Below are positions 1 to 64,000 of a stretch of 64,000 nucleotides of DNA, piece by piece (positions within the stretch are counted from its first letter, which is position 1; each line of letters begins with the position of its first letter). The DNA lies in assembly GCF_009674605.1 (NCBI RefSeq), contig NZ_WKJO01000001.1, positions 2,790,001 to 2,854,000 on the forward strand. The letters are read 5' to 3'. The notes under the pieces are model-generated. The model searched no databases, was not told where the DNA came from, and saw only the letters and a list, made by a program, of their open reading frames with translations. Made by a program: the position numbers and the translations under genes. The stretch is from Haloferax litoreum (lineage in GTDB: Archaea; Halobacteriota; Halobacteria; Halobacteriales; Haloferacaceae).

Positions 1-324
1 TCGATTAAAGCAGACCACGCGTTGGTCGCCACGGCACTCGTCGATGGGAACGTGGAACGACACGAGAGTGTCTCCGACGACGTGACCGACGTCTTCCACT
101 CGATGATGAGTTGGTACGCAAACGCAGTCGGGAGCGGTGAAACGCCTCCCGACGAGGTACTTGGAATCTTGCTCCTCGCTTCCGAAGTTCAGGTCACGTA
201 TCCGAGTCGAGCGATTGCAGCACTCGCTGCCTCGTACGGACTCGACCGCACCGACTCCATCGGCAACCTACTCGACGTGATAGAAGACGACGGTGCGTCG
301 TTCCCGCCGCGCGGAAGTCGGTAG
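1..324 (+). CDS. 5'-truncated hypothetical protein upstream of cheY
   Basis: The frame is open from base 1 to a TAG at 322-324, so the gene starts outside the window; the visible part is 107 residues. A TTG at 22 could act as a start but has no promoter in front of it. The product is acidic and looks helical, with the sequence GILLLASEV near residue 60 and a C-terminus ending PPRGSR. I do not recognise the family. It is co-directional with cheY-cheC-cheD, but 145 bp and a separate TATA box lie between, so a taxis role is inference from position only. Confidence 0.55.
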   Translation, partial: SIKADHALVATALVDGNVERHESVSDDVTDVFHSMMSWYANAVGSGETPPDEVLGILLLASEVQVTYPSRAIAALAASYGLDRTDSIGNLLDVIEDDGASFPPRGSR

Positions 325-436
325 TCACGTCCGTCCGTGACCGACCGGCCCGTTCGACGCTCTACCGCCCGACTCATCTGGGTCCACAGTGGAACCACGA
401 CCACAACTCGTATCAGCCTTGATAATGGGGTGGAAG

Positions 437-446
437 GCTTTATAGT
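437..446 (+). promoter_or_regulatory. TATA box of the cheY-cheC-cheD operon
   Basis: TTTATA at 439-444 lies about 26 bp upstream of the cheY ATG at 470. That is the spacing expected for an archaeal promoter giving a leaderless or near-leaderless transcript. No Shine-Dalgarno sequence precedes the ATG. Confidence 0.6.
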
Positions 447-469
447 CTGATTTTTGGAAATCTGGAAGT

Positions 470-838
470 ATGGCAAGCAAGGTACTGGTCGTGGACGACT
501 CTGCGTTCATGCGGAACCTCCTCAAACAACTCTTAGAGGGCGAACACGAAGTCGTCGGCGAGGCAGAGAATGGCGTCGAGGCGGTCGAACTCTACCGAGA
601 ACTCGACCCGGACGTCGTCACGATGGACGTCGTCATGCCGATTCGAAACGGCATCGAAGCCACGTCAGAAATCAAGTCGCAAGACCCGGGTGCGTCTGTC
701 ATCATGTGCACCTCCGTGGGTCAGGAAGAAAAGATGCGAGAGGCCGTCGAGGCCGGTGCGGACGGATACATTACGAAGCCGTTCCAGAAGCCGAACGTCC
801 TCCAGGCCATCGCCGACGTAATTCAGGCCGAGGCATGA
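470..838 (+). CDS. cheY: chemotaxis response regulator CheY
   Basis: A single receiver domain of 122 residues, the normal CheY size, with no output domain. The acidic pocket is D9-D10, the phosphoacceptor is D53 in TMDVVMP, the switch residue is T81 and the conserved lysine K103 is followed by P104. In archaea, phospho-CheY passes the signal from CheA to the archaellum motor through adaptor proteins. Its stop codon overlaps the start of cheC in an ATGA junction, so CheY is made with its likely phosphatase. A TATA box about 26 bp upstream implies a leaderless mRNA. Confidence 0.95.
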   Translation: MASKVLVVDDSAFMRNLLKQLLEGEHEVVGEAENGVEAVELYRELDPDVVTMDVVMPIRNGIEATSEIKSQDPGASVIMCTSVGQEEKMREAVEAGADGYITKPFQKPNVLQAIADVIQAEA

Positions 839-2019
839 ACCTCGACGTACGGTCGCTTCGCACGTTCAGCCGACTCGCCCACTCGGGCGCCGAGAAGGCC
901 GCAGGGTCGTTGACCACCCTCGCCGGCATCGATACGTACGTCAACGTCACGAAGGTCGAACTCGGCACGAAGGCGGACGTCGAAAACGAATTCGCCGAGC
1001 GAGACTTGGTCAGTGTCAACATCGGATTCAGCGGTGGATTAGATGGGCGCACGATATTGGCCTTCTCACCCGAGTCTGCCGAACGGTTAGTCGACGCACT
1101 GGTGCCCGGGATGGACCCGACGAGCGGCGACGGCGAACTCGCCGCGAGCAGTCTGAAGGAAGTCGCCAACATCATGCTCGGTGGGTTCATCGACGGGTGG
1201 GCCGACTACCTCGACACGTCTATCGATATCACGACGCCAACGTACGTCGACGAAGACAGCGGCGGTCCACTCGAAGAAGTCGAGACCGACGGGTTCGAAC
1301 ACCAAGACGACGAGCGAATCCTCGTCTTCCGCAACCAACTCGAAGCGGCAGACGACGCGATTGGATTCGACCTCTACATGGTCCCGACGTCACAGTCGAT
1401 TGGAACCATCGTCGAGGCCAGTGGTGACGACGGTGCACTCCCCGTCGAGTCGTTCGCCGCGTTCTCCGAGATGATTTGTGACGGAGCGAATCAGGCCTCA
1501 GACGACATCACCGCGATGACGGGCATCGACACTGCGGTGGAGGTCAGTCGCCTGAGTTTCGTTCCGATAGAAGGTGTTCCGATGTCGCTGACGGACGGCG
1601 TCCGCCGCGGTGTCGTCTTGGAGTTCACCGGGACGCCGAGCGGATACATCGCTATCCTCTTCGACGAACCCTCCGCCGAGAACATCGCGAGTTCGCTCCT
1701 TCCGGGCATGGAAGCAGACGAGGCGATGCGGCAGAGCGCTATTCAGGAGATTGGGAACATCGTCACGTCGGGATTCCTCGATGGGTGGGCGAACGCGTTG
1801 GAGACGACCATCGAGATCTCACCACCGAGGCACGTCCACGACATCGGGTCAGCAATCGTCGACCCGTTGGCGACAGACCTCGCCCAGTCACAAGAGTACG
1901 CGTTCCTCATCGACTCGACCATCCGGACAGACGACGACGAGTTCACGTGCGACATCTACGCACTCCCGGACGAGAACGAGTTGCGGAAGGCTCTCGAACA
2001 ACTCTCCCCGGCGGCCTAA
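835..2019 (+). CDS. cheC: tandem CheC-type CheY-P phosphatase
   Basis: I take the ATG at 835, which overlaps the cheY stop; the frame runs further upstream but that part lies antiparallel in phase to cheY and has no start signal. The 394-residue product has two CheC halves. Each carries the phosphatase signature E-x2-N-x22-P: SLKEVANIML with P in the first half, AIQEIGNIV with P in the second. Both copies keep the Glu and Asn, so both sites look competent. CheC dephosphorylates CheY-P and is stimulated by CheD, which is the next gene. It is roughly twice the length of a single-domain CheC. Confidence 0.92.
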   Translation: MNLDVRSLRTFSRLAHSGAEKAAGSLTTLAGIDTYVNVTKVELGTKADVENEFAERDLVSVNIGFSGGLDGRTILAFSPESAERLVDALVPGMDPTSGDGELAASSLKEVANIMLGGFIDGWADYLDTSIDITTPTYVDEDSGGPLEEVETDGFEHQDDERILVFRNQLEAADDAIGFDLYMVPTSQSIGTIVEASGDDGALPVESFAAFSEMICDGANQASDDITAMTGIDTAVEVSRLSFVPIEGVPMSLTDGVRRGVVLEFTGTPSGYIAILFDEPSAENIASSLLPGMEADEAMRQSAIQEIGNIVTSGFLDGWANALETTIEISPPRHVHDIGSAIVDPLATDLAQSQEYAFLIDSTIRTDDDEFTCDIYALPDENELRKALEQLSPAA

Positions 2020-2043
2020 TCTGGCCCCGGACGCACCCCAGTA

Positions 2044-2553
2044 ATGCAAGTTTACACTACGGACACACCCACGTCGACGTCTGGCAGAATCAAAGTCGGA
2101 ATCGCCGATTACGCCGTCGACAGCGACGGGGGGTCCCTGACGACGAGTGGTCTTGGGTCTTGTATCGGCGTCGCACTCTACGACCCCGACTCGGGCGTCT
2201 CTGGACTCGCCCACGCGATGCTTCCAGAAGCGGACCCGAGCGGTGACCCGGCGAAGTTCGCAGACACTGGAATCCAGTCGTTGCTCTCGGAGATGAAAGA
2301 CGCCGGCGCCGACCCGACCCGAGTCGTCGCGAAACTCGCCGGGGGGAGCACGATGTTCGACTTCACTTCGGCCAACGGCGGGGCGAGTATCGGAGACCGA
2401 AACGTCGAGTCGGCACGAAAGACGCTGGAACGACTCGGCATCGACATCGTGGCCATGGACGTCGGCGGTGACCACGGCCGGTCGTTAGAACTCGACACGT
2501 CGACCGGCGACCTGCGTGTTCGGAGCGCGAAGGCGGGCGACCAAATTCTCTGA
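2044..2553 (+). CDS. cheD: chemoreceptor glutamine deamidase CheD
   Basis: 169 residues with the CheD core. The catalytic triad is visible as C40 in GLGSCIGVALYD, H57 in GLAHAMLP and T34 just before the Cys; the spacing matches the C/H/T triad of bacterial CheD. The protein deamidates glutamines in the methyl-accepting transducers and binds CheC. It starts 24 bp after cheC and is probably the last gene of the cheY-cheC-cheD transcript, since a new promoter and a structured region follow. Confidence 0.94.
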   Translation: MQVYTTDTPTSTSGRIKVGIADYAVDSDGGSLTTSGLGSCIGVALYDPDSGVSGLAHAMLPEADPSGDPAKFADTGIQSLLSEMKDAGADPTRVVAKLAGGSTMFDFTSANGGASIGDRNVESARKTLERLGIDIVAMDVGGDHGRSLELDTSTGDLRVRSAKAGDQIL

Positions 2554-2668
2554 CCTGCAGTTCTTTCGGTGTCGACGCAGTCCTATTCGACTCTACTGCG
2601 CTCTCGATATCAACGCTGATAACAGCTCGGGTAGATTTATGTCGCCTGCTTCGAATTCTCTCACCGAA

Positions 2669-2753
2669 ACGGTACGATGCTCGCGTGTGACATCTCGAGT
2701 AGCGTTCTGCGCTACCCAACCCAAGTCGGGGGACTTGGGGGACGTCGTACCGT
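2669..2753 (+). promoter_or_regulatory. cloverleaf-like structured leader upstream of the FlaD/E gene
   Basis: A perfect 9-bp inverted repeat, ACGGTACGA (2669-2677) and TCGTACCGT (2745-2753), closes a region holding three hairpins: CTCG/CGAG at 2680-2699, GTAGCG/CGCTAC at 2699-2715 with a TTCTG loop, and CCCAAGTC/GACTTGGG at 2720-2739 with a GGGG loop. A TATA-like GATTTAT at about 2635-2641 would start transcription near 2665, at the element's 5' edge. A strong Shine-Dalgarno GAGGTGA (2763-2769) and the ATG at 2773 follow. It lacks the T-loop of a tRNA. The fold is read by eye. Confidence 0.55.
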
Positions 2754-2772
2754 CCCGAACACGAGGTGACCT

Positions 2773-3276
2773 ATGTACCTGGACCCGGACGACTACGACC
2801 CAGACGAAATTCGACGCATCGCCCGCGATTCGCCGCAACAGCGACGGAACGGTGACTCTCGGTTCGAAGACCGGAGTCCGTTCCGCTTCAACAACCCGTT
2901 GTTCGACCGGAGTCGGGAACCCGCATCGGAGGCGCTTCGGTCGAGCCAACTCGAGCAACTGCTCGTCCACCAATCACGTGGTGACGACGACGACGGTATC
3001 GAAAAGCCGTACCTCCGGTCACTTCCCGACAAGTACGGTGCCGAACGCGTCGTCTTCGATTGGCTCGAGTTCCTCGTCCTCAAGGGAGGGTTCAAGCGGG
3101 CGATGGACGCCCTCCGGTACTATCAGACGGTCGGATGGCTCACCTCTGACGTCGAAGAGACGCTTCGAGACTACTTACTCGGGTTCTCCGCGGAAGTCGA
3201 AGAGGCGACAGACCTCGACGTCGACGACCACCTGCTGAGCCTCGTCTACGTCGCGCGCCTGTCGTCGATGGTGTAA
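2773..3276 (+). CDS. archaellar FlaD/E-domain protein (ArlD/E-like), copy 1
   Basis: 167 residues. A charged, disordered-looking N-terminal part of about 75 residues is followed by a domain starting YLRSLPDKYGAERVVFDWL and containing the pattern of the archaeal FlaD/FlaE C-terminal domain (tryptophan-rich helices, YY-x4-GW). FlaC/D/E proteins form the cytoplasmic ring or switch that links the archaellum motor to taxis signalling. It is a stand-alone domain, shorter than full ArlD/E. A paralogue lies at 7009-7458. A strong Shine-Dalgarno and a structured leader precede it, which is uncommon in a leaderless-mRNA organism. Confidence 0.78.
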   Translation: MYLDPDDYDPDEIRRIARDSPQQRRNGDSRFEDRSPFRFNNPLFDRSREPASEALRSSQLEQLLVHQSRGDDDDGIEKPYLRSLPDKYGAERVVFDWLEFLVLKGGFKRAMDALRYYQTVGWLTSDVEETLRDYLLGFSAEVEEATDLDVDDHLLSLVYVARLSSMV

Positions 3277-3382
3277 CGACGGTTCCGGTCCCGGTATCGG
3301 TCTCTCCTTGTGACAAACGAGCTAAACTGCTATGATTGACCACTTCGACATATCCTTCCACGTCCCACACAGGTGGTAACGA

Positions 3383-4516
3383 ATGACAAACAACGCCGTC
3401 GACTCGGACGTGCCAGATAGTATGGCCGACTCCGCAGCCTCAACCGTTGACTCCGCAGCCTCAACCGTTGACTCCGCAGCCGCAACCGCCGACGACAGCG
3501 CCACGACACCGACGCCAATCGGCGTCAAACTCGGAAGCGCGAGGACCGTCTTCGTCTACGCCGACGAGGATGGTGACCCGGAGACGGTGCAGACCCGTTC
3601 GTGTCTCGCAGTCCCCGAGAACTCGAACCAGTTCTACTACGGTGAAGACGCCGAAGCGAAGTACCCGGACAAGACGATGTACTTCCTCGACGGCGGCGTT
3701 CCCGGTGACGCCGAGCGAGCGGAACTGACAGAGCGGTTCTTCACAGAACTCTGTGAGGCTCACGACCTGCCGGCGGACAGTGCCGTCGTGTTCGCGATTC
3801 CCGCAGTCGACGACGACTGTGGTCTCGCCAACTTCAACACCATGGTCGACGCGAGCGACATCGGTGACGCGGTCACCCGCGGGTTCCCCGAGTCACTCTG
3901 TGGGTCGATTCCAGCGGTCGGTGACGACCTCTCGGCCATCGACCAGATATTCGCCGCCATCAACCTCGGCGCGACCACGCTCGAAGCGTCCGGGTACAGA
4001 CACGGCGAACGACTCGCGCCGTTCTCGACTGCCGCCGCAACCGGAAACGACGTCGACCAGGCTATCGTGGACGCCATCGACGACGAGACGGACGGCCGGG
4101 TGGAACTCGCCCGAACCACCGCCCGCGAGTACAAAGAGACGTACGCCGACTTCGACTCGTTCGAACCCTTCACCGACGTGTTCGACCACCCCGAGGAGGG
4201 CGAACAGGAGTTCACCGTCGAACGTGGGCTGATGGGGCCACTCGACGCCTACCTCGACGACGTCGTCGACGAACTCACGACCGGGTTCTTCTCGCGACTC
4301 GCGACCCAGCACATGCGGTCGTACCAACTGTCGGTCACCCGACCGCTCGTCGTCACTGGTGGGATGGCCTGCATCCCCGGCCTCGCCGACGAACTGGCGA
4401 GTCGATTGAGTGAGGAACTCGATAGAGACGTGACGGCAGTCACCGCAGACCACCCCGAAGTCGCCGCTGCCGAAGGTGCCTACCGTCTCGCAGAACGACT
4501 CGCCGCCACTCGCTGA
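3383..4516 (+). CDS. actin/MreB-like ASKHA-fold protein in the taxis locus
   Basis: 377 residues. After a 45-residue Ser/Ala/Asp-rich repetitive tail the protein begins TPIGVKLGSARTVFVYADEDG, matching the phosphate-1 strand of actin-like ATPases. AAINLGATTLEASGYRHGE fits the phosphate-2 motif and VVTGGMACIPGLADEL the adenosine motif of MreB/FtsA relatives. The ATGACA start is preceded by AGGTGG. It stands between two FlaD/E-domain genes and beside a sensor kinase, so a role in placing or organising the polar motility or chemoreceptor apparatus is plausible but is inference. Haloarchaeal actins (salactin, volactin) are known; whether this is an orthologue cannot be told here. Confidence 0.75.
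   Translation: MTNNAVDSDVPDSMADSAASTVDSAASTVDSAAATADDSATTPTPIGVKLGSARTVFVYADEDGDPETVQTRSCLAVPENSNQFYYGEDAEAKYPDKTMYFLDGGVPGDAERAELTERFFTELCEAHDLPADSAVVFAIPAVDDDCGLANFNTMVDASDIGDAVTRGFPESLCGSIPAVGDDLSAIDQIFAAINLGATTLEASGYRHGERLAPFSTAAATGNDVDQAIVDAIDDETDGRVELARTTAREYKETYADFDSFEPFTDVFDHPEEGEQEFTVERGLMGPLDAYLDDVVDELTTGFFSRLATQHMRSYQLSVTRPLVVTGGMACIPGLADELASRLSEELDRDVTAVTADHPEVAAAEGAYRLAERLAATR
3428..3490 (+). repeat. three tandem 21-bp repeats inside the actin-like gene
   Basis: Units at 3428-3448, 3449-3469 and 3470-3490. The first two are identical and the third differs at a few bases. In frame they encode DSAASTV, DSAASTV and DSAAATA, making a low-complexity N-terminal tail. The near-identity of the DNA, not only the protein, suggests recent slippage expansion. 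Confidence 0.9.
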
Positions 4517-4582
4517 GCGACTTCTCTCTCGCCGTCAGGTACGTTCTCGAAGAACGGGTTCCCTAGTCTCTGGCTCGCGGCG

Positions 4583-6724
4583 TCAGTCGGTCTGTGTCTC
4601 CACGGACGCCTGCTCAGTGTTCGTCACCGCTTTGTCCCACCGTTGAAGTCGAACGATTGCGACGGTCCCTCTGGGCTGGTTCTCAGCGAACTGTAGACGG
4701 CCGTTCGAGCGGTCGATAATCCAGTGGACCAACCACAGGCCGAGGCCGCTTATGTGCTGGAGTGGCGTCTCCGTCCCCGATTCGAGGACCGTCAACTCGG
4801 CGTCGGGAATCCCCGGACCGTTGTCGGTGATGTGAATCTCGACGAAGTCTTCGGTGACGGCAGACGATTCGATGGTGACGCTGACTTCGGGAAGGATTCG
4901 GTCGTTGTGTTCGAGCGCGTTGTCGATGAGATTCTTGAGTGCCGATTCGACCAGGTCGTCGGCGTAGACCCACTGCTCGTCGGGGAGGTCACGGTGGATA
5001 ATCGCTCGTGGATAATCGGACTCGATGTCGTCGAGTTGTGTCTCGATTCGGTCGACGATTTCGACCGGCGTGAGGCCGTCAGATTCCCGGTCGAGGGTGG
5101 TGTCGATTTGTCGGGTCTGCTCTCCGAGTTCCACGAGTGACCGTGCTTTGCGCTTTATCGTCCGCGCGTGGTCTTTCGACTCGGCGGGGATGCGTTCGTC
5201 GAGCAGGAGGTCTGCGTGGCCGAGGATGACGTTCATGTCGTTTCGCAGGTCGTGGCGCAACACACGGTTGAGGACTCTGAGTCGTTGTTCGTACCGGTAG
5301 CGGTTGGTCACGTCACGAGAGTTCAGGACGATACCACCGACTGCGGGGTCGTCGAGGAGGTTGACCCCGACTGTCTCGAAGCGACGCCACGTGCCGTTGT
5401 TGTGTCGAATCCTGAACTCGGCCCGGACGGGACCGTCACCGTGGATAGCCTCGTTCAACCGACTCATTACCATCTCTCTATCTTCTGGGTGGACGAGGCC
5501 TTCGACGTGTTCTCCGACGAGCGATTCTGGAGTGTAGCCGAGTACGTCGCCCATCGACGGACTCGTGTACTTGCGGATGCCCGACTCGTCGAGGACCGTG
5601 ATGACGTCCCGAGAGTTCTCGATGAGTGCGCGGAACTCTTCTTCGGTCCGCCGACGGTCGGTCACGTCGTGGAAGACGAGCAGTTGGGCACGGTTCTCGG
5701 TCTGTTCTCCGACGGGTCCGCACCTGACCTCGAAGTATCGCTGTTCGTCCTCGGACTCGACAGTCGTCTCGACGCGGTCACGGCCTTCGAGGACTGCTCG
5801 CACTTCCGACGGTCGGCGAGTGACGTCGAGGACGGGTCGACCGATACACTCTGAGACGGGGTGTTCGAGGAGTGCCGACGCAGCACCGTTCGACTCGACG
5901 ACCCTATCGTGGTCGTCGAGGACGATGACTGCGTCCCGCATCTCCGAGAGGATGGCGTTCCGAGCGATGGGCGTGATGTCGAACAGTCGGTACCGAAGTA
6001 ACGCCCAGAGGACGAGTACAGAACTGACGCCGAACGAGATGGGCGTCGGGTCGAGCGGAGCGACGGGCCGCCAAAACAGCGTCGTTGCGAAGGTTCCAAT
6101 CGGGATTGCACCCATCGCGGTGAGCAGTCCTGCCTGTCGTTTGTGGACACCGGTACTCGCGAGTGCCGTCTTCGCGAGGATACTCAGGCCTGCGGTCGAG
6201 ACACCGGCCGTGTAGACGACGTGGAGGATGAACAGCGGACTTCCACCGACTGAGAGACTCTCGGCGAACCCTGTTTGGAGAAGCATCGGTGAGACGAAGA
6301 GGCCGTGAAAGTGGTTCGTCAGCGTGAGGGCAATCGCGACCGCCGGTTCGACAGAGAGGAGGGAAACGGTCCGCCGCGTGAGGTTCTGTGCCTCACCGGC
6401 GTAGACGATGGTGAAGACCAGCCACGAACTCGGAACGAGCGTGGCACTCGCCCACGCGACTTCGACGTACAGCCGTGCTGCACTCGGTGACGAGGCGAGG
6501 AGAGAGAAACCGTACGCAGTCGCCCAGATAGCCGCCGAGAGTGAGAGAATCGCGAACGGTAACCGAACGCGACGAGAGTAGAGTCGAAACCGCCCCAGGA
6601 CGACGACCGAGACCACACCTGCGAGGATGCCTGCAGCGAACAGGGCATACACGTATGGTGACAGTCCGAGGTTGGTCATGAGTGGGGTGTGGAACACATC
6701 TGTAACTCTCGTCCGTTCAGTCAT
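4583..6724 (-). CDS. 7TM-PAS-PAS sensor histidine kinase
   Basis: 713 residues. Residues about 20-245 hold seven hydrophobic segments of the histidine-kinase 7TM N-terminal type. Two PAS domains follow (about 255-360 and 365-475). The HisKA region has the phosphoacceptor H491 in VLRHDLRNDMN, and the ATPase domain has the N box at 598-607 (NLIDNALEHN), DNGPGIP at 634-640 and GLGLW at 660-664. No receiver domain or partner regulator is adjacent. It is transcribed against the motility genes on both sides, so a link to motility control is only positional. An in-frame Met at 16 is an alternative start. Confidence 0.88.
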   Translation of the reverse strand: MTERTRVTDVFHTPLMTNLGLSPYVYALFAAGILAGVVSVVVLGRFRLYSRRVRLPFAILSLSAAIWATAYGFSLLASSPSAARLYVEVAWASATLVPSSWLVFTIVYAGEAQNLTRRTVSLLSVEPAVAIALTLTNHFHGLFVSPMLLQTGFAESLSVGGSPLFILHVVYTAGVSTAGLSILAKTALASTGVHKRQAGLLTAMGAIPIGTFATTLFWRPVAPLDPTPISFGVSSVLVLWALLRYRLFDITPIARNAILSEMRDAVIVLDDHDRVVESNGAASALLEHPVSECIGRPVLDVTRRPSEVRAVLEGRDRVETTVESEDEQRYFEVRCGPVGEQTENRAQLLVFHDVTDRRRTEEEFRALIENSRDVITVLDESGIRKYTSPSMGDVLGYTPESLVGEHVEGLVHPEDREMVMSRLNEAIHGDGPVRAEFRIRHNNGTWRRFETVGVNLLDDPAVGGIVLNSRDVTNRYRYEQRLRVLNRVLRHDLRNDMNVILGHADLLLDERIPAESKDHARTIKRKARSLVELGEQTRQIDTTLDRESDGLTPVEIVDRIETQLDDIESDYPRAIIHRDLPDEQWVYADDLVESALKNLIDNALEHNDRILPEVSVTIESSAVTEDFVEIHITDNGPGIPDAELTVLESGTETPLQHISGLGLWLVHWIIDRSNGRLQFAENQPRGTVAIVRLQRWDKAVTNTEQASVETQTD

Positions 6725-7008
6725 CTCCGATGAATATCACATCGGTGCGACAGTACACGTGACTCGTGTCCGTGACTTAAGCAGTTCGTCCCAGATATCG
6801 ATTCTGATACTACTCGTCCGAGAACTACACTCGCTATTTACGCAGAGAGAATTTCGCTATCGAGAGAGTGTCTCGTGACTCCTCACACAGTTATCGATAG
6901 TTAAACTACTCACTCACGAAGGGTCGCCTTCGCATTCTTGTCTATTAACCTACATTATATCCAAACGGCCCGAACGCTTAATCGGGATGGATACAGAACC
7001 ACCAGTAG

Positions 7009-7458
7009 ATGCCGCTCGACCCAAGACATCACGACGTTGCAGAACTCCACCACGCTGTCGATGGAAGGAGCGATGCGTCGTTCGATTGGGTCGACGACCC
7101 TGTGGACCACACCTGGCGCGAGACCGTCTACCACCGGCTCCTCGCGACGACGGCGATGATAACCTCAGACGGCGACGTGTACCTCGAATCAATTCCACGG
7201 ACACCGCGCGCCGAGAACGTACTCCTCGACTGGTGTGTCCACCTCGTCGAACGTCTCGGTGGGCGCGGGGCACTCCTCATGGTCTCGTACTACCGAGACA
7301 TCGGCTGGATTGGCGACGACCCCCACGACACGATTCACGAGCGAATTCTCTCCTTCACCGTGCCGTCTGACTTCGAAGACGCACCGACAGAAGAAGACCA
7401 CGTCCAGAGTCTCTCGTACATCGCCCGACTCGCGTCGATGGACGACGAGGACGACTGA
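7009..7458 (+). CDS. archaellar FlaD/E-domain protein, copy 2
   Basis: 149 residues. After a variable 50-residue head comes the same domain as the protein at 2773: YLESIPRTPRAENVLLDW, then SYYRDIGW and a C-terminal SLSYIARLASM that matches SLVYVARLSSM of the paralogue. Both therefore belong to the FlaD/E family that connects taxis input with the archaellum. The TATA-like GCTTAATC near 6977 suits a short-leader or leaderless start at 7009; an ATG at 6987 is in another frame. Divergence of the head regions suggests different partners. Confidence 0.72.
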   Translation: MPLDPRHHDVAELHHAVDGRSDASFDWVDDPVDHTWRETVYHRLLATTAMITSDGDVYLESIPRTPRAENVLLDWCVHLVERLGGRGALLMVSYYRDIGWIGDDPHDTIHERILSFTVPSDFEDAPTEEDHVQSLSYIARLASMDDEDD

Positions 7459-7509
7459 CGTCGGAGCGAGAGCGAAGGTCGACCAGTTCGCTGTTCGACA
7501 GCGACCGTT

Positions 7510-8652
7510 TCAGAGTCCGAGTTGTCGGCCGATGACGAGGTGCTGAATCTCGCTCGTCCCCTCTCCAATCTCCATCAACTTCGCGTCGCGGTAGTATCGT
7601 TGCGGCGCGAAGTCGGTCGTGTACCCGTACCCGCCGAGGACTTGGACTGCGTCTTCGGCGACTTCTCGTGCCGCTTCCGAGGCGTCGAGTTTCGCCAGTG
7701 CGGACTCCTGGCTCACCCGATTGCCAGCGTCGTACTTCGTCGCCGCCTTGTGAGTGAGGAGGCGTGCTCGCTCGGTCTTGCGATACATCGAGACGAGTTT
7801 GTCGCGAATCGCGTCGAACTTCGAAATCGGTTGTCCGAACTGTTCGCGCTGGCCGGCGTACTCCTTCGCGTGGTCGTACGCACCCTGTGCGAGGCCGACA
7901 GAGAGGGCCGCAATCGAGATGCGTCCGCCGTCGAGCGTCTTCATCGTCTGCTTCCAGCCTTCTCCTTCCTCGCCGAGGAGACGGTCTTCGGGAATCCAAC
8001 AGTCGTCGAACGAGAGTTCACACGTCGGCGAACAGTTGAGACCCATCTTGTCCCACACAGTGGTCACTTCGAACCCATCGTCGTTCTCCGGGTCGACGAT
8101 GAACGTAGAGATGCCGTCGTACCCCTCACCGGGATCCGTGACGGCCTTGACGAGCACCGACCCGGCGACGTTCGCGTTCGTGATGAACTGTTTCGTTCCG
8201 TTGATGACGTAGCCGTCGCCGTCTCTCTCGGCGACCGTGTCCATGTCGCTCGCGTCACTTCCCGACCCCGGTTCCGTGAGTGCCCACGCACCCATGTGTT
8301 CACCAGTCGCGAGGGGGCGGAGCCACTGTTCTTTCTGTGCTTCGGTTCCGAACAGTTCGAAGGGTTTCGAAGCGAGACTGACGTGTGCCGCGTACGACAG
8401 GCCGATGCCCCCCGAGACGCGTCCTAACTCTTCGACGACGAGCGAGTACATCAACTGGTCACCGCCGAGACCACCGTACTCTTCGCTGATGGGGACGCCC
8501 ATCACGTCCAGTTCGGCCAACTGGTCGAAAATCTCCGCGGGGAACCGGTGTTCGTCCTCGATGTCCTGCGCGATAGGTGCGATTTCCTCTTCGCAGAATT
8601 CGCGGACGGTGTCACGAATCATCCGGTGTTCCGCCGGAAGGTCGAAGTCCAT
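7510..8652 (-). CDS. acyl-CoA dehydrogenase
   Basis: 380 residues from the Met at 8652 (MDFDLPAEHRM), which aligns with family N-termini better than the frame's first Met at 8679. The FAD-binding middle domain has WALTEPGSGSDASD, and the C-terminal helical domain has GGYGYTTDFAPQRYYRDAK followed by the catalytic-base region EIGEGTSEIQ. The enzyme introduces the alpha-beta double bond into an acyl-CoA, passing electrons to ETF. Substrate (fatty acyl, isovaleryl or other) cannot be decided from sequence. It stands alone, convergent with the FlaD/E gene. Confidence 0.93.
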   Translation of the reverse strand: MDFDLPAEHRMIRDTVREFCEEEIAPIAQDIEDEHRFPAEIFDQLAELDVMGVPISEEYGGLGGDQLMYSLVVEELGRVSGGIGLSYAAHVSLASKPFELFGTEAQKEQWLRPLATGEHMGAWALTEPGSGSDASDMDTVAERDGDGYVINGTKQFITNANVAGSVLVKAVTDPGEGYDGISTFIVDPENDDGFEVTTVWDKMGLNCSPTCELSFDDCWIPEDRLLGEEGEGWKQTMKTLDGGRISIAALSVGLAQGAYDHAKEYAGQREQFGQPISKFDAIRDKLVSMYRKTERARLLTHKAATKYDAGNRVSQESALAKLDASEAAREVAEDAVQVLGGYGYTTDFAPQRYYRDAKLMEIGEGTSEIQHLVIGRQLGL

Positions 8653-8769
8653 GAGAGCAACTATCGCCGAACGGGACATAAACCAATCGAACGACCATGA
8701 TGATTATGGGCTCTCAGTGTGTGGGAACGTCCGACCGCTTCTTTCACCCTTCGAGAACGACCGTCTCGT

Positions 8770-9207
8770 ATGTACTCTCACATCCTCTTTCCGACCGACG
8801 GGAGCGAGTGTGCCGACGCCGCACTTGACCACGCACTGGACCACGCCGAGATGTACGACGCGACGATTCACGCACTCTACGTCGCCGACGTTCGGGAAGT
8901 CGGTCACGCCGCGCCCGCCGTCTCTCTCGGGAAGGTCCGGGACGCACTGCACGATAGCGGACGGGACGTCCTCGAACGCGTCGCACGCACGGCCCGTGCT
9001 GCCGGCATCGACGTCGAGACGACGGTCACGGAAGGAACACCCGAGAGCGAGATACTCGAATTCGCCGACCGAGACGACATCGACCTGGTAGTGATGGGAA
9101 CCCACGGCCGGAGTGGCCTCGACCGTTACCTCATCGGGTCCGTCGCCGAACGGGTCGTCCGCAGTTCACCCGTCCCTGTGTTGACCGTCCGACAAGAACC
9201 GGAGTGA
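8770..9207 (+). CDS. universal stress protein, UspA family
   Basis: 145 residues from the ATG at 8770 (MYSHILFPTDGSE). The ATP-binding signature G-x2-G-x9-G-S is present in GTHGRSGLDRYLIGSVAERV, so this is the nucleotide-binding class of Usp. The N-terminal ILFPTDGS strand and the invariant first Asp are typical. It is a cytoplasmic dimer linked to stress survival in the family at large. It lies in the same direction as the kinase at 9247, 39 bp upstream of it. Confidence 0.92.
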   Translation: MYSHILFPTDGSECADAALDHALDHAEMYDATIHALYVADVREVGHAAPAVSLGKVRDALHDSGRDVLERVARTARAAGIDVETTVTEGTPESEILEFADRDDIDLVVMGTHGRSGLDRYLIGSVAERVVRSSPVPVLTVRQEPE

Positions 9208-9246
9208 GCCCACGACGTTAAGCCATCCCTCGTCATACGAGGGTTC

Positions 9247-10044
9247 ATGGACCTCCGTCGGCTCGTCCGTGGCCGTGTCGGGTGGCCTCGTCTCGAGGCT
9301 GTCGTCCGTGAACTAACGCGACGATACGACCGCCAGCCCCTCCACGTTCGTTTTCTCGAAGCAGACAACTGGCTCTCGACACCGATGGTCGTGGACGACG
9401 AGTGGTTCGTGAAAGTCATCTCCCGGCAGAACTCGCTCGTCCACGCGCTGTTTACGACCGGACGAAACCTCGGTGCGTTCTCCAGCGGAACCGAGGGGTT
9501 CTTCGAACACTTTGGGACACCGCTCGAGATGGCCGAACACGAACTCGAAGCCACGAAGCATCTGCGTGAAATCGGACTGAACGCCCCCGCTCCGGTCGAA
9601 GCGTTCGAAGTCGAAGGGCTCGGTGTCCTCGTCTTGGAGTACCTGCCGGATTTCCACACGCTCGATACGGCACCGCGAGAGGAAGTCCTCTCTCTCGCAC
9701 CGGACCTCTTTTCTGCCCTCCACAAGATGCACGACAACCACCTCGCCCACGGTGACCTGCGGGCCGAGAACGTCCTCGTCCGCGACGATGGCATCTACTT
9801 CATCGACGCGACCAACGTCAACGACGAGGGGATGCACGACGCGCGTTCGTACGACTTAGCGTGTGCGCTGGCGGCCCTCGAACCACTCGTCGGGGCGAGG
9901 GACGCTGTCGTCGCCGCGGCGACGGTGTACGAACCGACCGAACTCCTCGACGCCGTCGACTTCCTCGACTTCGTCAACATCCGTCCCGACCACGACTTCG
10001 ACGCGGCGGCGCTCAAAGGCGAGATAGAAAAGCGGGTCACGTGA
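9247..10044 (+). CDS. RIO/ABC1-like atypical protein kinase
   Basis: 265 residues. Kinase landmarks are K56 in WFVKVIS, E99 in AEHELEATK, the catalytic loop HGDLRAENVLV (D170, N175) and the metal-binding D187 in YFIDATN. There is no activation segment or substrate lobe, as in RIO/lipopolysaccharide-type small kinases. The first 40 residues form a winged-helix-sized region. Targets are unknown. A palindromic-looking CGTCATACGA lies just before the start. Close linkage to UspA may be functional but is not proof. Confidence 0.78.
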   Translation: MDLRRLVRGRVGWPRLEAVVRELTRRYDRQPLHVRFLEADNWLSTPMVVDDEWFVKVISRQNSLVHALFTTGRNLGAFSSGTEGFFEHFGTPLEMAEHELEATKHLREIGLNAPAPVEAFEVEGLGVLVLEYLPDFHTLDTAPREEVLSLAPDLFSALHKMHDNHLAHGDLRAENVLVRDDGIYFIDATNVNDEGMHDARSYDLACALAALEPLVGARDAVVAAATVYEPTELLDAVDFLDFVNIRPDHDFDAAALKGEIEKRVT

Positions 10045-10068
10045 CGGTCCAGCGTGCGTGTCGTCGGA

Positions 10069-12375
10069 TTACGTTGCTTTCTCGAGTCGAATCTCGAAGA
10101 CCGCTCCAGATGGGTCGTTGTCGCTGACGGTGACGCTCCCTCCGTAGTGGTCGACGAGCGTCTGGACGAGGTACAATCCGAGTCCCGTCCCGCTACTTTC
10201 GAGCCCTCGTTCGCCTTTGCCGAAGATAGCGTCGCGCTGTGATTCGGGGATTCCCGGCCCGTTGTCTGCGATTCGGACGGTGATGTCGCCGTCGCCTTCT
10301 GTCGCGGACACTACCACTTCGGGAACGTCGGCCCGAGTGTGCTGGATAGCGTTGTTCAAGATATTCCTGAAGACCGATTCGACCATCTCGTCTGCACACA
10401 CCGGTGTCGACGGGATTTCACCCTCGATGCGGATATCCGCGTCGGGGTTCGCGTGGGCGAGTTCGTCGACTGCCGCGTTCAGCGGGTGGGTGAGTGAGAT
10501 TGCAGTCGTCCCGTCGGTTTCGTCAGTCAGGAGTGTCGCCATCAACTCTCCGACGGTCTGTGTCAGTTCGACGACGTGGTCCGACTTTTCGGTGATAGAC
10601 GCCAACTGACCGCGTCCGTCTTCGTCGACGTGGTCTTCGAGCAGTTGACTCATCCCGAGGACGATTTGCATGTCGTTTCGGATGTCGTGTCGGACGATTT
10701 CGTTGAGCAACTCTAACTGTTCGTTCCGGTCTTCGAGTGTCCGTTGGTACTCTTTGAGGTCGGTGATATCGCGGTTGATGGCGACGAACCGAACGACTTC
10801 GTCGTCGACGACGATTGGTGCAATCGTCTGGTCGACGTAGAACTCCGACCCGTCCTTTCGGGCGTCGACCATCCCCTCGTAGTGCCACTGTTCGCCGTCC
10901 AGTATCGTTTCCCAGAGGTCGTCGTAGAACTCGTCGTCGTACCGACCAGACTGGAGCAACGCCGGCGTCTCCCCGACGACTTCCTGTTCGGTGTACCCCG
11001 TCTGTTCCTCGAACGCAGGGTTCACGTACTCGATGATGCCGTCGGTGTCAGTGATGTAGATGGCGTGCCCAGCGTGTTCGATGGCTTCCCTGTAGGTCTG
11101 GAGCGTTCGGACGTGTTCTCGTCGACTCGTGATGTCGCGAGCGAGCGTGAGCATCGCGTGCTCTCCTTCGTACTGTATCGAGACGGCACTCACTTCGACG
11201 GGGAACGTCTCACCGCTTGCAGTCTCGAACGTCGACTCGAAGACGAACCGGTCAGACGACTCCACGTCGTGGAACCAGTTGTCTTCGTCCAAGTCGACGA
11301 CGAACGACGACAGATGTGCGCCGAGGAGGACAGATTCGTCGTATTCGAGGCGGCCGAATCCCGTGGTGTTCGCCCCCAGAATCTCACCGCGTTCGAGCGA
11401 GTAGACGACGACTATGTCGTCCATACTGTTCAGTAATCTGGCCTCACGGTGTCGTGTCTCGCCCGCCGCAATCGAGTTGGCAAGCGTATCTCCGACCTCT
11501 TCGAGGATTGCACGCTCACGCCCGTCGAACGCAGATTTTCTGTCTGCGTAGATGGAGAGGACACCGTAGCGCGTCCCGTTGTAGACGAGGGGGACGGCCA
11601 TACTCGATTGGTATCCTCGTTCGCGTGCCGCGTCGCGCCACGGTTCGAACGCCGGGTCTTCGTGGATGTCTTGCATGACTGCCGATTCGTGCGTTCGGGC
11701 GGCAGTCCCTGCTGGCCCACGGGAGGTCGGTCCGTCGGTAACGGTAATCGTGATGCTATCGAGGTATCCGTCTTCGACGCCGGCAGACGCCCGCTGGACG
11801 AGTTCGTCGTCTTCGACGTCACCAACCCACGCGAAGACGTAGGGGTCTGCCTCGGCGAGTGTCTCACAGACTGCCTGTTCGAGTGTCTCGCGGTCGTCGG
11901 TCGTCGCAATCTGGCGATTTATCTCCCGGACGGTGTCGAGAATCTCGCCGGTCGTCTCCAGTTTCTCGGACTCCGCCGACCGCAACACCGTCGAATAACC
12001 GAGCGTCGTGCTGATGCCCGCGCCGCCGAGGACTGTATTGGTGATGAGATAGTTCGCGTGGACGATGGTGGCGCCGTGTATCTGCTGATACGAGACGAAG
12101 AGACCACCGATGGCCGCACCGACGAGTGCACCTGCAACGAGCCACGCGTCGAGGTGCCAGACTCTGGTCGTCGAAAGCGTACTCTGATAGAAGAAGACGC
12201 CCGCAAAGACGAGGCCGACACCGACGAGTACCATCGGCAAGACGCTCAGTAGGAGGCCGACGAGCGGTTCGCCGTCCTGTGCGTGCTCCCACCCGACGAG
12301 GAGTGCAACGGCGCCGAGGATGGCAGGCAATGCGGAAGAAACCGTTCTGGAATATCGTTCTCTGGAGATGACCAT
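10069..12375 (-). CDS. membrane sensor histidine kinase with GAF and two PAS domains
   Basis: 768 residues. About four membrane segments lie in the first 125 residues. A GAF domain follows (about 150-305, core YGVLSIYADRKSAF), then PAS domains at about 315-420 and 430-545, the latter having the redox/FAD-type look of EEQTGYTEQEVVGE. The HisKA region has H563 in IVRHDIRNDM. The ATPase domain has NILNNAIQH at 671-679, DNGPGIP at 704-710 and TGLGL at 730-734. No response regulator is adjacent, so its output is unknown. It differs in input domains from the 7TM kinase at 4583, although the catalytic cores are close relatives. Confidence 0.88.
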   Translation of the reverse strand: MVISRERYSRTVSSALPAILGAVALLVGWEHAQDGEPLVGLLLSVLPMVLVGVGLVFAGVFFYQSTLSTTRVWHLDAWLVAGALVGAAIGGLFVSYQQIHGATIVHANYLITNTVLGGAGISTTLGYSTVLRSAESEKLETTGEILDTVREINRQIATTDDRETLEQAVCETLAEADPYVFAWVGDVEDDELVQRASAGVEDGYLDSITITVTDGPTSRGPAGTAARTHESAVMQDIHEDPAFEPWRDAARERGYQSSMAVPLVYNGTRYGVLSIYADRKSAFDGRERAILEEVGDTLANSIAAGETRHREARLLNSMDDIVVVYSLERGEILGANTTGFGRLEYDESVLLGAHLSSFVVDLDEDNWFHDVESSDRFVFESTFETASGETFPVEVSAVSIQYEGEHAMLTLARDITSRREHVRTLQTYREAIEHAGHAIYITDTDGIIEYVNPAFEEQTGYTEQEVVGETPALLQSGRYDDEFYDDLWETILDGEQWHYEGMVDARKDGSEFYVDQTIAPIVVDDEVVRFVAINRDITDLKEYQRTLEDRNEQLELLNEIVRHDIRNDMQIVLGMSQLLEDHVDEDGRGQLASITEKSDHVVELTQTVGELMATLLTDETDGTTAISLTHPLNAAVDELAHANPDADIRIEGEIPSTPVCADEMVESVFRNILNNAIQHTRADVPEVVVSATEGDGDITVRIADNGPGIPESQRDAIFGKGERGLESSGTGLGLYLVQTLVDHYGGSVTVSDNDPSGAVFEIRLEKAT

Positions 12376-12551
12376 CTGCCTCTGAATGACGTGTGTTCGT
12401 GACTATCCGGGAGATACCACCGAATGAGAATTGATAATTTTGTTGGTAGCTACCTCTCAATAAATTATTTTTGGCTAACAGGTCTGGCGAGTGGGCACAG
12501 TCGCTCTCGTCGTCGAAGTCACGATAAAGAGTGTGACCGCGTCGGACCGAC

Positions 12552-13289
12552 TTACTCCCCTTCGACGCCCTCGTAGTCTGCGCCACCCATGTAGAGACGC
12601 GAGACTTCGGGGTCGTCGAGGAGACTGCCGGCCTGACCCTCGTAGGCGACGGTGCCCTGGTCGAGGACGTACCCACGGTCGGAGATGGCGAGGCCCTCGC
12701 GGGCGTTCTGTTCGACCATCAACACCGAGGTTCCGAGTTCGTTCACCTTCTGAACGTCTTCGAACACCGACTGAACGATGTTCGGAGCGAGACCGGCCGA
12801 CGGTTCGTCGATGAGGAGTACGTCGGGGTCCATGACGAGTGCGCGGGCGAACGCGAGCACCTGACGTTGGCCGCCAGAGAGCGTCTTCGCCTTCGCGGTG
12901 CGCTTCTCGTCGAGGATGGGGAACTGGTCGTACAGTTCGTCGATACGTGCTTGCAGACCCTGTTTCCGGGCGACGCCGCCCATCTTGAGGTTCTCGTCGA
13001 TAGTGAGCGACGAGAACACGTTGTCGACCTGTGGGACGTATCCCATGCCGGTTCTGACGAGGTCTTCTGGGTCCTCGCCTGCGATGTCTCGGCCGTCGAG
13101 TTCGACCGTTCCGGTCCACGGTTTGAGGAGTCCGAAGACGGTCTTGAGGACCGTCGACTTCCCTGCACCGTTCGGACCGATGATGCAGACGATTTCGTCT
13201 GACTTGAGGTGCAACGTCAGGTCGCGAAGGACCTGCACCTCACCGTAGCCACTGTCGACGCCTTGCACGTCGAGTGCGCGGTTGCTCAT
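12552..13289 (-). CDS. livF: amino-acid ABC importer ATPase, LivF type
   Basis: 245 residues. Walker A is GPNGAGKST at 38-46, followed by a Q-loop (YVPQVDNVFSSL), the signature LSGGQRQ and Walker B VLLIDEPSAGL. VDNVFSSLTIDENLKMG is the LivF-type pattern. The start codon overlaps the livG stop (ATGA). It is the last gene of the five-gene importer operon. With LivG it energises uptake through the LivH/LivM pore. Confidence 0.92.
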   Translation of the reverse strand: MSNRALDVQGVDSGYGEVQVLRDLTLHLKSDEIVCIIGPNGAGKSTVLKTVFGLLKPWTGTVELDGRDIAGEDPEDLVRTGMGYVPQVDNVFSSLTIDENLKMGGVARKQGLQARIDELYDQFPILDEKRTAKAKTLSGGQRQVLAFARALVMDPDVLLIDEPSAGLAPNIVQSVFEDVQKVNELGTSVLMVEQNAREGLAISDRGYVLDQGTVAYEGQAGSLLDDPEVSRLYMGGADYEGVEGE

Positions 13290-14092
13290 GGGCCTGCACC
13301 TCCGAGGTACGCTTCGATGACTCGTTCGTCCGTGCGGACGTCGTCTGGCGTGCCTTCCATGAGCACCTTCCCCTGGTCGAGGACGATGATGGGGTCGGCG
13401 AGGTCCATGATAAACGGCATGTCGTGTTCGATGATGAGGAAGGTCTGTCCCTCCTCGTTGAGTTCGCGGATGAACCGCTTGATGTCGTTCGCCAGCGTCG
13501 GGTTGACCCCGGCGACCGGTTCGTCGAGCAGCAAGATGTCCGGGTTCGTCGTGAAGGCGCGCGCCAACTCGACGAGTTTCAACTGCCCGCCCGAGAGGTC
13601 CGTCGACGGTTGGTCGATGAGGTGTCCAATCTCGAAGCGTTCGAGCAGTTCCCGTGCTTGTTTGATGTTCGCCCGCTCTTCCCGAGTGACCTCGTCACCT
13701 GAGAAGAACAGCGAGAACACCGACTCACCGGCCTGTGGGCCCGGGCCGACGAGCATCGCTTCGCGGACCGACATCCCTTCGAGACGCCGAGGCGTCTGGA
13801 ACGTCCGAACCAGTCCCTTTCGGGCGCGTTCGTGCGGTTCTAAGTCGGTTACGTCGTCACCGTTGACCATGACGCGACCAGCGTCGAGTTCGTAGAACCC
13901 GGAGATGAGGTTGAACAGCGTGGACTTCCCCGCGCCGTTCGGGCCAATCATCCCCGTGATGGTCCCGCGTTCGACTTCGATGGAGACGTCGTCGGTGGCG
14001 ACGAGGCCACCGAACGCCTTCTCCAGACCGACTGTCTTCAACACGGCGTCGCCTTTCCCGAGGTGTGCGCCCTCGTACACGTCACCGGACAT
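13286..14092 (-). CDS. livG: amino-acid ABC importer ATPase, LivG type
   Basis: 268 residues. Walker A is GPNGAGKST at 50-58, the Q-loop region reads VRTFQTPRRLEGMSVREAML as in LivG, the signature is LSGGQ and Walker B is ILLLDEPVAGVNP. It has the 20-30 residue insertion before the signature that distinguishes LivG from LivF. Start and stop codons share bases with livM and livF, indicating translational coupling. The first 15 residues (MSGDVYEGAHLGKGD) are an extension relative to many LivG proteins. Confidence 0.92.
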   Translation of the reverse strand: MSGDVYEGAHLGKGDAVLKTVGLEKAFGGLVATDDVSIEVERGTITGMIGPNGAGKSTLFNLISGFYELDAGRVMVNGDDVTDLEPHERARKGLVRTFQTPRRLEGMSVREAMLVGPGPQAGESVFSLFFSGDEVTREERANIKQARELLERFEIGHLIDQPSTDLSGGQLKLVELARAFTTNPDILLLDEPVAGVNPTLANDIKRFIRELNEEGQTFLIIEHDMPFIMDLADPIIVLDQGKVLMEGTPDDVRTDERVIEAYLGGAGP

Positions 14093-15189
14093 CAGTCGTC
14101 ACCTCCGGTCTGTGGTTTCGGCGACCCACCGCTGGGTGCCGTCCCCGTGTCCTTCGCGGCCGGCCAGATGAGTTCGTCCTTCGGTGGAAGGAGTCCATCC
14201 TGCCGGTAGCGCATGATGAGGATGATGAGGACACCGACGAACAGGAGTCGGAGCGGTGCGACGTCGAGTCCGAGCGACCCAATCGCCGGCACGTCGTTGA
14301 GGAACCGCGTCCCCTCGCGGATGGCAATGACGACGGCGGCACCGACGACTGCCCCACGGTTCGACCCAGTCCCGCCGAGGATGACGGCAATCCAGATGTA
14401 GAACGTCGTCAGGGGGACGAGGTCGGAGGGGTCGATGTACAGGTTCAGGTGCGCGTAGAACGCCCCGGCGACGGCCATGATGACGCTGCCGATGACGAAC
14501 GCTTGCATCTTGAACTGGTACGTGTCTTTGCCGAGTGCCTTCGCGAGGTCCTCGTCGGACCGGATGGTCCGCAGGACACGCCCCCACGGCGATCGGTGGG
14601 TCCGCCGGAGGAACAGGTAGATGAGTATCCCGAGGACGACCACGACACTTGCCGTCGTCGCGAGTCTCGTGAGCGGCAACCACGGGATGAGCGCGGGAAT
14701 TCCGCTGATTCCGCTCGACCCAGCGGTCCACTGCCGTTCGTTCAGGATGATGAGACGGATGACTTCCGCCAACCCGAGACTGGCTATCGCGAGGTAGTCT
14801 TCGCGGAGGCGCAGCGTCGGGATACCGATGAGTATCGCGACGAGGGCGCTCACGACGATTGCCGCGAGGAACCCGAAGACCGGGTGGAGGCCGAGTCCGA
14901 GCGGCGAGTTGGGTGCGGTCAAGAGTGCCGCACAGTAGGCACCGAGGCCCCAGAACGCCGCGACTGAGAAGTTGATGAGACCGGCGTACCCCCACTGGAC
15001 GTTGAGTCCGAGCGAGAGCAGTGCGTACATCCCGACCAGCGATATCTGGAACAACAGGAAACTCAACCCGACGACGCCGGTGACGACGCCGACGACGAGG
15101 AGCACCGTGATGAGTCCCAACGTGGCGAAGATGCGACGCTCGGTCTTGTCGCGAACGACGGTCTCGTTCACCCAGGTTGCGACACTCAT
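14092..15189 (-). CDS. livM: amino-acid ABC importer permease, LivM type
   Basis: 365 residues, highly hydrophobic with about nine membrane segments. The LivM landmarks GLNVQWGYAGLINFSVAAFWG and ILGGTGSNRGAVVGA are present, the latter being the cytoplasmic loop that contacts the ATPase. A basic and polar N-terminal stretch of 25 residues precedes the first segment, and the C-terminus is a Pro/Gly-rich tail. The start overlaps the livH stop by ATGA. It forms the pore with LivH. Confidence 0.92.
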   Translation of the reverse strand: MSVATWVNETVVRDKTERRIFATLGLITVLLVVGVVTGVVGLSFLLFQISLVGMYALLSLGLNVQWGYAGLINFSVAAFWGLGAYCAALLTAPNSPLGLGLHPVFGFLAAIVVSALVAILIGIPTLRLREDYLAIASLGLAEVIRLIILNERQWTAGSSGISGIPALIPWLPLTRLATTASVVVVLGILIYLFLRRTHRSPWGRVLRTIRSDEDLAKALGKDTYQFKMQAFVIGSVIMAVAGAFYAHLNLYIDPSDLVPLTTFYIWIAVILGGTGSNRGAVVGAAVVIAIREGTRFLNDVPAIGSLGLDVAPLRLLFVGVLIILIMRYRQDGLLPPKDELIWPAAKDTGTAPSGGSPKPQTGGDD

Positions 15190-16127
15190 CCGCTCTCACC
15201 TACGATTCCGCTCGGTCTGACGAGCAAGATTGCGACCATGATGACGAATGCCACTGCGGCGGCGTACCGCGACCCAACCGGGATGATTCCCCACTGGTTG
15301 AACAGCGGGACGAGTTCGTGGACCATCCCGATGACGAGGCCACCGAGCATCGCGCCGTACACGGACCCGATGCCGCCGAGGATGACTGCGGCGAACACGA
15401 TGAGCAGGATGTCGAAGCCCATGCGGGGGCGTACGAGTTCTTCCAGTCCGAGGAAGACGCCGCCTGCGGCGGCGAGTGCGCCGCCGATGAGCCACATCGC
15501 GATGATGACTTCCCGCGTGCGAATGCCGCTGATTCGTGCGAGGTCCGCGTTGTCGGCGGTCGCACGCATCTTCCGACCAAGTGTCGTCCGCGTCAGTGTC
15601 AGGTGGAGTCCCACGACGAGGACCGTCGCGAGACCGACGACCACGAGGTTACGCGGTGTGACCGCGACCCCGAAGGATTCGCGGACCCACGGAATCGGCC
15701 CCTGACGGGTCACCCCGTAGCGCTCGGAGTCGGACCCGAACGACAGGAAGACCATCGCCCGGTAGACGAGGGCGACCCCAATACTCGTGATGAGGAGTCC
15801 GATGGACCCTGACCCTTTCATCGGTTTGTAGATGATTCGGTCCGTGACGACAGCGATGACTGCCGCGGCGAGCATCCCGAACGCGAGTGCGAGGAAGAAC
15901 CACAACGGCAGTCCGAACACGCCCGCGTCGCCGAGTGCCGGTTGCAAGAACGACACCGAAAACAACGCGGAGAACGCGCCCACGGTCATGAGGTCACCGT
16001 GGGCGAAGTTCGCGAAGTCCGCGATGCTGTACACTAACGACAGGCCGATGGCCGCGAGTACGATGATGCTCGAGAACACCACGCCGTTGACGACGTACTG
16101 GAACGGGCTGATTTGAAGCGGAATCAC
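15186..16127 (-). CDS. livH: amino-acid ABC importer permease, LivH type
   Basis: 313 residues with about eight membrane segments. It has the LivH patterns GLSLVYSIADFANFAHGDLM near the N-terminus and VILGGIGSVYGAMLGG as the coupling loop, where LivM has its equivalent. It starts 52 bp after the binding-protein gene and overlaps livM. Within the family, transported substrates are branched-chain or other amino acids, amides or urea; the neighbouring proline catabolic genes make an amino acid likely here. Confidence 0.93.
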   Translation of the reverse strand: MIPLQISPFQYVVNGVVFSSIIVLAAIGLSLVYSIADFANFAHGDLMTVGAFSALFSVSFLQPALGDAGVFGLPLWFFLALAFGMLAAAVIAVVTDRIIYKPMKGSGSIGLLITSIGVALVYRAMVFLSFGSDSERYGVTRQGPIPWVRESFGVAVTPRNLVVVGLATVLVVGLHLTLTRTTLGRKMRATADNADLARISGIRTREVIIAMWLIGGALAAAGGVFLGLEELVRPRMGFDILLIVFAAVILGGIGSVYGAMLGGLVIGMVHELVPLFNQWGIIPVGSRYAAAVAFVIMVAILLVRPSGIVGESG

Positions 16128-16179
16128 CGCTTCGACCCCCTTCGTTCAGACGGTTGGCGCGCGGTGCGTACGTGCATGA

Positions 16180-17508
16180 TTAGCTGGTGATGTAGTCGCC
16201 GAAGACGTACTCGTGGTTCTCGACGCTGTAAATCTGGTAGAATCCCGGCGGGTCACCGTTCTCGTCGAGGTCGACGGGACCGCTGACACCCTGATAGTTG
16301 ATGTCGCTCGGTGAACCGCCGTCTTTGAGGATTGCTGCGGCCTCTTCGAAGTTGAACACTTCTTCGCCCTCGGGACGGGTCACGTCGCGGACGACCGACG
16401 CGAGTGCGTCGCCGCTGAACTCGTCTGCCGCCTCGATTGCGAGGGCAGCGACGGTCACGGCGTCGTAGGCGTAGGCAGACCAGACGGTCGGCGTCGCGTC
16501 GTACGCTGACTCGAACGCGGAGACGAAGTTCTGGTAGTTCTCCTGGTCCTGTGGGGCGCTCTCGGTGATGCCCTTCATGCCGTCCATGCTGCCTTCCGGC
16601 GTGTTCTCGATGATGGAGTCGGCGACGGTCGACTCTGCACCGTAGTAGTCGACAGCGGTGTTGTACCCCTGGTCGAACCCTTCGTTGACCATGACGGTGT
16701 ACTCGTTCGCGTACGTGAGGAACACCCACGCGGTGGCGTCCGTCGATGCCATCTCGGTGAGGATACCACTGTACGACGACTGTCCTTGGTCGTGCGGTTC
16801 GTTGTAGGAGACGGTACCGCCGAGTTCGGATTCGAACGTCTCGGCGAACACGTCAGACAGGCCCGTCCCGTAGTCGTTGTTGATCCACGTGACGGCGACG
16901 TTCTCGTGGCCGTCGTCGTAGACGAGGTTGGCGAGTGCCGTCCCCTTCGCCGCACCGGACGGACTCATGCGGAGCAGTTCCGGACGCGTCGTCAGTTCGG
17001 GACTCGTACTGTTTTGGCTAATCTGTACGACGCCCGCGTCGTTCGTGACGCTGTCGTGGATTGCGATGGACACACCGGACCCGACAGACCCGATGAGCAG
17101 TGGGACGCCGTCTTGGTTGACGAGTTTCTGCGCACCGTTGACGCCGCCCTGATTCGTACTCTCGTCGTCCTCGACGGAGATGTTGAGCGAGACTCCGTCG
17201 TCACCGATACCGACTTCGTTGACTGCTTCGAGTGCCAGTTCGCGGCCACGGGTGTTACGCTCGCCGTACGGCGCGAGTGACCCAGTGAGCGAGTCGACCA
17301 TCCCGATGGTGTACGAGGAAGCGCCGTCTCCGCCGTCGTCGCTCGCAGTCGTCGTCTCTTCGGTGTCGTCGCCGCCGCCACCGCCACCCGATTGCTCGGT
17401 GGTGGTCGGTTCTTCTTCTTCGCCTTCGAGACAACCGGCAGTCGCGCCGACGAGCGACAGTCCTGACAACTTCAGCAAGGTTCTGCGGTCTATGTCTTGC
17501 GGTGTCAT
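16180..17508 (-). CDS. livK: Tat-lipoprotein substrate-binding protein of the liv importer
   Basis: 442 residues from the Met at 17508; a longer frame to 17556 exists, but the TATA box supports the shorter start. The signal is a twin-arginine lipobox type: R8-R9 in DRRTLLKLSG and the lipidated Cys C26 in ATAGC. An acidic, Gly/Thr/Glu-rich linker (27-65) follows, then a type I periplasmic-binding fold beginning YTIGMVDSLTGSLAPYGERNTRGRE, the usual receptor-ligand pattern. It is exported folded, anchored outside the cell, and delivers substrate to LivHM. It is the first gene of the operon. Confidence 0.93.
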   Translation of the reverse strand: MTPQDIDRRTLLKLSGLSLVGATAGCLEGEEEEPTTTEQSGGGGGGDDTEETTTASDDGGDGASSYTIGMVDSLTGSLAPYGERNTRGRELALEAVNEVGIGDDGVSLNISVEDDESTNQGGVNGAQKLVNQDGVPLLIGSVGSGVSIAIHDSVTNDAGVVQISQNSTSPELTTRPELLRMSPSGAAKGTALANLVYDDGHENVAVTWINNDYGTGLSDVFAETFESELGGTVSYNEPHDQGQSSYSGILTEMASTDATAWVFLTYANEYTVMVNEGFDQGYNTAVDYYGAESTVADSIIENTPEGSMDGMKGITESAPQDQENYQNFVSAFESAYDATPTVWSAYAYDAVTVAALAIEAADEFSGDALASVVRDVTRPEGEEVFNFEEAAAILKDGGSPSDINYQGVSGPVDLDENGDPPGFYQIYSVENHEYVFGDYITS

Positions 17509-17530
17509 AACATGGACTTCTCGCCGATTG

Positions 17531-17542
17531 TCGTAAATATAC
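17531..17542 (-). promoter_or_regulatory. TATA box of the livKHMGF operon
   Basis: On the minus strand the sequence reads GTATATTTACGA, centred about 27 bp upstream of the livK ATG at 17508. This fits a leaderless transcript and decides the start codon against the longer frame. Confidence 0.6.
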
Positions 17543-17676
17543 CTGTAACCGTCCATGGTCGGGATTGGACGATTTCGGGTACGCGAACACGAGTAGTGTT
17601 TAATTTTCGATGCCTAATACTCAGAATAATTTGGTAGGGTTCCCCTTTAGGAGGGGACTCTCAAAACACGGGAGCG

Positions 17677-18516
17677 ATGATACCCCCCATCGCGAACAAG
17701 TTCGTGGCGGGTGAGACGGCCGAGAGTGCAGTCTCGCACGTCGAGTCGTTGAACCGTGACGGAGTCTCGGGGATACTGAATCTACTCGGTGAGCACTACA
17801 GTGACCGACGCGGCGCGGATGCCGACGCCGAAGCGTACGTCTCGCTCGTTCGCGACGTCGCCGCGGCGGATATCGACGGGTGCATCTCGGTCAAACCGTC
17901 GCAAATCGGCATCGACGTGAGTGACGGTGTCTTCCGAGAGAACCTCAACCGAATCGTGGAGGCGGCCTCCGAAGAAGACATCTTCGTCTGGGTCGACATG
18001 GAAGACCACACGACGACTAACGTCACTCTCGACGCAGTCTGTGACCTCGGCCACGAGACGGACGGAACCGTCGGCGTCTGCGTGCAGGCGAACCTGAAGC
18101 GAACTCCGGACGACCTCGAACGGTTGGCGTCCGTCCCCGGAAAGGTTCGACTCGTCAAGGGCGCGTACAACGAACCGGCGTCCGTCGCCCACAAGAAGAA
18201 GGCCAAAGTCGACGAGGTGTACCGTGACCTCCTCGAGTACATGTTCGCCGAGTTCGACGACGGCGTCGCCGTCGGCAGTCACGACCCGGCGATGCTCTCG
18301 TACGCACGCGAACTCCACGACGAATACGGGACACCCTACGAGGTGCAGATGCTCATGGGCGTGCGCGAGGATGCACAGCGCGAACTCGCTGCCGAGGGCG
18401 TCGACGTGTGGCAGTACGCTCCCTACGGTGACAAGTGGTTCCAGTACTTCTATCGTCGCGTGCGCGAGCGAAAGGAGAACGCGTTGTTCGCACTGCGGGC
18501 GGTTGTCGGTGTCTGA
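17677..18516 (+). CDS. proline dehydrogenase
   Basis: 279 residues, the length of stand-alone monofunctional PRODH. It has the barrel strand GCISVKPSQIG, the lysine motif VRLVKGAYNEP, SHDPAMLSYA, and the C-terminal proline-binding signature YAPYGDKWFQYFYRRVRERKEN with the paired arginines. It oxidises proline to P5C using FAD and gives electrons to the respiratory chain. A TATA-like GAATAATTT near 17624 and a GGGAG 3 bp before the ATG suggest a short leader. It diverges from the liv importer; the aldehyde dehydrogenase at 19996 likely does the second step. Confidence 0.93.
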   Translation: MIPPIANKFVAGETAESAVSHVESLNRDGVSGILNLLGEHYSDRRGADADAEAYVSLVRDVAAADIDGCISVKPSQIGIDVSDGVFRENLNRIVEAASEEDIFVWVDMEDHTTTNVTLDAVCDLGHETDGTVGVCVQANLKRTPDDLERLASVPGKVRLVKGAYNEPASVAHKKKAKVDEVYRDLLEYMFAEFDDGVAVGSHDPAMLSYARELHDEYGTPYEVQMLMGVREDAQRELAAEGVDVWQYAPYGDKWFQYFYRRVRERKENALFALRAVVGV

Positions 18517-18591
18517 ATACCACGGGGTTTGACGCTAGTGGGGTTCGACAGAAACTGACCTCATTTGCGGACGCCGGACAGAGACCGTACG

Positions 18592-18966
18592 TCACATGTA
18601 TCTCGATGCGCAGAGATAGTCAAAATCGACATCTCTCTCGGTTATCTTGATGTCCATAATTCTGTTCTCACACGTTCTGCTGAACACAGGTCTGTATTCA
18701 TGGGTCGTCTGGGTATCGTCAACTGCTAGTTCGATGTGGTCGATAGGACCTGCGACGTCCGCCAGTTCGTAGCTTTGGTTTGCTCGGAACGTCCCCGAAT
18801 ATTCGAACAGTTCCGTCTCGTTCGCCGACAGAACGCACAAATCGATTTCGACTGACTTCTCGGTGAAATTTCGAGCAGTCAGTTTGACCGGTTGCCCGTC
18901 ACCGAGGCACCCTGTGAGGGGAACAATCGAGAGAAGGGTGGTAGACAGGAGGGACCGACGCTTCAT
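18592..18966 (-). CDS. small Tat-dependent lipoprotein of unknown function
   Basis: 124 residues from the Met at 18966 (MKRRSLLST), preferred over the Met at 19008 because it puts the basic n-region directly before the hydrophobic stretch. The signal ends at a lipobox LTGC. The mature part looks beta-rich (NFTEKSVEIDLCVLSANETELF, YEYRP-like strands) and has two further cysteines, CENRI and YLCASRYM. I do not recognise a named family. Codon use and base composition are less GC-rich than the flanking proline genes. Confidence 0.65.
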   Translation of the reverse strand: MKRRSLLSTTLLSIVPLTGCLGDGQPVKLTARNFTEKSVEIDLCVLSANETELFEYSGTFRANQSYELADVAGPIDHIELAVDDTQTTHEYRPVFSRTCENRIMDIKITERDVDFDYLCASRYM

Positions 18967-19095
18967 GGAAATAGTCGGATAGTGTCGTTCAAATGTCTTT
19001 TGGGGCACTCCTTCGGCGTACGGGCCACGTATTCAGCACGCCCGTCGAAACCCCACCGAACACAGAAAAACTCGGCAGACAGGGCCTCGGTTCGG

Positions 19096-19827
19096 CTACT
19101 GCGGGTCCAACAGTTTCGATTCTGCTTTTCGCAGGTGTTCGAGCAACGTCGTCTTCGAGATGTCGAGCATCGACGCGAGTTCGCGGGTCGACACCTCGCG
19201 TGGCCAGCGGTAATAGCCCTGCTCACGCGCCAGTTCGAACGCCTCTCGCTGACTCTGGGTCAACGTGTCGAGTTGTCGCTCTCGCTTCGGTTCTGCTCCC
19301 GTCGCGGACGTTATCGACTGGACTTTGATGTCCGCTCCGCTGTTGTCCATGACCGCGTCGATTCGGTCCCGTATCTCGGTTCGTTCGCCGGCGTACCAGA
19401 CCTGCCACAGTTCTCTTCCGTCTTCTATCCGTGCCGGAGCACTGTGGACGAACCCCTGTTCGAGCAAGTATGGATTAATCATGTCTCCCGGGTCGTACTC
19501 CAAGAAGAATTCGCGTGCGACCGACCCCGGCGCGACCTGTCTCCCTCGTGAATCGAACCGCTCCTGAAGTTCGAGTACGTCGCCGGTCAACGTCGAGTCG
19601 GCGATGGTGTCGAGGAGTGTCTCTACGACGTCTCCGGACTCACCGTAGGCGGTGAACAGTCCGTTCATCCGACCGCTCGGTCGTTCGATTTCACCGGCGG
19701 GCGTATCGTAAATCGCGTGTGCGAGAATCCCTCCGTCGTGTTTACTCGTCGCCTCTATCGCCCAGCAGTTCGGATGCCAGAGGTCGAGCGTCAGGCGCGT
19801 GCCTTGCCCTGCCATGCGCTCGCTCAT
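19096..19827 (-). CDS. Bat-type HTH transcriptional regulator, likely of proline catabolism
   Basis: 243 residues from the Met at 19827; an alternative Met is at 19815. The C-terminal 55 residues form the bacterio-opsin-activator HTH (HTH_10): LTQSQREAFELAREQGYYRWPREVSTRELASMLDISKTTLLEHLRKAE. The N-terminal 180 residues are a haloarchaeal sensor-like domain (WHPNCWAIEATSKHDGGILAH). It lies between the PRODH and P5C dehydrogenase genes and diverges from the latter, which makes it a candidate regulator of both. The frame extends far past this start as antisense to the dehydrogenase; that part is not coding. Confidence 0.85.
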   Translation of the reverse strand: MSERMAGQGTRLTLDLWHPNCWAIEATSKHDGGILAHAIYDTPAGEIERPSGRMNGLFTAYGESGDVVETLLDTIADSTLTGDVLELQERFDSRGRQVAPGSVAREFFLEYDPGDMINPYLLEQGFVHSAPARIEDGRELWQVWYAGERTEIRDRIDAVMDNSGADIKVQSITSATGAEPKRERQLDTLTQSQREAFELAREQGYYRWPREVSTRELASMLDISKTTLLEHLRKAESKLLDPQ

Positions 19828-19941
19828 ACCGCGCCGTAGTAGGTGTGAGTGTAAGACCTTGTCTATGGTCACAACGCGTGACAGTACCCGTAATTCGTCT
19901 CTCTCGGTCGTCGGCACGATGGCCGACGCGACGGGGGTGAC

Positions 19942-19971
19942 CCTCCCATGGGAGGTGCCGGGGTTATTAAT
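19942..19971 (+). promoter_or_regulatory. promoter of the P5C dehydrogenase gene with a 14-bp palindrome
   Basis: A perfect palindrome CCTCCCATGGGAGG (19942-19955) directly precedes a TATA box GTTATTAA (19963-19970). The ATG lies at 19996, about 28 bp beyond, giving a leaderless mRNA. The palindrome covers the TFB-recognition side of the TATA box, a usual place for an activator or repressor site. Confidence 0.5.
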
Positions 19972-19995
19972 GTAAGTTCCGCAAATACCACCATC

Positions 19996-21522
19996 ATGGC
20001 GCAGGATGTCTACCGACACTATATAAACGGCGAATGGACAGACGGCTCCGGCGAGGAGACGTTCGAGAGCGAGAATCCGGCGACCGGCGAGACGCTGGCG
20101 ACGTTCCGTCGCGGAACCCCGGAAGACATCGACGTTGCGACTGGCGCGGCGGACGACGCGTACGAGGAGTGGCGTGACCTCTCGCACATCGAACGCGCAG
20201 AGTACCTCTGGGAGATTTACCACGAACTGCGTGACCGAACCGAAGAACTCGCAGAAGTCGTCACCAAAGAGTGTGGCAAGGAAATCTCCGAGGGTCGCGC
20301 CGACGTCATCGAGGCGTACCACATGGTCGAGTGGGCCGCCGGTGACGCCCGTCACCCCAAGGGCGACGTCATCCCCTCCGAGATTCCAGCGAAGGACGCC
20401 TACATGCGCCGCAAGCCCCGCGGCGTCGTCGGGTGTATCACGCCGTGGAACTTCCCGGTCGCCATCCCGTTCTGGCACATGGCCGTCGCACTCGTCGAGG
20501 GGAACACGGTCGTCTGGAAACCTGCTGAGCAGACGCCGTGGTGTGGACAGATTATCGCCGAGATGTTCGAAGACGCCGGCATTCCGGACGGCGTGTTCAA
20601 CATGGTACAGGGCTTCGGCGACGCCGGTGCCTCTATCGTCGACGACGAACGCGTCGACAGCGTGCTCTTCACGGGGTCCGCCGAAGTCGGCCACGAAGTC
20701 GCGAGCAAGGTGGCCCAGCAACCCGGCAAACTCGCCGCGTGTGAGATGGGTGGCAAGAACAGCATCATCGTCACGGAGAAGGCGGACCTCGACATCGCGG
20801 TCCACTCTGCGGTCATGTCGTCGTTCAAGACGACCGGCCAGCGCTGTGTCTCGTCCGAACGCCTCATCGTCCACGAGGACGTCTACGACGAGTTCAAAGA
20901 GCGCTACGTCGAACTCGCCAAAGACGTCTCCGTCGGCGACCCACTCCGCGAAGACACCTTCATGGGTCCCCTCATCGAGGATGGCCACAAAGAGAAGGTC
21001 ACCAAGTACAACGAACTCGCCAAGAAGGAAGGCGTGAACGTCCTCGTCGACCGCACCGAACTCAACGACGACGAGATTCCAGATGGCCACGAGGACGGCC
21101 ACTGGGTCGGTCCGTTCGTCTACGAGGCCGATGCGAAAGAAGACCTGCGCTGCACGCACGAGGAAGTCTTCGGTCCCCACGTCGCACTGCTCAAGTACTC
21201 CGGTGACATCGAAGAGGCAGTCGAGATTCAGAACGACACCGACTACGGCCTCGCCGGTGCCGTCATCTCCGAGGACTACCGCCAAATCAACTATTACCGC
21301 GACAACGCCGAAGTCGGCCTCGCGTACGGGAACCTCCCGTGCATCGGTGCCGAGGTTCACCTGCCGTTCGGTGGCGTGAAGAAGTCCGGTAACGGCTACC
21401 CGTCTGCTCGCGAAATCATCGAGGCAGTCACCGAGCGCACCGCGTGGACGCTCAACAACTCGAAAGAGATTCGCATGGCGCAGGGCCTCTCTGCAGACAT
21501 CAAGACGAAAGACGACGAGTAA
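19996..21522 (+). CDS. aldehyde dehydrogenase, probable 1-pyrroline-5-carboxylate dehydrogenase
   Basis: 508 residues from the ATG at 19996, set by the upstream TATA box; a longer frame begins at 19948 inside the promoter palindrome. ALDH landmarks are PWNFP with N152, the cofactor glycine motif FTGSAEVG, the general base E250 in CEMGGKN and the nucleophile C284 in TGQRCVSS. It would oxidise glutamate-gamma-semialdehyde to glutamate with NAD(P)+. The assignment rests on the nearby proline dehydrogenase and regulator; the sequence alone only fixes the ALDH superfamily. Confidence 0.88.
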   Translation: MAQDVYRHYINGEWTDGSGEETFESENPATGETLATFRRGTPEDIDVATGAADDAYEEWRDLSHIERAEYLWEIYHELRDRTEELAEVVTKECGKEISEGRADVIEAYHMVEWAAGDARHPKGDVIPSEIPAKDAYMRRKPRGVVGCITPWNFPVAIPFWHMAVALVEGNTVVWKPAEQTPWCGQIIAEMFEDAGIPDGVFNMVQGFGDAGASIVDDERVDSVLFTGSAEVGHEVASKVAQQPGKLAACEMGGKNSIIVTEKADLDIAVHSAVMSSFKTTGQRCVSSERLIVHEDVYDEFKERYVELAKDVSVGDPLREDTFMGPLIEDGHKEKVTKYNELAKKEGVNVLVDRTELNDDEIPDGHEDGHWVGPFVYEADAKEDLRCTHEEVFGPHVALLKYSGDIEEAVEIQNDTDYGLAGAVISEDYRQINYYRDNAEVGLAYGNLPCIGAEVHLPFGGVKKSGNGYPSAREIIEAVTERTAWTLNNSKEIRMAQGLSADIKTKDDE

Positions 21523-21595
21523 GTAGACTCGCACGAACGGTCGTAACGGGATTTTTTGACCGGCAGTCTCTCCGGAGTCGGCGGACGCTTCAGAC

Positions 21596-21823
21596 CTACT
21601 CTCTGTGACGTTGGAACAGTATCCAGCCTCCGGCGACGAGTCCGACGAGCAAGAACGCCGCCGCGAAGAACGCCGACTGCGACCCGAGGACATTCGACAG
21701 TCCGAACAGGTCGATTCGGTTGACGTAGCCGAGGCCGACGAAGAGTCCGAAGACGACGGCGGCAGCACCGACTCGCAGTCCGAGGTCCGTCAAAAACTGG
21801 CCGAGCGACGAGTCAGACGACAT
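21596..21823 (-). CDS. small two-helix membrane protein
   Basis: 75 residues with two hydrophobic segments, about 17-36 (LRVGAAAVVFGLFVGLGYV) and 47-66 (LGSQSAFFAAAFLLVGLVAG), separated by a short polar loop and ending in a basic FQRHRE tail. The segment and charge pattern supports a real small membrane protein with the tail in the cytoplasm. No family is recognised. It is convergent with the aldehyde dehydrogenase. Confidence 0.6.
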   Translation of the reverse strand: MSSDSSLGQFLTDLGLRVGAAAVVFGLFVGLGYVNRIDLFGLSNVLGSQSAFFAAAFLLVGLVAGGWILFQRHRE

Positions 21824-21889
21824 ACAATCTCACCCAGACTCAGCGTCTTGAGACTGACGGAAGGCACTCGAAGTGAGGACTAAGGGGGA

Positions 21890-22138
21890 GTGACGTCGCT
21901 CGACGGTGTGAAAGTCACGAAGGGAGTGGCCCTCCGTGTTCGCTCGCGTCACCAGTTGGCGGAGTGAGACGAGGCGAGGGGTGCGCCCCCTCCGGGCTTG
22001 GGGGCGCGAAACGACGTGGCCACGTCGTTGGAAGCCGCAACGGACCCCGATACGTTGCAGCGAGTGCGGCGGATGTGGAGTCGCCGACGTCTGGCGAGAA
22101 AAGCGCCTATTGCGTCGGCGATTCTGGCTAAGGAGCCA
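21890..22138. other. intergenic region packed with inverted repeats; possible structured RNA
   Basis: About 375 bp between small genes has no convincing frame. Perfect inverted repeats follow one another: GTGAC/GTCAC (21890-21918) enclosing GTCGCTCGAC; GCGCCCCC/GGGGGCGC (21983-22007, 9-nt loop); a 20-bp palindrome AACGACGTGGCCACGTCGTT (22010-22029); TCGCCGAC/GTCGGCGA (22081-22121) around GGCG/CGCC; and TGGCT/AGCCA (22125-22138). A TATA-like GTTTATACAC on the minus strand (22141-22150) could drive a minus-strand RNA. Conserved RNase P and SRP RNA motifs were looked for and not found. Confidence 0.45.
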
Positions 22139-22199
22139 TGGTGTATAAACCCACCGTAACACTGTATAGCGTGTCCCGTGCGCGCGCACTGCCGCTGTC

Positions 22200-22631
22200 T
22201 CACTCGGCCGATTCGAGTTCCTGTCGAAGCGCCGCTTCGAGGTTGTCGAGTTCGCGGTCGAGGTTTCGCTCGAAGAACGTCTCGACGCCCGGGAGTCGGC
22301 CGTCGACGACGAATTCGTTGACGAGTCGGCACCCTTCCTCGCTCGGTTCGATAGTGTGCTCACCCGTGACCCGCATCACGCGCGAGCGACCGACGAATTT
22401 GACGTGAGTGGGTTCTTCGACTGTCACGTCTTCGGTTTCGACTTTGACCGTAGACCGGACGAGCGGAATCGGGAGTTCGAGGTACCACGTCGCGTGGCGT
22501 CCATCGTCGGAGATATCGAAGCGTTCGACGACACTGATAGCTCCCGCTCGTTTCGCTGGGTCGGCGATAAACTCCCAGACGTCCTCGCCGGGGGCGTCGA
22601 ACTCGAACGTTCGTTTCACGCGGACGGTCAT
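22200..22631 (-). CDS. SRPBCC-family (polyketide cyclase/START-like) protein
   Basis: 143 residues with the start-family layout: an N-terminal strand VKRTFEFDAPGEDVWEFIADPAKRAG, a central set of strands (ATWYLELPIPLVRSTVKVET, THVKFVGRSRVMRVTGEHTIE) and a long C-terminal helix FFERNLDRELDNLEAALRQELES. Members hold hydrophobic ligands in a helix-grip cavity; the ligand here is unknown. Haloarchaea carry many such small cytoplasmic proteins. It lies 42 bp downstream of the DUF7123-like gene on the same strand and may share its transcript. Confidence 0.8.
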   Translation of the reverse strand: MTVRVKRTFEFDAPGEDVWEFIADPAKRAGAISVVERFDISDDGRHATWYLELPIPLVRSTVKVETEDVTVEEPTHVKFVGRSRVMRVTGEHTIEPSEEGCRLVNEFVVDGRLPGVETFFERNLDRELDNLEAALRQELESAE

Positions 22632-22673
22632 GCGATAGCATCACTCCTCGTCAGTAAAAAGCCGCTGAATCGA

Positions 22674-22898
22674 TTAGCTCAGGGTGACGCGCCAGGTGGT
22701 CGAACGGGCACGACCCCACTTCTCGATTTCCACGTCTTCAGATTTCTCAGCCAGGTGGGGGAGGCGGGAACCAACTTGCTTTGCGGTCAGACCAATCGCT
22801 TCGGCGATGTTCTTCGCCCGGAAGTACCCCTCTCCGCGGCTAACGCTATCGCGGAGGTATGCGATAATGCGTTGTTCCTCGTCGGTGTACTCGGTCAT
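22674..22898 (-). CDS. small winged-helix-like protein (DUF7123-like)
   Basis: 74 residues. A helix-turn-helix pattern is visible in DEEQRIIAYLRDSVSRGEGYFRAKNIAEAIGLTAKQVGSRLPHLAEKSED followed by two short strands, TTWRVTLS. It resembles a small haloarchaeal family (DUF7123) of single wHTH proteins. It probably binds DNA, but no target is known. The SRPBCC gene follows at 42 bp. A short AT-rich stretch upstream could hold its promoter. Confidence 0.75.
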   Translation of the reverse strand: MTEYTDEEQRIIAYLRDSVSRGEGYFRAKNIAEAIGLTAKQVGSRLPHLAEKSEDVEIEKWGRARSTTWRVTLS

Positions 22899-22949
22899 CC
22901 TCGCCCCGTCTAGGGAATGTGCGCTCTTAACGGTTACTTGTATTCTACG

Positions 22950-23132
22950 TTACTGGAAGATGTGAGCGCCGGAGACGGCCAGCGAGGCGGCGATAATTGC
23001 CACCGCGAAGCCAGCCGCTTTCGTCAGTTGGTCCGGTCCAGCAACCATCAGCCCTGCACCGACGAGCGTGAGCACGCCGAACAACGCCGCAAAGCCGATG
23101 GACTTGTCGGATTGCACCGTCTTGGTTTCCAT
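22950..23132 (-). CDS. small two-helix membrane protein
   Basis: 60 residues. A polar, basic head (METKTVQSDKS) precedes two hydrophobic helices, about 12-30 (IGFAALFGVLTLVGAGLMVA) and 38-57 (AAGFAVAIIAASLAVSGAHI), joined by a GPDQLTK turn. Proteins of this size and shape are common and conserved in haloarchaea (DUF7525-like), with no known role. It is 51 bp upstream of the DUF7123-like gene on the same strand. Confidence 0.6.
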   Translation of the reverse strand: METKTVQSDKSIGFAALFGVLTLVGAGLMVAGPDQLTKAAGFAVAIIAASLAVSGAHIFQ

Positions 23133-23321
23133 ATCGACGAACTTCTCGGGTGCGTACTTAGTTCATTCGACAGCGAGTGTCGCGTGACCGGTTCTCATCG
23201 ACGCGGGTCGTGTCAGTGGCACGTCCTCTCCCGAAGGCCTGCTTCGCGCATCATGTGACCACGACACAAAGGCGTCGTCGGGCGTTCGACATTTGTACCA
23301 GTAGCTTCCTGTGACTCTACG

Positions 23322-24533
23322 ATGGGATTGACATCTGTGCTGTTCGGCGGTAAACTCCGAATCGCACTCGCCGCACTCCTCCTTGTCGGAGGCGGCGTCG
23401 CTGGGGCGTTCGCCATGGGCGTCCTCGGCGTCCCGAGTGTACAGGGCGTCGACAACCGATTCGCGGGCGTCAACGAGACGGCGACGGTCATCGAGTCGGA
23501 AGTCAACGTCGCGAATCCGAATCCGCTGTCTGCGAACCTCTCCGGTGTCAGCGTCGACTACACGGTGTCGATGAATGGACTGGAGATGGTGAACGGTGAG
23601 AAAGACGGCGTCGCCATCGGGAGCGGAGAGACGGCAATCCCGCTCCAGACGACGCTCTCGAACGACCGAATCCCCGCGTGGTGGGTCTCGCACGTCCAAA
23701 ACGGCGAACACTCCACCCTCCGCGTGGACGCGGACGTTAGCTCCGAGACACTCGGGCGCACGTTCGAGGCACCGGAGATATCCCGCGATATCGACACGGA
23801 CCTCCTGTCGTCGTTCAACTCTACCGAGACGCGCAAGGTGAACGCCGACTCGGCAGTCGTCTCCGACCCCGTGTTGTACATCAACGAGACGAGCGCCGAG
23901 TGGGGCGAAGCGACCGAAGACCGCACGGCACTCGAACTCACGTTCGTCGTCCACAACCCCAAGCCGTACCCCGTCGCCGTCTCGGAACTCGGGTACAACA
24001 TCTCGATGAACGACGTGGACGTGGGCGAGGGAGCGACGGAGTCCGGGTACGTCATCCCGGCAGAGTCCACCAAGACTATCGAGGCCACGACGTACATCGA
24101 AAACGAGAACCTCGACGACTGGTGGGTGACGCACCTCGAACGGAACCAGACCACCGACCTCCGCATCGACTTCTACGCGAAACTCGACGCGGCCGGGACG
24201 ACGTTCACCGTCCCGCTCGACCCGCTAACCTACGAGAAGACGTTCGAGACGGACATCTTCGGCACCAAGGCCGAGTCCGACGCCAGCACGTCGGCGGACT
24301 CGTCGTCTGCGCCCGACTCCTCGGGCGAATCGACCACGACGCAGTCTGGAGAGACGACAACCGAGCAGCGTGACGCGACGACCACTGAGTCCGATTCGAC
24401 CACTGAAACGACGACTGCGAGCCCAACGCCGACACCCACACCCACGCCAACACCGACGCCGACACCGACCCCCTCGCCGACGCCGACGACCACCGAATCG
24501 GGCGGGACGACGACTGACGACGGATTGTTGTAA
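23322..24533 (+). CDS. membrane-anchored LEA type 2 (WHy-domain) surface protein
   Basis: 403 residues. A hydrophobic segment (about 12-34, IALAALLLVGGGVAGAFAMGV) acts as signal anchor. Two LEA-2/WHy domains follow, about 45-165 and 185-310; each has the N-P motif (ANPNPLSANLSGV; VHNPKPYPVAVSEL) and a WW-V-x-H pattern. A Thr/Ser-rich region and a run of Thr-Pro dipeptides make up the C-terminal 90 residues, likely an O-glycosylated stalk. WHy domains are linked to desiccation and salt stress. There is no C-terminal anchor. Confidence 0.8.
   Translation: MGLTSVLFGGKLRIALAALLLVGGGVAGAFAMGVLGVPSVQGVDNRFAGVNETATVIESEVNVANPNPLSANLSGVSVDYTVSMNGLEMVNGEKDGVAIGSGETAIPLQTTLSNDRIPAWWVSHVQNGEHSTLRVDADVSSETLGRTFEAPEISRDIDTDLLSSFNSTETRKVNADSAVVSDPVLYINETSAEWGEATEDRTALELTFVVHNPKPYPVAVSELGYNISMNDVDVGEGATESGYVIPAESTKTIEATTYIENENLDDWWVTHLERNQTTDLRIDFYAKLDAAGTTFTVPLDPLTYEKTFETDIFGTKAESDASTSADSSSAPDSSGESTTTQSGETTTEQRDATTTESDSTTETTTASPTPTPTPTPTPTPTPTPSPTPTTTESGGTTTDDGLL
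24423..24488 (+). repeat. Pro-Thr dipeptide repeat in the LEA-2 gene
   Basis: About 22 codons alternate CCN and ACN, encoding a (Pro-Thr)n run with one Ser. Third positions vary, so selection on the protein, not just DNA slippage, is likely. Such runs are typical of extended, glycosylated haloarchaeal surface stalks. Confidence 0.85.
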
Positions 24534-24670
24534 GTATCCGGCCGTCGCCGACGAACCGTCGGTGATTTCTGGCCCAGCCGACAACTCTTTATTTGGGGAC
24601 ACGATAGCACTGTGTATGACACGGAGTACCCACGCTCCTGATCGAGTTCTTCTCCCGTGATGAGAACCCT

Positions 24671-25114
24671 GTGACCGTCGAGAGCGACGACGAAACCATC
24701 GTCCTCACTATCGGCGGCCAGACCTGTGAATTGTCCCGTGACGCCGCTGCCGACCTGCAGGAAGCCATCGGTTCGGCGCTGACCGAGAAACGCGAGTTCT
24801 TCCGGACTGCCGGTGAGTACCGGCAGGACGGCAGTTACGTCGTCTCCAGACGCGGCGCAGACTCGACCGGGAACGCGAAAGTGTTCGCCAGCTTCGAGGA
24901 ATTGCAACGCCTGTACAAACGGTTGCCCGAGACGTTCGACGCGGACGACGTCGGCCGAACCGGTATCACCGGGTCGCGGCGACACATGATTATCCGCCAT
25001 CTGGGTGAGCATCCGGCGTTCGACTGTCGAATCGCCAGTCGGAACCCTCTGACCGGCGAGAAGCAATCGACCACCGGCGACGACCGCAAAGAAGTAGAGG
25101 TTCTCGCCGACTGA
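24671..25114 (+). CDS. haloarchaeal DUF7528-like protein
   Basis: 147 residues from a GTG at 24671; a nearer ATG is out of frame. The N-terminal half is a small alpha-beta unit (TIVLTIGGQTCELSRDAAADLQEAIGSAL). The second half, with FASFEELQRLYKRLPETFDADDVGRTGITGSRRHMIIRHLGEHPAFDC, resembles a small DNA- or RNA-binding helical domain. It matches my memory of the haloarchaeal DUF7528 group, with no known function. It is convergent with the PhoU-like gene, 10 bp away. Confidence 0.65.
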   Translation: MTVESDDETIVLTIGGQTCELSRDAAADLQEAIGSALTEKREFFRTAGEYRQDGSYVVSRRGADSTGNAKVFASFEELQRLYKRLPETFDADDVGRTGITGSRRHMIIRHLGEHPAFDCRIASRNPLTGEKQSTTGDDRKEVEVLAD

Positions 25115-25124
25115 GCCTCGTCGC

Positions 25125-26156
25125 TCAGTCGAGCGTGACGTGTTCTGACTCTTCGTTGAGCGCCAGGTTTGCCGCGATTTCGGCGTTCCGCATCGCGTAC
25201 TGTGCGGTCTGCTGGAGACTGACGAGTACCTCGCGAATCTGGAGGAGTTTCTCGTTTTCCATCTCCGGGAGGTCGTTGAGGATGTCGCGTTCGCGGTCAC
25301 CGATTTCGCGGTAGAGTTCGCGGCACTCGATGGTGAGGTCGTAGTCGCGTTCGACGACGGCCCGAACCGCCGTCTTCGTGATTTCGTCCACGTGGTCGGT
25401 GAACTCGCGGATGCGCCGCATCGTGGACTGGTCGACGTCGATGGTGTGGCCGTCGGCGTCCATGACGATGTTGGCGATGTCCTCGGCGTTGTCGGCCGTC
25501 AGTTCGAGGTTCTTCGCGACGGCGCGGTAGCCGATGAGCGGGAACCCCGAGTCGAGGCCGACGGCCCGTGCGAGGTTCGGGTTCTGGTACGACGTGAAGA
25601 TGAGGCGGAGCAAGAGGACGAAAATCTTGTTCGCCTGCCGTTCACGGTTGAGGGCGCGCTGTGCGAGGTCAGGGTTGCCGTGGGCGAGTGCCTTCACAGC
25701 CTCGCCACGCATCGTGCTGCCCGTGTTCTCCAGTCGTTCGAGCAAGTTGTCGAGGGTGAAGTCCTCCGCATCGACCGAACAGCGAATGGCGATTCGCTCC
25801 GGTGTCTCCTCGATGACGCCGAGACCCATGAGTTGCGTCTCGGCTTTGTAGACGGCGTTGATGTGGTCGGAGTCGAGTGCGCCTTCGCTCTTCTCGATGT
25901 GGATGACGCGCCGCCCGAGGACGTACTGTGCGACGATTGCCCGTTCGAGGGCCTCTGCGTTCAGGTTGTCCGCTCGAATCGTCGCCTTCGAATCTTCGTT
26001 GCTGACCGATTCGGGGAGGACGGTCAGCGTGCCTTTGCCACTGGTACGAATCGACACTTCGTCGCCCTTGTCGACGTTGTGTTCCTTGGCCCACTCCGCT
26101 GGGAGCGTCATCGCCAGCGTGGAGGGACCGAGACGCTGGACTTTCCGGGTTTCCAT
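25125..26156 (-). CDS. AbrB/SpoVT-PhoU fusion, phosphate-signalling regulator
   Basis: 343 residues from METRKVQRLGPST at 26156; the frame continues to 26237 through the promoter. Residues 1-45 form a SpoVT/AbrB swapped-hairpin domain (STLAMTLPAEWAKEHNVDKGDEVSI), giving DNA binding. Two PhoU-type three-helix bundles follow at about 115-215 and 220-330, containing the E/D-rich metal-binding helices (ADNAEDIANIV, DRERDILNDLPEMENEKL). Archaeal proteins of this architecture are thought to control phosphate-responsive transcription. A TATA-like GGGATTTAAGG lies about 30 bp upstream on the minus strand. Confidence 0.87.
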   Translation of the reverse strand: METRKVQRLGPSTLAMTLPAEWAKEHNVDKGDEVSIRTSGKGTLTVLPESVSNEDSKATIRADNLNAEALERAIVAQYVLGRRVIHIEKSEGALDSDHINAVYKAETQLMGLGVIEETPERIAIRCSVDAEDFTLDNLLERLENTGSTMRGEAVKALAHGNPDLAQRALNRERQANKIFVLLLRLIFTSYQNPNLARAVGLDSGFPLIGYRAVAKNLELTADNAEDIANIVMDADGHTIDVDQSTMRRIREFTDHVDEITKTAVRAVVERDYDLTIECRELYREIGDRERDILNDLPEMENEKLLQIREVLVSLQQTAQYAMRNAEIAANLALNEESEHVTLD

Positions 26157-26285
26157 GGTGACTGACAGCCATTCAATGACCTTAAATCCCACTATATGCC
26201 AACCTTTGTGAACAATTATTTGGGATTCACCTTTCACATAATTACCCGTACTAGAGCACTTCTCAGCCTGAATCCCGGGGCGTCG

Positions 26286-27350
26286 CTACTCGATTTTCAT
26301 CATCCGTCGTTCGACGCGGCCGACACGAACCTTCGTCCACCCTCGGAGTTCTTCGTCGAGTTCCGTGTCGTCGGTATCGACGCGGAGGAACGGAATGGTG
26401 TCCAACTTCGACCGTGAGGCGACGATTGACACGTCACACCGGCGAATCACGTCCGGAGACAGTTGCGGGTTTCCACGGCCGAAGACGAACCCTTGCCCGC
26501 CGATGGGCGTGACCACGATGACGTTCTCCTCGCCGAGGTGCGCCAGAATCTCCGCTTCCGTCGCGTCGCGGACGAGAACCTCCCCGTCACGATACACGTC
26601 CACCCCGAGGGGCGACCCGTCGATTCCGAGTTCGGCTTTGACGGCGCCGACGGTGCTTCCGGGCCCGAGGACGTACGTGACGCCCGCCTCGGCACGGATA
26701 TCGTCGGCGACGCCGGCAGCGAGGGCCTCTACTGTGCCGGTGCTCGTCTGTTTCGACGATTGCAAGTCTTCTGCAACGGGGACGTGTGCGACTGCCCTGA
26801 GTTCCGGGTGAACTTCTCCGGCCCGATAGTCGTCCTCGTCGATATCCATGACCTCGCGGGCCTCGGTTCGCTCGAACGTCGTCGCGACGGCGGCGGCGTC
26901 CTCTGGGGAGACAGCGAACACCGACGAGTAGACTTTCACACCGGCGGGGACGCCGAGCATCGGCACGTCACTCCCGTCGAGGGCGGCGGCGACGTCCGCC
27001 GCCGTACCGTCTCCGCCGACGAACAACACGAGGTCCACGCCGGCGTCGACGAAGGCGGTGACTGCGGCAGTGGTGTCGGACGCATCCGTCTCGTCGCCAT
27101 CGGGTTCGCCGAGCACCTCCGGGTCGAATCCTGCGTCCTCGACGAGAGATGCACCCATCGGGTCACCCCACGTGAGGAGCGTCGTCTCGGGTGCGGCGTC
27201 GTACAGTCGAGAGAGTGCCCGGGAGGCACGCGCCGGTGCTCGTGGCTCGGCACCTCTCTTTCTGGCCTCCTCGACCTTTCCGTCGGTCCCCTTCAACCCG
27301 ACTCGGCCACCCATCCCCGCGACGGGGTTGACCACGACGCCAATTCGCAT
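26286..27350 (-). CDS. ATP-NAD kinase-like (AcoX-type) protein
   Basis: 354 residues from MRIGVVVNPVAGMGG at 27350, the conserved N-terminus of this family; the frame's extra 30 residues are discarded. The phosphate-binding GGDGT motif is at 112-116, preceded by DAGVDLVLF. The C-terminal half has the beta-sandwich region of NAD kinase-like proteins (GPGSTVGAVKAELGIDGSPLGV). It is longer than standard NAD kinase and belongs to the ATP-NAD kinase-like group whose substrate is unsettled. It may phosphorylate NAD or a related metabolite. Confidence 0.82.
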   Translation of the reverse strand: MRIGVVVNPVAGMGGRVGLKGTDGKVEEARKRGAEPRAPARASRALSRLYDAAPETTLLTWGDPMGASLVEDAGFDPEVLGEPDGDETDASDTTAAVTAFVDAGVDLVLFVGGDGTAADVAAALDGSDVPMLGVPAGVKVYSSVFAVSPEDAAAVATTFERTEAREVMDIDEDDYRAGEVHPELRAVAHVPVAEDLQSSKQTSTGTVEALAAGVADDIRAEAGVTYVLGPGSTVGAVKAELGIDGSPLGVDVYRDGEVLVRDATEAEILAHLGEENVIVVTPIGGQGFVFGRGNPQLSPDVIRRCDVSIVASRSKLDTIPFLRVDTDDTELDEELRGWTKVRVGRVERRMMKIE

Positions 27351-27497
27351 ACTCGAACGAACCAACGCACGCGGCAAAAACACCCCGATGCCGCGGTGAC
27401 TCTGACGACGTGCCGACGGGTACTGTCGTGTATTATGCACGACCTGACTGTCGCCGGAACCTCACCGTTTAAGAACTGGACGGGGCAATTGTCATCT

Positions 27498-27611
27498 ATG
27501 ATTCCGTTAGAAATAGCCGAGCAGGTGTTGCCGATGTCGGAGACGGCCGGAACCGTCCTCCTCGTAGGTATCGCAATGACCGCCGGGTGGCTCTGGTACC
27601 TCCAGCGCTGA
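27498..27611 (+). CDS. 37-residue membrane microprotein
   Basis: MIPLEIAEQVLPMSETAGTV followed by a single hydrophobic helix LLVGIAMTAGWLWYL and a QR tail. A TATA-like GTTTAAGA centred near 27470 is 27 bp upstream of the ATG, exactly where a leaderless start would need it. The stop lies 5 bp before the end of the convergent cinA-like gene. No family is recognised; the promoter position is the main support. Confidence 0.45.
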   Translation: MIPLEIAEQVLPMSETAGTVLLVGIAMTAGWLWYLQR

Positions 27612-27616
27612 CCGGG

Positions 27617-28312
27617 CTACGCTTCTTCGAGTAGGTCGACTCGTTCTTCGAGCCACGCCGCCGCCGATTCGACGGTGTCCTCGTCGTCGCCAGCGAGTTT
27701 GATGCGGACGTGGTCGCCGGGGTAGCTTCCGACTGTCACGTCGAACGCCGCCTGAACCGCTTGGAAACGCTCGATGAGCGAACTCTCGGGTTCCGACGTG
27801 TGCACGAACCGGACGTGCGTCTGCTCGCCGGAGAACTCGTCGGCGACTCTGTCGAACATCGCCTTCATCTCACGGGGGACGCCCGGCAGGACGTAGACCG
27901 AACCCAGCACTGCACCGGGAGCGACGCCTTCGCCGTTCGGGAGCATCCGCGCGCCGGCGGGGAGGTCAGTCGTCCCTTCTACGAGGTCCTTCGCCGAGTA
28001 GCCACCGTTCGTCTCCAACCACACTTCTGCTTCTTCGTTGCGTTCCAGTGAGCGCCCGAACGCGGCGGCGACGGCGTCCATCGTCACGTCGTCGTGCGTC
28101 GGACCGAGTCCACCGGTGACGACGACGGCGTCGTACTCGGCGTGATATTCGTTGACGACGCGGGCGATGTCGCCGATTCGGTCGGGGAGCGTCGTCACTC
28201 GCTCGACGGTGACGCCGCGGTCTGTCAACTGTTTGCACAACCACGTCGCGTTCGTGTTCTGTGTGTCCCCGGCGAGCAGTTCGTCGCCCACGGTGACTAC
28301 GGCGGCTTGCAT
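27617..28312 (-). CDS. CinA N-terminal / MoaB-Mog-like domain protein
   Basis: 231 residues from MQAAVVTVGDELLAGDTQNTN at 28312, the conserved start of the COG1058 family. The substrate-binding motif GGLGPTHDDVT is present. This is the stand-alone N-terminal domain of CinA, without the C-terminal amidohydrolase. Related bacterial domains act on ADP-ribose or pyridine nucleotides, and the fold is shared with molybdopterin-binding MoaB; the archaeal role is not settled. It lies 53 bp after the DUF5803 gene, probably at the 3' end of the tfe operon. Confidence 0.87.
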   Translation of the reverse strand: MQAAVVTVGDELLAGDTQNTNATWLCKQLTDRGVTVERVTTLPDRIGDIARVVNEYHAEYDAVVVTGGLGPTHDDVTMDAVAAAFGRSLERNEEAEVWLETNGGYSAKDLVEGTTDLPAGARMLPNGEGVAPGAVLGSVYVLPGVPREMKAMFDRVADEFSGEQTHVRFVHTSEPESSLIERFQAVQAAFDVTVGSYPGDHVRIKLAGDDEDTVESAAAWLEERVDLLEEA

Positions 28313-28365
28313 ACCCCGGCCTAGGGTCGTGACAAGCAAAAAGGCGTCCGCACCGGCGTGTTTCG

Positions 28366-29127
28366 TTACCGCTTCCTGTCGCGGTCTTCCACGTCGAGGC
28401 CGAGTTCTTCGCGGCGTTCGCGAAGCGCCTCGATTTGCCGGCGATAGTAGAGAATCCCGGCCCCGCCGACGAGGAGCGAGACGGCCGCGACGGCGGCGAA
28501 GATACCGAGGTCACGCTGGAGGTAGAACTGGACGACGACGCTGCCGTCGGTCACGTTGGTCCATGTGATGTGCAACTGGTCGTCGACGAGTTCTGTCTCG
28601 TAGCCCTGCGGACGGACGGACCCGAAGATTGGGAAACTCACGCGTCGGTCCGGCGGCAACACCACCTCGTAGGACCCCTCGACGAGCACGGGAAGCGAGA
28701 ACCGCTTCGGCGTGGACGACGAGGTGAACGCGAGTTTGCCCTCACTGTCGGCGTCCGACGGGAGCGTGACGTTCGTGATGCGGTTGTTCTGCGTCACGTC
28801 ACCGCCGCGGGCTTTCAGTTCTGTCCCGTTCACGACGGTCCCGTTCGGATAGCGGTACCGGAGCGATTCGACTGGGAGCGGCGTCCTGCTGCCGAACCCG
28901 TCGAACCGGTAGAGTTCGACCGACGACGAGTTGACCTCGTACACCGCACGGAACCGTCCGTTCTGCTGGACCGTGATGTGGGCGTCCGTCTCGGCGTCCC
29001 ACGTGTACGACGCTGTGGGCTCGGAGTCCAGACGCTCGTTCGAGACGCTCGACGTGCCGCCGAGACACCCCGCGGTGACGAGGAGGAGGGCGAGTCCAGC
29101 AACGCCGACGAGGAGTCGCCTGTTCAT
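28366..29127 (-). CDS. DUF5803-like lipoprotein with C-terminal membrane helix
   Basis: 253 residues. The signal ends at a lipobox LVTAGC (C21). The extracellular part is beta-rich, with motifs such as VELYRFDGFGSRTPLPVESLRYRYPNG. A membrane helix at about 208-228 (LGIFAAVAAVSLLVGGAGILYY) is followed by a charged cytoplasmic tail (RRQIEALRERREELGLD). It matches the haloarchaeal DUF5803 group in layout. It starts 4 bp after the DUF2110 gene, in the tfe operon. Function is unknown. Confidence 0.78.
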   Translation of the reverse strand: MNRRLLVGVAGLALLLVTAGCLGGTSSVSNERLDSEPTASYTWDAETDAHITVQQNGRFRAVYEVNSSSVELYRFDGFGSRTPLPVESLRYRYPNGTVVNGTELKARGGDVTQNNRITNVTLPSDADSEGKLAFTSSSTPKRFSLPVLVEGSYEVVLPPDRRVSFPIFGSVRPQGYETELVDDQLHITWTNVTDGSVVVQFYLQRDLGIFAAVAAVSLLVGGAGILYYRRQIEALRERREELGLDVEDRDRKR

Positions 29128-29131
29128 CGTC

Positions 29132-29809
29132 TTACTGGCCGATGACTGCCTTCAGTTCCGACGGCAGGTACGAACCGATACTCGCGAGGAGTCCCGGCGG
29201 GTCGGTCTGGTCCTTACAGACGATGCTCTGTTCGAGGAGACCGAGTCGTTCCACGGTCACGATGTCGTTCGCGTGGCCGGCGCGGTTGACCGTCGCGCGG
29301 ACTTCGCCGCGCGTCGCGCTGTTGACGTTGACGCGGCCACTGCCACGAGTCCAGTCGTAGAGTTGGTCGACCGTGTCGTCGGCCAGGCGGGATGGCTCGT
29401 CCTCGCCGCCGTAGACGAACGAAAGCGGGACGTGTTGGACGAGGCCGAACCGGTCACGAATCTGCGTCGCCGACCCGCGACCGAGGCCGAGTTCTTTGGT
29501 GGGGATACGAATCTCACGTCCAGCGTCGAGGATGAATCCGTCTTCGTCCCAGTGTTCGAGCGTTCCGACGTACGTCTCTCCCGCGGTGAGGTGTGGCGTG
29601 ACTTCGCCCCACTCCTCCCGGAGGACGTTCCGTGCGACGGTTTCGTCGTCGCCCGAGACAGTCACGGAGATGAAGTCGTCGTCGCGGATGCCGATGTCGT
29701 ATTCCACGTCGAGGCTGCCGATGTCGTTGGCGACGAGAGACGTGAGACTATCGAGCGCGCGGTCACGTGCGTCGCCGTCGATGTAACACTTTGTTGCGAG
29801 TACGACCAT
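29132..29809 (-). CDS. DUF2110 family protein, co-transcribed with tfe
   Basis: 225 residues. It opens VVLATKCYIDGDARDRALDSL and has an S1/OB-like middle (GETYVGTLEHWDEDGFILDAGREIRIPTKELGLG), followed by a C-terminal region with RVNVNSATRGEVRATVNRAGHANDIVTVERLGL that looks KH- or helix-hairpin-like. In euryarchaea this family is encoded next to TFE, as here (3-bp gap). Role unknown; nucleic-acid binding is inference from the fold pattern. Confidence 0.85.
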   Translation of the reverse strand: MVVLATKCYIDGDARDRALDSLTSLVANDIGSLDVEYDIGIRDDDFISVTVSGDDETVARNVLREEWGEVTPHLTAGETYVGTLEHWDEDGFILDAGREIRIPTKELGLGRGSATQIRDRFGLVQHVPLSFVYGGEDEPSRLADDTVDQLYDWTRGSGRVNVNSATRGEVRATVNRAGHANDIVTVERLGLLEQSIVCKDQTDPPGLLASIGSYLPSELKAVIGQ

Positions 29810-29812
29810 CGA

Positions 29813-30343
29813 TTAGTTCGTACCCGTGACTTCGACGTTCAGTTCGTCTCGCAGTTCGTCGATGCGGTGTTCCATCGCGTCAACGAGGTCGACGTTGTCC
29901 ATCGGTTCGAGCGGCGCACCCGTCTCGGGACACTGGAATCCCAGTTCCATCGCTTCAGAGAACTCGAAGCGGATGCCGGCGGGTTCAGAGAGATAGAACT
30001 CGTGGTTACGTTCGTAGTCGAGACGCTCTTCGAGCGCCTCTAAGAGCCGGTACATCTCTTCTTCGAGGTTCTCCGGGATGTTTTCGTAGTGGAACGTCCA
30101 GAGGTAGGTGAGCCATCCAGAGTCTTCGTCGCGGACGCGACGATACGACGCGAGGTCGTTCTCGTAGAGGATGAAGAGGGCGCGACGAACGTCGTTGAGC
30201 TCTAAACCGAGCTCTTCGGCGAGTTCTTCGTCGGTTACCTCGCCGTCCGGGGGTGCCGCTGCGACTGGCATCCCCGTCGGCCCAACCAACTCGTGGAGGT
30301 ACTTCTGGATAACAGGGTCGTTCAGTAACTCCTCAAAAGCCAT
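29813..30343 (-). CDS. tfe: transcription factor TFE alpha subunit with a degenerate zinc ribbon
   Basis: 176 residues from MAFEELLNDPVIQKYL at 30343; the longer frame to 30370 runs into the promoter repeat. The N-terminal winged helix (about 5-85, EVTDEELAEELGLELNDVRRALFILYENDLASYRRVRDEDSGWLTY) is intact. In the C-terminal ribbon the four expected cysteines are S119, A122, C138 and T141, so three of four zinc ligands are missing; I checked this against the DNA. TFE binds RNA polymerase and aids promoter opening. First gene of the tfe-DUF2110-DUF5803 operon. Confidence 0.93.
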   Translation of the reverse strand: MAFEELLNDPVIQKYLHELVGPTGMPVAAAPPDGEVTDEELAEELGLELNDVRRALFILYENDLASYRRVRDEDSGWLTYLWTFHYENIPENLEEEMYRLLEALEERLDYERNHEFYLSEPAGIRFEFSEAMELGFQCPETGAPLEPMDNVDLVDAMEHRIDELRDELNVEVTGTN

Positions 30344-30350
30344 TGTCCGA

Positions 30351-30371
30351 AATGGCGTCAGGAACGCCATT
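30351..30371 (-). promoter_or_regulatory. inverted repeat in the tfe core promoter
   Basis: AATGGCG (30351-30357) and CGCCATT (30365-30371) form a perfect 7-bp inverted repeat with a 7-nt spacer. It sits between a TATA-like TAATAAGACTTAAT on the minus strand (30369-30383) and the tfe ATG at 30343, i.e. over the expected transcription start. It may be an operator; no terminator-like T-run follows. Confidence 0.4.
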
Positions 30372-30470
30372 AAGTCTTATTACTCTCGCGCACACGGAGA
30401 ACCGACCGGTGACGGGACAATTCGGCGGCGAGACAGGTCGTGTGTCTCCGTCTCGACCGTTAAAACGCGC

Positions 30471-31013
30471 TCACTCGTCGTCGGCTGGGACGACTTTCTT
30501 GCCAGTCGCCATGGGGACGACTCTGTTCTCGGCGTCTTCCCACTCGCGGTCCAGTTCGCGTCCGTCGAATAGTCTGTCGAGGAAGACGGCGAGGCCGGCG
30601 ACTTCCGAGTGCGGTTGGTTCGTGACGCCGACGTTCCAGTCCGCTTCGTCGTACACCTCGAACGGGACCTTCTCGCCGCCGACGACGACGAGGAGTGGTT
30701 CTTCGGCGTGCGCCTCGCGGATGTCAGCTTCCACGTCTTGAACGCGCTCGCCGTACATCGTGAGGTGGACGATTTTGCCCTCCCAGTTGCGGATGACGCC
30801 GTTGAGTGCGTCGGTGAGTTCGACGGTGAACGGCCCGCCGAACCGCCCGGTGATGTCTTCGACTGTCTCCAGCGACTGCCCTGCGTTGTCCGGGAAGATG
30901 ACCCGGTCAGCACCGAGCGCTCGGGCCGTCAGGCCGACGTGCGTCGTCATCCGGTCGTCCCGTCCCGGTCGGTGTCCGTACCGGAGGACGGCGACTTCGG
31001 GTTCGTCTTGCAT
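30471..31013 (-). CDS. trm56: tRNA (cytidine-56-2'-O)-methyltransferase
   Basis: 180 residues with the Trm56 N-terminus VAVLRYGHRPGRDDRMTTHVGLTARALGADRV and the SPOUT-fold knot region LLVVVGGEKVPFEVYDEADWNVGVTNQPHSEVAGLAVFLDRL. The enzyme methylates the ribose of C56 in the T-loop of archaeal tRNAs using SAM. Most euryarchaea use this protein. It lies 127 bp from tfe on the same strand and likely has its own promoter. Confidence 0.93.
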   Translation of the reverse strand: MQDEPEVAVLRYGHRPGRDDRMTTHVGLTARALGADRVIFPDNAGQSLETVEDITGRFGGPFTVELTDALNGVIRNWEGKIVHLTMYGERVQDVEADIREAHAEEPLLVVVGGEKVPFEVYDEADWNVGVTNQPHSEVAGLAVFLDRLFDGRELDREWEDAENRVVPMATGKKVVPADDE

Positions 31014-31158
31014 GCCTCTCCGAAGACGGTGGAGGAAAGTGGTGCTTTCGGAACGTCGCCGTCGATTCGACTGCGACCGGTCGGAATTGGTGACTCTCCA
31101 GAAGTGGACACCCGCCCCCCTCCCGAGGTTTATGACCGATGACGGCCCACCACCCCAT

Positions 31159-32055
31159 ATGAGTCACAGACCGGAGGTCGGCGCAGGCGTCGAGGGAATC
31201 GACCTTTCGAACCGGACTGCGCTCGTCACCGGGTCCACCGCCGGAATCGGTCGCGAGACGGCGCTCGCACTCGGCCGACTGGGGGCGACCGTCTTCGTCC
31301 ACGGTCGAAATCGTGATGCTGGCAGGCAGGTCGCATCGGCCATCGACGACGCCGGCGGTGAGGCTATCTTCTTCCGCGCCGACCTCGCGGACGTCGAGAC
31401 TGTCCACCGCCTCGCCGACGAGGTCCGTGACCGAACTGACCGCCTCGACATCCTCGTGAACAACGCTGGGGCGCACTTCTCGACGGGGCAACTGACCGCA
31501 GACGACGTCGAAAAGACGTTCGCCGTCAACCACCTCGCACCGTTCGTCCTCACGCACGACCTGCGTGACGTCCTTTCCGAGGATGGTCGCGTCGTCACCG
31601 TCTCCTCGGGCGTTCACCCACGCGCTGACGGCACGTTCGACGTGACGACAGTAGACCACTACGACGGCCTCGACGCCTACGCTCGGTCGAAACTGGCGAA
31701 CATCCTCTTCACGGTCGGTCTCGCCCGCCGTCTCGACGGACCCACGGCGAACTGTTGCCATCCGGGACTCGTCCCGTCGAGTCACCTGTGGCGGGAGGCG
31801 TCGATTCCGGTTCGTCTCGGGGTTGGACTGCTCTCACTCCTCCCCCATCGACTCGTCAGCGGGTTCGCCGACACGCCCGCGACAGGCGCTGAGACCACGG
31901 TGTACCTCGCTGCGTCTCCTGCAGTCGAAGGAACAAGTGGACGATACTTCTCTGATTGCGCACCCGAGGAACCCTCGGCGCTCGCCACCGACGAGGCACT
32001 CGTTCGGAAACTGTGGGAGTTGAGCGAGGAGTTGTCCGGTGTCTCGTGGTCGTGA
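31159..32055 (+). CDS. short-chain dehydrogenase/reductase
   Basis: 298 residues from the ATG at 31159; an in-frame ATG at 31132 overlaps the TATA-like GGTTTATG, which favours the later start. The Rossmann motif is TGSTAGIG at 24-31, NNAG at 101-104, and the catalytic set is S150, Y174 and K178. The sequence resembles retinol-dehydrogenase/WW-oxidoreductase-type SDRs (GRVVTVSSGVH, HPGLV). Cofactor preference is suggestive of NADP (HGRNRD after strand 2). Substrate unknown. Confidence 0.88.
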   Translation: MSHRPEVGAGVEGIDLSNRTALVTGSTAGIGRETALALGRLGATVFVHGRNRDAGRQVASAIDDAGGEAIFFRADLADVETVHRLADEVRDRTDRLDILVNNAGAHFSTGQLTADDVEKTFAVNHLAPFVLTHDLRDVLSEDGRVVTVSSGVHPRADGTFDVTTVDHYDGLDAYARSKLANILFTVGLARRLDGPTANCCHPGLVPSSHLWREASIPVRLGVGLLSLLPHRLVSGFADTPATGAETTVYLAASPAVEGTSGRYFSDCAPEEPSALATDEALVRKLWELSEELSGVSWS

Positions 32056-32141
32056 CCGTCCGCTCGCCCTCCCGGCGTCGGTGCATCGCGGGCACACCGA
32101 AAGGGGAAACGGACTTACCACTCCGTCGAATCATCTGAGAC

Positions 32142-33077
32142 ATGTCGTTAGCACTCTCTGACAAGCGCGTCCTCGTGACAGGAGGCGCGGGTCTCGTCGG
32201 TTCTCACATCGCCGCCCATCTCGCTGCGGACAACGACGTCGTCGTCGCGGACGACCTGTCGAAGGGGACCCGCGAACGCGTCCCCGACGGCGTCGAGTTC
32301 GTCCAGGCGGACATGACGGACCCCGACGACGTGGCCGCCGTCGTCACCGACGACCTCGATATCGTCTTCCACTTCGCCGCCTACACGGACACGAACTACC
32401 ACGACCCCCGGCAGTTGTTCGAGGAGAACACCGAGATGACGTACAACGTCCTCGAACGGATGCAGGCCGTCGGCGTGACCAACATCGCCTTCACCTCGTC
32501 TTCGACCGTCTACGGCGAGGCACCGCGCCCGACGCCTGAGGACTACGCCCCGCTCGAACCCATCAGCATCTACGGGTCGTCGAAACTCGCCGACGAGGGA
32601 CTCCTCTCGACGTTCGCCCACTCCTACGACTTCACCGTCTACATGTACCGCTTCGCCAACATCGTCGGGCCGAAGCAACGCGGGAACGTCATCCCCGACT
32701 TCATCGAGAAGTTACTGGAGGACCCCGAAACGCTCGAAATCCTCGGCAACGGCCGACAAGAGAAGTCCTACCTCCACGTCGAAGACTGCGTCGAGGCCAT
32801 GTGCCACGTCGTCGAGAACGCCGAACGCGACTACAACGTCTACAACCTCGGCACGCGGACGACGACGTCCGTGACGACCATCGCCAACATCGTCGCCGAC
32901 GTGATGGGGCTCGACCCCGAGTACGAGTACACCGGCGGTGACCGTGGGTGGACCGGCGACGTGCCGAAGATGCGCCTCTCCGTGGAGAAACTCTCCGCAC
33001 TCGGGTGGGAACCCGAGGGGTCGAGCGACGACGCGGTTCGCCGCGCCGCCGAAGAACTGTACGACGAACTCTCCTGA
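32142..33077 (+). CDS. NAD-dependent sugar epimerase/dehydratase (GalE-like)
   Basis: 311 residues. NAD-binding G-x2-G-x2-G is GGAGLVG at 14-20; the catalytic part is SSSTVYGEA (about 119-126) with Y144-x3-K148. The C-terminal region VEDCVEAMCHVVENA and the EYTGGDRGWTGDVPKM stretch are typical of archaeal UDP-glucose-4-epimerase-like extended SDRs. It probably works on a nucleotide sugar for glycan synthesis; two GT4 transferases lie 3-5 kb away. Exact sugar is not determinable. Confidence 0.9.
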   Translation: MSLALSDKRVLVTGGAGLVGSHIAAHLAADNDVVVADDLSKGTRERVPDGVEFVQADMTDPDDVAAVVTDDLDIVFHFAAYTDTNYHDPRQLFEENTEMTYNVLERMQAVGVTNIAFTSSSTVYGEAPRPTPEDYAPLEPISIYGSSKLADEGLLSTFAHSYDFTVYMYRFANIVGPKQRGNVIPDFIEKLLEDPETLEILGNGRQEKSYLHVEDCVEAMCHVVENAERDYNVYNLGTRTTTSVTTIANIVADVMGLDPEYEYTGGDRGWTGDVPKMRLSVEKLSALGWEPEGSSDDAVRRAAEELYDELS

Positions 33078-33102
33078 GGTCTGCGGCGGTCCTGCCGCCC
33101 AC

Positions 33103-33462
33103 TCACTCCGTCTTGGGAACCACGACGGTCATCGTCGCGGACGCGTCGGCGTTGCTGGCCGCTAGCGACCCGGTGACCTCGTATTCGCCGGGCGGTGGCG
33201 AGGACCACTCGGCCTCGTATCCGACCGACTCGCCGGGCACGAGCGTCTCGCTCCCGAGTGCCATCGAAAACGCCCGCCCGTTACTCCAGCGCCACACCTC
33301 TGACTCCTCCTCATCTACGGCGACGAACTCCGCGCGCTGGCCATCCGGGAACGAGAGGTCGAACGAGTCCTGTCCCACGTTCTCGACAGTCAGTATCAGC
33401 GTCAGCGACACGCCGTCGGCTAGCGGGGTGACTGTCAGTGTCGCATCGAGCGGGTCACTCAT
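33103..33462 (-). CDS. BsuPI-domain protein next to a subtilase
   Basis: 119 residues from MSDPLDATLTVTP at 33462. The whole protein is one beta-sandwich of the BsuPI (intracellular proteinase inhibitor) domain: LTLILTVENVGQDSFDLSFPDGQRAEFVAVDEEESEVWRWSNGRAF then LVPGESVGYEAEW. It has no signal peptide. It lies 62 bp downstream of the halolysin-type subtilase on the same strand, so a protease/inhibitor pair is an attractive inference, but many BsuPI domains are not inhibitors. Confidence 0.8.
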   Translation of the reverse strand: MSDPLDATLTVTPLADGVSLTLILTVENVGQDSFDLSFPDGQRAEFVAVDEEESEVWRWSNGRAFSMALGSETLVPGESVGYEAEWSSPPPGEYEVTGSLAASNADASATMTVVVPKTE

Positions 33463-33524
33463 ACGGCTGCGTGTGAACGCCACGAAAAAGAAACTACAGG
33501 CCGACGCCGACTGTGAGCAGGAAG

Positions 33525-34664
33525 TCAGTTGTCGCTAGAGTCGTAGCCGAGGGCGGCGGCCGTGTCGAGCAGTCCGCTGCCCTGCTGGTTCGACGCGAGT
33601 CCGAGGTCCTCTGCCGTGTTCTTGAGCCGCGAGCGAGCTTCGCTGTTCGTGTAGCCGTTGGCCATCAACTGTCCGGCGGCACCGGCGACGTGCGGTGTCG
33701 CCATCGACGTGCCCGAGAAGGTGTCGTAGCCGCCGGGGACCGTGGAGTAGATGTCCGTCCCGGGTGCGATGATTTCGACTTCGGGCCCCGTCGAGGAGAA
33801 CCCAGACAGCGAGTCGTCGCTCGCCGAGGAGGCCACCGCCATGCATTCGCTGTACGCAGCAGGATAGCCCACACAGTCCGTACACGGCCCGGAGTTCCCG
33901 GCCGCGGCGACGAGGAAGACGCCGCGGTCGGCGGCGTACGTGCAGGCATCTTTCACCGTCTGGGAACCCGAAGAGGCACCGAGGCTCAGGGACCCCACGT
34001 CCCACCCCTGGTCGGCCGTGTACTCGATTCCAGCGGCGATGTCGGAGAAGCTCCCCGAGCCACGCTTGTCGAGCACTTTCACCGCGTGCAGCGTCGCATC
34101 GGTCGAGACGCCCTTTACTCCCTGGTTGTTGTCGTCGGCGTTGGCGATTCCCGCGCAGTGAGTGCCGTGGTCGTTGTCGTCGTCCCACGATTCCGCATAT
34201 TTCCCTCTCGACTTGACGAACGCCTTGCCTGCGCCGAGGTTGGCCTGAAGGTCTGGATGGTCCGAGTCGATTCCAGTGTCGAGGATAGCGATGTCAGCTC
34301 CCGCTCCGGTGTCGCCGTTCGCGTGGGCCACCTCCGAGTCCGTGCGGTCGATACCCCACGTGAGTTGCTGGGCGAGCGCGTGCATCGTGCCGTTCACCTC
34401 GACGTAGCGCACGTCGGGGCGGTTTCGCAGCCCTGCAATCGCGTTCTCGTTGACCTCGACTGTCACCGCGTCGAAGTTGAACTCTCGGACGACAGTGTTC
34501 GCCTCGGCCACCGCCGCACGTTTGCCGCTGGCGTCGCTGTAGCCGACGTTGACCTCGATAGTTCCCGGCGAACCTGACGCCATCCCGGCGAGCCCAGTCG
34601 TCGCGACGGCCGCGCCGGCCGCCTTCAGTACGTCACGTCGAGTCTTCCCGTCACGATATACCAT
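33525..34664 (-). CDS. halolysin-type secreted subtilase
   Basis: 379 residues from MVYRDGKTRRDVLKAAG at 34664. A Tat signal (R9-R10) is followed by an I9-type propeptide (about 32-95) and the S8 catalytic domain. The triad is D129 in ILDTGID, H166 in DHGTHCAG and S320 in GTSMATPH, with oxyanion N257. Cysteines at 261, 264 and 274 could form a disulfide. The C-terminal extension known from other halolysins is absent; the protein ends shortly after the catalytic domain. A TATA-like CTTATATTTAAT lies about 60 bp upstream. Confidence 0.92.
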   Translation of the reverse strand: MVYRDGKTRRDVLKAAGAAVATTGLAGMASGSPGTIEVNVGYSDASGKRAAVAEANTVVREFNFDAVTVEVNENAIAGLRNRPDVRYVEVNGTMHALAQQLTWGIDRTDSEVAHANGDTGAGADIAILDTGIDSDHPDLQANLGAGKAFVKSRGKYAESWDDDNDHGTHCAGIANADDNNQGVKGVSTDATLHAVKVLDKRGSGSFSDIAAGIEYTADQGWDVGSLSLGASSGSQTVKDACTYAADRGVFLVAAAGNSGPCTDCVGYPAAYSECMAVASSASDDSLSGFSSTGPEVEIIAPGTDIYSTVPGGYDTFSGTSMATPHVAGAAGQLMANGYTNSEARSRLKNTAEDLGLASNQQGSGLLDTAAALGYDSSDN

Positions 34665-34851
34665 GACAATCGTGAAAGTGTCGCATATTGATATAATTCT
34701 GATGGCCAGCAATTAAATATAAGTTCTTTCGGTAGGTTTAGTATCTACTACTAATAGGTGTCATCCCGACGTATCGTTCACCACCGGTCGTGCGGAAAAG
34801 TCGGGTGCGGCGAACGAGACACCTTTCTACCACCGATTCGTACCCTGATTC

Positions 34852-35598
34852 GTGCAGGTCGTCGGCTACGATACCGAGACACCCGCCCTCTACGTGAGCA
34901 CGAGCGACGGCATCGATTCCGTCGAACTCGACCCGGGGACAGAACTCGAATATCGCCTCGAATCCCGCCACTGTGCCGGAACGATACACGACGGCCACCA
35001 CATCTCGTGTGGCAACGCTCGCGCCCCCTACTGTGACGACCACCGGAGCACGTGGGTCTGCGCCAAGTGTACCGGGATGTGCCTCAAAGACGAGATGGAC
35101 TGCTACGAAGACCACGCCGTCTACCTCGCGGCGTTCGCCCCGGATACGTTCAAAGTCGGCGTCACCCGCCTGTGGCGACTCGAAACGCGCCTCCGCGAGC
35201 AGGGTGCAGACCGCGCGGCGCACATTCGAACCTTCTCCGACGGCCGCGTCGCCCGTGAGTACGAAGCAGAACTCGCAACCGACCTGACCGACCGCGTTCG
35301 CGTGCCGACCAAAATTTCGGGATTCGGTCGAGACATGGACACTGCGGCGTGGAGCGAACTCCTCGCCGAGTTCGACCCTATCGACACGTTCTCGTTCGAC
35401 TACGGACTGGGCCTGTCGGACAGTCCGGTCGCAGAGACCATCGCCGCGGGGACGGTCCGTGGCGTGAAAGGTCGAGTGCTCGTCGTCGAAAACGGCGGCA
35501 CCACCTACGCCGTCGACATGCGCTCACTCGTCGGCTACGAACTCGAACAGGGCGGAACCGACCGAAACCTCCAGTCGAGTCTCGGTGCGTTCGGATGA
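34852..35598 (+). CDS. DUF2797 family cysteine-rich protein
   Basis: 248 residues from a GTG at 34852. A cluster of cysteines at 41, 53, 61, 70, 73, 77 and 84 (CGNARAPYCDDHRSTWVCAKCTGMC) likely binds zinc. The next part, VYLAAFAPDTFKVGVTRLWRLETRLREQGAD, matches the DUF2797 core and a GIY-YIG-like pattern (KVGVT-x2-WR, E at EYEAELATDL). It is therefore possibly a nuclease relative, but the key catalytic set is not certain. It diverges from the halolysin gene. Confidence 0.8.
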   Translation: MQVVGYDTETPALYVSTSDGIDSVELDPGTELEYRLESRHCAGTIHDGHHISCGNARAPYCDDHRSTWVCAKCTGMCLKDEMDCYEDHAVYLAAFAPDTFKVGVTRLWRLETRLREQGADRAAHIRTFSDGRVAREYEAELATDLTDRVRVPTKISGFGRDMDTAAWSELLAEFDPIDTFSFDYGLGLSDSPVAETIAAGTVRGVKGRVLVVENGGTTYAVDMRSLVGYELEQGGTDRNLQSSLGAFG

Positions 35599-35676
35599 GC
35601 GCCGGCGGCAAAGCGTTCGACTCCCGACCTCTGAGAGACCGTCAGCACTTTCCGGGTGGACGGCTAATCCGCGACC

Positions 35677-36084
35677 ATGGCTGACGACGAACCCGCAGAC
35701 GAGACGCAGGCACCCGACGACGAGCAATCTGGTGAAGAAGAGAAGTCGTTCCGTGAGCGGGTCGAAGAGATTCGCAAGCGACGGGAGAAAGAACGCGAAG
35801 AAGGTGAGCGACCGTCCCCCGAAGAGATGATGGGCGGCGGCGGCCCTGGCGGAATGGGCGGCGGCATGGGCGGCGGCAACCCCTTCGCACAGATGATGAG
35901 CGGCATGATGGGCGGCGGTGGCCCCGGCGGAGCACCCGGCATGGGCGCAAGCCAGCGTGACCCCGAACAGAGTGGCGGCGACAACGAGGCACTCGTCCGC
36001 GAAGTTCGACAACTCCGCGACGAAGTTCGTGACGTGAACCGCGAACTGCGGCGCATCGCCGACGCACTCGAAAACCGCGACTAA
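35677..36084 (+). CDS. Gly/Met-rich acidic coiled-coil protein
   Basis: 135 residues in three parts: a very charged helix (about 20-50, FRERVEEIRKRREKEREEGERP), a Gly/Met-rich low-complexity middle (52-90) made of MMGGGGPGG-like units, and a C-terminal coiled coil (103-133, ALVREVRQLRDEVRDVNRELRRIADALE). No signal or membrane helix is present. The DNA in the middle is GGC/GGN repetitive. I do not recognise a family with known function; assembly or scaffold behaviour is a guess. Confidence 0.6.
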   Translation: MADDEPADETQAPDDEQSGEEEKSFRERVEEIRKRREKEREEGERPSPEEMMGGGGPGGMGGGMGGGNPFAQMMSGMMGGGGPGGAPGMGASQRDPEQSGGDNEALVREVRQLRDEVRDVNRELRRIADALENRD

Positions 36085-36110
36085 CGCGGCTTCACAGTCG
36101 GTCTCTTCTC

Positions 36111-37211
36111 TTATTGGAGTCGGTCGTAGAGCGCCGCCAGTCTATCGACCGAGTGTTCGACGCTCACCTCGTCCCGGCGTTCGAGGCACCGCGCGCTGAG
36201 TTCCTCCTGTTCAGACAACGCCCGCTCGATTCCTCGTTTGAAGCCGTCGACGTCGCCCGACTCGTAGTGATACCCCGTCTGTCCATCGACGATGGTATCC
36301 TCCAGCGCACCTTCGTTCACGCCCACGACGGGCGTCCCACAGGCGTTGGCTTCCAGCGCGACGAGACCCTGCGTCTCGACCGGACTGGGGAAGCCGAACA
36401 CGTCGAGTGCGGAGTAGAACGCCGGGAGTTCCTCGCGGTCTAAAAAGCCGAGGAACCGAGCGTCTACGTCGAGGTCGGTGGCGAGTCGCTCCAACTCGTC
36501 GCGGGCGGGACCGTCGCCGCCCAACACGAGCGTCACGTCGAGGTCTGCCGCCGCGTGGACGAGTTCGTCGAGGTGTTTCTCGTAGCCGTGGCGACCGGTG
36601 TACCCGACGAGTGGACCGTCTCCGAGGCCGTATCGTTCGCGGAAGGCGTCCCCGTCGGCCGGAGCGAACTGTTCGGTATCGATACCGTTCGAGAGGACGA
36701 CGATTTCGGCGTCGACGCCGACTTCGTCCACGAGGCGTCGCTTCGCGTCCTCGCTCGGGACGATGACCGCGTCGGCACGGTCGAAGAACCACCGTTCGTA
36801 GCGCTCGGCGGTTCGTTCGACGCCGCGTTCGATGACTTCGACCGAACTGAGATACTCGGCGTACTCGCCAGTCGGGGTGTGGTAGGTCGCCACGAACGGC
36901 AAGTCACGGCGACGAGCGAGTCGCAGACCTGCTAACCCGAGGCCGAACGGCGTGTGCGCGTGGACGAGTTCCGCGTCTTCGACGGCATCGGGGACGCGCG
37001 GCACGCCGACGCGCATGCCCTCGTAGAACGGGAACGGAAGGCTCCGAACGGCGTATTCCCCCGGTTCGGGTGCGTACTCGTCGTCTTTCGGGAAGACGAC
37101 GTCCATGCGGCCACCGCGACGTTGCCACCGCTCGCGCCACGTCTGAATCGTGTACGTGACGCCGTTGACGGTCGGCAGGTACGTGTCGGTGAAGGCGGCG
37201 ACCGACTGCAT
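36111..37211 (-). CDS. GT4 family glycosyltransferase
   Basis: 366 residues with the GT-B fold of family 4. The N-terminal domain starts VAAFTDTYLPTVNGVTYTIQTW and has HAHTPFGLGLAGLRLARR and YHTPTGEYAEYL. The C-terminal donor domain has VGYTGRHGYEKHLDELV and the E-x7-E motif in SPVETQGLVALEANACGTPVV. The pattern is close to archaeal and bacterial mannosyl- or glucosyltransferases acting on lipids or polysaccharides. It lies 96 bp downstream of a second GT4 gene on the same strand. Confidence 0.9.
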   Translation of the reverse strand: MQSVAAFTDTYLPTVNGVTYTIQTWRERWQRRGGRMDVVFPKDDEYAPEPGEYAVRSLPFPFYEGMRVGVPRVPDAVEDAELVHAHTPFGLGLAGLRLARRRDLPFVATYHTPTGEYAEYLSSVEVIERGVERTAERYERWFFDRADAVIVPSEDAKRRLVDEVGVDAEIVVLSNGIDTEQFAPADGDAFRERYGLGDGPLVGYTGRHGYEKHLDELVHAAADLDVTLVLGGDGPARDELERLATDLDVDARFLGFLDREELPAFYSALDVFGFPSPVETQGLVALEANACGTPVVGVNEGALEDTIVDGQTGYHYESGDVDGFKRGIERALSEQEELSARCLERRDEVSVEHSVDRLAALYDRLQ

Positions 37212-37307
37212 GGGCGGTGCTGTGAGGCCAACGGGATAAACTGTTGTGACTTCTCGCTGGCGTGTCAGTGTGTCGCGAAGCGTCGGTGGACGGGAGAACG
37301 AGTCGAC

Positions 37308-38366
37308 TCAGTCGAGGGTCCCGGCGAGGGCGTCTTCGTACGTCTCGACGAGTCGGTCGCCGACGCGGTCCAGACTGTGCTCTGCAGCGGTCGCACGCGC
37401 GTTCTCGCCGAGGCGACGACGGAGGGCCGGGTCGCGGTCGAGCAGGTCGAGGGCGCGACGGAACTCCTCGTCGGTCGAGCACTTGAGGCAGTCGTATCCG
37501 TGGGTGTAGAACTCCTCGAACACGGGGATGTCGCGGAGGACCACGGCTTTGCCGCACGCCATCGCTTCGAGGACGGCGATGCCTTGATTCTCGTTCTTCG
37601 TCGGGAAGAGGTAGACGTCGCCCGCGCCGAACGCGCCACGAATGTCGTCTATCCACCCGGTGAACGTCACGTTCTCGGGGGCGTTTTCGACCCAGTATTT
37701 GACTTTCTTCGAGGCGTGCGGCCCGGTGTCGTACGGGCCGAACCACGCGAAGTCGTACTCCGTCTGTTTGGCGACGGTGCAGAAGGTCGTCAGGCCCTTC
37801 CGCTCGAAGACGTTGCCGACGGCGAAGACGGTCATCCCGTCGAGGTCGTACTTCTCGCGGTACTCGTCGCGGAAGTCCTCGAACCCTTCGAGAGAGTCGG
37901 TGTCGACACCGTTCGAGATAGGGCGAATCGGGGCATCGACCGGGTACGATTCGAGGACGCGCTTGGTGTACTCGGAGGGACAGAGGACCACGTCTGCTTG
38001 CGAGTAGAACCATTTGAGGTACCTTCCGAGGGCGGGGCCAACGGCGTTGGACCCACGGAAACTCTCGGCGAAGTCCTCACGGGTGACGTGCGAGTGGAGG
38101 ACGAGTGGAATGTCGTTTCGCTTCGCGTGTCTGGCGACGGCGACCGACCCCGGTCCGATGAGGTTGCAGTGGGCGATGTCGTAGTCGCGGAAGACGCAGT
38201 TACCGCGCACGGCGTCGGCTGCAGCGGTGAGCGGTGAATCGGGCCACGGGGACGTGACGACGTCCACGTCGGTGGTCGCCAGTGCTGCCCGCTGTTGGTC
38301 GGTGGAGGTCCCGATACCGCTCCGTTCGAGTTGCGAGGCGAACTCGAGGTAGTTCAGTACGCGCAC
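37308..38366 (-). CDS. GT4 family glycosyltransferase
   Basis: 352 residues from a GTG at 38366 (VRVLNYLEFASQLERSGIGT); the frame runs on to 38810 as antisense to rnp4 and is not coding there. GT-B landmarks include LVLHSHVTREDFAESF, DVVLCPSEYTKRVLESY, FAVGNVFERKGLTTFCTVAKQ and the E-x7-E region KNENQGIAVLEAMACGKAVV. It resembles haloarchaeal glycolipid-type GT4 enzymes. Upstream of the other GT4 gene, so the two probably act in one pathway. Confidence 0.88.
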   Translation of the reverse strand: MRVLNYLEFASQLERSGIGTSTDQQRAALATTDVDVVTSPWPDSPLTAAADAVRGNCVFRDYDIAHCNLIGPGSVAVARHAKRNDIPLVLHSHVTREDFAESFRGSNAVGPALGRYLKWFYSQADVVLCPSEYTKRVLESYPVDAPIRPISNGVDTDSLEGFEDFRDEYREKYDLDGMTVFAVGNVFERKGLTTFCTVAKQTEYDFAWFGPYDTGPHASKKVKYWVENAPENVTFTGWIDDIRGAFGAGDVYLFPTKNENQGIAVLEAMACGKAVVLRDIPVFEEFYTHGYDCLKCSTDEEFRRALDLLDRDPALRRRLGENARATAAEHSLDRVGDRLVETYEDALAGTLD

Positions 38367-38495
38367 GTTCCGGGTTTCTTCCGGGTGGGATTTGACCCTA
38401 CCGGCTTTCCGGTCGGTCACGTGCTGGGACTCCGGTCGGTCGGTTCGCTCCGATGCTTCGGAACGCCTATGTCTCGGCCACTCCCCCGACCTACC

Positions 38496-38771
38496 ATGAG
38501 CATCGCGGAGGAGCGAATCGACCGACTCCACCACCTCGCCCGCGAGGCGGCCTCGGACCGGGACCACGACCGGGCCCGAGACTACGTCCGTCTCGCCCGT
38601 CGCGTCGCAGAGCGGAATCGCTGCGGTCTCCCGAAGGAGTTCCGCCGGTTCACGTGCGACGAGTGCGATGCGTATCTCGTTCCGGGAGTCAACGCCCGCG
38701 TCCGAACCCGGCCGGGGGGACACGTCGTCGTCAGGTGCGATTGCGGCGCGACGGAACGCTACCCGTACTGA
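38496..38771 (+). CDS. rnp4: ribonuclease P protein component 4 (Rpr2)
   Basis: 91 residues. An N-terminal helical pair (ERIDRLHHLAREAASDRDHDRARDYVRLARRVAERNRCGLP) is followed by the zinc ribbon with C54, C57, C81 and C83. RNase P protein Rpp21/Rpr2 binds the specificity domain of the RNA with Rpp29 and helps mature tRNA 5' ends. One loop is shortened so the second ligand pair is C-x-C. First gene of the rnp4-yhbY-mscS array. Confidence 0.9.
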   Translation: MSIAEERIDRLHHLAREAASDRDHDRARDYVRLARRVAERNRCGLPKEFRRFTCDECDAYLVPGVNARVRTRPGGHVVVRCDCGATERYPY

Positions 38772-38864
38772 CGACGGCGAGTGCGCTCGAACCGTGGGTA
38801 CGACCACCAAGCGCCGCCCAAAGCCTTACTATTGAAGGGCCCTCGAACATAGTAGAATCCACGC

Positions 38865-39113
38865 ATGAACACGCAGGACCTGCGAAAGGAAGCCCACGAC
38901 CTCGACGTGACGGTCTGGGTAGGAAAGAGTGGAATCGAGGCTGTCGTCGGCGAACTGAACGACCAACTCGCCGACCGAAACCTCGTCAAGGCGAAGTTCC
39001 TCCGCGCGGCCCTCGGCGGGACGACTATCGACGAGGCGGCCGCAGACCTCGCCGAACGAGTGAACGCGGACCTCATCGAGACACGGGGGAAAACAGCAGT
39101 CTTCCATAGATGA
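38865..39113 (+). CDS. CRM-domain (YhbY-type) RNA-binding protein
   Basis: 82 residues, one CRM/YhbY domain: VTVWVGKSGIEAVVGELNDQL holds the GxxG-like RNA loop, and LVKAKFLRA and LIETRGKTAVFHR are typical. In archaea this domain is encoded beside RNase P or ribosome genes, and family members associate with pre-ribosomal or tRNA-like RNA. It lies 93 bp after rnp4, and its stop overlaps the mscS start. Confidence 0.9.
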   Translation: MNTQDLRKEAHDLDVTVWVGKSGIEAVVGELNDQLADRNLVKAKFLRAALGGTTIDEAAADLAERVNADLIETRGKTAVFHR

Positions 39114-40018
39114 GCGTCTACACACTCCCCCTCCAGTTACAGGGTGACGGCGGAGCAATCGGTCGTGTTCTCGCACAGCAGAGCATTCCGTACGCGGGAA
39201 TACTCGGGACACTTCTCGGATTCGTCGTCGGGTTCGTCGTCGTCTACATCGTCGGGAAGGCCCTCTTGTCGTCCATCCTTCGTCGTATCCTCGACCGACG
39301 CGGGGCGGACGAGCACGCCCAGAAGCCGTTGATGAAGGTCGTGACGCTCGTCGTGGCGTTCGTCGCCCTCGGCGCTGGATTCGCACTCGCTGGACTCGGG
39401 AACATCCTGCAGTCACTCGCGACCATCGGTGCGGCGGCGACACTCGCGATTGGCTTTGCGCTGCAAGACGTCATCGCGAACTTCGTCGCGGGTATCTTCA
39501 TCTTCACCGACAAACCGTTCCGAATCAACGACTGGATAGAGTGGGACGGTAACTCCGGTGTCGTCGAGGACATCTCCTTCCGCGTGACGCGCGTTCGGAC
39601 CTTCGACAACGAACTGCTCACTGTCCCGAACTCGCAACTCACCGACGGTGTCATCAAGAACCCCGTCGCGAAGGACAAACTCCGCCTGCAGGTGCCGTTC
39701 GGCATCGGATACGACGACGACATCCAGAAGGCGACGGACATCATCCTCGAAGAGGCCGAAACCCACGACGGTATCATGGACGACCCTGCGCCGTCGGTTC
39801 GCCTGACCGAACTGGGCGACTCGTCCGTCACGCTCAAGTCGCGCATCTGGATTGCCGACCCAAGCCGTGCCGACTTCGTCAAGACGCGCGGCGAGTACGT
39901 GACGTCGGTGAAAGAACAGTTCGACGCAGAGGGTATCGACATCCCCTACCCGAACCGGACGCTCAGTGGCGAACTGTCCGTCGGCGGAATGGACCGTCTC
40001 GTCCAGTCGAACGACTGA
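39110..40018 (+). CDS. small-conductance mechanosensitive channel, MscS family
   Basis: 302 residues. Three hydrophobic helices (about 28-52, 76-98, 104-128) are followed by the MscS beta domain with GFALQDVIANFVAGIFIFTDKPFRINDWIEW and ITRVRTFDNELLTVPNSQLTDGVIKNP-like sequence, then the alpha-beta C-domain. It releases solutes on hypo-osmotic shock, relevant for a halophile. The ATGA overlap with the CRM gene is typical of this haloarchaeal array. Confidence 0.93.
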   Translation: MSVYTLPLQLQGDGGAIGRVLAQQSIPYAGILGTLLGFVVGFVVVYIVGKALLSSILRRILDRRGADEHAQKPLMKVVTLVVAFVALGAGFALAGLGNILQSLATIGAAATLAIGFALQDVIANFVAGIFIFTDKPFRINDWIEWDGNSGVVEDISFRVTRVRTFDNELLTVPNSQLTDGVIKNPVAKDKLRLQVPFGIGYDDDIQKATDIILEEAETHDGIMDDPAPSVRLTELGDSSVTLKSRIWIADPSRADFVKTRGEYVTSVKEQFDAEGIDIPYPNRTLSGELSVGGMDRLVQSND

Positions 40019-40093
40019 GATTCACGGTATCACCGAGACGCGGGCGCGCCGGTACCTCGCGTCCTCCATCTCGATTTTTTACTCGCTGACCGC

Positions 40094-40906
40094 TTAGAGT
40101 TCGATACGTTCGACCAGTTGCTCTTCGGACCGGGTGTTGACGGCGACGATTTTGACGTCGCCTTCGAGACCCGACCCGTCGAGTTTCGCCTTGAGTAGGT
40201 TGTCGACCTGGTAGACGCCGGCCGCGTTCACCATCTCGATTTCGACGAGGACGGGCGTGTCGTCACCTTCTTTCAGCGACACGTTACTGATTGCTTGACT
40301 GGAGAGCGTGTTGATGCCGCGTCCACCTTTCTCGTACGGGATGCGTGACCGACCGTGTTCCATGTCGAGGGCGTCTGCGACGCGGATGACACCCGCTTCG
40401 AGAGTGAGTGGGTCTTCCTCGCGATGGTGACAGAGAATCGCGTGGAGGACTTCGGCTTTCATTCGGACGGTATCCGCGAGGTCGTAGAACTGCGGGAGGA
40501 ACCTGTCGAGCACGTCAGATGCGAGCGGAATCGAGTAGTACGCGTGCTCGTCACGGTGGACGATGTGCCCGATGTCGTGTAACTGTGCTGCGAGCGCGAT
40601 GATGACGGCTTCGTCCGCTTCGTCGAGGCCTTGGTCTGCAGCGCCGTTGAACTCGCACCCACCGCGCTTGAGAAGGTCGTAGAGGCGAAGCGCACGGTTA
40701 CGGACGATTTCGATGTGCTTCGGACCGTGGTCGTTGTAGCCCTTGCGCGTGACCGCGTTCACGTTCTGCGCTTCGAGGAGGGTCGTCACCTCTTCGTCTT
40801 CGAGGAGGACAGGGAGAATCTCGTTGAGTTTCTCGTCGGGGAAGGCGTGGTCGGCGTCAGGGTCGTAGACCCGACCACCGTTGATAGTCTCTTCAGAATC
40901 GGCCAT
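40094..40906 (-). CDS. HD-domain metal-dependent phosphohydrolase
   Basis: 270 residues. HD motif residues are H60 (NDHGPKH), H110-D111 (LHDIGH), and a later Asp in RVADALDMEHGR, giving the usual H...HD...D set. The C-terminal 70 residues (NVSLKEGDDTPVLVEIEMVNAAGVYQVDNLLKAKLDGSGLEGDVKIVAVN) form an added beta-alpha domain. Archaeal HD proteins of this type may act on nucleotides; the substrate is unknown. It is on the opposite strand to mscS and next to the peroxiredoxin. Confidence 0.85.
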   Translation of the reverse strand: MADSEETINGGRVYDPDADHAFPDEKLNEILPVLLEDEEVTTLLEAQNVNAVTRKGYNDHGPKHIEIVRNRALRLYDLLKRGGCEFNGAADQGLDEADEAVIIALAAQLHDIGHIVHRDEHAYYSIPLASDVLDRFLPQFYDLADTVRMKAEVLHAILCHHREEDPLTLEAGVIRVADALDMEHGRSRIPYEKGGRGINTLSSQAISNVSLKEGDDTPVLVEIEMVNAAGVYQVDNLLKAKLDGSGLEGDVKIVAVNTRSEEQLVERIEL

Positions 40907-40978
40907 GGCGTGAGTGGTCCTCGCAGCAAGAAAAAAGGATTGGCGTGAATGCGATACGGGAGCGTGCCGCGTGCCGGT

Positions 40979-41482
40979 TTACGCTGCTTCGGACGGTTCT
41001 TCGACCGTCTTGGATGCCGCCTGTTCGACGGCGTCGTAGTCGGGTTCGACGCCGGGGTCGTCGCTGACCCACTCGTAGGTGACTTCGCCGTCTGCGTTCA
41101 CGACGAAGACAGCGCGCTTGGCGACACTGTAGACGCCGAGGTCTGCGAAGTCCATCTCCACGTCGTAGGCCTCGATGAGGTTGCGGTTGGTGTCGCTGAT
41201 GAGGTCGAAATTGAGGTCGTTCTTCTCGGCGAATTCGGAGAGCGTGAACGGCGTGTCGATACTGATGCCGTAGACCGTCGCGCCGATGTCGTCGAAGTTG
41301 GCCATCTGGTCGCGGAAGGTGCACATCTCCGTGGTGCACACGCCGGTGAACGCCGCGGGGAAGAACGCGAGGACGATGGGTGCGTCGTCGAGGTTCTCAG
41401 AGAGCGTGAACGACTCGATGTCGCCGTCGATGTCCGTCTTCGGTGCGGTGAAGTCTGGGGCAGAGTCTCCGACAGATACCAT
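40979..41482 (-). CDS. peroxiredoxin (AhpC/TSA family)
   Basis: 167 residues from MVSVGDSAPDFTAPK at 41482, with TATA-like CTTATATT beyond the start; the longer frame to 41578 is discarded. The peroxidatic Cys is C49 in PAAFTGVCTTEMCTF, with a second Cys at C54; the resolving partner elsewhere in the chain is not evident, so a 1-Cys or atypical 2-Cys mechanism is possible. It reduces hydrogen peroxide and organic peroxides in the cytoplasm. Confidence 0.9.
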   Translation of the reverse strand: MVSVGDSAPDFTAPKTDIDGDIESFTLSENLDDAPIVLAFFPAAFTGVCTTEMCTFRDQMANFDDIGATVYGISIDTPFTLSEFAEKNDLNFDLISDTNRNLIEAYDVEMDFADLGVYSVAKRAVFVVNADGEVTYEWVSDDPGVEPDYDAVEQAASKTVEEPSEAA

Positions 41483-41746
41483 ATAACCACAATATTGAGG
41501 TTGCCACCTTATATTCACGGGAATTGGAACGACTGTCCGCGACGAAAATCGATAGACTGTGTGTTTGTCACCCGACACGATGTGTCAGATTCGAATCGGT
41601 TCGATATCAGCTCCATTCACGTATCCACAGGTTTCGAGGCTCGTGTCGACGTTTCGCGACAGTTCACTCTGGCCGATAGTCTCTTATTCGAGAAGCCGTA
41701 GAAGGCAAAAAGCCTATAATTGCCACTGGGTTACGCAAAAACAGCG

Positions 41747-41998
41747 ATGTTCGAGACCATCACCCCTCTGTTCCCCGGACTCCCGGGCGGGCCGGAGCTG
41801 CTCATCGTCCTCCTCGTGCTCGTCCTGCTGTTCGGCGCGAACAAGATTCCGAAGCTCGCGCGGTCCACCGGGCAGGCAATGGGCGAGTTCAAGCGCGGAC
41901 GTAGCGAAATCGAAGAAGAGCTCTCAGAGATGCAAGGCGAAGACGACGACGAAGACGACTTCTCCACGGAGAAGACGTCGGCTAAGGCGGAGAACTAA
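41747..41998 (+). CDS. tatA: twin-arginine translocase subunit TatA
   Basis: 83 residues from MFETITPLFPGLPGGPELL at 41747. A single N-terminal membrane helix (about 12-29, GGPELLIVLLVLVLLFG) leads by an FGANKIP turn into the amphipathic helix LARSTGQAMGEFKRGRSEIEEEL, then an acidic tail. This is the pore-forming Tat component; several proteins in the window (livK, halolysin, halocyanin) carry Tat signals. TATA box CCTATAATT near 41712 gives a short or no leader. Confidence 0.92.
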   Translation: MFETITPLFPGLPGGPELLIVLLVLVLLFGANKIPKLARSTGQAMGEFKRGRSEIEEELSEMQGEDDDEDDFSTEKTSAKAEN

Positions 41999-42080
41999 TC
42001 GCAGCTCCATCTCTCGTTTCTCTCGGCCCAGTGGGGTCGAACCACGCGATTTTTGTCGAGTCCTGAGAGAGTTCTCGGCA

Positions 42081-42153
42081 GGGCGTGTGGCCTAGTGGAC
42101 AGGGCGAGAGGTTCCTAACCTCTCGATCGCGGGTTCGAATCCCGTCACGCCCG
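42081..42153 (+). tRNA. tRNA-Arg (anticodon CCU)
   Basis: A 73-nt cloverleaf: acceptor GGGCGTG/CACGCCC with discriminator G at 42153, D-arm GCCT...GGGC, anticodon stem AGAGG/CCTCT with loop TTCCTAA, hence anticodon CCU reading AGG, and T-arm GCGGG-TTCGAAT-CCCGT. No intron is visible. The 3' CCA is not encoded. Fragments of its 3' end are repeated downstream. Confidence 0.97.
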
Positions 42154-42536
42154 TGCAGTGAGGAGCGACGCGACGAACGAACCGGCATGACGGGTTCGCA
42201 ACCCTACGAGACGAGTGAAACGAGTCTCGGTTCGGTTCGAATCCCGTCACGCCCGCTTCACTCACGTCGTTCGTTCAGCGGGCGTTCCTGAGACCCACTC
42301 GCTTCGCTCGCGGGACTCCCGTCACGCCCTTTTGTACTTTGTGAGGTATCGCGAGTAGTGAACACGGTCAGCAGGGAGCGAACAAAGTGAGCGAGTGGGG
42401 TTCGAATCCCTTGTCTTCGTTCACGACCTGCAGCGTACAGTGCTGCACTCCCGTCACGCCCGTTCTGCGACGAACGTGCTGAGCGGACGGTATTTCGCGC
42501 GCCAACGTTCTTCCAAAAACCAGAACCGAACCTCCC
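42154..42536 (+). repeat. intergenic region with repeated 3' tails of tRNA-Arg
   Basis: The last 22 nt of the tRNA gene (42132-42153) recur exactly at 42234-42255. Shorter copies of CCCGTCACGCCC occur at 42318-42329 and 42450-42461, and a T-arm piece GGGGTTCGAATCCC lies at 42397-42410. Between them are short sequences rich in GAGYGAAGCGAG-like words. No integrase or coding gene is present. The repeats look like scars of repeated insertion and excision or duplication at the tRNA 3' end. Confidence 0.85.
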
Positions 42537-43067
42537 TCACTTGTTCCGCCAGTAGTAGACGAGTGCGCCGACGCCGACGGTGTTGACGACGAAGTTCGTG
42601 ATACCACCGATGACGGGGATGGCGGCGAGGACGGTTGCGACGAATGCACCGGCGACGAGGTGCCCCCAGCGCGACGTCTCGACGTTTGCCGCTTCGAGGA
42701 GTCGCTCACCCACGTAGATGAAGACGAGTGCCCCGCCGAACAGCGAGACGAATATCATCAGGAAGATGAGCGGGACGGCCACGACGATACCGATGAGCGT
42801 GATGATGAGGACGATGATGACGACGATGAACGCCACGAAGATGCCGAATCCCCAGAGGAACGAGGTGACGGGTTCGTCCTCGATGGTGTCGATGACTCTC
42901 TCGGTGAAGTCGGGCGCGAGCGCAATGAGCAGAGCGCCGAGGATGAGCGTTCCGACGAACGTCCCCACGGCAGAGACGGTCGAACCGAAGAACCGCGCGA
43001 ACGTGCTGGGGTCGGCCCCCGGCGTAATCGGTGCTTGCTGCAGGATTGTGAGTGTGAATGGGTCCAT
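42537..43067 (-). CDS. multi-pass membrane protein of unknown function
   Basis: 176 residues from MDPFTLTILQQAPITP at 43067; an in-frame Met at 43082 is possible. About four hydrophobic segments are visible: VGTFVGTLILGALLIALA, VTSFLWGFGIFVAFIVVIIVLIITLIGIVVAVPLIFLMIFVSLFG, and a C-terminal pair LVAGAFVATVLAAIPVIGG and FVVNTVGVGALVYYW. The C-terminal two-thirds resembles the membrane part of haloarchaeal bactofilin-like proteins, but no bactofilin domain is present here. Divergent from ltrA. Confidence 0.7.
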   Translation of the reverse strand: MDPFTLTILQQAPITPGADPSTFARFFGSTVSAVGTFVGTLILGALLIALAPDFTERVIDTIEDEPVTSFLWGFGIFVAFIVVIIVLIITLIGIVVAVPLIFLMIFVSLFGGALVFIYVGERLLEAANVETSRWGHLVAGAFVATVLAAIPVIGGITNFVVNTVGVGALVYYWRNK

Positions 43068-43204
43068 AGTCGGAACTCTCATCGAAACAACATAGTGGTT
43101 CGCACCGGACTGACAGTGGTCCAGTGCAGTGTTTTTAGGCGGTCGCCGTCTGTCTGACAACCAACTCGCGGCAGTGCTATACTCTGTCACGACCTCTACT
43201 GACT

Positions 43205-44392
43205 ATGCGATTCCCGCTTCGAGTCGCCGGCCCACGACTCCAGACCGACGAGACGACTGGCCGACACGCGACGTGGTTCGAACTCTTCTTCGACCTCGTG
43301 TTCGTCGTCGCCGTCGCGGAGTTGGCCCACGACCTCGCCACCGACGTGACTGGTCTTCGACTCGTCGGGTTCGTCGGTCTGTTCGTTCCGATATTTATCG
43401 TCTGGATGAACTTCTCGTACTACGCAGACCTCTTCGGCGAGGAGGGACTCGACCGAGTCGGCCTGTTCGTCGCGATGTTCGTCGTCGCCGCACTAGCGAC
43501 CACGTTGCACGACGCACTCGCCGGCCAACTGCGCGGGTTCATCGTCTCGTATCTCGCGCTCCGAGTCGTGTTACTCGTCTTGTACGCACGGGCGAGGATG
43601 GCGAACCCCGACGTACGGCAGTTCACCGGTCGATACATCGCGCTCTATGGTCTCGGTGCCTTGTTCTGGGTGGCGGCGCTGGCGTTCGATGGACTGGCCC
43701 AGTTCGTGCTCGTCGGTATCGGACTCGCCATCGAAATCGTTACACCCGGGGTCACGTACTTCACCGTCGACGAACGTCCCGCACAGGTGTCGCACATGCC
43801 CGAACGGTTTGGTCTGTTTACCATCATCGTACTCGGTGAGGTGGTCGTCGCCGTCGTCTCAGGCATCAGTGGAACCGAGTGGTCAGTACCCGCAGTCGGC
43901 GCGGCGGTGGCATCTTTCGTCGCGGCGGTGGCCGTGTGGCGTCTCTACTTCGCGTACGTCCGCGAAGACACCATTACCGACCTCGTCCGTGGTGACTTCG
44001 ACTTCTTCGCTGGAATGGGGTACACCTACGGCCACTTCGGCGTCACGCTCGGGATTACCGCGGCAGGTGTCGGGTCTCTCCTCGTCATCGTCGCGGCGGG
44101 CGAAGGGGTGTCGGTGGCCTTCTTCGACCGACTCGCACTGGGCGGGGGTGTCGCAGTGTTCCTCCTCGGAATCGCACTCACCCACGGAGCAGTGGGAACA
44201 ATCAGCCAATCAGTCGCGGGTGTGTGGGTGGCAGGTTCGTTCGTCGCCGTCGTGTTCGCGGTCAGTATCGCGAATCCCGTCGTACTCGTCACCACTATCG
44301 CGCTTCTCCTTGGCGCACTCGCCGCACTCGAATTCGTGTTGTCGACAGACTCGGTCACGCCAACTCCAGATGCGCCTCGCCCGCCGACGTGA
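43205..44392 (+). CDS. low temperature requirement protein A (LtrA) family membrane protein
   Basis: 395 residues with about eleven membrane segments. The diagnostic N-terminus is TWFELFFDLVFVVAVAELAHDL, and HMPERFGLFTIIVLGEVVVAVVSGI is the second conserved LtrA motif (ERF-x-L-x4-LGE). The biochemical role of LtrA is unknown in any domain. It is separated from the pilus locus by about 200 bp of promoter-rich sequence. Confidence 0.88.
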   Translation: MRFPLRVAGPRLQTDETTGRHATWFELFFDLVFVVAVAELAHDLATDVTGLRLVGFVGLFVPIFIVWMNFSYYADLFGEEGLDRVGLFVAMFVVAALATTLHDALAGQLRGFIVSYLALRVVLLVLYARARMANPDVRQFTGRYIALYGLGALFWVAALAFDGLAQFVLVGIGLAIEIVTPGVTYFTVDERPAQVSHMPERFGLFTIIVLGEVVVAVVSGISGTEWSVPAVGAAVASFVAAVAVWRLYFAYVREDTITDLVRGDFDFFAGMGYTYGHFGVTLGITAAGVGSLLVIVAAGEGVSVAFFDRLALGGGVAVFLLGIALTHGAVGTISQSVAGVWVAGSFVAVVFAVSIANPVVLVTTIALLLGALAALEFVLSTDSVTPTPDAPRPPT

Positions 44393-44588
44393 GGGCGTCG
44401 CCTGTCTGACGGTGCTCCCCCGGTAGGAGGGCTGACTCGGGGCATAAATCACTGCTTTAGCGGTCGGTCTGTAGAATTCGAAGTACACACCGTATATAAA
44501 CTCGTATAAAAACAGTCCTTAAACGGACGCTATAATGTAAATAGTCTGGGAAAAAGACTTTTCCATTAACCCGAATATCCGAGGGACA

Positions 44589-47500
44589 ATGGCAAGGAAA
44601 GACGCCGACGGTTCCGGGCCAAAGGCGATCGAGGGTGACGCGGAGTCACCGGTGGAGGGCGATGCCGCCCCGGACCAGGCGTCAAACGCCCGCTTAGGCG
44701 AGTATACGTGGGCCGACTTCCTCGACGAATATGGGGAAGACGGCGATGTCGAGGCCCTCTATGGCTTCGACCCGCGGACCCGCACGGAGACACCGGGTAG
44801 TTCACGGTGGGGAGAAGACGAGGAACACGAGGTTCCGACCCCAGACCGCACAGATTGGGAGAGCGTCGTGCTCGACCCCGAGAACTATCTCGACTTCCAC
44901 CCGGTCGACGTGGCCGAATTCGTCGGGAAGCGAGGCGCGCACGCGACGGACATTCACGAACAGTTCGAAGAGTTCTGTGACCCCGAGACCACGCCGGTCG
45001 TCAAAGACGAGTGGATGTGGGAGCACTACAAACGAGAGTATTACTACGAAGACGATGGCTCCCGCCCGCGGGACAGCGACGGCGACATCGAGCGTTTCGA
45101 CGCCGAAGATGCCCTCGGGTTCGACCCCGACTATATCGAGAACGCACTCGCACGAGGTGCCCAACGCGCCGACGAACTCGACGAGGTCATCGACACTCGG
45201 ACGGTCGACGTCGACGAAGACCTCGACGAAGACGAGTTCTTCTCCAGTGCAGACGGCACGACGACGCTGGCGAACCGCTACGACCTCGAAAAGGCGGTTC
45301 CGATGGAGAAGAAGACACACTTCCGTGAGGTCGAACGGTACTGGGTCAACAAGCCCTACGCGTTCGTCGTCATCTTCCACTCGGTCAAAGAGAACGAGAA
45401 GAAGTACTACGCGGTCGAACCCTACCTGAACCGCGTCGAGGACGACCTGACAGAGTTCCTCACGAGCAAACTCCGGAACGCAATCAAGTACAGCGAAGAG
45501 AGCATCGTCCGAAACGGCGAGGACAACCGTGGGGCAGTCATCGAGGCGGAGACGTACGACCTCCTGTCGCGATACGACCTCTACGACAAGCCAGCATCGA
45601 AGGCGCTCGCGTCCGACGGGGCGACCGAGTCGTCCGGTCTCATGGACCGTCTCGGACTCGGCGGACTGTTCGGTGGGAACGACGAGCCTGACTCGACGGG
45701 CACGGCCACAGTTCCAGACGGCGGCAGTGCGTCTCTCTTCGGCGGCGTCGCCTCACGACTCGGACTCGGTGGGTTCACCGGCGGGTCGAAACGAACGAAC
45801 CGCGACGACGCACCGCTCGGCGGTATCGACGGCATCGCCGCACGCCCAGAGTCCGCAGTTCTCGCAGACGACGAGGCAGACCTGAACGACTATCAAGTCC
45901 AGAAGCTCCAGTACTACCTCCGCCGCGACTTCATCGGGTACGAGCGAATCGACGGCATCAAACACGACATCAACGTCGAGGACATCTCGTGTGACGGGTA
46001 CAACTCCCCGGTGTTCGTCTACCACTCCGACTACGAACAGATTATCTCGAACATCTACCACGGCGAGGGCGAACTCGACGACTTCGTCGTCAAACTCGCA
46101 CAGCGTTCCGGGAAGGGCATCTCGAAACGTCGGCCACAGGTCGACGCGACGCTGCCCGACGGGTCGCGTGCGCAACTCACACTCGGCCGAGAGGTGTCCG
46201 ACCACGGGACGAACTACACCATCCGTCAGTTCAAGGACGTCCCGTTCACGCCAATCGACCTCATCAACTGGTCGACGTTCTCGCTCGAAGAGATGGCGTT
46301 CCTGTGGCTTTGCATCGAGAACGACAAGAGTCTCATCTTCGCCGGCGGCACCGCGTCCGGGAAGACGACATCCCTGAACGCCGTCTCGCTGTTCATCCCG
46401 TCGAACACGAAAATCGTCTCCATCGAGGACACCCGCGAAGTCGAACTCCCACAACGAAACTGGATTGCGTCCGTCACGCGCCCCTCGTTCGCAGACGACG
46501 ACAAAGGCGACGTGGACGAGTTCGACCTGCTCGAAGCGGCGCTCCGTCAACGCCCCGACTACATCGTCATGGGAGAGATTCGTGGGGAAGAAGGCCGGAC
46601 GCTCTTTCAGGTTATGTCCACGGGTCACACCACCTACACGACGTTCCACGCGGACTCCGTGGGTGAAGTCCTCAAACGCTTCACGACCGCACCCATCAAC
46701 GTCTCGAAGACGATGTTCTCCGCGCTCGACCTGGTGTCTATCCAGACGTCGACGCGGGTCGATGGCAACAAGGTTCGCCGGAACAAGTCGCTCACCGAAA
46801 TCAACCACTACGACCCAGAGAACGACGAAATCAACGTTCAGGACGTCTACCAGTGGCAGGCAGAGACGGACGAGTTCCTCGAGATGGGGTCGTCGAACAC
46901 GCTCGAAGAGATAAAGTTCGACCGCGGGTGGGACCACAAGACGCTCGAACACGAGATTTTCAAGCGACAGGTGGTCCTCGCGTACCTCATCGACCGCGGC
47001 CTCAACACGTACACACAGGTCGCCGCGACGTTCCAGGCGTTCATCAACGACCAGGACACTATCATCGGCCTGATGGCCACCGACGACCTCGAACGCAGTC
47101 TCGAAGACCTGCGTGAGATGGAGTCGGTCCACATCAACATCGACCCCGAGAGCGAGGCGATGGTTCCCCGCCCCGACCCACCGGAACACGTCAGAGAACT
47201 CGCCAGAGAGATTCTCCGTCGGGCCGAAGAAGAACTCTTCCCCGACTACCGTAACCGCGACGTCGGCGAAGTCGCAGAGGCACTCGGGCACATGCGAAGC
47301 GAACCCGACGTCGAGGCGACGCCCGGCGAACGGAACGAACTCGACTCGCTCGAAGAGGCCACTAGCGACCCTGCCCTCGGCGAAGGGTCAGAGCGGTCTG
47401 AACTCGACGCTGGTGACGAGACGCCCGAAATCGAAGGTGACGACGGTCCGTCGCCCATCGACGGCGAAGAAGAGACGCCGGCGCTCGAAGCAGCGATGGA

Positions 47501-47876
47501 GGACGCAGACGACCCGGACGAACAGGCGAAACGTGACGCCGCGACGGACCTGTGGGAGTCACTGCTCGAATCCGACGTCGAAGGCGAACCCAACGATTTC
47601 GGATTCGACGAAGAAGGCGACCCGACGTTCCCGGACCCGAAGGACGACGACATCGACCTCGACGACTTCTTCGGTGCATTCGGTATCGAGGAACCCAGTG
47701 ACTCGGCGTCGTCGGACGACGACTCGACCACCACGGAGGCGGACGCGAGCGAAGACGCCGACGCCGCCGACGAGACGGTCGACGAGTCGTGGGGCGGGTT
47801 CAAAGCGGCAGAGACAGACACGCCAGACGAAGAGAAGACGGAGTCACAGTCCGTCCAGCGCGACGAGGACGAGTAG
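44589..47876 (+). CDS. pilB3: type IV pilus assembly ATPase, PilB/TadA type (PilB3-like)
   Basis: 1095 residues, much longer than a typical PilB. Parts: an acidic N-terminal region (1-240) with the N1 domain, a Gly-rich insertion (about 345-415) holding two DRLGLGGLFGG/SRLGLGGFTGG copies, then the ATPase core with Walker A GGTASGKTT (586-594), Walker B MGEIRGEE (about 662-669) and the His box GHTTYTTFHAD (about 678-688). The last 180 residues are an acidic, Ser/Asp/Glu-rich tail. It is followed at once by pilC. The symbol is from recalled locus layout in Haloferax and may not transfer. Confidence 0.93.
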   Translation: MARKDADGSGPKAIEGDAESPVEGDAAPDQASNARLGEYTWADFLDEYGEDGDVEALYGFDPRTRTETPGSSRWGEDEEHEVPTPDRTDWESVVLDPENYLDFHPVDVAEFVGKRGAHATDIHEQFEEFCDPETTPVVKDEWMWEHYKREYYYEDDGSRPRDSDGDIERFDAEDALGFDPDYIENALARGAQRADELDEVIDTRTVDVDEDLDEDEFFSSADGTTTLANRYDLEKAVPMEKKTHFREVERYWVNKPYAFVVIFHSVKENEKKYYAVEPYLNRVEDDLTEFLTSKLRNAIKYSEESIVRNGEDNRGAVIEAETYDLLSRYDLYDKPASKALASDGATESSGLMDRLGLGGLFGGNDEPDSTGTATVPDGGSASLFGGVASRLGLGGFTGGSKRTNRDDAPLGGIDGIAARPESAVLADDEADLNDYQVQKLQYYLRRDFIGYERIDGIKHDINVEDISCDGYNSPVFVYHSDYEQIISNIYHGEGELDDFVVKLAQRSGKGISKRRPQVDATLPDGSRAQLTLGREVSDHGTNYTIRQFKDVPFTPIDLINWSTFSLEEMAFLWLCIENDKSLIFAGGTASGKTTSLNAVSLFIPSNTKIVSIEDTREVELPQRNWIASVTRPSFADDDKGDVDEFDLLEAALRQRPDYIVMGEIRGEEGRTLFQVMSTGHTTYTTFHADSVGEVLKRFTTAPINVSKTMFSALDLVSIQTSTRVDGNKVRRNKSLTEINHYDPENDEINVQDVYQWQAETDEFLEMGSSNTLEEIKFDRGWDHKTLEHEIFKRQVVLAYLIDRGLNTYTQVAATFQAFINDQDTIIGLMATDDLERSLEDLREMESVHINIDPESEAMVPRPDPPEHVRELAREILRRAEEELFPDYRNRDVGEVAEALGHMRSEPDVEATPGERNELDSLEEATSDPALGEGSERSELDAGDETPEIEGDDGPSPIDGEEETPALEAAMEDADDPDEQAKRDAATDLWESLLESDVEGEPNDFGFDEEGDPTFPDPKDDDIDLDDFFGAFGIEEPSDSASSDDDSTTTEADASEDADAADETVDESWGGFKAAETDTPDEEKTESQSVQRDEDE

Positions 47877-49919
47877 ATGAGCAATTTCGACGCCGAGAAC
47901 TCCGCGGGACTTGACCGAAGCACCGACACACTCGGTGACGCCTTCTATCCACTCTTTCAGATTCTCTTCGACGAAGACGGCGAGTTCGTCGCGGACGTCG
48001 AAGAGAAACTCCAGCAAGCGCGGATGCCGAACACCGTCGAACTGTACCTCTCACGGGCGCTCGCAGTGGGTGTCCTCGTCGGACTCTCGCTGTGGATTCT
48101 CGGAATGTCGCTCGGATACGGCATCTTCGCGCTCGGACTCGTGTCGGCGGAATCGATAAGCCTCGGTATCCCCGTCGGGAGCGAATCGACTGCCGAACTC
48201 CTCCGCTCACTCGTCATGCCTGCTGCGGTCACTGTCTCGGGCATCGTCTTCGGGTCCATCGGGTTCGCACTCGGATTCGGGACACTCGTGGGGATGCCGT
48301 ACTCGAAAGCGTCCGCCCGGAAGCGCGAGATAAACATGCTCCTCTCGGACGCCATCTCGTTCATGTACGCGCTGTCGGTGGGGGGACTGAACCAACTCGA
48401 AATCCTCGAAGCGATGGCGCGCGCAGACGACACCTACGGCGAAGTCTCGCGCGAGTTCCAGAGCATCGTCCAAGAGACGGAGTACTTCGGAACCGACTAC
48501 CGAAACGCGATTCGCCAGCAGGCACTTCTCACACCGTCCGACGAACTCTCCCAGTTCCTCACTGACATGCTCTCTATCGTCAACTCTGGCGGTGACATGG
48601 AGGGCTTCCTCAAGGACAAGAAAGACAAGCACCTCCGGACGGCCAAACAGCAACAAGAACAGACGCTGGACACGATGGAACTGTTCGGCGAGATGTACAT
48701 GACGCTCTCGTTGTTCCCACTGCTCCTCATCATCATCCTCGTCATCATGAGCATGCTCGGGAAGGCACAACAGGAACTCCTCTACGCCACCGTCTACGGC
48801 CTCATTCCGCTCGTCGGCGTCGGGTTCTTGGTCCTCATCTCGACGGTCAAGCAAGACGAGATTGGCGATGGGTTCCTCGCACCGGCGAACGGGAGTGCCC
48901 GACTCCAGGGCCAGCAACAAGAGGGTCTCGTTCACATGGGACTCGTCGAGTCGTACGTCGGCGAGTACAGTCTGTTCTCGCGCATCAAGGACCGCGAAGG
49001 GACGTACAAGACGCGAGAGTTACTCCGGCAACCACACGTCTTCTTCAAACAACACCCGCTTTTCACCCTCGCGCTGACCGTTCCCGCCTCGATGGTCCTC
49101 CTCGCGGTTGCCGTCGTCGGAGGGTCTGCGCCCACGTCGTGGGAGGGGATGATTGCACAACCCATCTGGGGAACCGTCATCTGGTTCTACGTCCCCGTCT
49201 ACCTCGTCACCGTCCCGCTGGCAGTCTTCCACGAGTGGAACGTCCACTCCCGGTCTGCGATAACCGGGAAACTCTCGGACAACCTCCGAAAGCTTTCGAG
49301 TGCGAACGACACCGGCCAGACGCTCCTCGAATCGTTCAAAACCGTCGCCGACACGTCCTCCGGGAAACTCGCCGACGAGTTCGAGATAATGTACGCGAAG
49401 GTCAACTACGGGATGAGTCTCCGTGAGGCACTCGTCGAGTTCAACAACAAGTACCACATCCCGCGCCTCGCTCGGACGGTCAAACTCATCACGAAGGCCC
49501 AAGAGGCGTCCAGCCAGATTACGGAAGTCCTGACGACTGCCGCACAGTCCTCCGAGAACCAAGACGACATCGAGCGGGAACGTATCGCACGGACCCGGAT
49601 GCAGGTCGCGATTATCCTCATGACCTACGTCACGCTGTTGGCGGTCATGGCCATCCTGAAGACGCAGTTCCTCGACGTGATGGCGGGCCTCTCGTCACAG
49701 GCGTCCGGGTCCAGTGGCGGCGTCTCCGGTGGTCCGAGTTTCGGCGGTGCACTCGACCCGGACCTCATGTCGCTCCTGTTCTTCCACGGGGTCACCCTTC
49801 AAGCGGTGCTCTCGGGGTTCATCAGCGGCTACATCCGTAACGCCGACCTCCTCGCGGGGGTCAAGTTCGTCGTCGTCCTGCAGACGCTCGCACTCGGGGT
49901 CTGGATGGTGGTTGGCTGA
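47877..49919 (+). CDS. pilC3: type IV pilus assembly membrane protein PilC/TadC type
   Basis: 680 residues with two T2SF domains, each a helical cytoplasmic unit bounded by membrane helices. First unit: MLLSDAISFMYALSVGGLNQLEILEAMARADDTYGEVSREF; second: LSDNLRKLSSANDTGQTLLESFKTVADTSSGKLADEFEIMYAKVNYGMSLREALVEF. About nine membrane helices. It starts on the base after pilB and ends in TGATG overlap with the first pilin-like gene. It is the platform protein of pilus assembly. Confidence 0.93.
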   Translation: MSNFDAENSAGLDRSTDTLGDAFYPLFQILFDEDGEFVADVEEKLQQARMPNTVELYLSRALAVGVLVGLSLWILGMSLGYGIFALGLVSAESISLGIPVGSESTAELLRSLVMPAAVTVSGIVFGSIGFALGFGTLVGMPYSKASARKREINMLLSDAISFMYALSVGGLNQLEILEAMARADDTYGEVSREFQSIVQETEYFGTDYRNAIRQQALLTPSDELSQFLTDMLSIVNSGGDMEGFLKDKKDKHLRTAKQQQEQTLDTMELFGEMYMTLSLFPLLLIIILVIMSMLGKAQQELLYATVYGLIPLVGVGFLVLISTVKQDEIGDGFLAPANGSARLQGQQQEGLVHMGLVESYVGEYSLFSRIKDREGTYKTRELLRQPHVFFKQHPLFTLALTVPASMVLLAVAVVGGSAPTSWEGMIAQPIWGTVIWFYVPVYLVTVPLAVFHEWNVHSRSAITGKLSDNLRKLSSANDTGQTLLESFKTVADTSSGKLADEFEIMYAKVNYGMSLREALVEFNNKYHIPRLARTVKLITKAQEASSQITEVLTTAAQSSENQDDIERERIARTRMQVAIILMTYVTLLAVMAILKTQFLDVMAGLSSQASGSSGGVSGGPSFGGALDPDLMSLLFFHGVTLQAVLSGFISGYIRNADLLAGVKFVVVLQTLALGVWMVVG

Positions 49920-50419
49920 TGCGACGACGTGACCACACCGCCGGAACCGAACGGAGTCGGGCACAGACGACGCTCGACTACGCCGTCGGCGTCGGAATCT
50001 TCCTCCTCGCCATCGCGTGGGTCATCGGAACCGTCCCCCAAATCGTCCAACCGTTCGACGACGCGCAGGACCGTCCTCTCGTCGCCAACCGTGCGGCTGA
50101 CCACCTCGCGGGTGGCGCACTCTCGCCACCGGGGGAACAGACGGTTCTCGACACGGAGTGTGTCGAGGGATTCTTCGAAAATACGTCGCCGCCGGCCGAC
50201 TGTGAGTACGGAACCGGACCGGTCGAAGACGCGATCGGTGTCGGAGACACGTACGACGTGAACGTCACGCTCGTTCGGGATGGGTCGGTCGTATCGCTTC
50301 CCGGTGGGTCAGATGCGACGCGCGGTGAGCCTGTACCGACCTCCGGGCAAGTCGTCGCCGCTCGCCGCTCGGTTCTCGTCGACGGACAACTCCACCAACT
50401 ACTGGTGAGGGTCTGGTAA
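49919..50419 (+). CDS. pilin-like protein 1 (type IV pilin N-terminus)
   Basis: 166 residues. The N-terminus RSRAQTTLDYAVGVGIFLLAIAWVIG has the charged stretch, cleavage-like RA-Q site and the 20-residue hydrophobic H-domain of archaeal class III signals. The mature part has two cysteines (CVEGFF, DCEYGTG) and beta-like strands. It begins inside the pilC stop (TGATG). Likely a minor pilin or pseudopilin. Confidence 0.75.
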   Translation: MRRRDHTAGTERSRAQTTLDYAVGVGIFLLAIAWVIGTVPQIVQPFDDAQDRPLVANRAADHLAGGALSPPGEQTVLDTECVEGFFENTSPPADCEYGTGPVEDAIGVGDTYDVNVTLVRDGSVVSLPGGSDATRGEPVPTSGQVVAARRSVLVDGQLHQLLVRVW

Positions 50420-50421
50420 CG

Positions 50422-51012
50422 ATGGACCGTGGACAAGCACACGCACTCGAGGCGTTCGTCGCCGCCACCGTCCTGCTGGCGAGTGTCACCTTCGCCCTCC
50501 AGGTGACCGCCGTCACACCCCTAACTGCGAGTACGTCGAGTCAACACATCGAGAACCAGCAAGCAGCAGTCGCACAGGGACTCCTCGACGCCGCGGCCGA
50601 AAACGGGTCGCTCAAGCGCACACTCCTCCTCGAAAATATCAGTGCAGAAGAAGGGGGGAACTACGTCGCTGGCGGCCCGCCGACGGTGTTCGGGCGGATG
50701 CTCAACGACACGTTCCGTGACCGCGGAATCGCGTTCAACGTAATCGTATACTCTGTCCAATCAAATCAAGAGGGGAAGGCACTCAACCGAGTCAGTCTCG
50801 TCCACATGGGGCAACCGAGCGACCACGCCGCGTCGGCGTCTCGTCTCGTTACGCTCATGGACGACGACGTGCTCCACGAAGTGGACGACAGGACTGCCAT
50901 TCCGACGACGACGAGGCTCGACTCGGCGTCGTCGTTCTACGTCGACCAGCGACACGATACGGACCCAGTGTGGTCCGCGTTGAAAGTAGAGGTGGTCGTA
51001 TGGCGGATGTGA
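50422..51012 (+). CDS. pilin-like protein 2
   Basis: 196 residues. The N-terminus MDRGQAHALEAFVAATVLLASVTFALQV shows RG-Q followed by Glu at the position expected for pilin Glu5 and a long hydrophobic helix, as in class III signals. The mature domain is Ser/Asp/Val rich with no membrane helix. It starts 2 bp after the previous gene and ends inside the next one. It matches the small haloarchaeal DUF72xx pilin-locus families. Confidence 0.75.
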   Translation: MDRGQAHALEAFVAATVLLASVTFALQVTAVTPLTASTSSQHIENQQAAVAQGLLDAAAENGSLKRTLLLENISAEEGGNYVAGGPPTVFGRMLNDTFRDRGIAFNVIVYSVQSNQEGKALNRVSLVHMGQPSDHAASASRLVTLMDDDVLHEVDDRTAIPTTTRLDSASSFYVDQRHDTDPVWSALKVEVVVWRM

Positions 51013-51980
51013 CGCTCCCCTCGCGAGACGCCGGTGAGGGCCGTGGGCAACTCTTCCTCATCACTGCCCTCGCAATCGCCGTCCTGTTGGTTAGTCTCGC
51101 GTTGATTCTCAACACCGCAATCTACACCGAGAACATCGCCACCCGGACGACCGACACGCAACTCGACGAGGCGACGAGCGCACAGCGCGTCGCCGTCGAT
51201 ACTGGAGGCGTGATTTTGGATGCAGAAAATCGGCGTGGTGGGTCACCCTCGGATATCGAGTCCCGATTCGAGACCACACTGGCGAACTGGAGTTCGTCGG
51301 CGGCGACGTTGGAGGCGACGAACGGGTTCACGACGAACGTCTCGTACACTGGGACGAACACGACTGGCTTGCGAGTCCACCAAGACGACGCCTCACGGGA
51401 CTTCACCGACAACTCGTCGAAAGTCGAATGGGTGGTCATCGAAGATGGCCGCGTTCGCGGTATCCGGTTCAACGTCTCGCGGACCAGTCTCGATAGCACC
51501 CCTTCCGACGCCTTCAGGCTCGAAATCGACAACAACGACGGTGGCACGAACGACGACGTGCGAGTCACGATGCACGACGATGGGACAAACGTCGTCGTCA
51601 CCGTGGAAAACGAGACTGGTGTCGTCGGTTCCTGTGCAGTCGAACCGACGAACGACGGTTCACTCGTCGTGGACGTAAGCGACGCGACTGTGGGGACACA
51701 GTACTGCCCACCACTCGAAACCGCTCACGACGAGGTCGACGGCGAAATCGACCTCGAGTTCGACAACGCGGACAACGCAACCGGAACGTACGAACTGTAC
51801 GCGACGAACGACGATACCAACCTCTTCGACCTGTTCGATGGGGACGAATACGCGACGGTCGGAAGCGGGTACTGGCCCGTTCAACAGGACGCGATATACG
51901 ACGCTAACGTGACGTTCGTGTTCCAGTCCAGTGGGACGACTGTGAAAAAGGAAATCCGAATCGCACCGGGTGAACTCTGA
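51000..51980 (+). CDS. pilin-like protein 3
   Basis: 326 residues from the ATG at 51000; the frame opens earlier, at 50970, within the previous gene. An N-terminal GRGQLFLITALAIAVLLVSLALILNT is class III signal-like, after a 12-residue polar head. The large domain is rich in Asp, Asn and Thr (DNNDGGTNDDVRVTMHDDGTNVVV, FDNADNATGTYELYA) with several N-x-T/S sequons, as expected of a glycosylated surface protein. Overlaps both neighbours. Confidence 0.75.
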   Translation: MADVTLPSRDAGEGRGQLFLITALAIAVLLVSLALILNTAIYTENIATRTTDTQLDEATSAQRVAVDTGGVILDAENRRGGSPSDIESRFETTLANWSSSAATLEATNGFTTNVSYTGTNTTGLRVHQDDASRDFTDNSSKVEWVVIEDGRVRGIRFNVSRTSLDSTPSDAFRLEIDNNDGGTNDDVRVTMHDDGTNVVVTVENETGVVGSCAVEPTNDGSLVVDVSDATVGTQYCPPLETAHDEVDGEIDLEFDNADNATGTYELYATNDDTNLFDLFDGDEYATVGSGYWPVQQDAIYDANVTFVFQSSGTTVKKEIRIAPGEL

Positions 51981-52420
51981 TGAATTCACGAGCAGTCTCG
52001 ACCACCCTCGGTTTCGTCCTGACCCTCACGATAACGACGATACTCATCTCGGGTATCATGGTCGCGGCAGGTGGGTTCGTCTCGTCCGAGCACGAGCGTG
52101 TGACCGAGACAGAACTCGAAGTCGTCGGACAGCGTCTCGCGGCGAATCTGGAGGCCGCAGACCGGGTCGTCGCGTCGTCAGGTGACGAGACGGTCACGGA
52201 CGTGGAGACGCGTCTCGAGCTTCCCAACCGGGTCGCTGGAACGACGTACAGAATCGAAGTCGAATCGAACGAACTCGTCTTGCAGTCGGTCGACCCCGAG
52301 GTGACCGTCCGCATCGACGTCGAAACCGCGACAGACCTCAAGCCGGGGTCAGTCGACGCGGGCGACGTCACTGTCTCATACGATGCGGCCACCGACGAAC
52401 TGGAGGTGACCAATGGTTGA
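51980..52420 (+). CDS. pilin-like protein 4
   Basis: 146 residues. MNSRAVSTTLGFVLTLTITTILISGIMVAAGG is very close to the RAVSPVIGVIL start of Haloferax adhesion pilins, with cleavage expected between A and V. The rest is a compact beta-rich domain (LEVVGQRLAANLEAADRVV, TTYRIEVESNELVLQS). It begins in a TGATG overlap and is overlapped in turn by the next gene, so the set is translationally coupled. Confidence 0.8.
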   Translation: MNSRAVSTTLGFVLTLTITTILISGIMVAAGGFVSSEHERVTETELEVVGQRLAANLEAADRVVASSGDETVTDVETRLELPNRVAGTTYRIEVESNELVLQSVDPEVTVRIDVETATDLKPGSVDAGDVTVSYDAATDELEVTNG

Positions 52421-53171
52421 CCGCCGCGCCGTGAGTGACACACTCGGGTTCATCTTCGTCTTCTCGCTCGTCCTCTCGACGGTCGGTGTCGTCACCGCCG
52501 TCGGGATGGACGGTCTCCAAGACACCCGTAACGTCGAGCGCATCAACAACGCCGAGCGGGCCTTCGACATCCTCGACGACAACATGGAAGACATCGCCAT
52601 CCGCGGCGCGCCGAGTCGGGCCACTGAAATCAAGTTGGCCGAGTCGGCGCTCTCGTTCGGTGACCCCGTTCGGATGGAAGTCGAGTGGGAAGATGGTGGC
52701 GTGGTCGACAATGCGACGGTGAGCACGCGACCGTTGGTGTACACGTCGGAGACGTCTAACGAACGCCTCGTCTACGCCTTCGGAACTGTCTTCCGGGGGA
52801 CCGACGAGTCGATGACAGTCGTTCGCCACCCCGCATTCTTACTCTCTGAGGACGCCGTCGTCGTCTCGGCAATCTCCACCAGACGGTCGGCCCAGAGTGC
52901 GAACTCGGTCGGCGGGTCTGGAACGTACCTCGTTCGCGCAGAGATGTCCGATTCCGGTGCCAAGTACCGGGGAATCGCCTCCGAAAGTGGGTCCTACGAC
53001 GTGACAGTCAACGTCACCTCACCTCGTCCACAACTCTGGAAGACCGAACTACAGTCGTACGACGACGTGACGTGTCCCTTCGTCAACGACACCATGGTCT
53101 CGTGTGAACTCACGGGTGTCGATTCAATTCGAGTCGTGGAAAAACAGGTCGACGTTTCGCTAGTCGACTGA
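52413..53171 (+). CDS. pilin-like protein 5
   Basis: 252 residues. VDRRAVSDTLGFIFVFSLVLSTVGVVTAVGM repeats the RAVS-type class III signal. A helical stretch (ERAFDILDDNMEDIAIRGAPSRATEIKLAESAL) is followed by beta strands, and two cysteines (TCPFVND, SCELTGV) may pair. It is the last gene of the rightward pilus operon, overlapping the previous gene by 8 bp. Confidence 0.78.
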   Translation: MVDRRAVSDTLGFIFVFSLVLSTVGVVTAVGMDGLQDTRNVERINNAERAFDILDDNMEDIAIRGAPSRATEIKLAESALSFGDPVRMEVEWEDGGVVDNATVSTRPLVYTSETSNERLVYAFGTVFRGTDESMTVVRHPAFLLSEDAVVVSAISTRRSAQSANSVGGSGTYLVRAEMSDSGAKYRGIASESGSYDVTVNVTSPRPQLWKTELQSYDDVTCPFVNDTMVSCELTGVDSIRVVEKQVDVSLVD

Positions 53172-53177
53172 CGGGGG

Positions 53178-54680
53178 TCAGTGGACCTCGACGCGGACGC
53201 GATTTTCAGTGACGTGGAGGAACGTGATGTACCGGCCACCGTCCGCCTGTTCGTAATCGAGATTTCCGGACGAACTGCGTTCGTTCACACGCTCACTCCC
53301 GCCGGGACCGTCGGTCACGGTGAGTTTGTACTGCGGCGCGAGAAGGGAAAGGTAGTGGTTCGTAACCGTGTCGAGTGACTCCGTCTCGCCATCCGAGTAC
53401 GGGGTCGCTCTGTCTGCATCGTGTTGGTCGAAGTCGACAGAGGAGTTCGTCGTGTCGTCTTTGATTTCGGGGCCGAAGTACCACTTGTTGTCGCTTCCGG
53501 TCATGTCGATTTCGCCGTACGTCATGTCGGTTCCCTCGTGCGTGAGGTTCACCGTGAACGTCGCGGGGTCGTCGCTGCAATCGACCTGGACGGCCTTGGA
53601 TGGCCCGGGAATAATGTTAGACTTCTGCCAGCCTTCGTAGTATCCTGACCGATTCGAATAGTAGATGCTGATGTCGACGTCACCGTTGAAACTCCCGCCT
53701 GTACATTTCCCTGTAGAGTAGATGTGGAATTCGAGGTCTTCCGTGGGGCCGTCGTGGTACATCGACCAGTGCATGTTGTTGAAGTGCCCGTCGGCAGTGA
53801 GGTTGAGCGTGTACGAGGTGACGTTATGGTTGTCAGACATCCCTCGTACGTCGACTGACCCCCCTTCGTTCGGCATCCGGAACGCACCGACGACACCCCC
53901 GATTGCTTCCAACTCGACGCTCACCGATTCGTTCGAGTGGTCGATTGACATGTCGCCCTCTGTGCGGTCGTCGAAGAACTGTGCCCACCCGCGGTAGTGC
54001 GGACTGTAAATTGTCACCTCGACAGTCCCGTTTTCGACGGGGTTGCCGTATCTGTCGCCGGTGATGCTGTAGGTGGAACTCTCGTTCGGGTACACCGGAT
54101 GGGCCTGTTCCTCTTCGATGATGTCGACGACCGGACTCTGCCCCGAACTGCCGTCACCGGTGACCTGAATCACCGGGAGCGTGAGCGTTTTGTCTCGATA
54201 GTGGAACTCCGGCGGCGACACCATCGACGTCCCGTTGTCCTGTGTGCGCCAGACGCCTCCACCTTCGTACGCGATTGTTACGTCCCCCGTTCGGTATTCG
54301 ACGCTCCCGAGCGTGTCGTTGTACAACTCTTCGGAGGCACCGTCGCCGTCGAAGTCCTTGTGCGTGACGACGATTCTGGTGGTGTCGTCGCGGACGACGT
54401 ACTGCCCGTCTTGGGTCCCGCTGAGTTCGACTGACTGCGACTGGGTGTCGCCGAGTGCGGTAATTGCAACCTTCGAGTCGAAGAGCGTCATCGAGTGTTC
54501 CGCACGGGCAGCACTCGACGCCTGTTTCGTTTCGCTGAGTGCGGCCCCACCGAGAGTGACCACCGCCGTCGTGCCGAGAACAGTGATTCCGAGGATAAGC
54601 ACGACAGCCAATGGAGATGCTTGTCCCGACCGGTCACGGACGACGCGATACAGCCACGGGACACGGGAGCGACCGCTCAT
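53178..54680 (-). CDS. large pilin-like surface protein (DUF7289-like), convergent to the pilus operon
   Basis: 500 residues. A basic head (MSGRSRVPWLYRVVRDRSGQ) leads into ASPLAVVLILGITVLGTTAVVTLGGAAL, a class III signal with SGQ. Several hundred residues of beta-rich, N-glycosylation-rich domain follow (many N-x-S/T), with strands such as YVVRDDTTRIVVTHKDFDGDGASEELYND. Two cysteines (KCTGG, DCSDD) may pair. It faces the five small pilin genes with 6 bp between stops and likely has its own promoter at the right. Confidence 0.7.
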   Translation of the reverse strand: MSGRSRVPWLYRVVRDRSGQASPLAVVLILGITVLGTTAVVTLGGAALSETKQASSAARAEHSMTLFDSKVAITALGDTQSQSVELSGTQDGQYVVRDDTTRIVVTHKDFDGDGASEELYNDTLGSVEYRTGDVTIAYEGGGVWRTQDNGTSMVSPPEFHYRDKTLTLPVIQVTGDGSSGQSPVVDIIEEEQAHPVYPNESSTYSITGDRYGNPVENGTVEVTIYSPHYRGWAQFFDDRTEGDMSIDHSNESVSVELEAIGGVVGAFRMPNEGGSVDVRGMSDNHNVTSYTLNLTADGHFNNMHWSMYHDGPTEDLEFHIYSTGKCTGGSFNGDVDISIYYSNRSGYYEGWQKSNIIPGPSKAVQVDCSDDPATFTVNLTHEGTDMTYGEIDMTGSDNKWYFGPEIKDDTTNSSVDFDQHDADRATPYSDGETESLDTVTNHYLSLLAPQYKLTVTDGPGGSERVNERSSSGNLDYEQADGGRYITFLHVTENRVRVEVH

Positions 54681-55465
54681 TACGTAGCCTCTCTACGCCC
54701 GGGACCAAAACCTCACTGGCTACGTGACAGTCAAATATCTGGATGTGTCGGTGGGTGACCTGCACCCGACGACTACCGTCGCCTCGACGAACGACTGCGA
54801 CAAGAACGCTTCGTAAGCCAATCGGAGACGTGTGGGCCGGGGGGCCCGGGGAAAAACCGCGACAACCAATGAACGGGCGTGGGTGGGCGCCTCTGAAAGT
54901 GAGTACCGGGAATCGTCACCATCGGTCGATTGCCAGACCACACACAGTGCGACGTCCGGCACAGATAGGTGAATCCACGCTGGTTCAGTGTGTCCTGTTC
55001 ACAGGTGGTTGCCAAGTTCACGCAACAGGACGGAAGCGTGTCTTGGAATCGGTGGAGCAGAGTTCGAGTGTCCGAGTCCCTTCATGAATCACCTCGTGAT
55101 AATTCGTCTCACACGCGAGCATAGCTTGAACCACGTGAAATAGGGGGCTTTGATTACTTGTGGGGAGATTGCCGCCCAAAATTATCAACTCTGAACGTGG
55201 CACGGAGCCTTTGCTCGTCAGGTAGTGTCGCGGAGAATAGGACTCGCCGGGAGTCACGTGAGCAGAACGAACGTGACGTCGGTGAGTGGGCTTGCCGGGA
55301 CTGAGCAAACCCCCGGTTTGCGACGGTTGTAAACGGAGTTCACAGGATTTGAACACACTTGCAAACCCGAGGGTTGCTCGCTGCTCAAATCCTACCTCAG
55401 ACATGCATCAATACAGTCGATACACGCGACTCGTTACGCTCACCGGTGGTATCGACAAAAGTTGA
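54681..55465. other. gene-poor stretch with decayed tRNA-Ala fragments
   Basis: No convincing CDS lies in 875 bp up to the tRNA-Ala gene; short frames have atypical composition. Seen inside: GGACTCGCCGGGA at 55240-55252, a 19-nt copy of the tRNA-Ala 3' end with its downstream flank and two mismatches at 55282-55300, and GGATTTGAAC at 55345-55354. An inverted repeat CCTGTT/AACAGG also encloses 54988-55027. The region looks like remnants of elements once inserted at the tRNA 3' end. Confidence 0.55.
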
Positions 55466-55627
55466 TGGACTCGCCGGGACTCCCGCGAGCGAAGCGAGGG
55501 GGAGTACGGCGAGTCCACGAACGACTGACGGAGCGAAGCGACGGAAGGAAGTGAGTGGACTCGCCGGGATTTGAACCCGGGGCCTCTCCCATGCCAAGGG
55601 AGTGATCTACCCCTGATCTACGAGCCC
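55466..55627. repeat. 162-bp direct repeat, copy 1 (contains tRNA-Ala)
   Basis: It is nearly identical to 58919-59080, differing at two positions in the part outside the tRNA. It includes a full tRNA-Ala gene and about 90 bp on its 3' side. That flank itself starts with a copy of the last 14 nt of the tRNA (TGGACTCGCCGGGA), so each repeat carries a tRNA plus an internal tail duplication. The two copies are 3453 bp apart in the same orientation. Confidence 0.93.
55556..55627 (-). tRNA. tRNA-Ala (anticodon GGC), copy 1
   Basis: A 72-nt cloverleaf on the minus strand: acceptor GGGCTCG/CGAGTCC (one G-U) with discriminator A, D-stem GATC/GATC, anticodon stem CTCCC/GGGAG with loop TTGGCAT giving anticodon GGC, and T-arm CCGGG-TTCAAAT-CCCGG. 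It is identical to the gene at 59009-59080. Confidence 0.97.
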
Positions 55628-55729
55628 TCGAACGCATCCTTCCATTCCCCGGTCGAATAAATAAGGGCTTCGAATCGTCGGACCGCTGTGGGGCTATCGC
55701 GTGGCACGAACCCGATTCCGACGGCCGAA

Positions 55730-56326
55730 TCACTCCTCTTCAGGGGTCCGGTTCGGGTCAGTGAAGACGACGAGTGTGCCGCCATCAGTCTCTCTTCGCT
55801 CGATGTCACCGGTGGCGACGAGTCCGTCGAGCACGCGGCGGGCGTGTGCCGGCGACCAGTCGAGGGCCTCTTGCAACACGTCCTCGAACATCCGACCGTT
55901 GTTCTCGTGCAGGAGCGAGATGACGCGCTCTGAGTCGGAGCGTGAGTCTACTGTCGATGCTGCTGCAGGTGGTGTCTGGGTGGTTGTATCGGATTTGTTT
56001 CGTCCGCGAAGGATACCCGCAGCGACGAACCCGACTGCGAATACCGCGAGTGCACCCAGCAGGAGCAAGGTCTGGTTGTTCGATTCCTCGCCGCCAGTGT
56101 CGCCGTCACCGCCGTCGTCGGGGGCGTCTGTCGCTGGCGGCGCGTCTGTTGGCTCCGCAGTCGTCTCGACCGGTGGTTCGGTCACTTGCTCTTCGGTCGT
56201 CTCGTTGGTGCCGTCTCCCACGCCCTCACCGACACCGGCACACCCCGCGGTCACTACGAGAAATGCGAGAATAGCCACCGCGAAGACATTGCGTCTCCGT
56301 CGAGCGTCCCCCACTGGAATCACCAT
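55730..56326 (-). CDS. lipobox protein with membrane helix and C-terminal winged helix
   Basis: 198 residues. A basic start and hydrophobic run end at a lipobox LVVTAGC (C29); an acidic Thr/Glu/Pro-rich linker (30-84) follows; a membrane helix spans about 86-106 (TLLLLGALAVFAVGFVAAGIL) with RGRNK after it; residues 130-195 form a winged helix (SERVISLLHENNGRMFEDVLQEALDWSPAHARRVLDGLVATGDIERRETDGGTLVVF). The outside part would be lipid-anchored and the wHTH cytoplasmic. Such membrane-tethered regulators are known in haloarchaea; target genes are unknown. Confidence 0.75.
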   Translation of the reverse strand: MVIPVGDARRRRNVFAVAILAFLVVTAGCAGVGEGVGDGTNETTEEQVTEPPVETTAEPTDAPPATDAPDDGGDGDTGGEESNNQTLLLLGALAVFAVGFVAAGILRGRNKSDTTTQTPPAAASTVDSRSDSERVISLLHENNGRMFEDVLQEALDWSPAHARRVLDGLVATGDIERRETDGGTLVVFTDPNRTPEEE

Positions 56327-56546
56327 GAATACCTATTCGTCAACAAACACGGTAGCTATTGTTGGTGGAGAATCTCCGTTTTGTCAGCGCGTGCTAAATC
56401 GTTCAAAAACGCCGAGAGGTACAGATTTTAAGAACATCAAAGGTTACTAGATATTTTCGAAGAGTCAGGTCTGCCTTCCTCCCAAACCAGTCATAATTAA
56501 ATAATGTTTGACAAATCATATCCATCACGGCGTCGATGTATCGGGT

Positions 56547-56879
56547 ATGGCCCGAGTCCGAGACGAACTGAAGGAAGCGAGTGAGAGCATGAAACGTGCC
56601 CTCGACGAAGCGCAAGAAGACGTAAGCGAAGGCGTGAGTGACGCGTCGGACCGAATCTCACGTCTCGTCGACAACGCGAGAGAGGACACAGAAGAAGCGA
56701 CGGCGGACCTCCGGACGGACATCGACGGAGTGATTGCGGACATCGACCGCCTCATCGACGAGACAGCAGACGAGACGCGGAACTATCTCGAAGAGACGCG
56801 CAATCGCCTGCACAACGCCCGTGACGCACTCACCGGACGGTCGGACGACTCGACCGGTGGGGAAGAAGCAGAAACCTGA
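56547..56879 (+). CDS. small coiled-coil protein
   Basis: 110 residues from MARVRDELKEASESM at 56547, downstream of TATA-like TAATTAAATAA near 56494. Nearly the whole chain is helical with heptad spacing: VSEGVSDASDRISRLVDNAREDTEEATADLRTDIDGVIADIDRLIDETADETRNYLEETRNRL, resembling apolipoprotein or LEA-3-like repeats. No signal or membrane helix. Role unknown; a stress-type or scaffolding protein is possible. Confidence 0.65.
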   Translation: MARVRDELKEASESMKRALDEAQEDVSEGVSDASDRISRLVDNAREDTEEATADLRTDIDGVIADIDRLIDETADETRNYLEETRNRLHNARDALTGRSDDSTGGEEAET

Positions 56880-56926
56880 GCAGCGAACCGGTTCTGTTTT
56901 TCCGTCCGTCCGAAAACCAGTGGAGT

Positions 56927-57145
56927 ATGCCCAGTGATGACGACGACGCACCACTCGTCCCAATCGTGTGCGAAGCGTGTGAGACGACGTCCCGGATTCC
57001 GCTTTCGGACGTTCCTGACACGATTCAGAAACACAACGACCAATTACACGACGGCGAGGATATCGCACAGGTGGACCCCGAAATCGTCCGTCACGTGACC
57101 GACCTCGCTGCCGAAGACATCGGCGTATCCGACGACGACGCGTAA
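56927..57145 (+). CDS. 72-residue protein with a C2H2-type zinc motif
   Basis: Cysteines C15 and C18 (VCEACETT) and histidines H36 and H41 (KHNDQLH) give C-x2-C-x17-H-x4-H spacing, suggestive of a zinc knuckle. The rest is very acidic (DDDDAP at the start, EDIGVSDDDA at the end). Small zinc-finger proteins of this kind are frequent in haloarchaea and often lack a known role. It lies 47 bp after the coiled-coil gene. Confidence 0.6.
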   Translation: MPSDDDDAPLVPIVCEACETTSRIPLSDVPDTIQKHNDQLHDGEDIAQVDPEIVRHVTDLAAEDIGVSDDDA

Positions 57146-57179
57146 TTCGACGACGCTCGACTCTCCGTCTCCCCGCTTC

Positions 57180-58046
57180 TCAGTGATTCGTCGGGCCAGC
57201 GGAGTCGAGTGATTCTCCGCAGTGTGGACACCGGTTCTGAGACGCGTCGTCGCTCGACCGAGTTGGTCCTGTTTTCGGTTCGTCCTGCGCAGACTCAACG
57301 TCGTGCTCCTGTTCTCGCTCGGCGAAGAACCCTGCCGCCAAGATACTCGACGGGAGCGCGAAGAACGCGATTCCACCGAAGGTCGTAATCGCACCCAGCA
57401 GGCGACCCAACGGCGTAACCGGAACCACGTCACCGTACCCGACGGTGGTGAGCGTCACGACGCCCCACCAGAGTGCGTCGGGAATCGAACTGAAGGCCTC
57501 CGGTTGGGCACCGTTTTCGGCGAAGAACATGAGTGTCGAAGAGAGGAGGACGAGTGTTCCGGCACCGATGAAGGCGGTGCCGAGGTCATCGCGCTGAGCA
57601 GCGAGAACTCGCTTGAACCGCGTTCGGGACCTATCGAGGCGCGGGATGTCGAACATCCGTGCCAGCCACAGAACGCGAATTCCACCTAACGTCTCTGGGT
57701 ACACAAAAAACGTGGGCCAGAACACGACGATGACGACCAAATCGAGGAGGACGAAGGGTTGGCGAACTAGTCGAAACCGTCCGTCCGAGCCTCGATATAC
57801 TCTCGATGTCGCCGCCGCCCAGATTCGGACGGCAAAGAGGAGTGTGAAGAGAGCGACCGAGACGACAGCGAACCCGTCGAACAACAGTGGGGCCGCATCG
57901 TAGAGTCGGTCGATGCTCTGAAGCACGACGGCGACGACGTTCAACGACGCGAGAACGAGCGCAACAGATTGGAGACGCTGCCCGACGCGGCTCTTCGTCT
58001 CCGGGTCGACTAGCCTCCACGTCCGGCGTTTCGTCGAACTACTCAT
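57180..58046 (-). CDS. six-helix voltage-gated-type K+ channel
   Basis: 288 residues from MSSSTKRRTW at 58046; the frame continues to 58112. Six hydrophobic segments are visible. An S4-like helix (RVLWLARMFDIPRLDRSRTRFKRVL) has arginines at about every third residue. The pore loop carries the filter TVGYGD at 201-206, following WGVVTLT. The C-terminal tail ends with CPHCGESL (273-280), half a zinc ribbon. It is a Kv-like channel; the tail may be a dimer- or metal-dependent regulator. Confidence 0.87.
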   Translation of the reverse strand: MSSSTKRRTWRLVDPETKSRVGQRLQSVALVLASLNVVAVVLQSIDRLYDAAPLLFDGFAVVSVALFTLLFAVRIWAAATSRVYRGSDGRFRLVRQPFVLLDLVVIVVFWPTFFVYPETLGGIRVLWLARMFDIPRLDRSRTRFKRVLAAQRDDLGTAFIGAGTLVLLSSTLMFFAENGAQPEAFSSIPDALWWGVVTLTTVGYGDVVPVTPLGRLLGAITTFGGIAFFALPSSILAAGFFAEREQEHDVESAQDEPKTGPTRSSDDASQNRCPHCGESLDSAGPTNH

Positions 58047-58098
58047 GGGTGACATATCACCGTATACAGGTAAAGTGTCGCCGCCGGCCCAGCCAAAT

Positions 58099-58737
58099 TC
58101 AGATGAGCTCAAAGAAACCGGTGTCTCTCTCCAGTATGTTATTCTTTAGGTCCCAATGCTGAATCTTATCTAGCCCTCGCTCATACCCGCCCCTCCATAC
58201 TCGACGAGCCAGAGCGACTACTATGATTCCGAGAATCGAAGAATTACTACTCAATACCTTAGCATTCCATCCTCGTTTGAATAGAAGAGCCGAATCGCGC
58301 TCACGTGGCGACGCAGAGGAGAAGCAGGCTAGATTGATTAATGCCTTTGTGAACAGCAATCCATGGTTAATCAGGGTAAAGAACAGAAAAACAGCGATAG
58401 AAGGAATAAATGCAGGGACTGAGGCCACCCCAAAATGTGTGAGTATTAGATATAAGCCCGATCCAAGTGCCCCTCCCGTGAGACCATCAATTATTTGGAG
58501 CTTATCGATTCCATCCTCAACTGTTAGGATTTTTTCTTGAGAGTTCTGAATGGAACTGTCGACTTCCAAAGCTAATTCTCGGGAGTTAATGTCCCACGAC
58601 ATATTCTCTCGATTTTCTTCCCAGATTTCCTTAACGTCGTCTCGAAAGCCGACTAAGTGTCCCTCGGCAAAAACTTCAGAAAGCTCTTGCTCCGCTTTGA
58701 TGAGCTGAGATTGAAACGGCTTTTCGGCCATCTTCAC
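58099..58737 (-). CDS. AT-rich orphan membrane protein
   Basis: 212 residues (an in-frame Met at 58731 is an alternative start). Charged N-terminal half (about 1-85), then two hydrophobic hairpins: GGALGSGLYLILTHFGVASVPAFIPSIAVFLFFTLINHGLLFTKALINLACF, and near the C-terminus LGIIVVALARRVW. The base composition is visibly AT-richer than all neighbours and the codons are not the usual GC-ending ones. I recognise no family. It is the gene nearest the second tRNA-Ala repeat, as expected of imported DNA. Confidence 0.6.
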   Translation of the reverse strand: MKMAEKPFQSQLIKAEQELSEVFAEGHLVGFRDDVKEIWEENRENMSWDINSRELALEVDSSIQNSQEKILTVEDGIDKLQIIDGLTGGALGSGLYLILTHFGVASVPAFIPSIAVFLFFTLINHGLLFTKALINLACFSSASPRERDSALLFKRGWNAKVLSSNSSILGIIVVALARRVWRGGYERGLDKIQHWDLKNNILERDTGFFELI

Positions 58738-58918
58738 ACGTCAATTAGACGTGATTTGGCAAAGGGATTTCCCAAGGGGATGAGTCACAAAGGATGGAAA
58801 CACTCGATTCATAGCGTAGGCTTAGGTGCGGGGCCCATTCAAATTCGATTTCAGATAGAGATGGGTGTGGTCGATAAACGCAACTAACTCTGTTTGCAAA
58901 ACTATCGGCAGAACTCGG

Positions 58919-59080
58919 TGGACTCGCCGGGACTCCCGCGAGCGCAGCGAGGGGGAGTACGGCGAGTCCACGAACGACTGACAGAGCGAAGCGACGGAAG
59001 GAAGTGAGTGGACTCGCCGGGATTTGAACCCGGGGCCTCTCCCATGCCAAGGGAGTGATCTACCCCTGATCTACGAGCCC
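58919..59080. repeat. 162-bp direct repeat, copy 2 (contains tRNA-Ala)
   Basis: Same length and orientation as 55466-55627, with two substitutions, both outside the tRNA. The DNA between the copies, 55628-58918, holds five genes. This suggests duplication or insertion of the segment at the tRNA-Ala locus. No integrase remains within it. Confidence 0.93.
59009..59080 (-). tRNA. tRNA-Ala (anticodon GGC), copy 2
   Basis: 72-nt cloverleaf identical base for base to the tRNA at 55556-55627: acceptor GGGCTCG/CGAGTCC, loop TTGGCAT with anticodon GGC, T-arm CCGGG-TTCAAAT-CCCGG. It is divergent from rps15, whose leader begins about 100 bp away. Confidence 0.97.
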
Positions 59081-59144
59081 TCACCACCTCGTAGCCGCCA
59101 CCTGTTTAGAAGCCCTTCGATTCGACGTCGGCACGAGTCGAAAC

Positions 59145-59303
59145 GGTTTAACCCGGCGCGCGTGGAGAATCCAACGGGAATCCAGCACGGCCGCAAATCT
59201 GACGTGCCCACATGAGTGGGCTTGGGATTGCGGTAGTGCCCCAGCAGTCGCCAGTGCGACTGCGGGCACTCGTTTCTGCGGTCAGTGCGGTTCCAACCCG
59301 CAA
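59145..59303 (+). promoter_or_regulatory. rps15 promoter and hairpin-rich 5' leader
   Basis: TATA-like GGTTTAAC (59145-59152) would start transcription near 59178, about 128 nt before the ATG. The leader contains three perfect stems: GCCCAC-ATGA-GTGGGC (59206-59221); a two-part stem AGTGCCC/GGGCACT (59235-59241 with 59264-59270) and GCAGTCG/CGACTGC (59244-59250 with 59257-59263) with a CA bulge and CCAGTG loop; and TGCGG/CCGCA (59286-59302) ending 3 nt before the start codon. No Shine-Dalgarno is visible. Confidence 0.5.
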
Positions 59304-59305
59304 CA

Positions 59306-59773
59306 ATGGCACGAATGCACACCCGCCGCCGTGGCTCGTCCGGTTCGGACAAGCCCGTGGCAGACGAAGCACCGGAGTGGAGTGACGTCGACGCAGAAGA
59401 CATCGAAGCACGCGTCGTCGAACTTGCCGAACAGGGCAACGACCCCAGCCAGATTGGCCTCGCCCTGCGCGACGAAGGCGTCAAGGGCGTCCCGGTTCCG
59501 GACGTCAAACTCGCCACCGGCAAGAAAGTCACCACCATCCTCGAAGAGAACGACGCGTCCCCGGACCTTCCGGAGGACCTCCGTAACCTGATGGAACGCG
59601 CAGTTCGCCTCCGTGAGCACATGGAGGAGAACCAGCAGGACAAGTCCAACCGTCGCGCGCTCCAGAACACGGAGTCGAAGATTCGCCGCCTCGTCTCGTA
59701 CTACCGGGGCGACAAACTCGACGACGACTTCACGTACAACTACGACGTCGCCGTCGAACTCCTCGAGAAGTAA
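59306..59773 (+). CDS. rps15: 30S ribosomal protein S15 (archaeal S13e type)
   Basis: 155 residues from MARMHTRRRGSSGSDKP at 59306. Archaeal/eukaryal-type S15 has an N-terminal extension before the bacterial-type core; here the extension runs to about residue 70 with WSDVDAEDIEARVVELAEQGNDPSQIGLALRDEGVKGVP. The core with HMEENQQDKSNRRALQNTESKIRRLVSYYRG binds 16S rRNA. The RecJ-like gene follows 4 bp after, the standard archaeal arrangement. Confidence 0.96.
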   Translation: MARMHTRRRGSSGSDKPVADEAPEWSDVDAEDIEARVVELAEQGNDPSQIGLALRDEGVKGVPVPDVKLATGKKVTTILEENDASPDLPEDLRNLMERAVRLREHMEENQQDKSNRRALQNTESKIRRLVSYYRGDKLDDDFTYNYDVAVELLEK

Positions 59774-59777
59774 GTAG

Positions 59778-60899
59778 ATGTCTCCGAGTCCCGCCGAACA
59801 GACACCCGCCGCCGAGGCCGCCGCAGTGCTTCGCGAGGCGACGTTCGTTCGCCTCCGCGTCCACACCAGCGGTGCTGCCGTCGCCACGGCGGGCGTCGTC
59901 GGGCGGGCACTCGAGACACTCGACGTCCCCTTCCGTATCCGGGCGACCGACACCCCCGACACTGCCGCACACGACGACGTTGCGGCCGTCGTGGGACTGT
60001 CGGACGCCGATGCCGACCTCGAACTCGAACCGCGTGACGCTGTCGCTGTCGTCCGCGAACTCGGTGTCGACCCCGACCCGGTGGTCGCGCTGGCAGGCCT
60101 CCACGCCGCCGGCGTGTCGCCGGAGGACGACACTGAACTCACAGACGCGGCGACTGACGCAGGTGTCGAGTCCCGACCCGGTGTGGCCGTCCCGACGGGC
60201 GACCTCGCCGACGGACTCGCACACTCGACGCTCGTCCACGCACCGTTTTCGGCCGACACAGAGCGCACACAGGCGGAACTCGCCGAACTCGCACTCCCGG
60301 CCGAACTCGACGCAGACGCGCACAGACGTGTCGCCTCCCTCGTCGCACTCGATGCGACAGGTGGCGAGGCGACACCCCGCGCGGCGACCGCTGTCGAGCG
60401 TCTCTTGCAACCGGACGCGACCCCGAACGGCCCGTTCGCGACCGTCGGTGGCTTTGCCGACGTTCTCGATGCGACCGTTCGGGAGACGCCCGGTCTCGCC
60501 GTCGCACTGGCGCTGGGTCACGACGCACGTGACGCAGCGCTCGATGCGTGGCGCGAACACGCGCAAGCGACGCACACAGCACTCCGAGAGGCGACGACCG
60601 GCCGCTACGAGAGCCTCTATGCGCTCTCGTGTGACCTCTCGTCTCCGGGACGCCTCGCGACAGTCGCGCGCCTCGCCCGCGACTTTCGGTCGCCGGAACC
60701 GACCGTCCTCGCGGTTGGAACCGGTGCTGCGGCACTCGTCTCGACCGGCCCTGCCGGCCTCGACGAGCAACTCGCCGCAGCAGCAACCGAACTGGGCGAC
60801 GCGTCGGCGACTGGGTCAGAAGCAGAAGCGACGATGCGGTTCGACCCGTCGGTCGAGCCGAAATCGGTCGTCACGGCCGTCAGGGGGGTGCGCCGATGA
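59778..60899 (+). CDS. RecJ/GAN-like DHH family protein with a degenerate active site
   Basis: 373 residues, in the place of the archaeal RecJ-like gene between rps15 and pcc1. The N-terminal strand-loop VRLRVHTSGAAVATAGVVGRALETLDVPF aligns with the family's H-x-DADG-x2-A motif, but the aspartates are absent. No DHH triplet or D-H-x2-G pattern is visible further on, and the C-terminal GGH-type DHHA1 motif reads GDASATGSEAEA. It thus looks like a catalytically dead RecJ homologue. Ala-rich composition. It overlaps pcc1 by ATGA. Confidence 0.72.
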   Translation: MSPSPAEQTPAAEAAAVLREATFVRLRVHTSGAAVATAGVVGRALETLDVPFRIRATDTPDTAAHDDVAAVVGLSDADADLELEPRDAVAVVRELGVDPDPVVALAGLHAAGVSPEDDTELTDAATDAGVESRPGVAVPTGDLADGLAHSTLVHAPFSADTERTQAELAELALPAELDADAHRRVASLVALDATGGEATPRAATAVERLLQPDATPNGPFATVGGFADVLDATVRETPGLAVALALGHDARDAALDAWREHAQATHTALREATTGRYESLYALSCDLSSPGRLATVARLARDFRSPEPTVLAVGTGAAALVSTGPAGLDEQLAAAATELGDASATGSEAEATMRFDPSVEPKSVVTAVRGVRR

Positions 60900-61138
60900 C
60901 TCGGCGGGCGACCCTGCGGACCACACACGACGACCCCGAACTCGTCGCTGCGGCACTCGGCCCGGACAACACGGACTCGATGCAGACGACTATCGATGGG
61001 GACGAACTCGTCACGACAATCGAACGCGATTCGACCGGTGGACTCCTGTCTACGGTCGATGATTACGTCGTCAACGTGACGGTCGCACAGACCGTCATCG
61101 CAGCAACACGAACGCACACAACCACTAACCATGAGTGA
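60896..61138 (+). CDS. pcc1: KEOPS complex subunit Pcc1
   Basis: 80 residues, a single Pcc1 domain: an N-terminal strand ATLRTTHDDPELVAAALGPDNTDSM, strands DELVTTIERDSTGGLLSTVDDYVVNVTVAQTVI. Pcc1 dimerises and docks to Kae1 in the complex that makes t6A37 on tRNAs. Its start overlaps the RecJ-like stop by ATGA and its stop overlaps the rps3ae start by 8 bp. Confidence 0.9.
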   Translation: MTRRATLRTTHDDPELVAAALGPDNTDSMQTTIDGDELVTTIERDSTGGLLSTVDDYVVNVTVAQTVIAATRTHTTTNHE

Positions 61139-61787
61139 ACGATCCGTCTCTAAGCAGAAGCGCGGAAAGCGATGGTACACCGTCATCGCTCCCGAGAATT
61201 TTGACCGCCAGGAACTCGGCGAAACCTTCGCCGACGAACCCGAGAAGGTCTACGGCCGTACGGTCGAAGCGACCCTCGGCGAACTCAACGACGACCAGGG
61301 CGCGAACAACGTCAAACTCACCTTCAAGGTGAACGACGTCGGCAGCGACGCGGCCTACACCGAGTTCATCCAGCAGGAACTCACCCGAGACTACCTCCGT
61401 AGTCTCGTCCGCCGCGGCGCGTCGAAGGTCGAAGCCAACGTCACGGCTGTGACGAAGGACGACTTCCGTGTTCAGGTCCAGCCTGTCGCCTTCACCACGA
61501 AGAAGGCAGACCGCAGTCAGGAACACGAGATTCGCCGCATCATGATCGACCTCACCCGCGAGGCCATCACCGAACGAACCTACGACGACCTGACCAACAG
61601 TATCACCGAAGGCCGTCTCTCGTCGGCTATCTACGGCGAGGCGAAGCAGATTTACCCGCTCCGCCGCGTCGAAGTCAAGAAGTTCTCTCTCGAGGCCCGT
61701 CCCGAGGAGATCGAGGCCGAAGAAGAGGCCGCAGTCAGCGTCGACCAAGAAGACGTTGCCGTCGACGTCGACGAAGACGCCGAGTAA
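61131..61787 (+). CDS. rps3ae: 30S ribosomal protein S3Ae (eS1)
   Basis: 218 residues. Family features are RWYTVIAPENFDRQELGETFADEPEKVYGRTVEATLGEL, then IRRIMIDLTREAITERTYDDLTNSITEG. The C-terminus (EARPEEIEAEEEAAVSVDQEDVAVDVDEDAE) is an acidic halophilic tail. eS1 sits at the mRNA exit of the small subunit in archaea and eukaryotes. It closes the rps15-RecJ-pcc1-rps3ae operon. Confidence 0.96.
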   Translation: MSERSVSKQKRGKRWYTVIAPENFDRQELGETFADEPEKVYGRTVEATLGELNDDQGANNVKLTFKVNDVGSDAAYTEFIQQELTRDYLRSLVRRGASKVEANVTAVTKDDFRVQVQPVAFTTKKADRSQEHEIRRIMIDLTREAITERTYDDLTNSITEGRLSSAIYGEAKQIYPLRRVEVKKFSLEARPEEIEAEEEAAVSVDQEDVAVDVDEDAE

Positions 61788-61831
61788 GTCCGCCAGACTG
61801 GCGGTCTGAATTCCACTTTCGATTTTTCACG

Positions 61832-62260
61832 GTGTCGAACAGTCGGATACCAGCGGGACCATCCACCGAGTCGTCGCTCCTGAAATGCAGTCTTCGGTGG
61901 TACTATTGCGCACTGAGTCGAGAGGAAACTGTGACCCTCCTCGGCATCGTGCTCGTCTGCGGACTCGCGGTCGCAACGATCACATCTTCTGCTATCTACG
62001 TCGATTCCGTCCGGTCTGGGCTATCACCCTCGAAGGGGTTGGTTCGGAGTGTCTCGATTGGAACCATCAGTTTTGCTGGCCTCGCTCTCTCGTACGTGTT
62101 TCACGACGGAATCAAGTACGTGTACTATTTTCTGCTAAAACCGAGACCGATTGCCAGCACGCCGTACGAATCACTGTTGGTCGTTCTCGCTACGGGGGTC
62201 GTCTTGAGCCAACTCCCGACGTGCTATTACCTCACGAACGTCCGGTCTGGGCGTCGGTGA
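61832..62260 (+). CDS. hypothetical membrane protein
   Basis: 142 residues from a GTG at 61832; no nearer start codon supports a shorter form. Three hydrophobic segments are visible: LLGIVLVCGLAVATITSSAIYV (about 36-57), SIGTISFAGLALSYVF (73-88) and LLVVLATGVVLSQLPTCYYL (114-133). The first 30 residues are polar. It is not recognised, and there is no clear promoter; it may be a lineage-specific small membrane protein. Confidence 0.5.
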   Translation: MSNSRIPAGPSTESSLLKCSLRWYYCALSREETVTLLGIVLVCGLAVATITSSAIYVDSVRSGLSPSKGLVRSVSIGTISFAGLALSYVFHDGIKYVYYFLLKPRPIASTPYESLLVVLATGVVLSQLPTCYYLTNVRSGRR

Positions 62261-62274
62261 CGAGTGAAACTCGG

Positions 62275-62721
62275 TTACTCTTCGACCACAACCGTCCCGA
62301 CCATCCCGGCCTGTTCGTGCGGGATGCAGAGATACTCGTACTCGCCGGGTACATTGAACGTGTACGAGTACGTCTCGCCGCTATCGATGAGGCCACCGAG
62401 TGAGTTCGAGTACGACTTGCGGGCCGTCTGTTCGTCCTCGTATCCGCCGCTGGCGAAGAACTCCGCACCCTCGGGGAGGACGCTCTCGTAGGCGGTGACA
62501 GTGTGACCGCGCGAACTCGTGTTTCGCCACACGACTTCGTCGCCGACTTCGACGGTGACGACCGGTGGGTCGAACGCGACGGCGGTCATCCCGACGTCGA
62601 ACTCTCCGTTGGACGCCAGCGTCGTTGCACACCCGGCGAGGCTGGCAGTTACGGCCGTCCCCGCGGCGGCGAGAAACGCGCGTCGTGTCTGGCGGCCATC
62701 TGAGGACCCATCGTCTCGCAT
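62275..62721 (-). CDS. halocyanin-type blue copper protein
   Basis: 148 residues from MRDDGSSDGRQTRRAF at 62721; a TATA-like CATTTATC about 27 bp upstream supports this start over 62757. A Tat signal (R13-R14) ends at lipobox LAGC with C31. The plastocyanin fold carries the type 1 copper ligands H73 (SRGHTVTA), C132, H135 and M140 in YLCIPHEQAGM. It is a lipid-anchored electron carrier facing outside. Confidence 0.92.
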   Translation of the reverse strand: MRDDGSSDGRQTRRAFLAAAGTAVTASLAGCATTLASNGEFDVGMTAVAFDPPVVTVEVGDEVVWRNTSSRGHTVTAYESVLPEGAEFFASGGYEDEQTARKSYSNSLGGLIDSGETYSYTFNVPGEYEYLCIPHEQAGMVGTVVVEE

Positions 62722-62850
62722 AGCCGAGTCTCGGGACGCGACGGATAAATGTCGCATGGTTCACTCGCCGAACCTTCTGTGGGGACCCGACTGGCCCGAC
62801 AGCACGAACGGAACGTAAGAGGCAAAGGGGAGGTACGCAATCGCAACGGT

Positions 62851-63522
62851 ATGAGACCCCGATTCGTCGGCCGGTTAGGCCTCGCGGACGTGGTCACCGC
62901 CGGCAACGCGGCACTCGGGTTCGTCGCTGCGGTGTTGACCGCAATCGACGTTCGCCTCGCCGCCAAGGCGATTCTCCTCGCCGCGATAGCCGACGGACTG
63001 GATGGGGTCGTCGCCCGCCGCTACGGTGGAACAGAAGCCGGACCGTACCTCGATTCACTCGCCGACGTGGCCTCGTTCGGTGTCGCACCGGCACTTCTCG
63101 TCGTCACCGTCGTCCGGGAGATGTGGGCCTTCGACCGACTGCGAGTCGTCCTCGGCGTCGCTATCGCGGCACTGTTCGTCGCTGCCGCCGTGATTCGGTT
63201 GGCCCTCTACACCGCCTACGACAGCGACAGCGACGAAACAGTCGGCGTGCCGACGACGCTCGCCGCGACTATCCTCTCGGCCGGCGTCCTCGTCGGGTTC
63301 GTCGACCCGATGCTCCTCGTCGTCCTCTCGGCTATCATGGCCGGACTGATGCTCTCCGACGTGACGTACCCAGACTTACACGCGCAGGACGCACTCGTGA
63401 TGGGCGTGGTGCAGGGACTCGCCATCGTCCTCTCTGGGTCGCTCGGAGAAGGGTTCGCGTTCGGCTTGCTGTTCTTGGCGCTCGGCTATCTGTTCTTGGG
63501 GCCGCGGTTCTACTGGGGATAG
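62851..63522 (+). CDS. pssA: CDP-alcohol phosphatidyltransferase, probable archaetidylserine synthase
   Basis: 223 residues from MRPRFVGRLGLADVVTAGNAAL at 62851. The CDP-alcohol motif D-G-x2-A-R...G-x3-D-x3-D is complete: D48, D51-G52, A55-R56, G64, D68 and D72. About six membrane helices follow. The N-terminus LADVVTAGNAALGF is the PssA-type pattern, so serine transfer to a CDP-archaeol is likely; another head group is possible. Confidence 0.88.
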   Translation: MRPRFVGRLGLADVVTAGNAALGFVAAVLTAIDVRLAAKAILLAAIADGLDGVVARRYGGTEAGPYLDSLADVASFGVAPALLVVTVVREMWAFDRLRVVLGVAIAALFVAAAVIRLALYTAYDSDSDETVGVPTTLAATILSAGVLVGFVDPMLLVVLSAIMAGLMLSDVTYPDLHAQDALVMGVVQGLAIVLSGSLGEGFAFGLLFLALGYLFLGPRFYWG

Positions 63523-63524
63523 CA

Positions 63525-63782
63525 CTAGTACCGACCATCGTCGAACAACTCCGGCACGACGAGTGCGACAGCAAAGACGAGGATGGCGACGACAACTAAG
63601 ACGGCCGGCCCCATCTGCGGGTCAATCCCGAGCGTCTGTGCGACTCCCCTCGCAATCGGGTCTGTTTTCGACTCGATGCGCTGGCCCACGAGGCCAGTTG
63701 CACCAACACCGATGCCCGCGGTGATGACGGCCGGGGGACCACCGGCTTTCACGGCGCGTCTCAGGAAACCCTGCCTGAACAT
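63525..63782 (-). CDS. small membrane protein
   Basis: 85 residues from MFRQGFLRRAVK at 63782; a Met at 63797 is an alternative. A basic N-terminus, a weak hydrophobic glycine-rich stretch (GPPAVITAGIGVGATGLVG) and a strong C-terminal helix (GPAVLVVVAILVFAVALVVPELF) are seen. Its stop is 2 bp from the convergent pssA stop. Not recognised. Confidence 0.6.
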   Translation of the reverse strand: MFRQGFLRRAVKAGGPPAVITAGIGVGATGLVGQRIESKTDPIARGVAQTLGIDPQMGPAVLVVVAILVFAVALVVPELFDDGRY

Positions 63783-63914
63783 GTGAGAGGCACACACTCG
63801 GCTCCGATAAAAGCGGTTCCCCGTGGAACCAGAGACGTCCGCGACTCGCCTACAGCGCGAACGTCACTGTGATAGCACCCCGTCGAATGGTGGACGGGAC
63901 GCTCTCGCCTCGCG

Positions 63915-64000
63915 TCACATCCCCATGTCCGCCGCATCCTCCGGAACCGGAAGGTCCGTCGGCGAGACACCGAGGAGTTCTGCGGCGTGGTCGAGTGCCA
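63915..64000 (-). CDS. 3' end of a gene running off the window
   Basis: Reading leftward from base 64000, the frame ALDHAAELLGVSPTDLPVPE ends with DAADMGM and a TGA at 63915-63917. The codons are typical of this genome. Only the last 28 residues are in the window and the family cannot be named; the DLPVPEDAADMGM end looks like a short acidic tail. Confidence 0.5.
   Translation of the reverse strand, partial: ALDHAAELLGVSPTDLPVPEDAADMGM

Follow-up and report, generated by a model that had tools for sequence, protein, structure and literature searches.

Introduction

Several described systems can be compared with the element analysed here, a folded leader in front of the gene for an ArlD-like protein (arlD) in Haloferax. 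In a reporter study in H. volcanii (Brenneis and Soppa 2009; PMC2636863), stabilising a 5'-UTR stem-loop abolished translation and destabilising it made translation constitutively high; repression by the stem-loop depended on growth phase and also required the 3'-UTR. The hp transcript (PMC2636863) is, like that of arlD, a haloarchaeal mRNA, and its stem-loop controls translation. However, hp has one small hairpin of -7.4 kcal/mol, whereas the arlD leader has a genus-conserved four-helix fold of about -42 kcal/mol, with a proposed function. The S15-Halobacteria ribosomal protein leader (RF03143) is likewise a structured cis leader in haloarchaea, but it belongs to another class of gene, and its model of 66 positions does not match the arlD leader. 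Bacterial riboswitches that switch through P1 share with arlD a closing P1 with a 3' strand for which another partner near the ribosome site is conceivable; the arlD leader, in contrast, matches no known aptamer class, and any ligand or switching would be hypothetical. Three hairpins and a terminal closing stem also recall the tRNA cloverleaf, although neither ARAGORN nor the Rfam tRNA model finds a tRNA at the arlD leader. Leaderless mRNAs make up 72% of the protein-coding transcripts of H. volcanii (PMC4983044), and the role of the Shine-Dalgarno (SD) sequence in haloarchaea is disputed (PMC8241225). Among the papers searched, none reported an arlD leader or UTR.

Results

The analysed stretch of 64,000 nucleotides (hereafter the window) belongs to a Haloferax genome, and a genome search provided 14 congeners, among them H. 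profundi, H. mucosum, H. larsenii and H. gibbonsii. The resulting comparison set of 15 genomes contains 13 distinct leader sequences. The original prediction placed a FlaD/E-domain protein downstream of the fold, and the PF04659 match bears this out. The gene order corresponds to that of the ArlD/HVO_1202 unit after CheY/C/D of H. volcanii (PMC13286277). The product, which includes the FlaD/E domain, is best called ArlD-like. The salactin-family gene is probably the second gene of the arlD unit and would be co-transcribed with it. Its N-terminus carries a tandem repeat, GACTCCGCAGCCTCAACCGTT, at 3420-3490. The N-terminal region of ArlD, in this genome and in the congeners, contains a repeat of the RFDD/RYDDG type whose copy number differs among Haloferax species; the arlD-like open frames of related genera are much longer than those of Haloferax.

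Table 1. Position of the features of the arlD locus in the window
Feature	Position	Strand	Remarks
cheY	470-838
CheC-family protein gene	3' end 2019
cheD	2044-2553
CsmR-type operator TATCAACGCTGATA	2608-2621	+	exact TATCA(N4)TGATA
TATA element TTTATG	2636-2641	+	begins 19 bases beyond the first T of TGATA
Predicted transcription start, arlD	2666-2667	+	from the TATA spacing of three leaderless-looking CsmR-type promoters
P1, 5' strand	2669-2678	+	10 pairs with 2744-2753
P1, 3' strand	2744-2753	+	in predicted folds of longer transcripts also pairs with arlD codons 5-9
P2 hairpin	2685-2700	+	2685-2689 with 2696-2700 (4 pairs, one mismatch between them); RNAalifold register
P3 hairpin	2701-2713	+	2701-2705 with 2709-2713
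P4 hairpin	2720-2739	+	2720-2727 with 2732-2739, perfect 8 bp
Shine-Dalgarno GAGGTGA	2763-2769	+	three bases before ATG
ArlD-like protein, 167 aa	2773-3276	+	PF04659 Arch_fla_DE, E=1.1e-26
Salactin-family protein	3383-4516	+	PF25229, E=3e-136
Second FlaD/E-domain gene of the locus	7009-7458		without arlD-type leader

Binding of CsmR itself has reportedly been demonstrated by others in H. volcanii. Its ChIP-seq consensus, TATCA(N4)TGATA (PMC13286277), lies beside the TATA element of arlD, and this sequence match places the arlD promoter among the CsmR-regulated ones. The operator precedes arlD in 15/15 Haloferax, and most of the 20 relatives that were read have TATC(N5)TGATA with the spacing unchanged. 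A scripted search gave a constant distance between TGATA and TATA in 33 of 35 sequences, a different GATA having been picked in L058 and L085, and the geometry of the arlD promoter is constant over the relatives read. Five CsmR sites followed by a TATA element were found in this genome, against none for a control pattern. The window contains two exact operators, before cheY (411-424) and before arlD, both with the TATA element 28 bases from the start of the palindrome. The start codon of cheY follows exactly 31 bases after TATA, and at three other CsmR-type promoters of the genome, that of cheY included, the ATG is found at TATA+31, +30 and +31; these three genes look leaderless. The ATG of arlD is at TATA+137. 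Since the similar promoters place the ATG at TATA+30 or +31, arlD transcription is predicted to start just before the stem, which would place about 106 bases of mRNA ahead of the start codon and P1 2-3 bases from the 5' end; the assignment of the fold to the 5'-UTR rests on this start, predicted from promoter geometry. The TATA-like element said earlier to lie about 26 bp upstream of the stem is TTTATG, with the stem 27 bases beyond its end, and the same geometry argues against a start downstream of 2753. A separate observation concerns an archaellin-like gene with a CsmR-type promoter (L124, G000:C1:2789045-2789078, minus strand), which starts at TATA+71 and would carry a leader of about 40 bases that contains a GTGGGG...CCCCAC repeat.

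The SD sequence GAGGTGA agrees at 7 of 8 positions with GGAGGUGA, the haloarchaeal consensus given in PMC8241225. It is present in 10 of the 13 distinct Haloferax sequences, the others having GAGGAGA (1) or GAGGTAA (2), and it sits outside P1-P4, about 10 bases after P1. The original prediction regarded it as an exception among mostly leaderless genes; a leaderless majority fits the published 72%, but the SD string is not unique, as GAGGTGA-N(1-8)-ATG was found seven times in the window against 0.8 expected.

The closing stem P1 joins ACGGTACGA (2669-2677) to TCGTACCGT (2745-2753) through nine perfect Watson-Crick pairs, correct to the base as originally proposed, and is lengthened to 10 pairs by U2678-G2744 (11 pairs in this species). 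The perfect 8-bp hairpin noticed at the outset is P4. Of the three hairpins said to be enclosed by the stem, P3 and P4 stood, whereas the one preceding them, for which no coordinates had been given, did not stand as the minimum-energy fold draws it: none of the mapped substitutions keeps pairing in that register. It was replaced by the shifted register of P2, in which every cell with letters is paired in every Haloferax sequence, P2 being a weak helix whose register was drawn from the same alignment that served to score its pairing. The 11 bases 2682-2692, CGCGUGUGACA, are invariant across Haloferax. The GGA after P2, considered as a K-turn/L7Ae-type site (a tandem G.A beside a three-base bulge), is by eye absent from L001, L003 and L004. 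A pairing of UCACC (2661-2665) with GGUGA of the SD is kept in most species but was also rejected, because UCACC precedes the predicted start and the pairing is missing from H. larsenii and H. elongans (L005, L006).

The fold was evaluated with Vienna parameters, which hold for 37°C and 1 M salt and may misdescribe a cell with molar KCl: positions 2660-2780 (121 nt) gave -47.4 kcal/mol against -38.5 for shuffled sequences (z = -2.6), and a 97-nt piece gave z = -3.4, with values as low in 21 of the 2132 window/strand samples. One sequence by itself thus gives weak evidence, the fold being modestly unusual (top 1% of windows), notable and not compelling. Over the 13 distinct Haloferax sequences the mean z was -2.9, with all values negative.

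An alignment of the upstream regions of the 15 Haloferax covers everything between the CsmR site and the start codon; mean pairwise identity is 80% in both leader and promoter, compared with 31% in the upstream spacer and 68% at the third codon positions of arlD. The leader varies in length by a few bases, at the junctions and just ahead of the SD, and contains no conserved start codon; it is therefore not coding sequence. A covariance model built on the Haloferax leaders found one copy per genome in 15/15 (E <=1.5e-17), only before the ArlD-like gene and beside the salactin gene. With P2 in its shifted register, P1-P4 are paired in 98.9% of 349 cells, a level attained by 0 of 500 shuffles, and sliding the partners by 1-3 bases lowers pairing to 28-45%. 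P1 is paired in 130 of 130 cells (13 sequences), and the eight substitutions mapped on the tree of the genus all keep its pairing, largely via G-U. In P3, 98.5% of cells are paired and a two-sided change from A-U to G-C was seen; two of six substitutions keep pairing, or two of three once the three at a closing pair since dropped are left aside. P4 is paired in 97% of cells, with five of eight substitutions pair-keeping and one pair appearing as G-C, A-U and G-U. The closing and 8-bp stems, for which compensatory changes had been proposed as the check, therefore stay paired across Haloferax, even though covariation is modest, with changes on both sides at two pairs (A-U/G-C in P3, G-C/A-U in P4). 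The strands of P1, P3 and P4 are asymmetric, with 24 G-U cells against one C-A cell, and sense-strand scores of the model are 87-110 bits, whereas the reverse strand does not exceed 23. Because all eight P1 substitutions preserve pairing, largely through G-U, it is the secondary structure of the sense RNA that is conserved, as in a cis-acting leader.

The absence of a known riboswitch and of tRNA hallmarks, noted from the sequence at first reading, is in line with the family searches. The element has no match to any Rfam family. Rfam 15 gave no riboswitch-class match at it with E up to 10, nor at ten related loci with E up to 1. ARAGORN and the Rfam tRNA model detect three tRNAs elsewhere in the window but no tRNA or tmRNA at the leader. 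RF03143 has its one match in the window at 59174-59239, next to a tRNA-Ala, and none at the arlD leader. As the same scan finds this S15-Halobacteria leader, which served as positive control, the Rfam library is able to detect haloarchaeal leaders. Two copies of tRNA-Ala(GGC) lie on the same strand about 3.4 kb apart (55555-55627 and 59008-59080), with equal Rfam scores.

Beyond Haloferax, the predicted leaders of Halogeometricum (5 species) and of a related genus, g8 (2 species), are 65-86 bases long with GAGGTGAGG before the ATG. The g8 leaders have a 7-8-bp stem at the corresponding place; the closing stem of Halogeometricum is 5-6 bp and not above chance in a closing-stem test across lineages, where cross-lineage pairings do equally well. 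The Haloferax covariance model gave no sensible match to the leaders of either genus, so that homology of the folds would be conjectural. Most Halobellus have a leader of 36-48 bases with one small hairpin and no GAGGTGA, and Salinigranum has neither such a hairpin nor a long leader with GAGGTGAGG, its 25 bases being without structure. The leaders of relatives thus share position and promoter with Haloferax, with undetectable sequence likeness. Outside the genus, among 171 genomes of the family and 394 of the order, the model gave only weak matches (E 0.001-0.1 per genome), which were treated as chance.

Discussion

Our main reading, to which we assign a probability of roughly 0.6, is that arlD mRNA carries a cis-acting structured 5' leader, most likely with a translational role. 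Transcription from the CsmR-type promoter would begin at about 2666, and the first 88 bases or so would fold into a four-way junction formed by P1 to P4, followed about 10 bases later by a strong SD. Such a fold may impose a defined and partly restrained state on the ribosome-entry region. ArlD output could then be set post-transcriptionally, while genes with the same type of promoter, such as cheY, look leaderless. The leader would most likely restrain, gate or time the synthesis of ArlD, as the 5'-UTR stem-loop does for translation in the H. volcanii reporter study; there may also be a signal that lifts this putative effect on translation, and perhaps an influence on the salactin gene. A riboswitch, an sRNA target or a protein site, all named in the original prediction, are candidate forms of such control.

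The resting state may be one other than P1, because predicted folds that include 75 coding bases lose it in most species. A two-state switch, of the riboswitch kind or gated by a protein, would have the 3' strand of P1 pair either with the 5' end, which forms P1 and leaves the ribosome site outside, or with arlD codons 5-9 (GGACGANUACGAC), a ligand or protein choosing between them. Consistent with this, P1 is lost in eight of nine longer predicted Haloferax transcripts, the printed folds include the helix between P1-3' and the codons, and in Halogeometricum and g8 the consensus folds of the leaders show the 5' end paired to the SD. The native coding sequence is also more disruptive to P1 than 83-98% of random coding starts, which amounts to about 0.02-0.17 per species for species that are not independent. 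However, the protein sequence (Tyr-Asp, UACGAC) dictates these codons, which puts the helix beyond a covariation test, and no known riboswitch class matches; we consider the switch possible but doubtful. Its fuller version, in which the P1 3' strand moves between the mRNA 5' end and the opening codons in response to a signal or an archaellum protein and motor assembly is thereby set post-transcriptionally, is speculative and rather improbable; if true, archaeal motility would have a natural RNA switch. It is also unlikely that the leader is a passive stabiliser or spacer, whose 5'-terminal stem blocks exonucleases and presents the SD without regulation. The closeness of P1 to the predicted 5' end and the position of the SD outside P1-P4 would suit such a role, but unpaired or weakly paired bases (CGCGUGUGACA and a GGGG loop) are conserved more strongly than a generic stem would require.

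A stand-alone small RNA or a cheD terminator would agree with the position between cheD and arlD. We hold this very unlikely, as the element has its own promoter upstream and runs directly into an SD and ATG, and P4 is followed by G with no U run. That the inverted repeats are instead a DNA site for a transcription factor can hardly be credited, even though they adjoin a real operator motif: they lie downstream of the predicted start, and the substitutions from U-A to U-G and from A-U to G-U preserve RNA pairing while breaking DNA symmetry. Finally, 9-mer inverted repeats are common in this GC-rich DNA, 78 positions of the window having such a partner within 80 bases, but a chance fold is ruled out for practical purposes by the 15/15 conservation (13 distinct sequences), the mean z of -2.9 and the pair-preserving substitutions.

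The conserved fold suggests that arlD in Haloferax is preceded by an RNA control element not described before. Control of haloarchaeal motility has been described mainly at transcription, through CsmR and the KaiC-like CirA. A folded arlD leader would bring RNA-level control to a component of the archaellum motor, in a genus amenable to genetics, and would offer a natural test case for structured leaders with a strong SD where 72% of protein-coding transcripts are leaderless.
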